Shown here: piece after piece, positions 1 to 24,469 of the stretch
Numbering within the stretch: position 1 is the first letter of the stretch
Layout: each line of letters begins with the position of its first letter
From: a virus
Length of the DNA: 24,469 bases
Virus record (IMG/VR): IMGVR_UViG_3300044678_002149
Span: 1-24,469 of that record
Direction: 5' to 3' (one strand)
Translations under genes and position numbers: made by a program
The notes under the pieces: model-generated
What the model saw: only the letters and a program-made list of their open reading frames with translations
Told to the model about the DNA's origin: nothing
Database searches by the model: none

Positions 1-1838
1 TGCGCCGCGCCCTCGGGCTCGAACACCACCCGCGCCCCGCGGGCGCTGTGCCAGTCCCTGGGCGCAATGCCTTCCTCGCGCGCCATCCGCCCGACGAACA
101 GCGAGTACAGGTAGGACGCGATACGGGCCCGCTCGCCCGGTTCTCGCGCCGCGATCGCCTCGGCCTGGAACGCTTTGCGCACTTCCTGCAGCTGCTCGCG
201 GAACTCGACGGCATCCGCGCGGGCTTGGTCGCGGGCCTTCTTCGCGCCGGCCTCCAGCGCCGGCGCCAGCTTCGCGGCCTTCTCGACTTCGGCCGCGCTC
301 GGCAAGTCTTCACGCACGCGCAGATGCGGCAGCAGCGCCTCGCGAAGCTTGTCACCTAGCCGCGTGAACTTCTCGGTCGGGATGACCACGTCGCCGCCGC
401 GCACCGCGGCCTCGGCGATCGAGTCCACCGTGGCCGGCATGATCGAGCGCAGCGACCCTTCGACGCTGGCACTCAACTCCCCGGCGTCGATGCGCGCTTT
501 CTCGGCCTGCAACACCACCTGCGAGAAGGCTTGCGCATCGATGAACAGCTCCGGCACCGACGCCCCGGCCGCGTCGCGCACGAACTGCTGCATCAGATCG
601 GGCGCGCGCTCCGCGAGCTTCGGGTCGACGGCGCCTTGCGAGATCCCCTGCAGAACCTTCGTCTGCACCTGCACGTCGGCCTCGCGGCGCAAGTCCATCG
701 CCAGCCGAGCCGCCGGCAGTGGGAGCCCCAGCAAGATCATCGACTCAACGGTCTTCCCGAACACGTCCCATACGCGGTCCGAGATTTCCGCGCGCCCTTC
801 GACCGTAGACCACTTCGACGTGATCTCCGGGCGAGTGTAGGAACGCAGCAGATCCTCCGCCGTGACAGCCACCAGCTCCTGAGCAACCTCGGTGGTCGCC
901 TCGCCGAGCACGCCAGCGCCATACGACCCGACGAACCTCCACCACGCGGTATCGGTGGCACCGCGCTGCACCACAGAAGCCAGCCGGTTCGTGAGCACTT
1001 TCCGCATCAGGCCCTTGGCCGGGGCCGCGGTGATCTTCAGGCCCACGGCGTCGAGCGCCCCGATGACGATGCCGCCTGCGGCTGCCGCCACTCGCGCGTT
1101 CTCCGGGTCGTACCCGGCCTGCACCAAGTCATCGAAGAGCGCCCCGCCTTCCGACCATGCCGACTGCGCGAACAGCGTCGAGAAGAACCCGGCCGAGGCG
1201 GCGGTGGGCACCGTCACGGGAGCTAGGGGCCCGGCCAGGACTGCCGCGCCCGCCGCCGCGCCCGCCGCAGCGAACGCCGTGGGGAGCGCCGAAGCGTATT
1301 GCCCGACCATCTCCAGCGATCCCCCGACCATCCGGGCGAGCAAGCTCTCGTTCTGCGGCTGGTACCGCAGCGAACGATTGATCTGGCGCAAGCGCTCGAT
1401 GTCCCCGGTGTTGGCCCACCCAGCGGCGATGCGCGCGTTGATGCTTCCCGCCTCGGTGATCCGCGACCCGGTGGTGAAGTTGCGGGAGATCCAGTCGTAC
1501 ACACCCTCGGTGCGCTGCAGTGCGTCGAGGTCGTCTTGCGCGAGGGCCGCGAACTCGAAGCGCTGCAGGTTGGTGGCCAGCGCCGGGAAGGCTGCGGCGG
1601 CCGAGGCGGTGCGCAGCTGCTCCTCGCGCTCCAGCCGCTGCACGAACTCGGCATTTCGCTCGACGGTGTCCGTCGGGAGCCCCATCCGCTCGGCGAGGTT
1701 GCGCTGCCGCGCGAACAGCTCCGGGTCTAGCTGCACCGCGGCCTGGAACTGCACGCGAGCCGCCTCGGCTTGGCGGGCTTGGGCTTGTTGATCGAGGTCG
1801 TAGAGCGTCCCGGGGGGAAGCGAAGCGAAGTCACTCAT
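1..1838 (-). CDS. Large internal virion (ejection) protein, N-terminal part, truncated by window edge
   Basis: An open frame starts at the ATG at 1838 and stays open to base 1, giving 612 codons with no stop. The start overlaps the stop of the upstream 730-aa gene (ATGAGTGA), so translation is probably coupled; I see no separate ribosome binding site. The N-terminus (about residues 15-110) is Gln/Ala/Arg-rich and helical. Residues about 165-225 and 249-265 are Gly/Ala-rich hydrophobic stretches that could insert in a membrane. Later parts are helical and include a 'GGDVVIPTEKF' segment and, near the edge, 'FVGRMAREEGIAP'. These resemble the very large 'polyvalent' or PLxRFG-type internal proteins of podoviruses, which leave the capsid during DNA ejection and sometimes carry enzymes further downstream. 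Its place as last gene after the core protein fits T7 gp16-like ejection proteins. The family call is inference; the open frame is seen directly. Confidence 0.72.
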   Translation of the reverse strand, partial: MSDFASLPPGTLYDLDQQAQARQAEAARVQFQAAVQLDPELFARQRNLAERMGLPTDTVERNAEFVQRLEREEQLRTASAAAAFPALATNLQRFEFAALAQDDLDALQRTEGVYDWISRNFTTGSRITEAGSINARIAAGWANTGDIERLRQINRSLRYQPQNESLLARMVGGSLEMVGQYASALPTAFAAAGAAAGAAVLAGPLAPVTVPTAASAGFFSTLFAQSAWSEGGALFDDLVQAGYDPENARVAAAAGGIVIGALDAVGLKITAAPAKGLMRKVLTNRLASVVQRGATDTAWWRFVGSYGAGVLGEATTEVAQELVAVTAEDLLRSYTRPEITSKWSTVEGRAEISDRVWDVFGKTVESMILLGLPLPAARLAMDLRREADVQVQTKVLQGISQGAVDPKLAERAPDLMQQFVRDAAGASVPELFIDAQAFSQVVLQAEKARIDAGELSASVEGSLRSIMPATVDSIAEAAVRGGDVVIPTEKFTRLGDKLREALLPHLRVREDLPSAAEVEKAAKLAPALEAGAKKARDQARADAVEFREQLQEVRKAFQAEAIAAREPGERARIASYLYSLFVGRMAREEGIAPRDWHSARGARVVFEPEGAA

Positions 1839-4023
1839 TGCGGATGGCGTTCAGTTCTTGCGCCGCGCGGCGCTGCTCGTCGAGGATACCACCCGCGGCA
1901 GATGCGCCCCGCTCCTGCATGCGGCGGATGGAGTCTTCGCGCCGATCCGCCCACCCGTGCCACCGGTCGTAGCTGAACATGGGGTCATCTGGCCACCGCG
2001 CGGCGTTCTCGCGCCGGGCGGCCTCGGCGCCCTCCCACCACCAGCGCTGCCACGCGGAGGTGTCTCGCCCGCCGCGACGCTGAACTTCCTGCGCCCACGC
2101 CGCGTCCATCTCTTGCGCGGCGGTTGCAATGCGGGTCTCGCGAGACACTGCGGCCGGAGGCTGCGCTTGCGCCCGTGCGACGCCCGCTCGGGGCTGCGCC
2201 CGGCGGGCCGCCACGCGCAAGCGCCCGACCGCGGAAGCCATCTCCACGGGGTCGTTCGTCCCGAGCAACATGGTGTAGCGGGCGACTCCGGCTTGGTCCC
2301 CTGCCTGCGCGGCTTTGTCGCGTGAAATCGCCCACTCCTGGCGCACGCGGCCAATTTCCTCCGTGGAGATTCGGTCGGTGCGCACCAGGGTGGGGCCCTG
2401 CTCCGTCTGCACCTGGAACTCCAGCGGCGCCCCGTTCTGCGGCATTGTCGCCAACGGGGTGAACGCACCAGTGGAGCCCGCCGGGCGGGCTACCCGCAGT
2501 CGCTCCTTGTCCACCCAAGCGCCCAGCGCCGCAAACGCTTCCGTCTCGTTCTTCGGCTGGACCGCGTCAACGGCTTCCTGCATCCGGTCGCGCACCAGCT
2601 GCTCCCGTTCGATCTGCGCTTGCTTCTCCGCGTCCGAGAGCTTGGCGTAGTCGGCGGGGCGGGGGGCAAACTGCTCCACCATGCGCCCAATCTCGTCCTG
2701 CTGCGTGCGGACGCTGAAACGAAACGGCGCTTTGGTATCCGGCCGCTGCAGCACGTTCCACATGCGCTCGACTTCGCCCAGGTCTTCGTCGCTGAGCACC
2801 GGGCGCAGCGAGTTTCGAATCGTGGCGAACGGGGTCTTGCGGATCTCCCCGGGCTCACGCTGCGCCATCTCTACGAACATGCGCAGCAACTTGTCCCCGT
2901 CGGCGGTGGTCACGAACCGCCCCGACTCGGCGTAGCGCTCGGCAGCGACGGCCATGCCGCGCGACTTCAACTCCTCGCGCATCGACGCCGGGAGCCCGTC
3001 GAAGCCAAGCAGCCCCGCGCGCCCCTCGGCCGCCGCGGCCCTGTTGTTGTCCAAGAACACCGTGTAGGCGTCCGTGAGCCGCCGGCGCTCGGCAGCGTCG
3101 ACAACTTGCTCGCGCTGGTAGGCCCTGTCGACGCCTTCGCGCGTGCGCTTGTACAGGTCTGCGCTGATCTTTCCCCCGTCGAAGAGCGCGTCGAGTTTCG
3201 ACTGCCGCTGCGCGTAGGGCAGCGCAGCAAGTTCTCGCTCCAGGCGCAGCGCCTTGTCGTCGTCCGCCAACGTCGCCTGCAGCTTCGACACCATGTCTGC
3301 CGCTTCGGGGGCCAGCTGCTGCGGGTCCACCGTTGCCGCGTACTCCGCGAACCCCTTCACGTCTTTCGCGTCGGCATACGCTTGCAGCGCGCCTAGGTGC
3401 ATGCTGCTCGTGGTGTCGCGGACCATGAGTTTCCGTTGAGCGCTGCCCAGCGGCAGCTGCATTGCGTCGGCGGTGGTGTGGGCCTTGGCCACCGCGGAGT
3501 CGAAGTGGTCCTTCGCTAGCGCCATGTCCCCGGTCTTCCGCGCGAGCATGAACTGCCCCATGGCCAACACGCGCGCCTTGTCGTCCTCGTCGATCGCGAA
3601 CTCGCGCTGCTCCGCGGCCCGGTGCTTCGAAACGACGTTGCCAACGTCGATCATCCGCTGCGCCGCCACCGCGTTGAACGCTGCGCGCTGGCGGTCGTTG
3701 GTGAGCCGCGACCCGATGCTCTCGCGAACCTTCTCCAGCCGCCGGAGCACCTCGGGCGCAGCCTCTAACGTGTTCAGGTTCCGGGTCTCCAAGAACGGGT
3801 TGAGTTCCCCCGCGATCGCGGCCGAGAACTCGTTGTCCATGCGGGTGGTCAGCGCCCGGTCGAACTGCGCTTGCAGCTCATCGGCCGCGATGGTGATGCC
3901 AAGCCCGGCGCGGCCGAGCCCTTCCGCGACGGCCCCGGTGCCGCGTGAACTCTGATCCTGAAAGGGAACCACCCCGGGAGCGTCGAAGCCGCCCGGCATG
4001 GGGCCCAGGTTCGAATTGCTCAC
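1831..4023 (-). CDS. Putative internal virion protein (730 aa, helical)
   Basis: The frame starts at a GTG whose first base is the last base of the upstream TAG (TAGTG). A very strong purine-rich site (GGGAGGGGG) sits just upstream, which supports the GTG. The 730-aa protein has no signal peptide or membrane segment. After a Gly/Pro-rich N-terminus of about 40 residues it is almost wholly alpha-helical, with repeated Ala/Arg/Glu-rich heptad-like stretches and several 'ISADLYKRTREGVDRA'-type helical units. Size, helicity and position between a gp14-type core protein and a giant ejection protein match the T7 gp15 slot (inner core, ejected into the periplasm to form the DNA channel). I do not recognise a named domain. 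A tape-measure-like or structural scaffold role inside the capsid is the main alternative. Confidence 0.75.
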   Translation of the reverse strand: MSNSNLGPMPGGFDAPGVVPFQDQSSRGTGAVAEGLGRAGLGITIAADELQAQFDRALTTRMDNEFSAAIAGELNPFLETRNLNTLEAAPEVLRRLEKVRESIGSRLTNDRQRAAFNAVAAQRMIDVGNVVSKHRAAEQREFAIDEDDKARVLAMGQFMLARKTGDMALAKDHFDSAVAKAHTTADAMQLPLGSAQRKLMVRDTTSSMHLGALQAYADAKDVKGFAEYAATVDPQQLAPEAADMVSKLQATLADDDKALRLERELAALPYAQRQSKLDALFDGGKISADLYKRTREGVDRAYQREQVVDAAERRRLTDAYTVFLDNNRAAAAEGRAGLLGFDGLPASMREELKSRGMAVAAERYAESGRFVTTADGDKLLRMFVEMAQREPGEIRKTPFATIRNSLRPVLSDEDLGEVERMWNVLQRPDTKAPFRFSVRTQQDEIGRMVEQFAPRPADYAKLSDAEKQAQIEREQLVRDRMQEAVDAVQPKNETEAFAALGAWVDKERLRVARPAGSTGAFTPLATMPQNGAPLEFQVQTEQGPTLVRTDRISTEEIGRVRQEWAISRDKAAQAGDQAGVARYTMLLGTNDPVEMASAVGRLRVAARRAQPRAGVARAQAQPPAAVSRETRIATAAQEMDAAWAQEVQRRGGRDTSAWQRWWWEGAEAARRENAARWPDDPMFSYDRWHGWADRREDSIRRMQERGASAAGGILDEQRRAAQELNAIRNE

Positions 4024-4748
4024 TAGAACCCCCTCCCGTAGCTGCGCGCCAGCCCACCGAGAGCGCCGAGCACCGTGCCGGCGGCTTCGCCGAACGGGGA
4101 GACCGAGCCCGCGGTGCGCCGGAGGTTGCGCGCCGAGACGCGCGCCATCCGCCCTTGGATCTGCAGGTTGATTGCTTCCCGACGCAGCCGGTTCTCTTCG
4201 CGCACACCGCGGATGTTGATCGCGTAGAGGTCACGAGCGCGAGCGCGGTTCACCGACTGCGCAACTTCCGCGGCCGAGCCCTGCCCGATGGTGACGCCAC
4301 GCGCCCCGGCGCTGGTGATCTCCCCCGCCATCTGGTCCCCGTATTCCTCGGTCACGCGCGCTGCGTCCAGGTCGCGTTCCACGCGCGAAACGCCGATCTG
4401 GAACTCGGCGGCGCGCGAGTTGAGGTCGGACATCAGCGCCGCGAAGTCCGCGTCGAGCGCCCGCGACCCGAGTTCGCTCTTGCGCGCCTCGGCCCCGTAG
4501 TACGCCGACACTGCCGCCGTGAGCCCGGCGCCGAACTGCAGCCCGACACCGAACTCTCGCCAGTCACTCGCCGGGATCCCGAGGAACGAGCCCCCGTCGG
4601 ACGCAGCCGGAGGCGTGAACACCGGGGACGTCGCCGGCTCGAAGTCAACCGGGACGACGGTTTCCGGGAGCGGGTCGTCCAGCGGCGTCGGGGGGTAGTC
4701 GCCCCCGGGCGGGTAGTCCAGGTCGGTGATGTTCGGTTCGTCAAGCAT
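4023..4748 (-). CDS. Internal core protein, T7 gp14-like
   Basis: This 241-aa protein starts at an ATG two bases after the nozzle gene stop, with a good site (GGAGG, 6 nt spacing). The first 50 residues are Asp/Pro-rich and probably flexible. From about residue 70 there is a Gly/Ala hydrophobic segment ('FGAGLTAAVSAYYG'), followed by long amphipathic helices. The stretch 'GARGVTIGQGSAAEVAQSVN' and the following Asn/Arg-rich helix, which ends in a motif like 'AINLQIQGRMARVSARN', are the pattern I associate with gp14-type virion core proteins (Ala-helix, 'GV..GSA', then 'D...I...A.R......A'). Such proteins are ejected first and form the outer-membrane part of the DNA channel. Its position after the nozzle agrees. 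The C-terminus ('VLGALGGLARSYGRGF') is another Gly-rich hydrophobic tail. Confidence 0.8.
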   Translation of the reverse strand: MLDEPNITDLDYPPGGDYPPTPLDDPLPETVVPVDFEPATSPVFTPPAASDGGSFLGIPASDWREFGVGLQFGAGLTAAVSAYYGAEARKSELGSRALDADFAALMSDLNSRAAEFQIGVSRVERDLDAARVTEEYGDQMAGEITSAGARGVTIGQGSAAEVAQSVNRARARDLYAINIRGVREENRLRREAINLQIQGRMARVSARNLRRTAGSVSPFGEAAGTVLGALGGLARSYGRGF

Positions 4749-4750
4749 GG

Positions 4751-7700
4751 TCAGCCTCCAACCTCAACTTCCACAGCATACCCCGAGACCACCATGGGCA
4801 ACGGCTGGTCCTGCAGCAGCTCGAACACCCCGTCGGCCTCCCACGTCCCGTGCAAGGTCTTCTCGACTTGCGCAGTGAGCAGCCCGCCGCGGTCGTCAAT
4901 CGACGTGTAGGGCCCGCCCGGGGGGCCCAGCTTGAAGCCGGCGGAACCGAAGAGCCCGACGGTGACCTGCCGCGAGTTCTTCGTGCGCCCGGCGGCGAAG
5001 CCTTCCGCGTTGGGCACCATGATGGGCAGCGTCTCGATGAGGCAGTTGTAGGGGCGCCCGATGCAGACCTGCACCGCCGGCTTCGGCAATGTCGCCGTCC
5101 CGTCGGCCGCGACGATCACGGTGCCCACCACCCCGTCGGCCACGTAGGTTGCCACCGTCTCGGCCAGCTGCGGCAGCCCCGAGAGCGACGTTGCGGTGAT
5201 GCCCCAACTCGTCGTGGTGGTGCCAAGCACCGTGAACCCGTTGTTTTCCATCTCCAGCGCCAGGGCGTTGATGGTGTTGGAGAGGATCTTGAACTTGGCG
5301 ATGCCCCCGGTAGGGATACGTACGTGCAGCTGCCGCCCGGTGAGGCTGATGGGCCACAGGTCGGTTACCGACACTGCCGTCGCGGTTGCGCCGCCGCCAA
5401 CACCCCCGGGGCCCGCGGTGATGGAGATCGGCGACGTCCGCCACCCGTTGTAGACCGAGTGACTGTCGAGGAACGCGCTGTCCGCCCGGGTGGCCAGCGT
5501 CCGCGACGGGGCCAGCCGCTCGACGCAGTACTTGGTAACGCCCTGGATGACCCGTTCGACCACGCACCACACCACCGACTCGTTCCCTTCGCGCACCGGG
5601 GCCACCGACAAGAACTTGCCTCCTGGGGTCTCGTGCAGCGCCCACGGGTTGATCGACTGCTCGGGCATGTAGAGCATCGACATTAGCCGCCCGTCGGAGC
5701 GCACCGCGAAAACGCACGGGTTCGGCGTCTTGACGTACGCCATCTGCACCAGCGGCTGGTTGTCGAACAAGTGCGCGGCGTATACCGAGGCGTCGATGGC
5801 TTGGTACTCCGCGGAGCCCGCCCAGGACACTTCGTGCACGTGGTTGTTCCCGTACCCGACGAACAACGCGCGGTTCCCGGCGACCACCGGGCGGACTCGC
5901 GCGCACCCGACGTAGGACTGCGGGCGAACCGAGACCGACTCGGGCGTCAGCGCGTCGTCGTTCTGCGGCGTAACGCGAATCTCGCCCTGGCGCGTGATGA
6001 TGAGCAGTTGCTGCAACGAGATCGCGTACTCCAGCACGTCGTTCTCTTTTCCTGCCAGCGGGGCCACGATGCGGTCGGTCTTCTCCACGTCGTCGTGGAA
6101 GATGAAGTCGTCGAACTTCCCGGGACGGGACATCAGCAGCGAGTCGGGGGCGGAAGCCATCCCGATGAGCGCAAGCCGCTGTTCGATGAACGACACCCCG
6201 CGAGCAGGGGACGCAACGGTGGCCGTATCAAACCTCGGGGGCGTAACGGAGAAGTCCACCGCGGTGGACCCGTCATCTTCAAACGTGGTGCTTTCGTACG
6301 CCAGCCGTTCCCCGATCCGCCCAAACCGGCCGAACACGCTCTTGTAGATGCGGTACCCGGCCACCCCGAGCACCGGCTCCCACGTCAAGCGGTTCTTGTT
6401 GCCCAGCACCGTCAAGTCGTTCTGCACTTCCCCGGAGGCGACGAGCGCCCCCTCGCGGTAGTCGCCCTGGGGCGTCGGGAACAGCGTCGTAACGTAGTAT
6501 CGCGTCAACGGCGTGGAGGGAGCCTTGCGCGTCGTCGAGAACAGCTGCGTAGACGTGCCGCTGGTGGTGGCGCGCACCGTCGCCTGTAGCGCCCCGGTGA
6601 CGCTCGTCTTTCGCAAGAACAGCGACGTCAAGTCGCGCACGCGCTCAACGAGCAAGAAGTCGCCAACGGCTACGCCCGGGGCCTCCAGCGCTTCCCCGCT
6701 GCGCGTGAGCACCTGCAGCCAGTCGCCAGCGATGAGCCCGTGCCCCCCGGTGGCGCTCGACAGGAGCATGGCCCTCCCGGACTCGGTGTCGCCGCGCGCA
6801 AACCACCCTTGCGCGTCCCCGTACAGCGTTTCCACCGAGAGCCCCGTCGGCGCGGGTAGCGGCGCCACCATGGACGCCAGGGTCTCCAGCCGCCATTCGT
6901 TGAAGGTGATGCGCTTCAACGTGTAGTTCCCGACGTCTGGCACCGTGAGCACCAGCGCGTTGGCGATCAACGCCCAATCCATCGTCTTCGCCTGCGCCAG
7001 CGTGAACGGGGTGTAGATTTCGTACACCAGCGGGTCAAGCACGTGCCACGTCGCCGCGTCCGGGGGCGCCGTCGTGGACGCCGTGGCCCCTGCCGGGGTC
7101 GTCACTTTGCACGAGTAGAGGTTTCCCCCGCTGTCCACCATCTGCCCCGGGGTGTACTGCGTCGAAATCTTGATGAACGTCGTGATCGGCACCGCCCCAG
7201 CCCACAGAAACCGCAGCCGCGGCCCGGTTGGGGTGAACGACAAGAACATTTCTGTGGCGCTGCCGAGGCGGACGTACGCGGTGAACCCGTAAGGCAGTTT
7301 CTTGTTGGTGACCAATGCCCCGTCGGACTCGTCCCCGTAGGTGAACAGCGAATCGGTGGCGCTTGTCACGTACACCCGTTGGCCCTCGGTGTACCCATGC
7401 GGTGCGCCAAACGTAAGGCGCGTGTACTGCACCCCGGTGCCGCCGCCAATCGGGGTGAACCCGTTGGTCGAAATGGTTGCCTTGAACGCGGGCGGCGTTG
7501 GGCTGATGCCGACAAGCCCCCCGTCGAGCCAGAATCGCGCGTAGTTGCCGCCGAACTCGATAGCCCCGTTGTAGGTGTCCCCGTAGCTGAACGGGACAAG
7601 CATCGCCGCGCCCTTCGCGTAGCCGCGGAACTCCGTCCCTGGGCGGCTGCGGACGCTGCCCCCTGGCTGCGGCAGTGCGTTGCGGATGCGCCGCGCCCCG

Positions 7701-7789
7701 TTCTCGCGCTTGGCGTTGTCGAGCACCGCCAGCTCAGGCGTGACCTCGCCGCCTACGAACGTCCGCTGGTACTTCCGCGTGCTAGGCAT
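4751..7789 (-). CDS. Tail nozzle protein (tail tubular protein B, T7 gp12-like)
   Basis: This 1012-aa protein starts at an ATG that shares its first base with the upstream stop (TGATG), with GGGAG six bases ahead. The N-terminus carries the hallmark of the family: 'FVGGEVTPEL' at residues 11-20 and a 'NALPQPGGSVRSRPGTEF' block at about 37-54. The middle and C-terminal parts are beta-rich, with the recurring pattern around 'SVRPQSYVGCARVRPV' and 'LFVGYGNNHVHEV' seen in nozzle beta-propeller regions. In podoviruses six copies form the nozzle at the tail tip, joined to the adaptor ring and contacting the fibres. It is longer than T7 gp12 (about 790 aa), with extra Ser/Thr/Gly-rich beta segments in the middle and near the end (residues about 800-900) that may be surface insertions. 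The neighbours (adaptor domain upstream, core protein downstream) are as expected. Confidence 0.92.
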   Translation of the reverse strand: MPSTRKYQRTFVGGEVTPELAVLDNAKRENGARRIRNALPQPGGSVRSRPGTEFRGYAKGAAMLVPFSYGDTYNGAIEFGGNYARFWLDGGLVGISPTPPAFKATISTNGFTPIGGGTGVQYTRLTFGAPHGYTEGQRVYVTSATDSLFTYGDESDGALVTNKKLPYGFTAYVRLGSATEMFLSFTPTGPRLRFLWAGAVPITTFIKISTQYTPGQMVDSGGNLYSCKVTTPAGATASTTAPPDAATWHVLDPLVYEIYTPFTLAQAKTMDWALIANALVLTVPDVGNYTLKRITFNEWRLETLASMVAPLPAPTGLSVETLYGDAQGWFARGDTESGRAMLLSSATGGHGLIAGDWLQVLTRSGEALEAPGVAVGDFLLVERVRDLTSLFLRKTSVTGALQATVRATTSGTSTQLFSTTRKAPSTPLTRYYVTTLFPTPQGDYREGALVASGEVQNDLTVLGNKNRLTWEPVLGVAGYRIYKSVFGRFGRIGERLAYESTTFEDDGSTAVDFSVTPPRFDTATVASPARGVSFIEQRLALIGMASAPDSLLMSRPGKFDDFIFHDDVEKTDRIVAPLAGKENDVLEYAISLQQLLIITRQGEIRVTPQNDDALTPESVSVRPQSYVGCARVRPVVAGNRALFVGYGNNHVHEVSWAGSAEYQAIDASVYAAHLFDNQPLVQMAYVKTPNPCVFAVRSDGRLMSMLYMPEQSINPWALHETPGGKFLSVAPVREGNESVVWCVVERVIQGVTKYCVERLAPSRTLATRADSAFLDSHSVYNGWRTSPISITAGPGGVGGGATATAVSVTDLWPISLTGRQLHVRIPTGGIAKFKILSNTINALALEMENNGFTVLGTTTTSWGITATSLSGLPQLAETVATYVADGVVGTVIVAADGTATLPKPAVQVCIGRPYNCLIETLPIMVPNAEGFAAGRTKNSRQVTVGLFGSAGFKLGPPGGPYTSIDDRGGLLTAQVEKTLHGTWEADGVFELLQDQPLPMVVSGYAVEVEVGG

Positions 7790-10071
7790 CAGATGCTCCC
7801 GTACTTTCCAAAGCTGGTCGTCCCGTTGCGCACCGAGGCATAGCCGCGGTCCCCATCCTCGGAGATGACTTGCCGCTGCCTCGCGTCCTGGGTGCGCGCC
7901 TGCATGAAGAACATTTCGGCGTCGCGCCGGAGTTCGCGCGCCATCGTCGCAGCCTGCGGCCCGGTGATGAGCACCGAGGCGAGGTAGGACGCCAGCAAGT
8001 GGATGAGCCCATCAACGAAGTTGGGCGTCAGCGCCTGCAGCGACACGCCCGCCGTCGTGTAGACGATCGTCTCGCACGGGTTCCGCGAGTAGAGGTATTG
8101 CGAGTACGCGGCCGAACTTACCGGGGGGCGCTCGACGGCGTACGTCGACTGGTCGTATGCGTATTTCTCGTCCACCACCCCTGGGGGAAGCACCATCTGC
8201 AGGCTCAGCATGTCAGCCGGGAGCGGGTAGGCATACGCCCACGTCGGGTGCTTGATGAGCAAATCGCCGCTGGTCGGGGGGTCCGAGAACGTCAACGCCG
8301 TCAACGTCGCGCGCTTCGTGGCGAACGCCCAAGAGTGTTTCGCCAGCGCCGACCGGAGTTGCAGCCCGAAGAACCTCGCGCAGGCGTCGGCTTCCGGCGA
8401 CCCGTCGGACGGTTCCACGCTGAGAATCGTCGGCTTGTGCCCGATGAGTGCCAACGCGGCGTTGCACAGGTCGGCGGAGCTAGTCATGAGGTGGTAGTCG
8501 ACGTAGAGCGAGTAGACCGACGTCGAGACGGTGAAGAAGTCTTGGAAGTTGAACCGGTCAACGCGGGCGCCCCCGATGACCGTTTCAGCAAACGACAACG
8601 CACACGGGGTGTTGCTGCGGTCGCGGCCCTCGATCAACGAGCGCTGCCCAGGGGTCTCGATGGCCACCAGCCCGCGGAAGAACCACGCACCAGTCGTTCC
8701 CGCGCGATCGCTGCTGAACCCGCCCCACGCATCGGCCGGGTACGGCGCGTTGATGAGCGCCAGGAGCATGTTGGCGCACGGGCCATGCAACTGGAAATCG
8801 TCGATCTGGACGTTGTATCGCCCGTAGAATGTCTGGTAGTCCTCCCCGTCGCACCACCACCGGATACCGCAGTGCCAGCCCTTGTAGGGGAAGGTGCCCG
8901 CTCCCGCTGGCGGACCGAAAGCCGTGTTGTTCGCCAGCCCTAAGTGCATGGCGTCGAACGTGGACACGCTCACCGGGGCAAACGTCGGGGCCTGCGCCCA
9001 AAAGCCGAACGCCAAGCACCCGCCGCTGACCGTCACGGAGAACATGCGCTGCACCGCGTAACTGCGATCGACGCGGGTAAGAATCACGGCGTCATCGGCA
9101 ACGAAGCAGTACGAGCTAAGGTAGCTCGCCGACAACGTCAGCGGGTCGCGCGCCAGCCCGCCGAAGTCGGTGTTGGGATACCACGGGGTGATCGCGGCCA
9201 CGTGCTCTACTTTCGAGATCCCACCGACGATGTTGTAGAACGCGCTATCCAGAATCGTTACGTTCTTCAATACGTTGTTGGTGGAGTCCAACACGTCGTT
9301 GAAGTGGTCGCGCGAGAAGATGGGGGCGAACGTCATCCGGTCTTCGAAGTTGAGCACCGATACGTCAGTCCAACTCGCCGCTCCGGCCAGCACCCCCGGC
9401 CCGTGGATCTCAACGTCTTGCGACAGCCCCGCGTCAAAGTTGCCGATGACCACCGCCCCGGGTTCAAGGTAGAGCTTGCAGCCGCTGTTGAGTACTAGCC
9501 CGCGGGCCAGGTTCAGCGGTGGCGCCGACCCGGCCCCGGTTACCGATGTCGAGAGCGCCCCCGACAAAGTGTGGACGCCCGCCGGGAACCGGATGATCGA
9601 GTTGGCGGCGAAGCTGGTCGGCGAACTCAACGTCGTGTAGTCGACCGCCCCCACCGGAGGCACCGCGCGCAGCGGGGCGGTGAACAGCTGGAACGGGTGC
9701 TGCGCCGAGCCATTGGTCTCGATGAACAGCCGAGTGTCGGGCGGCACCGTGACGAGCGCTTTGCCCCCGGAGATGACTACCGACGCCCCGGACCGCTCCG
9801 GGCCCGGGCGCAGCACGGCGGACGTGATCGGGACCACCGCCGCCGTGACGGGGTCAAGCCGCGTGATCTCGACGGTGATCGTCTCCGTGGTGCCTACGCG
9901 GAGAAACGACGCTTCGAGCGCCCCTGCCGAGATGCGCGCCCCGGTGATGGTCGTGGAGCGCTCGCGCCCGTGCACGAACACGGACGTGCCGTTTACCTTC
10001 GCCGTGAAGCGCTTGCTGGTGTAGGCCGCGGCACCTGCGCCGGTTGGCCCCGCGTAGGTCTCGACGGTCAT
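7789..10071 (-). CDS. Fusion of a GH49-like tailspike depolymerase with a gp11-type tail adaptor
   Basis: A single 760-codon frame starts at an ATG with an ideal AGGAGG site (5 nt spacing). Residues 60-135 form a beta-sandwich-like N-domain ('VEITRLD', 'VLRPGPERSG', 'LVTVPPD', 'FQLFTAPL'). Residues about 158-528 look like a right-handed beta-helix: 'IRFPAGVH' 160-167, 'LYLEPGAVVIG' 200-210, 'IHGPGVLAG' 222-230, 'PWYPNTDF' 297-303 and 'ADDAV' 325-329. This order and the Asp pattern (D302, D326, D327) match GH49 dextranase/isopullulanase enzymes. From M529 the protein becomes a tail tubular protein A: 'SSADLCNAALALIGH', 'SWAFATKRATL', 'YAYPLPADMLSL', then an 'NFVDGLIHLLASYLASVL' helix and an Ala/Arg C-terminal helix. 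M529 (ATG at 8487) has no purine-rich site upstream, so the adaptor appears to be made as a fusion, although internal initiation is possible. The adaptor half (232 aa) is complete in length. Confidence 0.85.
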   Translation of the reverse strand: MTVETYAGPTGAGAAAYTSKRFTAKVNGTSVFVHGRERSTTITGARISAGALEASFLRVGTTETITVEITRLDPVTAAVVPITSAVLRPGPERSGASVVISGGKALVTVPPDTRLFIETNGSAQHPFQLFTAPLRAVPPVGAVDYTTLSSPTSFAANSIIRFPAGVHTLSGALSTSVTGAGSAPPLNLARGLVLNSGCKLYLEPGAVVIGNFDAGLSQDVEIHGPGVLAGAASWTDVSVLNFEDRMTFAPIFSRDHFNDVLDSTNNVLKNVTILDSAFYNIVGGISKVEHVAAITPWYPNTDFGGLARDPLTLSASYLSSYCFVADDAVILTRVDRSYAVQRMFSVTVSGGCLAFGFWAQAPTFAPVSVSTFDAMHLGLANNTAFGPPAGAGTFPYKGWHCGIRWWCDGEDYQTFYGRYNVQIDDFQLHGPCANMLLALINAPYPADAWGGFSSDRAGTTGAWFFRGLVAIETPGQRSLIEGRDRSNTPCALSFAETVIGGARVDRFNFQDFFTVSTSVYSLYVDYHLMTSSADLCNAALALIGHKPTILSVEPSDGSPEADACARFFGLQLRSALAKHSWAFATKRATLTALTFSDPPTSGDLLIKHPTWAYAYPLPADMLSLQMVLPPGVVDEKYAYDQSTYAVERPPVSSAAYSQYLYSRNPCETIVYTTAGVSLQALTPNFVDGLIHLLASYLASVLITGPQAATMARELRRDAEMFFMQARTQDARQRQVISEDGDRGYASVRNGTTSFGKYGSI

Positions 10072-10085
10072 CGCGGCCTCCTAGA

Positions 10086-10445
10086 TCAGAGGGAGTTCGG
10101 GTCGTCGCTCTCCACGCTCGGCGGCGCGTACTGCCCCGAGCGGCCCTGCTTCAACCGCGCCAACTGCTCCTCATCGAGCATGCCCTCCGACATCCCACCG
10201 GACGGGGGCGCCAGCGCCGCCCCGGCGAACTGCTGCCGGATGTACTCGGCGTTGGAGATGGGCACCGGGCCGCGCGGTGCGGCGGCTGGGGCCGGGCCAC
10301 GCTGCACGCGAACGATGCGCGCCAAGTCCGAGGGCTCGTCGCCCACCTTCAACTCGGCTTCGTCGATCTGGATGACCATACCCTTGTCGTATCGGGTGCC
10401 GCGGTAGATCAACGCTTCTTTCAGCCGGACGTGTACTTGCGCCAT
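10086..10445 (-). CDS. Small structural-region protein (119 aa), unknown
   Basis: The ATG at 10445 lies two bases after the stop of the 393-aa gene, with GGAG nine bases upstream. The frame is open further upstream, but that part only shadows the neighbouring gene. The first 50 residues look like a small beta-barrel or SH3-like fold ('VRLKEALIYRGTRYDKGMVIQID'), then a Pro/Ala-rich linker (about 51-62), then a short helical tail ending in acidic Ser/Asp residues. I do not recognise the family. Its place between an appendage-like protein and the spike-adaptor suggests a small virion or head-completion protein; that is inference from position only. Confidence 0.65.
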   Translation of the reverse strand: MAQVHVRLKEALIYRGTRYDKGMVIQIDEAELKVGDEPSDLARIVRVQRGPAPAAAPRGPVPISNAEYIRQQFAGAALAPPSGGMSEGMLDEEQLARLKQGRSGQYAPPSVESDDPNSL

Positions 10446-10447
10446 GT

Positions 10448-11629
10448 TCAGATGCTCCGTTCTTGGACTGTCACCGCCGCAGCGGTCGTGGTGGCCGTAG
10501 TGGCCGAGGCAACATAGCACAGATGCGCGCATGTGCCATTCCACAGCCGAACCCCGGGGTCGCGCTCGCCCAGCCGCGGGCTCCCCACGTTGGCCACCAA
10601 CGCCGGGGCAGCGTCGAGCACGCGGGCGATGATGAGGGACACCGAGCCCGTCAACAGCGACGTGCCCAGCGCAATGCTCTGGATCGACTTCACCCCGGTG
10701 TCGCCAGCCGCCAGCTGGTACCAGACAACGGTGCCGGCAACTGGCGTCGCCGGGATCTGCGCCCCGACGAGGTTGGCCAGCGTCGCGGTGCGAGCCGCGA
10801 CGTTGGCGCTGTTGGTGTAGGTGACGGTGCTGTTGTTGATGACGGCGGCGTTCGTCGAGGCAGCGGTGAACAGGAGCCCGATCAAGCAGCCTTCCCCGTT
10901 CGTCGTCCCGTTCGCGTCGCGCGCCGGGAGAGCCACGCTGTTGATCGTCTGCCCGGTCGTGGTGGTCACCACCAAGCCGCTGTTGACCCACAAGATGTCC
11001 ACGAGCCAGTAGAGGTGCGCGACCGTCCCCGCCAGCTCCATCGAGGTCAGGAAGTTCCCTTGCCCAGCCGCCGGGTTCACCAGGGGTAGACACCCGGCGT
11101 CCGCGACCGCGGTCCCGTCGGTGGCGCGGCCAGCAAGCCCCGGGGTTCCAGGGGCCCAAGCGCCCGGGGTGCCCGCGTCCCTCGCGTGGCAGTACCAGTA
11201 CCCAACGGTGTCGGCACCCGTCCCGGGCTTCCACAGCACCGCCTTGCGCCCGGTGCGCACGGTTTGCGCCGGTCCCGTGCCGACGTACCAGCCGCGCCCG
11301 TCTTCGTAGTGCAGCGTCTCGCCGACGCCGAGCACCGCGCGCTGCAGCTCGCGCCAGTCGGTGCCTCCGGCCCCGTATCGCAACCGCACTTCAACCGTTT
11401 GCGTCGCCGCGCGGCTGCAGATGCTCACGCTCTTCACCAGTCGCTTGGTGCTGGCTGCCGGGGCCGCCAGGATTTCCGTCTCGGCAGAGCCCGTGGTTAC
11501 CGAGGCTTGCTGCGCGCCTTCCGTGACGCTGCCTGCCACCGAGTCGTAGAAGGCCGCCACGACGTGCAGCGCCGAGGCGCTCCCCGGGAACACCTGCAGC
11601 GAATCGGTCGTCGCGGCGAGAATCAGCAT
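10448..11629 (-). CDS. Beta-rich virion appendage/decoration-like protein (393 aa)
   Basis: The start is an ATG overlapping the stop of the 68-aa gene (TGATG). The N-terminal 130 residues follow a pattern I know from many phage structural regions: 'MLILAATTDSLQV' start, a beta-strand 'VVAAFYDSV', Thr/Ala-rich strands, 'ILAAPAASTKRLVKSVSI', then 'GETLHYEDGRGWYV'. The second half (about 150-375) is another recurrent phage module: 'LWVNSGLVV', 'TTTTGQTINSVALPARDANG', 'VVWYQLAAGDTGVKSIQSIAL', predicted all-beta. Neither module has an activity I can name; both occur in proteins near capsid and tail genes, and a capsid-surface or tail-associated role is likely. There is no signal peptide, and the Gly/Thr content suits an extracellular virion surface. 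The longer upstream open frame (to 11986) is a shadow of the two preceding genes. Confidence 0.75.
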   Translation of the reverse strand: MLILAATTDSLQVFPGSASALHVVAAFYDSVAGSVTEGAQQASVTTGSAETEILAAPAASTKRLVKSVSICSRAATQTVEVRLRYGAGGTDWRELQRAVLGVGETLHYEDGRGWYVGTGPAQTVRTGRKAVLWKPGTGADTVGYWYCHARDAGTPGAWAPGTPGLAGRATDGTAVADAGCLPLVNPAAGQGNFLTSMELAGTVAHLYWLVDILWVNSGLVVTTTTGQTINSVALPARDANGTTNGEGCLIGLLFTAASTNAAVINNSTVTYTNSANVAARTATLANLVGAQIPATPVAGTVVWYQLAAGDTGVKSIQSIALGTSLLTGSVSLIIARVLDAAPALVANVGSPRLGERDPGVRLWNGTCAHLCYVASATTATTTAAAVTVQERSI

Positions 11630-11835
11630 CAGAGCCCCAGCGCCGCGAGCCGCCGCGCCGCGGCGAACGAAAGTCCGCCGGTGGCGGTAATGGTGACCTC
11701 CTTGGACACGGTGTCCGCGTCCAAGGAGACCCCGTCCCCGGCAACAAGCACCGGGGCGGCGGCTTCCGCGGCCTGCAGCAGCCGCCGAATGTCGCGGTCG
11801 GCTCGCTGCGCCAGTTCTCGCTGCAAGAGGTCCAT
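11629..11835 (-). CDS. Small protein (68 aa), unknown
   Basis: The ATG at 11835 overlaps the stop of the second cement-like gene (TGATG), and its own stop overlaps the next start in the same way, so this gene sits tightly inside the operon. The first 25 residues form a charged helix ('LQRELAQRADRDIRRLLQAA'), followed by short strands ('VLVAGDGVSLDADTVSKEVTITA') and a helical Ala/Leu C-terminus. I do not recognise a named family. Similar small proteins often stand between capsid decoration and tail genes. The tight coupling on both sides is the best evidence that it is a real gene. Confidence 0.7.
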   Translation of the reverse strand: MDLLQRELAQRADRDIRRLLQAAEAAAPVLVAGDGVSLDADTVSKEVTITATGGLSFAAARRLAALGL

Positions 11836-12329
11836 CAGCCCTGGTTGGCGTCGGGCGGCGGCGTCCAGAAGTTGGCTTGCGGCTGCATCCGCACCGAGAT
11901 ACGGCCCGAGGTGGGCGTGGCCTCAGAGAACAGAACCAGCCCCAGGTACTTCCATGCGGCTTGCGTCGGCAGCGGGATCTGCGCATGCGTTCGGTTGAGC
12001 GCAGCGTTGATCGCCGACACCGGGGCGCCGCCGGTAGAAGGGTTGAAGTTCGACCACAGCGTGAACGCTGCGGCGTCGGTGAGTAGGTTCGTCGTCGGCG
12101 ACGTCACCAGCGCAACGCCCATCGTGAGCGACGTGCCGATGGCCGCTTCGTACTGCACGTGCAGCACCAAGTTGCTCGGCAGCAACTCGCCACCCGTGAT
12201 GAGCCCCAGCGACGCGATCTTGAACGGGGTGGTCAGGATAGCGCTGGACACCGCCGCGCTATCCACCCACGTCAAGCCCGTCAAGAGCGCACTGTCTGCC
12301 AGCTCCAAGATGCGGTCATGAACTGCCAT
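11835..12329 (-). CDS. Second capsid cement/decoration-like protein (164 aa)
   Basis: The ATG at 12329 has GAGG nine bases upstream and lies 15 bp after the preceding gene. The protein is beta-rich: 'PFKIASLGLITGGELLPSNL', then strands 'LVLHVQYEAA' and 'TSLTMGVALVTSP', then 'AQIPLPTQAAWKYLGLVLFS' and 'GRISVRMQP'. This order, in which a hydrophobic strand is followed by a series of polar-residue strands and a 'YLGL' strand near the end, fits the Bbp16-like cement fold. It looks distantly related to the gene just before it (12905-12345), as the 'TSLTMGVALVTS' strand aligns with 'TTIQLHLITDAA' in that protein. Cement proteins bind the outer capsid surface after expansion. Function is inferred from position and fold pattern. 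Confidence 0.68.
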   Translation of the reverse strand: MAVHDRILELADSALLTGLTWVDSAAVSSAILTTPFKIASLGLITGGELLPSNLVLHVQYEAAIGTSLTMGVALVTSPTTNLLTDAAAFTLWSNFNPSTGGAPVSAINAALNRTHAQIPLPTQAAWKYLGLVLFSEATPTSGRISVRMQPQANFWTPPPDANQG

Positions 12330-12344
12330 CGGTTGGTTCCTCGG

Positions 12345-12905
12345 TTACGGGAGCGGGTTGCCCTGGATCGTGCCCGAGTTCGACGGGGTGCCCGGGTCGT
12401 TACCGCGGATGTCCGCGTGCGGCTTCCAGGACGGCGGCGTGTCGGTGATGAACGCCGAAATCTGGCGGTCAGTAGCAGTGGCCGACAGCGCTTGCGCGCC
12501 GGTGGTCAAGGACGCCCCGAGGAACCCTTCGTACGCGACGTTGAAGTGCTCCAGTGGAAGCGCCTGCTCCCACAGGATCGTTCCGCGGGGGACAATCGTC
12601 CCCTGCGTCCCGTTGCCGACGGGGAACGCCCGCGACGAAGCGAGGAACGCCGGGGAGGCCATGTCCGCGGCGGCGTCGGTGATCAAGTGCAGCTGGATGG
12701 TGGTTTGCTGGCCGGCCACAGAAACAAGGTTGGTGGCGGCCACGAACACCGCGTAGAGGGGCCGCCCCACGCCCAGGTCGCGGAACAGCCCGGCGATGCC
12801 GGCCGTGCCCAGCGGGATCTGGTTGCCCAGGTTGCTGGTAGTGGTGGCCGCCGTCGCCGGAACGGCCTGCGCGACCCACATCTCGGTTTTCTTGTCGACG
12901 ATCAT
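12345..12905 (-). CDS. Capsid cement protein, Bbp16-like (186 aa)
   Basis: The ATG at 12905 has GGAG eight bases upstream and lies 17 bp downstream of the major capsid gene. The same frame is open far upstream through the capsid gene, but that is an antiparallel GC artefact. The protein has a beta-rich core: 'GRPLYAVFVAATNLVSVAGQ', 'TTIQLHLITDAAADM', 'VPRGTILWEQALPLEH' and 'FNVAYEGFLGASLTTG', with a flexible Gly/Pro/Asn-rich C-terminus of about 25 residues. In the BPP-1 group the cement gene (bbp16) lies directly after the capsid gene (bbp17), as here. Cement proteins clamp adjacent capsomers. The identification rests on gene order plus the strand pattern, so it is good but not certain. Confidence 0.78.
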   Translation of the reverse strand: MIVDKKTEMWVAQAVPATAATTTSNLGNQIPLGTAGIAGLFRDLGVGRPLYAVFVAATNLVSVAGQQTTIQLHLITDAAADMASPAFLASSRAFPVGNGTQGTIVPRGTILWEQALPLEHFNVAYEGFLGASLTTGAQALSATATDRQISAFITDTPPSWKPHADIRGNDPGTPSNSGTIQGNPLP

Positions 12906-12922
12906 TGGTTGTTCTCCGGGGA

Positions 12923-13945
12923 TCAGGCGGTTACGAGAGCGTTGGCCGGCTCGTTGGTGCCGAGGATGTCGCACTGCTCGACAGGGATACCGTCGAACAT
13001 CATCACGCGGCGGCCCGCGATCTGCTCCATGGTGAGCGAACTGTTCTGCACGCCCGCGCGGATCTGCTTCCGCAAGAACGTCTTGGTGCGGCGGTCGCAC
13101 AGGAACACCCAGCGCACCCCGTTGCCGCTGCCGGCGCCTCCCGGTGGACGCTCGACGGCATCGGTCATCGCGTCGATGAGGTCGGTGCCCGTCGCCGCGT
13201 TCTTGGTGAGCCCATGGATGCGCGCCACGCGGACTACGTAGCGCCAGTCGCGCACCGTGAGGCCGCAATCCCACTGGTAGTGCGAGCGGTAGATCGCCGC
13301 GCGCCCGTTGTCTCCGTCGATGTTCTCGGTGATGACCTTCCCGTAGTCGGTGATCTGCAGCCCCGCCTTCGTTCCACGCGGGTAGAGCATGTGCACCGTC
13401 TTCTCGCCGAACCCGATCAGCCACATCGAGCGGCACAGCGACCCATCGGTGACCGACGAGGCGACGATGATGTTTTCCCCGTTGGGGGCCACCGTGGAGT
13501 TGAACCGCGGGTAGAGCCCGTGGAACGCCTCCTGCTGCGTACCCTCGTTCCCGTAGATGATCGTTTGCTCCAGCAGCTGGCCGAAGCCCTCGACGATCGA
13601 CATCTCCTCCGACAACCGGAACGCGGCCGTGTTGCCGTTGATCTCGATCATCTTCGCGTCCACTTCCGCCAGGTTCTCCATGAACCCGAGCGTGTCGCGG
13701 ACCTGCATCGTGGTGCTCTTCGACGGCTTCACGCCGCCGTACAGCTTGCGGAAGATCGGGAGCGGGATCCCGGTGCGGATCGTCGTCCGGTGGCTCGTGC
13801 CTTCGTTGGCAGGGTACCACGGGGCGTACTTGAGGATCGGCTTCTGGGTGTCCAGAACTTCGGCGATGGTGTCGACGTACCCGTTCGGGTCCAGTCGCTT
13901 GCCGAGGTCCAGCAGGGTCGGGTAGAAAGTGTCCAGCGCGGCCAT
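12923..13945 (-). CDS. Major capsid protein, Bbp17-like HK97 fold
   Basis: This 340-aa protein starts at an ATG with GGAG seven bases upstream, 18 bp after the scaffold gene. The N-terminus 'MAALDTFYPTLLDLGKRLDP' and the block at residues 44-150 are typical of this capsid family: 'YPANEGTSHRTTIRTGIP' (E-loop region), 'GGVKPSKSTTMQV', 'EVDAKMIEINGNTAAFRLSE' and 'IIYGNEGTQQEAFHGLYPRF'. A P-domain-like segment follows ('VHMLYPRGTKAGLQI', then 'AIYRSHYQWDCGL'), with a C-terminal A-domain pattern ('WVFLCDRRTKTFLRKQ', 'VMMFDGIPVEQCD'). The protein builds the icosahedral shell. There is no N-terminal delta-domain of the HK97 type; a separate scaffold gene lies upstream, as expected. Length is normal for the family. 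Confidence 0.93.
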   Translation of the reverse strand: MAALDTFYPTLLDLGKRLDPNGYVDTIAEVLDTQKPILKYAPWYPANEGTSHRTTIRTGIPLPIFRKLYGGVKPSKSTTMQVRDTLGFMENLAEVDAKMIEINGNTAAFRLSEEMSIVEGFGQLLEQTIIYGNEGTQQEAFHGLYPRFNSTVAPNGENIIVASSVTDGSLCRSMWLIGFGEKTVHMLYPRGTKAGLQITDYGKVITENIDGDNGRAAIYRSHYQWDCGLTVRDWRYVVRVARIHGLTKNAATGTDLIDAMTDAVERPPGGAGSGNGVRWVFLCDRRTKTFLRKQIRAGVQNSSLTMEQIAGRRVMMFDGIPVEQCDILGTNEPANALVTA

Positions 13946-13963
13946 GTCAGGTCTCCGTTAGGT

Positions 13964-14653
13964 TCAGCGAAGCTCGGGGCTCTTTCCGAAGAACGTCCGA
14001 GCACTCGCCGGACCCGGGTTGTTGGCTTCCCCGCCGCCAACAATTGGGGTGTCCGGCGCCAGCTTCTGACCGACGGTGGCCAGAAACTCGAACACCACCG
14101 GGTCGTTGCCGAGCGGCGTGGTTCGCAACCGCTCCATCAACTTCGGTGATGCGTAGCGCAACGCCGCGGCGGCGAACTGCTTGGACTGGGGCAACCGATC
14201 ACCGCCCAACGTGGGGTGGGTCTCGATAGCCTTCCGCCCGGCCTCGGAGAACTGGCGTATCGTCTCTTGACGATGCGCCACGTCTGCCTTGGCGAACGAG
14301 TCCAGCAGCTTTTGGGCTTGCTCGGCGGGAACGCCGAGGGCCTTCCCCGTTTCCGCGAAAGCCGACACGGCTTTCGCCCCGTAGTTGAAGTCCGTAGGGG
14401 GCTTCAACTCGTACGGGGCTGCATTCGGAGCGGGGGCAGTCGCGGGTTGATCCGGGCCGCCGGCCTTGGGCAGATCGCCCAGCAGCGTGGTGCCCGAACT
14501 CGGCTGTGTGCCCGGGGCCGCGCCAGCTGCGCCCGGGGCCACTGCGGGCGCCGGGGAGGGTGGCGGGCTTTGGGGCGACGGTGTCGGCGTGGCCGGCACC
14601 TCGGGAGCCGCGGGAGTCGCAACAGGCGCGGGAGTGTTTGTGGTACCCGTCAT
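13964..14653 (-). CDS. Scaffolding protein (229 aa)
   Basis: I chose the ATG at 14653, which overlaps the stop of the Bbp19-like gene (ATGA); the frame is open further upstream but shadows that gene. The first 80 residues are Pro/Ala/Thr-rich and disordered. Residues about 88-185 are helical ('AKAVSAFAETGKALGV', 'AQKLLDSFAKADVAHRQ'), and a C-terminal block reads 'LMERLRTTPLGNDPVVFEFL' and 'VGQKLAPDTPIVGGG'. That end pattern (short-helix, 'G.G..P.V..F', 'G..L..D') is typical of phage scaffold proteins in podo- and siphoviruses, where it docks to the capsid protein. It sits immediately before the capsid gene. The low-complexity N-terminus is unusually rich in Pro. Confidence 0.85.
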   Translation of the reverse strand: MTGTTNTPAPVATPAAPEVPATPTPSPQSPPPSPAPAVAPGAAGAAPGTQPSSGTTLLGDLPKAGGPDQPATAPAPNAAPYELKPPTDFNYGAKAVSAFAETGKALGVPAEQAQKLLDSFAKADVAHRQETIRQFSEAGRKAIETHPTLGGDRLPQSKQFAAAALRYASPKLMERLRTTPLGNDPVVFEFLATVGQKLAPDTPIVGGGEANNPGPASARTFFGKSPELR

Positions 14654-14937
14654 GGCTTCATCAACAGTTCGGCGGCTTTCGCGGGCGACACGCGCCGGAG
14701 TTCCGACAGGATCTCCAGCCCGAGTTCCCGGCGGCTCGACGCGCGGGCCATCTCCAAAGCGTTCGGGTTGAACGAAGGAGACAGCACGCCCGTCAGCCGA
14801 AAGAGCCACTGCACGATGACCTGCCCCCGGGGGCCGGCGACAAGCCAGTGCAGCGCGTCGTCAAACTCGGCAGCGTCGGCGGCCGAGCGCTGTTCGCGTT
14901 CGGTCACCCGGTCAGGGTCGAGCACGTGCCGAGTCAT
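14650..14937 (-). CDS. Bbp19-like phage protein (95 aa)
   Basis: The ATG at 14937 has no ribosome binding site, but a sigma-70-like promoter ends six bases before it, so the mRNA may begin at the start codon itself (see the promoter entry). The core 'GPRGQVIVQWLFRLTGVLSPSF', then 'NPNALEMARASSRRELGLEI' and 'LSELRRVSPAKAAELLM' matches the Bbp19-like phage domain ('eGR..l..ll...gv....f..n......G.R..G..l......P......m'). In BPP-1 relatives this small gene lies just upstream of the scaffold and capsid genes, as it does here. Its function is not established; a role in capsid assembly is suggested by position. The stop overlaps the scaffold start. Confidence 0.8.
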   Translation of the reverse strand: MTRHVLDPDRVTEREQRSAADAAEFDDALHWLVAGPRGQVIVQWLFRLTGVLSPSFNPNALEMARASSRRELGLEILSELRRVSPAKAAELLMKP

Positions 14938-14972
14938 GGCGTTATGGTAGTGGGCACTACCAGAACCGTCAA
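14938..14972 (-). promoter_or_regulatory. Sigma-70-like promoter with possible leaderless start
   Basis: On the minus strand TTGACG (14972-14967) is followed by a 17-base spacer and TACCAT (14949-14944), matching the -35 and -10 consensus at 5/6 and 4/6 positions. Six bases later comes the ATG of the Bbp19-like gene (14937), which falls exactly at the expected +1. It is the only clear promoter of this kind inside the gene block. It would drive the scaffold and capsid genes. Prediction from sequence only. Confidence 0.6.
14945..14962. promoter_or_regulatory. Operator-like palindrome overlapping the -10 box
   Basis: The sequence TGGTAGTG-GG-CACTACCA has perfect 8-bp arms and a 2-bp centre. It overlaps the -10 hexamer and half of the promoter spacer described above. 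A protein bound here would block RNA polymerase. A short RNA hairpin is unlikely because the site lies upstream of the predicted transcript start. The binding protein is unknown. Confidence 0.5.
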
Positions 14973-14991
14973 GGCGCTCGTTGGGGGCCCG

Positions 14992-15252
14992 TTAGGGCGC
15001 CAGCACGGCGCGGCGCAGAAACTGCGCCGCGTGCTCCATGAGCAAGTTAACTACCGTGTTCCGGGCATGTTCCGACAGATTGGCCGCCGCGGCCTGCGCG
15101 ATCGCCAGCTCACGCGAGACGTCCTGCCCCGCAAGCTGCGCCGCCTGCAGCGCCGCCAGATCCAGGGCCACGGCAACCGCCATGTCCACCATCGCGGGGT
15201 CGCGCGCCCCGATTTCGCGGATCACTTGGTCGCGCAGCGATTCACTTGCCAT
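14992..15252 (-). CDS. Small helical protein (86 aa), unknown
   Basis: The ATG at 15252 overlaps the end of the lipoprotein gene by 11 bp and has AGGAG four bases upstream, a good site. The protein is Ala-rich and almost entirely helical ('MVDMAVAVALDLAALQAAQ', 'LNLLMEHAAQFLRRAVL'-like ends), without Cys, signal peptide or a clear membrane span. Residues about 20-45 are moderately hydrophobic. I do not recognise the family. Being last in the presumed lysis cassette it might be an accessory lysis protein or an antiholin, but that rests on position alone. Confidence 0.65.
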   Translation of the reverse strand: MASESLRDQVIREIGARDPAMVDMAVAVALDLAALQAAQLAGQDVSRELAIAQAAAANLSEHARNTVVNLLMEHAAQFLRRAVLAP

Positions 15253-15445
15253 GGGTCTCCTGCAGGTTGAGGCGGACGCGCCACGTCTGCACCAGCCGCA
15301 GCCGGCGAGTGCGCTGCGCCTCGTCCAAGTTCGGGTCGTTCAGCACGTACGCCGAGTACTCCGGGGCGATCGCGCGAAACGTCTCAACCTCGGCCGGGGT
15401 AGACGTGCACCCGGCCAGCACAAGCACGCACAGTAGTCGTTTCAT
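15242..15445 (-). CDS. Small lipoprotein, possible o-spanin
   Basis: The ATG at 15445 overlaps the upstream stop (ATGA) and has AAGGA six bases ahead. The 67-aa product starts MKRLLCVLVLAGC, a typical lipoprotein signal peptide with lipobox LAGC and the acylated Cys at residue 13. The mature part is about 55 residues, charged and helical ('DEAQRTRRLRLVQTWRVRL'). Directly downstream of a membrane protein with a long helical tail, this fits the outer-membrane partner of a spanin pair, which joins the two membranes at the end of lysis. It lacks the Pro-rich content of lambda Rz1. A host-surface or superinfection-exclusion lipoprotein is the alternative. Confidence 0.75.
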   Translation of the reverse strand: MKRLLCVLVLAGCTSTPAEVETFRAIAPEYSAYVLNDPNLDEAQRTRRLRLVQTWRVRLNLQETHGK

Positions 15446-15780
15446 CGGTGGTCCTTCACGGCTTCGACAATCCGCTGCGGCAGGTGCGTCAGCTCTGCGC
15501 GAAGCACCGCCCACTCTTCCGAACGAACGCGCTCCCCGGTGTTCATCTTGTCGATGACACCGCGCAGGATCTCGTTGTTGGCCGTCTGTGCGTTGGTCGC
15601 CGCCTGCGACGCCGCGGCCATCTTCTCGACGGCTTCGTACATCTTGCGCCCGATCCCGACAATGACCACCCCCAGCAGCCCCAGCGCGGTGTAGTGCTGC
15701 ACGCTGCTCTCGTCCACCGTGATGAGAAGGCCGGTAGCCGCGAACACCCCGGGAATCGCCAGATTGTGGATGAGAGACAC
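15442..15780 (-). CDS. Holin- or i-spanin-like membrane protein (112 aa)
   Basis: The start is a GTG sharing one base with the portal stop (TAGTG). Residues 7-22 and 31-46 ('LGLLGVVIVGIG') are hydrophobic and could be two membrane segments. The rest (47-112) is a long charged helix ('MYEAVEKMAAASQAATNAQ', 'ILRGVIDKMN', 'ELTHLPQRIVEAV') that could form a coiled coil. Two spans plus a cytoplasmic tail would fit a class II holin; one span with a long helical tail, followed by a lipoprotein gene, would fit an inner-membrane spanin. I cannot decide between them. No endolysin is recognisable nearby. The longer open frame upstream shadows the portal gene. Confidence 0.65.
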   Translation of the reverse strand: MSLIHNLAIPGVFAATGLLITVDESSVQHYTALGLLGVVIVGIGRKMYEAVEKMAAASQAATNAQTANNEILRGVIDKMNTGERVRSEEWAVLRAELTHLPQRIVEAVKDHR

Positions 15781-17468
15781 TAGACGCCTTGCGGTGATGG
15801 GTAGTTGTACCCGGTGAACTGCGACAAGATGTCGGCAGGCGCGGCGGCTTGCGCTTGCGCAGCCAGCTTCGCCGTCCCTGCCTGCAGATTGGCCATGTTG
15901 GCCGCGTCCTTCGCGGCCAGCGCCTTCGCCCGCGCCTCGCGGATCGCCTGCACCGCAGACTGTTCGCGCATGAGCGACGGGTCGACGTTGAAGGCATCCG
16001 AGTAGTAGTCGACCACTGCGTCGGTATCGACGTTGTCCACCGCGCTGCTGTCCAGCCCGGCGATGCCGCGGACCGTCCCGAGGAACCGGTCGACTTGCGC
16101 CGCGCCAACCAAGCGCTGCGCCAGCGCCAGCACCGACACGAACTCGATGTCCAACGGCGCGTCCATCAGCTCCTCGGGCGGCGGGGGCAGCCAACCGAGT
16201 TGGATCACCTGCCGCGCCATGCCGAGCGCCGCCGGCTCCAGCGTCGATTCCTGCATGCTCTCGTAGAACGGGCCCAACTGCTGCAGCCGTTCCTCGTGGC
16301 GGATCAACGCCTCGCCCTTCGTCATCTCGCGGTTTTCGAGGGCCTGCATCATGCGGAACAGATCCGCGTAATACGCTCGGTTCACGCGCTGCTCGACGCG
16401 GGCGATGTCTTCCCCGAGGTCGCGCAGGTTGATGTCGTTCAAGTAGACCGGGCGCACGCCGACCGGGTTGTCGGTCGTCAAGTGCCCGCCAGGGACGAGC
16501 CGCGCCTCCTGGCCCTTCGTCTGCGTCGGGCCCTGCGTCGGCGGACGGACTTTCAGCTTGATGGCGCGCGACTTGTCCAGCTCCTCCGATTGCAGCTGAA
16601 TGGCGTCGCCACGGGCCTTCATCCCCGGGCCGTACCCGTACACGTCGCTGCTCACCACCGACCACCGGGGGCATAGAGCCGGGAACGTCTCGAACCCCGA
16701 CTCGCGCAGTACCTTGGTTTCCTCGGTGGCCTCGCGGTAGATCGAGGCGAACGGCATCTCGATGTTCATCGCCGATTGCCTGTCGCGCTGCGTCCGCGGC
16801 TCGATGCAGTGCCACACTTCAATGAGCATGTCGAACTCGCGCCGCTCCCAATGGTTCTTGACGTTGTCGCTCACCGCGTCAAGCCCGAACTCCATCACCA
16901 GCTGTTCGACCGTGAGTTCCAGCTGCCGGTACAGGGTGTTGACGCGCTGCCGCGCGTCCTGCGCCAGCGCGTATTCGCCTACCGTCAACGTCTGGTAGTG
17001 CATCACCGTGTTGCCGTCGCCCGGGGTGTGCAACATGGCCGCGGTGCCGAACACCGCGTCCTCCGCGTACAGGTGCGGAACGGCTTGGTAGAAGTTCGAC
17101 TTGGCGAACCCGAGATGCGTGGCCTTGGTAAGCAAGTCGAACCACTTGCGCACCGGGCGGTAGCGGGCCAGCTCCGGGTCGCGCGTCGTGAACCGGTGCC
17201 ACACTCGCGCGGGCGACGTTACGTTGGACATCAGCCCCGCGACGCACGTCTCGATGGCCTGCGTCGGGGTGTTGTTGATGATGTCGTCCCCGCGCGGGCG
17301 CCCGCGGGTGGCGCGGTCTGACAGCACGAAGCGCCCTGCGTAGGGCCACTGCCAGCGGATGATGTCCTTCCACGTCGCATCGTATGACGAACGCTCCTGC
17401 CAGAGCGCTTCCTTGCGCCGCCGCAGGTAGCGGGCAAGCTCTTCTTGGGACATCCGCGCCAGCACCAT
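15780..17468 (-). CDS. Portal protein (head-tail connector, T7 gp8-like)
   Basis: This 562-aa protein starts at an ATG three bases after the previous stop, with a GGGGG-rich site upstream; a second Met at residue 6 is possible. Diagnostic parts: 'WKDIIRWQWPYAGRF' at 33-47, 'NNTPTQAIETCVAGLMSNVT' at 65-84 followed by 'SPARVWHRF', and later 'VVSSDVYGYGPGMKARGD' and 'EERLQQLGPFYESMQ'. These are the head-tail connector pattern of podoviruses. Twelve copies form the ring at one capsid vertex through which DNA is packaged and ejected. The C-terminal 60 residues are Ala/Lys-rich helix, ending in a Pro/Gly tail. It is slightly longer than T7 gp8 (536 aa). Neighbours on the packaging side are the terminase and GNAT genes. 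Confidence 0.94.
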   Translation of the reverse strand: MVLARMSQEELARYLRRRKEALWQERSSYDATWKDIIRWQWPYAGRFVLSDRATRGRPRGDDIINNTPTQAIETCVAGLMSNVTSPARVWHRFTTRDPELARYRPVRKWFDLLTKATHLGFAKSNFYQAVPHLYAEDAVFGTAAMLHTPGDGNTVMHYQTLTVGEYALAQDARQRVNTLYRQLELTVEQLVMEFGLDAVSDNVKNHWERREFDMLIEVWHCIEPRTQRDRQSAMNIEMPFASIYREATEETKVLRESGFETFPALCPRWSVVSSDVYGYGPGMKARGDAIQLQSEELDKSRAIKLKVRPPTQGPTQTKGQEARLVPGGHLTTDNPVGVRPVYLNDINLRDLGEDIARVEQRVNRAYYADLFRMMQALENREMTKGEALIRHEERLQQLGPFYESMQESTLEPAALGMARQVIQLGWLPPPPEELMDAPLDIEFVSVLALAQRLVGAAQVDRFLGTVRGIAGLDSSAVDNVDTDAVVDYYSDAFNVDPSLMREQSAVQAIREARAKALAAKDAANMANLQAGTAKLAAQAQAAAPADILSQFTGYNYPSPQGV

Positions 17469-17471
17469 GGC

Positions 17472-17768
17472 CTACGCCCCCAGGATGGTCGGGCGTTGCA
17501 CCGGGGGCGCGTTCAGCAGCCCGGGCGGCGCCTGCAGCGCGGTGGGGTCGCCGAACATCTCCTCGGTGAACAGGTCGGGAGTCTGGCCCAGCAGGTCGGT
17601 CTCGCGCTCCTCGGTGCGTATCCGCTCCTGCGTGGCCACGTCTTCCGCTGCGGCCTGGGCCTCGCGCTGGTCCTGGCGCGCGTCACGCTGCTCGGAACGT
17701 TGCGTTTCCCCCGCGTACACCCCGTACCCGAGAGACACGCCGGCGATGATGGCGGATGCGATGGCCAT
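17472..17768 (-). CDS. Small N-terminally hydrophobic protein (98 aa)
   Basis: I chose the ATG at 17768, two bases after the GNAT stop, with AAGGAG eleven bases upstream. The first 20 residues ('MAIASAIIAGVSLGYGVYAG') are a hydrophobic Gly/Ala helix. Then comes a very charged helix rich in Gln/Arg/Glu (about 22-62), then a Pro/Leu-rich tail. Small proteins of this kind often stand next to podovirus portal genes and have no settled function. The hydrophobic start and Ala/Gln helix look a little like the core proteins, so a minor virion component is possible, as is a holin-like role. Confidence 0.65.
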   Translation of the reverse strand: MAIASAIIAGVSLGYGVYAGETQRSEQRDARQDQREAQAAAEDVATQERIRTEERETDLLGQTPDLFTEEMFGDPTALQAPPGLLNAPPVQRPTILGA

Positions 17769-17770
17769 GG

Positions 17771-18229
17771 CTAGCTCAACTCCTTGCAGAAACTGACGTC
17801 GTGAAGGCGGTAGCTCGGCAGCTTTCCCATCGCCCGGTGCATGTCCGACCCGTGGCGCATGCTCCACAGCGCAACGTGCGCGCCCTGGGCGCGGGCTAGC
17901 TGTTCGCTGGCGCGAATCAGCCGGCCCCCGAGGCTACGCCCTCGATGCTCGGGGTTGACGTAGAACACGTCGTTTAGCATGACGCGGCGGCCTGCGTAGT
18001 GCATGTGGTCGTCCACGAACACCACGGAGTACCCGGCGAGTTCGCTCCCGTCCATCGCCACCGTCGCGAAGACTTTCCCGGCCTGCTCGGCCGCCGCGTA
18101 GCGGGCGACGTCGGGCGCGACGGCCCAGTGCTCCAGCCCGAGAGCGATCTCTGCGTGGTTCTTCTGCAGCAGCGCCCCGGAGAGATGCCAGAACTCCCGC
18201 ATGGTCGCGCGTCGGATGTCGATGGCCAC
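17771..18229 (-). CDS. GNAT-family N-acetyltransferase (152 aa)
   Basis: The most upstream sensible start is the GTG at 18229, which gives 'MAIDIRRATMREFW', a typical GNAT beginning (strand, then 'R.A...D/E'). Residues about 82-118 form the acetyl-CoA binding motif: 'VMLNDVFYVNPEHRGRSLGG' followed by 'RLIRASEQLARAQGA'. In the usual R-x-x-G-x-G loop the middle Gly is replaced by Ser99 here. 'YSVVFVDDHMHYAG' supplies the preceding strands. GNAT enzymes move an acetyl group from acetyl-CoA to an amine; the target cannot be read. The gene sits between terminase and portal, where many podoviruses carry such an enzyme. It might modify a host or virion protein, or inactivate a host factor. Confidence 0.85.
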   Translation of the reverse strand: MAIDIRRATMREFWHLSGALLQKNHAEIALGLEHWAVAPDVARYAAAEQAGKVFATVAMDGSELAGYSVVFVDDHMHYAGRRVMLNDVFYVNPEHRGRSLGGRLIRASEQLARAQGAHVALWSMRHGSDMHRAMGKLPSYRLHDVSFCKELS

Positions 18230-18261
18230 CCGCGAACCGTAGCTCCCGCGCCCGGGCCCGT

Positions 18262-19797
18262 CTAGGTGCTGGGTGGCTTCCGGGCCTCGGCGAACGGGTC
18301 GAACTCCGGGGCCCCGGGGCTACTCAGGCCAAAGAACTCCATGTTGTCGAGGTCGGCCGCGGTGTCGATGAGCCCCAGCACGTAGGCCGTCCCGTAGTCC
18401 GGGGACCGCCCCAGCACCTTCTGCATCTCGTCCGTGGACGACACCCGCACTTTCCCCGCAGGCGCCTTCCACGTCGCAGCACACAAGTCCGAGAGGAGAA
18501 TAGAGTTAGGAGGCAGCGCGATCTCCTGCCCGTACTCCGGGTTGAGGGCTTCGCGCATCTGCCACCACAGCTGGCTGCGGAGGTTCACGAACCCGTACAG
18601 CCCCGAGCGATCCTGCGCGTAGGAGTGCGTCGAAACGTTGATGGCTTGCACCGGGAACCCGGCCTGCCGCATGAGATCCACCGGGCTTGACCCGACACCG
18701 ATCGCGTCGATGTGGATCGGGGCCCGGTTGCGCATCGCCGACGCCACGTAGCCCATCACCGCGGCCCCGTCGGGCGTCGCTGCGCCCGCGTAGGCCAGCG
18801 GCTCGTCGAACCATTTCCCATGCCGCCGAGCGATCACCGTCCGGTCCTTGCCTCCGCGCGAAACGTCCACGCCAAGGCTCGTCATGCGGCCTTTCTGGTC
18901 TCGCGGGCGCCACCGGGCCATCGCGGCCTCCACCCACGCCGTGGGGATGCATTGTTCCGGGGAATCTTGCGTGTTCGCGTCGAAATCCCCGTGCAACATC
19001 ATGCTGCGCAACGGCTCTTCCAGCGACTGCAGCTGCGCGATGTATCCCGTGCGCAGCAAGTAGGGGTTGTCGGTGACGCGCGACGGGATGAACGTTCGCG
19101 ACTGCGGGTAGACCGTTTCGCCCTTGTGGTCGAACGGGTGCTCGGACTCGACTTCGACGTCGCGCCCATCGAGCACCGCGTACCACCGCAGCTCCCCAGG
19201 CTTCGCCGGGTTCGGGTGCTTCTTGTCCAGCCACGGGGCGAAGAACTGAATCACCCACCGCCCGTCCGGGTTGACCGGCGGGTTGAACGTGAGCAGCGTC
19301 TGCGGGCGAACGTCCATGTCGACGCTGCGCACCCAGGTCATCAGGAACCGCACCTGCTGCATCAGGAAGTTCGTGGCCTCGTCGATCACGAGCAAGTCTT
19401 TCGCGCGCCCGGCGTACGCTCGCTCGTCTCCGACATTGGGCACCGAACAGAACTCCATCAGCTGGCAGATGCCCCCAGGGTTGCGCCACAACGCGGGTTT
19501 CCCGGTGAGCCCTTCGCGGTCCCCGCCGCGGATCTCGGCCAGTCGCTCGATGACACCGGACAGCTCCGGGCCGGCGCGGCGGAAGAACTGCACCACCTTG
19601 TGCCGGAACGAGAGCCCCAGCGCCAAGTCGGTCTTTCCGCCGCCAGCCGCACCGCCGTACCCGATCACGTTCGCGGTGCTGTTGTAGGCCATCGTCTGCG
19701 GCCCCGGCATCGGGAGCCACAGCTGTGAGCCCAGCAGCTTGTCAAGCTCCCGGCGCTCCTCCGGGGTCAGCTTGCGCAGCACGTGCTCGTCGATCAT
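18262..19797 (-). CDS. Terminase large subunit
   Basis: This 511-aa protein has both motor and nuclease parts. Walker A is 'GYGGAAGGGKT' at 46-56, Walker B 'LLVIDEAT' at 135-142, and the coupling motif 'LLTFNPP' at 168-174. The RNase-H-like nuclease keeps its three acidic residues: D311 in 'SLGVDVSRGGKDRT', D364 in 'IHIDAIGVGSS' and D467 in 'GRSPDYGTAYVL'. The enzyme cuts concatemeric DNA and pumps it through the portal using ATP. The start is the ATG at 19797, nine bases after the zinc-ribbon gene stop; the ribosome binding site is weak. The C-terminal 30 residues are acidic and Pro-rich, probably the portal-docking tail. Length is normal. Confidence 0.95.
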   Translation of the reverse strand: MIDEHVLRKLTPEERRELDKLLGSQLWLPMPGPQTMAYNSTANVIGYGGAAGGGKTDLALGLSFRHKVVQFFRRAGPELSGVIERLAEIRGGDREGLTGKPALWRNPGGICQLMEFCSVPNVGDERAYAGRAKDLLVIDEATNFLMQQVRFLMTWVRSVDMDVRPQTLLTFNPPVNPDGRWVIQFFAPWLDKKHPNPAKPGELRWYAVLDGRDVEVESEHPFDHKGETVYPQSRTFIPSRVTDNPYLLRTGYIAQLQSLEEPLRSMMLHGDFDANTQDSPEQCIPTAWVEAAMARWRPRDQKGRMTSLGVDVSRGGKDRTVIARRHGKWFDEPLAYAGAATPDGAAVMGYVASAMRNRAPIHIDAIGVGSSPVDLMRQAGFPVQAINVSTHSYAQDRSGLYGFVNLRSQLWWQMREALNPEYGQEIALPPNSILLSDLCAATWKAPAGKVRVSSTDEMQKVLGRSPDYGTAYVLGLIDTAADLDNMEFFGLSSPGAPEFDPFAEARKPPST

Positions 19798-19806
19798 GCC
19801 CGAGAA

Positions 19807-20070
19807 CTACATGCCCGCGGCTCGGCGCGCAACGGCCTGCGCCTCGGCGAGGATCGCGGCGCGCTCCCGCGTGTAGGCCGAGACGCAGCACGGGCACGTG
19901 GCCCCCGCTTGCGTCAACTCGCGGTGGCGATTGAAGTCGCGCGTCGTCAGCGCACACAGCGGGCACAGGAGCATATGCCCCCTATCCGTGACGACGCGGG
20001 TCAGCGAGGCCACGGCCGTTTCCTCGGCGCAGGCTTCGCAGAACGTGCGGTCCATGTTCGGGTCGTTCAC
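19807..20070 (-). CDS. Small zinc-ribbon-like protein
   Basis: Two starts are possible: a GTG at 20070 overlapping the upstream stop (GTGA, 87 aa) or the ATG at 20055 (82 aa). Neither has a clear ribosome site; coupling favours the GTG. Counting from the ATG, cysteine pairs occur at C6/C9 (CEAC), C31/C34 (CPLC) and C54/C57 (CPCC), so one or two zinc ions could be bound. The C-terminal 25 residues are an Ala/Arg/Glu helix. I do not recognise a named family. Sitting directly before the large terminase, it could help DNA recognition in packaging or act as a late regulator; this is inference. Confidence 0.7.
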   Translation of the reverse strand: MNDPNMDRTFCEACAEETAVASLTRVVTDRGHMLLCPLCALTTRDFNRHRELTQAGATCPCCVSAYTRERAAILAEAQAVARRAAGM

Positions 20071-20354
20071 ACAGGGTCGACGGTGCTGGGGGTGCGAAGG
20101 GTCATCAGGTCGAGCACCGCGCGCTGGATCGCGGGCGACAGATGCTCGCGCACCAGTTCCTCGTCGCTGCAGTTCACTGGCCCGATGACCTCGGACACCG
20201 GGCGGCGCCCGTCGCACGCGACGACCACGCGGTAGAAGTCTTCGGGGACGGGGAGCTTCCGCGTGAACACGTCGACGAACGTCGAGACGTAGGCAGGAAC
20301 GTTGAGCTTCGCCGCGGCGGCCCGCGTGTGCTCGGCTAGTTTTTCAATGTCCAT
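20067..20354 (-). CDS. Small protein (95 aa), unknown
   Basis: I prefer the ATG at 20354. An alternative TTG at 20426 would add a Pro/Arg-rich leader that reads through a large inverted repeat and is unlikely to be protein-coding. The ATG has no purine-rich site; only pyrimidines precede it. The product is helical at both ends ('IEKLAEHTRAAAAKLNVPAY' and 'ELVREHLSPAIQRAVLDLM') with a short strand 'FYRVVVACDG' between. The family is unknown. Its stop overlaps the GTG of the zinc-ribbon gene, so the two are probably translated together. Confidence 0.6.
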   Translation of the reverse strand: MDIEKLAEHTRAAAAKLNVPAYVSTFVDVFTRKLPVPEDFYRVVVACDGRRPVSEVIGPVNCSDEELVREHLSPAIQRAVLDLMTLRTPSTVDPV

Positions 20355-20364
20355 AGGAAAGGAT

Positions 20365-20416
20365 CGCGCGCCCGCGCTAGGTGGATGCGGAAAAGGGCGT
20401 TGAGCGCGGGCGCGCG
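20365..20416. repeat. Perfect 14-bp inverted repeat (hairpin) before the 95-aa gene
   Basis: The arms CGCGCGCCCGCGCT (20365-20378) and AGCGCGGGCGCGCG (20403-20416) are exact reverse complements, separated by 24 bases. In minus-strand RNA this would be a very stable GC stem ending 10 bases before the ATG at 20354. It has no run of U after the stem, so it is not a classic terminator. It fills most of one of the few real gaps in the operon and could control translation, RNA processing or attenuation. Confidence 0.7.
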
Positions 20417-20420
20417 GGTG

Positions 20421-20426
20421 TGTCAA
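20421..20426 (-). promoter_or_regulatory. Isolated consensus -35 box (TTGACA)
   Basis: A perfect TTGACA lies on the minus strand at the end of the 93-aa gene, just outside the inverted repeat. At 17 bases spacing the -10 position reads TCAACG, a poor match, so promoter activity is doubtful unless an activator helps. It is recorded because the gap, the -35 match and the hairpin coincide. Confidence 0.25.
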
Positions 20427-20704
20427 GGGGGTGGTGGGTTGCCGCGGGTCAGCGGCGGGAGTCGCTTCTCAGGTGTCTCGGTTGGCTCGGTGATGCGCAG
20501 CCAACGGCCAGCGGCGATGGCCGCGGGTTCCTCCTCGGGCTTCGGCCAGACGCCCTTGGCGCGCACATGCTCCAAGCCCTCGTCCATGCTCGGGGCGAAC
20601 ACGATGCACCAGTCGTTGTCGGTGACGGCGTGCAGCATGCGGTCGTTACGACGCAGCCAGCTCATGCGCTCCATGCGCAAGTCTTCAACGCTCCGGTAAG
20701 TCAC
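20423..20704 (-). CDS. Small protein (93 aa), unknown
   Basis: The start is a GTG overlapping the upstream stop (GTGA). The protein has charged helices at the N-terminus ('VEDLRMERMSWLRRNDRML'), a compact middle 'NDWCIVFAPSMDEGLEHVR', and a Pro-rich end of four prolines. The middle could be a small alpha/beta fold. I do not recognise the family. It lies in a run of four small genes between the large toroid protein and the terminase large subunit. Confidence 0.65.
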   Translation of the reverse strand: MTYRSVEDLRMERMSWLRRNDRMLHAVTDNDWCIVFAPSMDEGLEHVRAKGVWPKPEEEPAAIAAGRWLRITEPTETPEKRLPPLTRGNPPPP

Positions 20705-21012
20705 GGGTAGCCCGCCCGATGAACGCCGATGTCGTCAATCGCCTTCGCTACCACCCGCATCAGCTTCTGCTCGGCCGTGGCCAGCCGTTCCGCCGCGGCC
20801 ACCACGAGCTTGTGCTGCACGTCGAGGGCCTGGAGGTCGTCCGCGGTGACGTGCGTCTGCCGGGCCATGGTGCTCGCCGCGTGCCACATCGCGAACTCGT
20901 TTGACTGCTGGAATGCGGCCATCACCCGGCGCTGCTCGGAGCACGTAGCCATGAACTCGTACCCGAAAAGCGAGAACTTTTCGACCGACTCGAACCCAGT
21001 GTCGAAGCTCAT
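20701..21012 (-). CDS. Small helical protein (103 aa), unknown
   Basis: The ATG at 21012 overlaps the stop of the previous gene (ATGA) and has GGAG eight bases upstream. A longer open frame upstream only shadows the toroid protein gene. The product is nearly all helix: 'SEQRRVMAAFQQSNEFAMWH' and a long 'ALDVQHKLVVAAAERLATAE' segment that could form a coiled coil. It could be a DNA-packaging accessory protein, but no motif supports a specific role. Confidence 0.68.
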   Translation of the reverse strand: MSFDTGFESVEKFSLFGYEFMATCSEQRRVMAAFQQSNEFAMWHAASTMARQTHVTADDLQALDVQHKLVVAAAERLATAEQKLMRVVAKAIDDIGVHRAGYP

Positions 21013-22940
21013 ACCGGCATCTCCGCGGCAAGCGGCACGTCCGGGGGAATCCACCCCGTGGCCTGGTAGTGCGACCCGATGCCCGCGTCGGCGCGGACTT
21101 GCGCCAAGATGGCGCGGGCCTTCTCGTTCTCGGGCTCGTGCTGCAACACCACCTGCAGCGCGCACGGGAGCCACGCGGTGGTGAAGAACCCGCTGCGGTG
21201 CTTCCGCTGCCCGTCCAGCGCCAAGTTCTCGTACTCGGTCCACCGGCCCCCTGGCTGCGCCGGGGCCTCCCACGCATCGTCCAGCACTTGCTTCGCCCCG
21301 TTGAATGCGACTTGTGCGGCCGTGTCGTGGCCAAACACGCGCGCCGCCAGCGACATCCCGTAGGCCCCAATCGCTTGGTGCCACGCGAGCCACCAGTCGC
21401 CAGTGCCGACGCGCGCGTCGTCCTTGATGATCTGCCAAATGGTGTACCCCCCGATCCACGGGATGATCACGCGCCCCAGCCGGGTGAGGAAGTGGTCGCG
21501 AACTTGCGCGGCGAGCGTGCGGTCGTCGAGCGCATACCACAGGCGGACCACCGCGAGCCCTTCCCACCCAATTTCTCGGGCCGAGAACGGGTCGCTGGTG
21601 CCCAAGCCCTTCACCGTCGTGCGCTCGATCAGGTAGCGCCGGGCCTCGTGCTCCAGCAGCCACTGCGCGCTCGGGGACGGGTCCAGCATGCACACCGCGT
21701 AGAGCGTGCCGAAGAACCAGTGTTGCGCGTCGGGCCCGTTCCAGCCTCCCGCCTCCTGAATCGTCAAGTCGCGCGGCTTGCCCAGCGTGTCGCTCGTCGT
21801 CGCGCGGAACGGGCGCCCGTAGAACATCCGCAGCCCTGGGCGGCGCTCGCGCGTCACGATGGACCCGTCACGCTCCAGATGGTGGCACGGGCGCCGGCCG
21901 AAGCCCAGCGCGGCGAAGTAGCGCGGAAGGATGGCGCACGGGATAAGCAGCGCTTCCACGCCAGGGTGGAACGTCTGGTCTTCCTGGCTCCCGGTCTGGC
22001 CACTGTCTGCGGCCGGGCCGAGCATCGGGGCGACGCGGGCGCCGAGCGATGAGCGGGCGGACTCGTAGTGCTGCGCGACCCAGTGGCGCACGTGCTCTTC
22101 CATCCCCTCCATCCCGTGGAAGGGCGCGGCCCCGGGGTGCAACCGCACTTGCCCGTGGCCCTTCACGCGCTGCCACACATGCGCCGCGGCGCGCGTGGTG
22201 GCGAAGTTCACCAGATCGAGGAACAGCACTGAGACCGGGAAGACGTGCGTTTGCCCGTCAGCGATGACGGCGCCCGGGGGCAACCCCGAGCGCTCGCTGA
22301 CGGGCACCACCACGCCATGATTCCACCGGATGAAGTAGCCGCTGCCCGGGACCGTGTGCGTCAGCTCCGGGCTGCTCGGGTCGCTGTGCGTCACGCGAAA
22401 CTCGGCCATGATCAAGCCCGGGTGATCGGGATACCACTTCGCGCACAGCTCGAAGAAGATCGGGCCCCGCCGCGCCTCGAACTTCGCATACCACGCGGCC
22501 CCGAACACTTCTACTTTCGCCAACGCCAGCGGAAAGTTGCCGCCTTCGCCGGTCACGCTCGGGCCTGGGGACACCGCGACCCGGAACGTATTCGTCAGCG
22601 CTGCGTCACTCACGCGCACCGTCTCCTCTTCCACCATCTGCGCCCGGTCGATGGTCAGGGTACACCCCGCTTCGATCGCCACGTAGAAGTCGACTTCCAC
22701 CGAGTCAAGCCCCTTGTTCCGACCGCGGATGAACGAAGCGCTCACCCTGCCGGGCAGATGCGCGTAGCCTCTTGACGGAACGCTGGCGCGGTCCTTGAGA
22801 ATGCACGTGACCCAGCCCACGAACGACTCGTGGTGCAGGTTCTGGATTCGGACCGTCCCCAGGTCTTGGGTATTGTCCACTAGGGGGGTGGGGGCGCTCG
22901 GGACTTCGAGTTGCACGGGTGCTGGCGTTGCGTCGGGCAT
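21009..22940 (-). CDS. Large two-domain protein: beta domains plus helical toroid, possible polysaccharide-active protein
   Basis: I chose the ATG at 22940 (643 aa). The frame is open to 23138, but that extension is Cys/Gly/Arg-rich and does not look like protein. No ribosome site is visible at either start. Residues 25-270 are beta-rich ('VRIQNLHHESFVGWVTC', 'VDFYVAIEAGCTL', 'IMAEFRVTHSD', 'VIADGQTHVFPV'). Residues about 280-643 are helical with aromatic/His motifs: 'TGSQEDQTF' at 316-324, 'RPCHHLE' at 350-356, 'GWNGPDAQHW' at 399-408, and paired helices to the end. This is the layout of beta-sandwich plus (alpha/alpha) toroid enzymes, such as polysaccharide lyases and the PcRGLX/YetA type. 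That link is from memory and tentative. It has no secretion signal, so if it acts on glycans it is probably carried in the virion. Confidence 0.72.
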   Translation of the reverse strand: MPDATPAPVQLEVPSAPTPLVDNTQDLGTVRIQNLHHESFVGWVTCILKDRASVPSRGYAHLPGRVSASFIRGRNKGLDSVEVDFYVAIEAGCTLTIDRAQMVEEETVRVSDAALTNTFRVAVSPGPSVTGEGGNFPLALAKVEVFGAAWYAKFEARRGPIFFELCAKWYPDHPGLIMAEFRVTHSDPSSPELTHTVPGSGYFIRWNHGVVVPVSERSGLPPGAVIADGQTHVFPVSVLFLDLVNFATTRAAAHVWQRVKGHGQVRLHPGAAPFHGMEGMEEHVRHWVAQHYESARSSLGARVAPMLGPAADSGQTGSQEDQTFHPGVEALLIPCAILPRYFAALGFGRRPCHHLERDGSIVTRERRPGLRMFYGRPFRATTSDTLGKPRDLTIQEAGGWNGPDAQHWFFGTLYAVCMLDPSPSAQWLLEHEARRYLIERTTVKGLGTSDPFSAREIGWEGLAVVRLWYALDDRTLAAQVRDHFLTRLGRVIIPWIGGYTIWQIIKDDARVGTGDWWLAWHQAIGAYGMSLAARVFGHDTAAQVAFNGAKQVLDDAWEAPAQPGGRWTEYENLALDGQRKHRSGFFTTAWLPCALQVVLQHEPENEKARAILAQVRADAGIGSHYQATGWIPPDVPLAAEMPV

Positions 22941-23178
22941 GGTGTGTTGGGGGTAAGTTGTCCTGCCCCGTCTACCTGCGCGAACCACCAAGTAGCACCA
23001 GCACCCGGGCCTCTCACCACACAGCCCACCAGCGCACGCCATGCCTGTCGTGCACTGCTTGTCGCCTCTCTCGATGGACTGCTGATACCGGGCGCCGGCG
23101 CCACTCGCGGTTGCGCTTGCGAGACTGGGGCAGGACACCGGGAGAGAGCGCGCGCCGGCGGAATGTCTCGCCGCGGTG
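22941..23178. other. Intergenic gap between terminase small subunit and toroid protein genes
   Basis: About 240 bp without a convincing gene. It contains a perfect 12-bp GC palindrome (GGCGCCGGCGCC, 23091-23102). I found no good -35/-10 pair and no hairpin with a U-run. This is the longest gap in the operon, so a promoter or packaging signal could be hidden here, but I cannot show one. Confidence 0.5.
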
Positions 23179-23712
23179 CTACCCGAAAAACTCCGCGTCG
23201 TCGAGAACTCGGGCCGGCGCGGGCAGAGCAGCGCTTGTGCCTTCGGTCACCGAGAGCACTTGCGCTGGGGGTTCCTCGGGTCGCGCGGTCGCAATGGCAA
23301 TGATCTGTTGCACTCTCAACGCGGTGTCCTGCAGCGACATGGTTATTGGGACCCCGGAGCCCCCGATGTCGTGGCGCTGCCGCTCCCCGTAGTTCTCGCG
23401 GTCCCACGCGCCCGCGAGCTTGAGGCGGAGGTCCACCGCGGCACGGGCAGCACTGGCTCGCGCCGCAGCCTCCGCGGCCGGGGCGTGCCGCGCTGCGTCC
23501 ACGATGGCGAGGCAGTCCGCCGCCATCACGTCGCAGCCCGCGGCCCGCGCGTCGCGGAGGCGCTGCCCCGCGGCGTCGTTGCGGCGCAAGGCACTGGCCA
23601 CCGAGGGTAGCCGTGGGCGAAGTGGGTCCGCGTCGCACCAGTCCCGCAGGCTCAGGTTCCCGCTGGAGAGGTGCTCGCACAAGGAGTCGATGTGGTCTGG
23701 AGTCAACCGCAT
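23179..23712 (-). CDS. Terminase small subunit, Sf6-like
   Basis: I chose the ATG at 23712 (177 aa), since 'MRLTPDHIDSLCEHL' is a natural start for the family; an ATG at 23793 would add 27 residues coded by AT-rich DNA. The N-terminal part is a helix-turn-helix-like DNA-binding domain ('LSSGNLSLRDWCDADP', then 'PRLPSVASALRRND'). A long helix follows ('LRDARAAGCDVMAADCLAIV'), with the diagnostic end 'DLRLKLAGAWDRENYGER' at 94-111, equivalent to the 'vd.R.w...k..P..YGdk' signature of Sf6-type small terminases. The remaining 65 residues are a flexible Ala/Pro tail. The protein binds the packaging start site and brings in the large subunit. It is the most upstream gene of the operon. Confidence 0.85.
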   Translation of the reverse strand: MRLTPDHIDSLCEHLSSGNLSLRDWCDADPLRPRLPSVASALRRNDAAGQRLRDARAAGCDVMAADCLAIVDAARHAPAAEAAARASAARAAVDLRLKLAGAWDRENYGERQRHDIGGSGVPITMSLQDTALRVQQIIAIATARPEEPPAQVLSVTEGTSAALPAPARVLDDAEFFG

Positions 23713-23809
23713 GCGAGGATGGTAGCCTGTTCGGTGGGTTGGCGCGAGGGGGTGACTTTTTTGGAACCAATTTTCTATTTTTTGGGGAGGCATTTTGGAT
23801 TTCTAGGAT

Positions 23810-23838
23810 GAAATGCTGAATTATTTAATTTGACTTTT
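23810..23838. repeat. 29-bp direct repeat, copy 1
   Basis: Starts GAAATGCTGAATTATTTAAT and ends TTTGACTTTT (overlapping text shortened to stay brief); identical over 29 bases to the copy 49 bp to the right. The conserved block includes an AT-rich core flanked by GCTGAA and TTGAC. Confidence 0.92.
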
Positions 23839-23858
23839 CGGTGGCGAGTTTTCAGTAC

Positions 23859-23887
23859 GAAATGCTGAATTATTTAATTTGACTTTT
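23859..23887. repeat. 29-bp direct repeat, copy 2
   Basis: Identical over 29 bases to copy 1, with the start points 49 bp apart. The flanking sequences of the two copies differ, so the repeated unit itself is under selection or recently duplicated. Confidence 0.92.
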
Positions 23888-23986
23888 AAATAATGGATTT
23901 TGAGGCAAATGGGGCCCCAGAGGTCCCCCCACCGTCGCCGAAAAGCGGGCCCCCACCCCCCTCCTGGCCGAAAATGCGGTCGAGCG

Positions 23987-24017
23987 CATGGCACGGGACT
24001 TGCAATGCCGTGCCATG
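23987..24017. repeat. 10-bp inverted repeat enclosing the sigma-54-type site
   Basis: The arms CATGGCACGG (23987-23996) and CCGTGCCATG (24008-24017) are exact reverse complements with an 11-base loop. The left arm contains the -24 element of the promoter match; the mirror copy on the other strand has one base less between its GG and GC, which sigma-54 does not tolerate well. Confidence 0.8.
23989..24004 (+). promoter_or_regulatory. Sigma-54-type (-24/-12) promoter match
   Basis: TGGCACG-GGAC-TTGCA matches the sigma-54 consensus TGGCACG-N4-TTGCA with the correct 12-bp distance between GG (23990-23991) and GC (24002-24003). Transcription would start near 24015 and run rightward into the tandem repeats, opposite to the phage operon. 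No gene is visible downstream in the window, so the transcript could be non-coding or belong to a gene beyond the edge. Confidence 0.45.
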
Positions 24018-24078
24018 GCGGAGCGCGGCGCCGGGGCGGCAGCACGTGGTGGGCACCGGGCCGTGCCTCGACGGCGGA

Positions 24079-24265
24079 GAGGCGCAGCGGTGGCGAGGCG
24101 CAGCGGCGGAGAGGCGCAGCGGTGGCGAGGCGCAGCGGTGGCGAGGCGCAGCGGCGGAGAGGCGCAGCGGTGGAGAGGCGCAGCGGTGGAGAGGCGCAGC
24201 GGTGGAGAGGCGCAGCGGCGGAGAGGCGCAGCGGCGCCCGTGCGGTGGCGAGGCGCAGCGCCGCC
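24079..24265. repeat. Tandem array of a 16-bp GC-rich unit, about 11 copies
   Basis: The unit GAGGCGCAGCGG-Y-GG-M repeats without spacers from 24079 to about 24238 (10 copies). After an 11-base interruption one more degenerate copy follows at 24250-24265. Variation is limited to position 13 (T/C) and position 16 (A/C). Because 16 is not a multiple of 3, any translation would have a 16-residue period using all frames, which argues against coding. Confidence 0.93.
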
Positions 24266-24396
24266 TAGGCGCCTCGCTGCGGCGCTCGCGCGAGCTGGGG
24301 GCACCGATGGACGGGCTCGGCCTGGGCGGCGCTGCCGCGAGGCGCCTAGGCGCCGCGGCGCCTTGCTCGGCGGCACGGTGCGGCGCCGCGGCGCCG
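24257..24396. repeat. Cluster of GC palindromes and a hairpin
   Basis: A hairpin with 8-bp arms (AGCGCCGC 24257-24264 / GCGGCGCT 24279-24286) is followed by perfect palindromes: GCTCGCGCGAGC (24284-24295), GGCGCCTAGGCGCC (24341-24354), AGGCGCCGCGGCGCCT (24348-24363) and CGGCGCCGCGGCGCCG (24381-24396). Several overlap. Such density exceeds what GC content alone leads one to expect and suggests protein-binding sites, REP-like elements or strong RNA structure. Confidence 0.75.
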
Positions 24397-24469
24397 ATGG
24401 CCACCGCTCGAAGGGGCGAGGCGGCGCAGAGGCGCCGCGCCAAGTAGCCAATGGCCACCGAACGAAGGG
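24397..24469. repeat. Imperfect direct repeat at the right edge
   Basis: ATGGCCACCGCTCGAAGGG (24397-24415) recurs as ATGGCCACCGAACGAAGGG (24451-24469), 17 of 19 bases identical and 54 bp apart. The second copy is cut by the window edge, so the repeat may be longer or may continue as a further array. Confidence 0.75.

Follow-up and report, generated by a model that had tools for sequence, protein, structure and literature searches.

A predicted glycosidase joined in frame to the tail adaptor of an uncultured short-tailed phage

Receptor-binding and depolymerase parts of phages are normally separate proteins docked on the tail. In the uncultured short-tailed phage described here, a predicted glycosidase of the GH49/GH28 type and a complete tail adaptor of the gp11 type are instead encoded as a single polypeptide, and our analysis of its reading frame, its homologues and its related loci indicates that this fusion is real, natural and rare, a variation on an established modular theme. 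The fusion is known from a single contig, a virus record of 24,469 nucleotides (IMG/VR record IMGVR_UViG_3300044678_002149) that was analysed over its whole length and is referred to below as the window.

Results

The fused gene occupies positions 7789–10071 of the window on the minus strand, the strand that also carries the other window genes and gene features located below. Read from 10071 to 7789, the frame contains no internal stop and translates into 760 residues, of which 1–528 form a beta-helix-type, enzyme-like half and 529–760 a complete gp11-type adaptor, as an earlier sequence-only reading of the same DNA had claimed. Translation would start behind an AGGAGG ribosome-binding site (10072–10082) with a duplex energy of −10.2 kcal/mol, a value reached by only 0.6% of random positions, and the stop codon overlaps the start of the nozzle gene (tail tubular protein B, gp12-like; 4751–7789; phrog_376, E 2e-113) in the sequence TGATG. 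The window also encodes a BPP-1-like major capsid protein, GP7 (12923–13945; PF20911, E 2e-101), which served as the anchor of our survey of related loci, a portal or head-to-tail connecting protein (15780–17468; PF12236, E 1e-133), a terminase and an internal virion protein; judged by these neighbouring genes, the phage is short-tailed with a BPP-1-like structural set. A gene for a GNAT acetyltransferase (17771–18229; Pfam Acetyltransf_1) lies between the portal and terminase genes, and a large ORF upstream of the terminase (21009–23138) found no match in Pfam and PHROG scans. Towards the right-hand end of the contig, about 10 tandem copies of a 16-base unit (CGGTGGAGAGGCGCAG) span positions 24072–24234, and several reading frames of either strand run through this array without a stop.

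When the two halves of the protein were searched separately, as the sequence-only reading had advised, the adaptor half was recognized directly and the enzyme half only through bacterial relatives. Specifically, the adaptor domain (232 residues; 7792–8487) matches phrog_394 with its residues 529–735, over positions 1–176 of the 190 in the profile (E 4e-26 to 9e-25). In an alignment with eight adaptors of phage or IMG/VR origin (BPP-1, phages of Caulobacter and Limnohabitans and metagenomic phages among them), Met529 falls on their first residues, and the join thus lies exactly at the natural methionine of the adaptor, as had been proposed. In an AF2 model of the full chain (40 alignment rows) the adaptor has pLDDT values that are mostly 90–98 and displays the helix bundle and fibre-dock strands of solved adaptors. 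Foldseek searches with this model returned the Carin-1 connector (8ck1_E, E 1.4e-11) and also 5mu4, 7box and 7ey7, such that the matches comprise the Carin-1 connector, LME-1, KP32 TTPA and T7 gp11. Likewise, the adaptor lies directly before the nozzle gene, as is the case for gp11-type adaptors.

The enzyme half (8488–10071) by itself had no match in scans of Pfam, PHROGs (tail-fibre families included) or NCBIfam, and tblastn against phage records gave nothing meaningful. A single weak relative was found by tblastn on a Persicobacter plasmid (E 3e-3), and this protein itself resembles dextranase and GH28. Six further bacterial relatives were then collected, four from 289 genomes of the phylum to which the Spartobacteria locus L218 belongs and two from the Persicobacter plasmid record, and four of the six are GH28 by Pfam. 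A joint profile of all eight sequences (the window and seven bacterial proteins) matches dextranase 6nzs (E 3e-39) and isopullulanase 1wmr (E 4e-36), and the profile built from the bacterial sequences without the window matches these entries too. Furthermore, hhalign places this bacterial-only profile colinearly on window residues 4–515 (99.2% probability, E 9e-20), covering an N-terminal sandwich-like region followed by the beta-helix, and hmmsearch with the enzyme profile finds the window protein with E 3e-26. Scans of viral contigs for the enzyme half and its bacterial relatives found none; a single candidate, in L002, was rejected as a 22-residue stretch within an unrelated ORF. We saw no signal peptide in the enzyme half, and because homology begins at residue ~4 there is no room for a separate tail-anchor domain. 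Modelled alone with AF2, this half reached a pLDDT of 33, and the full-chain model gave no enzyme half.

Through these bacterial relatives, the enzyme half appears to belong with the GH49/GH28 glycosidases of clan GH-N, in which catalysis is carried by the NTD and DD positions. D302 of the NTD motif (codon 9166–9168) and the pair D326 and D327 within ADDAV (codons 9091–9096) are invariant between the window and the seven bacterial relatives, and the DD of 6nzs and 1wmr matches the profile columns of D326/D327; these are the predicted catalytic aspartates. It is worth considering that this half may instead be a catalytically dead appendage with a carbohydrate-binding or structural role. The glycine after NTD is not kept, such that NTDG has become NTDF, the region after residue 330 aligns poorly, and sequence identity to the enzymes is about 20%; the motif change and the low identity leave enzymatic activity uncertain. 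In addition, the appendages fused to other adaptors resemble binding or structural modules, with a weak CBM5/12 match in two of the loci described below (L095 and L098). Nonetheless, all three active-site-type aspartates are retained, and we regard a dead appendage as unlikely. The sequence-only reading had taken this half for a tailspike depolymerase. Its beta-helix-type enzyme character is what the profiles support, but the likeness is to the GH49/GH28 clan, whose members are single-chain hydrolases, and not to a trimeric tailspike; "depolymerase" is thus a predicted function. Because the sequence relatives are single-chain, trimeric assembly is unlikely, and the difficulty once raised of seating a trimeric spike on a 12-subunit ring does not arise.

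The predicted enzyme half aside, it is informative to examine how adaptors are encoded in related phages. Capsid-protein searches of viral contigs and bacterial genomes yielded about 200 loci with an adaptor, most of which encode it as a separate gene (188 separate starts were scored). An adaptor fusion is not unique to the window: other appendages are joined to the N-terminus of the adaptor in related phages, and to its C-terminus in phages of Vibrio. Three loci (L033, L095 and L098) possess homologous N-terminal parts of about 930–1030 residues that are joined through proline-rich linkers, with no usable start at the junction. Long N-terminal fusions are present too in L096 and in L037 (identical with L097). 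In L213, a prophage of a cultured Oryzomonas isolate, a domain of about 97 residues, whose own start is preceded by GGAGG, continues into the adaptor, and there is no ATG at the natural adaptor start. In L094, which lies inside the otherwise fused clade, a 467-residue appendage ORF (12593–13996) overlaps the adaptor start (adaptor ORF 13993–14751) by ATGA, and this arrangement likely represents a two-gene precursor state, one small indel away from fusion. Although N-terminal fusions recur in the related contigs, none contains the window's enzyme: the enzyme profile matched only the window among the phage loci searched, the other appendages are unrelated to the enzyme half, and no relative with the same enzyme–adaptor pair was found among the ~200 loci. 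In the tree of the major capsid protein the window pairs with L156 (support 99), its closest sampled relative by this protein, which has a separate adaptor gene and a different upstream protein, and the fusions need at least two origins. Inheritance of the fusion from the L033 clade finds no support on these grounds, as it conflicts with the pairing with an unfused relative and the N-terminal parts are unrelated; the window fusion appears to have arisen apart from this main fused clade.

Other arrangements were encountered in the survey. Vibrio phage K294 (L009, 6016–8268), like many other isolates of Vibrio phages, possesses an adaptor protein (PHROG 9239) that continues beyond the adaptor domain, on the C-terminal side, into Ig-like domains and a glycine-rich region. 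A 423-residue ORF in L120 (12923–14191) contains two complete tandem adaptor domains, which might form a six-unit ring in place of a twelve-unit one. The nozzle gene of L004 (6630–9433) is seemingly split into two ORFs, the first of which ends in a Hint/intein-like domain (weak Pfam matches to Vint and PT-HINT). Upstream of the adaptor in L011 (MW202742) lies a gene for a PelZ-like pectate lyase (1977–3353; NCBIfam E 1e-19, far below the cut-off), indicating that enzymes also exist as separate genes in that genome region.

Within the fused ORF of L037 (13862–15622), the ATG at which the adaptor would naturally begin has been kept, together with a strong GGAGG Shine-Dalgarno sequence before it (−9.3 kcal/mol), and the ORF may on this account make two products from one frame. 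If the window did the same from its own internal ATG (8485–8487), fused chains and free adaptors would mix and only a few subunits of the ring would bear an enzyme. The plausibility of dual products in L037 and the exact retention of Met529 at the natural start are consistent with such a mixture. However, the internal ATG of the window has no ribosome site (+0.4 kcal/mol, a value that 94.5% of random positions match or surpass), in agreement with the original observation that it is bare while the fusion start has its AGGAGG, and L033, L095 and L098 keep their adaptor yet have no usable start at the junction. These relatives also contradict the suggestion that mixed products might be required, and we consider a mixture in the window distinctly improbable.

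The reading of the window gene as one continuous frame depends on the sequence around the junction. Enzyme homology stops at about residues 515–518, and the enzyme half closes with ~10 residues (VYSLYVDYHL; 8488–8517) that constitute a very short linker. Third-position GC stays at about 0.9 through the junction and is 12 of 12 in the final 12 enzyme codons; the sequence-only reading had used this feature as an argument against a recent frameshift, and a codon log-likelihood test based on codon frequencies from seven other window genes strengthens it. Over the last twenty codons before the junction, frame 0 is ahead of the +1 frame by 25.6 nats, and over the last 10 it is ahead of +1 by 10.8 and of +2 by 17.9 nats, while in the final ~7 codons the difference is below 6 nats, such that an indel there is outside the reach of the test. 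Since enzyme homology extends to residue ~515, the enzyme domain is complete at the junction. A frameshift artefact is hence largely rejected, the last ~7 codons excepted.

A sequencing or assembly indel within those codons would imply that the true state is two genes overlapping by ATGA, with the adaptor translated by coupling. Indeed, a TGA in the +1 frame overlaps the ATG of Met529, and this ATGA had been read as a hint that two coupled genes once met here. The motif is present and L094 shows that a real overlap of this kind exists, but taken alone it is weak evidence for a past overlap because the +1 frame stays open there over no more than 49 codons and ATGA or GTGA occurs at 15 of the 188 separate adaptor starts. 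A translationally coupled gene could do without a Shine-Dalgarno sequence. Nonetheless, 84% of the 188 separate adaptors possess one that is at least as strong as −4 kcal/mol, and in 2% the value is −1 or weaker; 10 of the 15 that start with ATGA or GTGA keep theirs, whereas the window's ATG has none. Given further that the eligible stretch is only ~21 bases, that no other large gene of the window is broken and that comparable fusions occur in independent records, an isolate genome among them, we judge an artefactual join to be very improbable.

Discussion

We propose that the fused gene yields one chain that begins with a single-chain glycoside hydrolase of the GH49/GH28 type and proceeds through a short linker to the tail adaptor. 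On assembly, the adaptor part would form a 12-subunit ring under the portal, holding up to 12 copies of the enzyme covalently around the tail, where they would cut surface or capsule polysaccharide as the phage nears the envelope. No separate anchor domain would be needed, unlike in trimeric tailspikes that dock between adaptor and nozzle. As to origin, an appendage gene just upstream probably overlapped the adaptor start, as in L094, and a small frameshift or stop loss fused the two. We hold this proposal as a whole, from single chain and enzyme ring to an overlapping neighbour as the source, to be probable; our views on copy number in the ring, placement on the virion, catalytic activity and its substrate, and the sequence of evolutionary steps are inferred.

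Several observations bear on how such a particle might be built. In T7, twelve copies of the adaptor gp11 make up a ring seated on the portal, and the trimeric fibres are docked where adaptor and nozzle meet (PMC6702177). As the relatives of the enzyme half are single-chain, no trimer is needed for twelve copies to sit on such a ring. By a rough estimate, which speaks to plausibility, the T7 tail width of ~175 Å corresponds to a circumference of ~550 Å, with room for twelve domains of ~45 Å. In addition, adaptors have been reported to bind receptors or degrade capsule (PMC7241545, PMC5440376), showing that they can be surface-active. A bolder version, which we put forward tentatively and with rather less than even confidence, is that an obligate ring of up to twelve covalent single-chain glycosidases replaces docked trimeric spikes, and that the adaptor N-terminus is a general attachment point of this phage group, repeatedly capturing enzymes or appendages by fusion of overlapping neighbours.

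Our searches of the open-access literature turned up no adaptor–depolymerase fusion. The parts are known and the principle of fusion is recurrent; it is the combination of enzyme and adaptor that is new among the literature and loci examined. Such a covalent fusion would fix copy number and position and dispense with an anchor domain, and twelve single-chain enzymes around the tail, if confirmed, would represent an alternative to the trimeric spike. The fusion would tie a predicted GH49/GH28-type enzyme to a virion protein, at an adaptor N-terminus that seems to have served time and again as a natural place for fusion. Because a single clade holds adaptors in separate, overlapping and fused form (L094, L037 and L033/L095/L098), the steps of fusion can be tested.

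It is also informative to set the window protein beside known systems. It shares family, fold, pre-nozzle position and start residue with the gp11-type adaptors (PHROG 394; BPP-1 Bbp14, Carin-1 8ck1_E, T7 gp11, KP32 TTPA 5mu4), although these are separate proteins of about 180–230 residues and the window adaptor has a 528-residue enzyme at its N-terminus. N-terminal appendages on phrog_394 adaptors, as in L033, L095, L098, L096, L037 and L213, follow the same plan, but they are unrelated to the window enzyme and the L033-clade fusions are of separate origin. K294-type tail tubular proteins (PHROG 9239) likewise carry a sizeable additional region on the adaptor chain; theirs is C-terminal, Ig-like and glycine-rich and not an enzyme, whereas that of the window is N-terminal and enzyme-like. 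With its relatives GH49 dextranase and isopullulanase and GH28 polygalacturonase, which act on dextran, pullulan or pectin, the enzyme half shares an N-terminal sandwich-like region and a predicted beta-helix, colinear in alignments through the bacterial proteins, and the three aspartates. However, those enzymes are secreted and free-standing, while the window enzyme lacks a signal peptide, lies within a predicted virion protein and has NTDF for NTDG. Trimeric depolymerase tailspikes of the P22 gp9 type have a beta-helix architecture, predicted here, and presumed polysaccharide degradation in common with it, but the window protein shows no N-terminal anchor, is linked to single-chain enzymes and is covalently part of the adaptor. 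Finally, the dual-function adaptor KP32 TTPA is comparable in that polysaccharide-degrading activity has been claimed within an adaptor protein (PMC5440376); there the adaptor fold as such is credited with the activity, whereas in the window a separate predicted glycosidase domain is attached.
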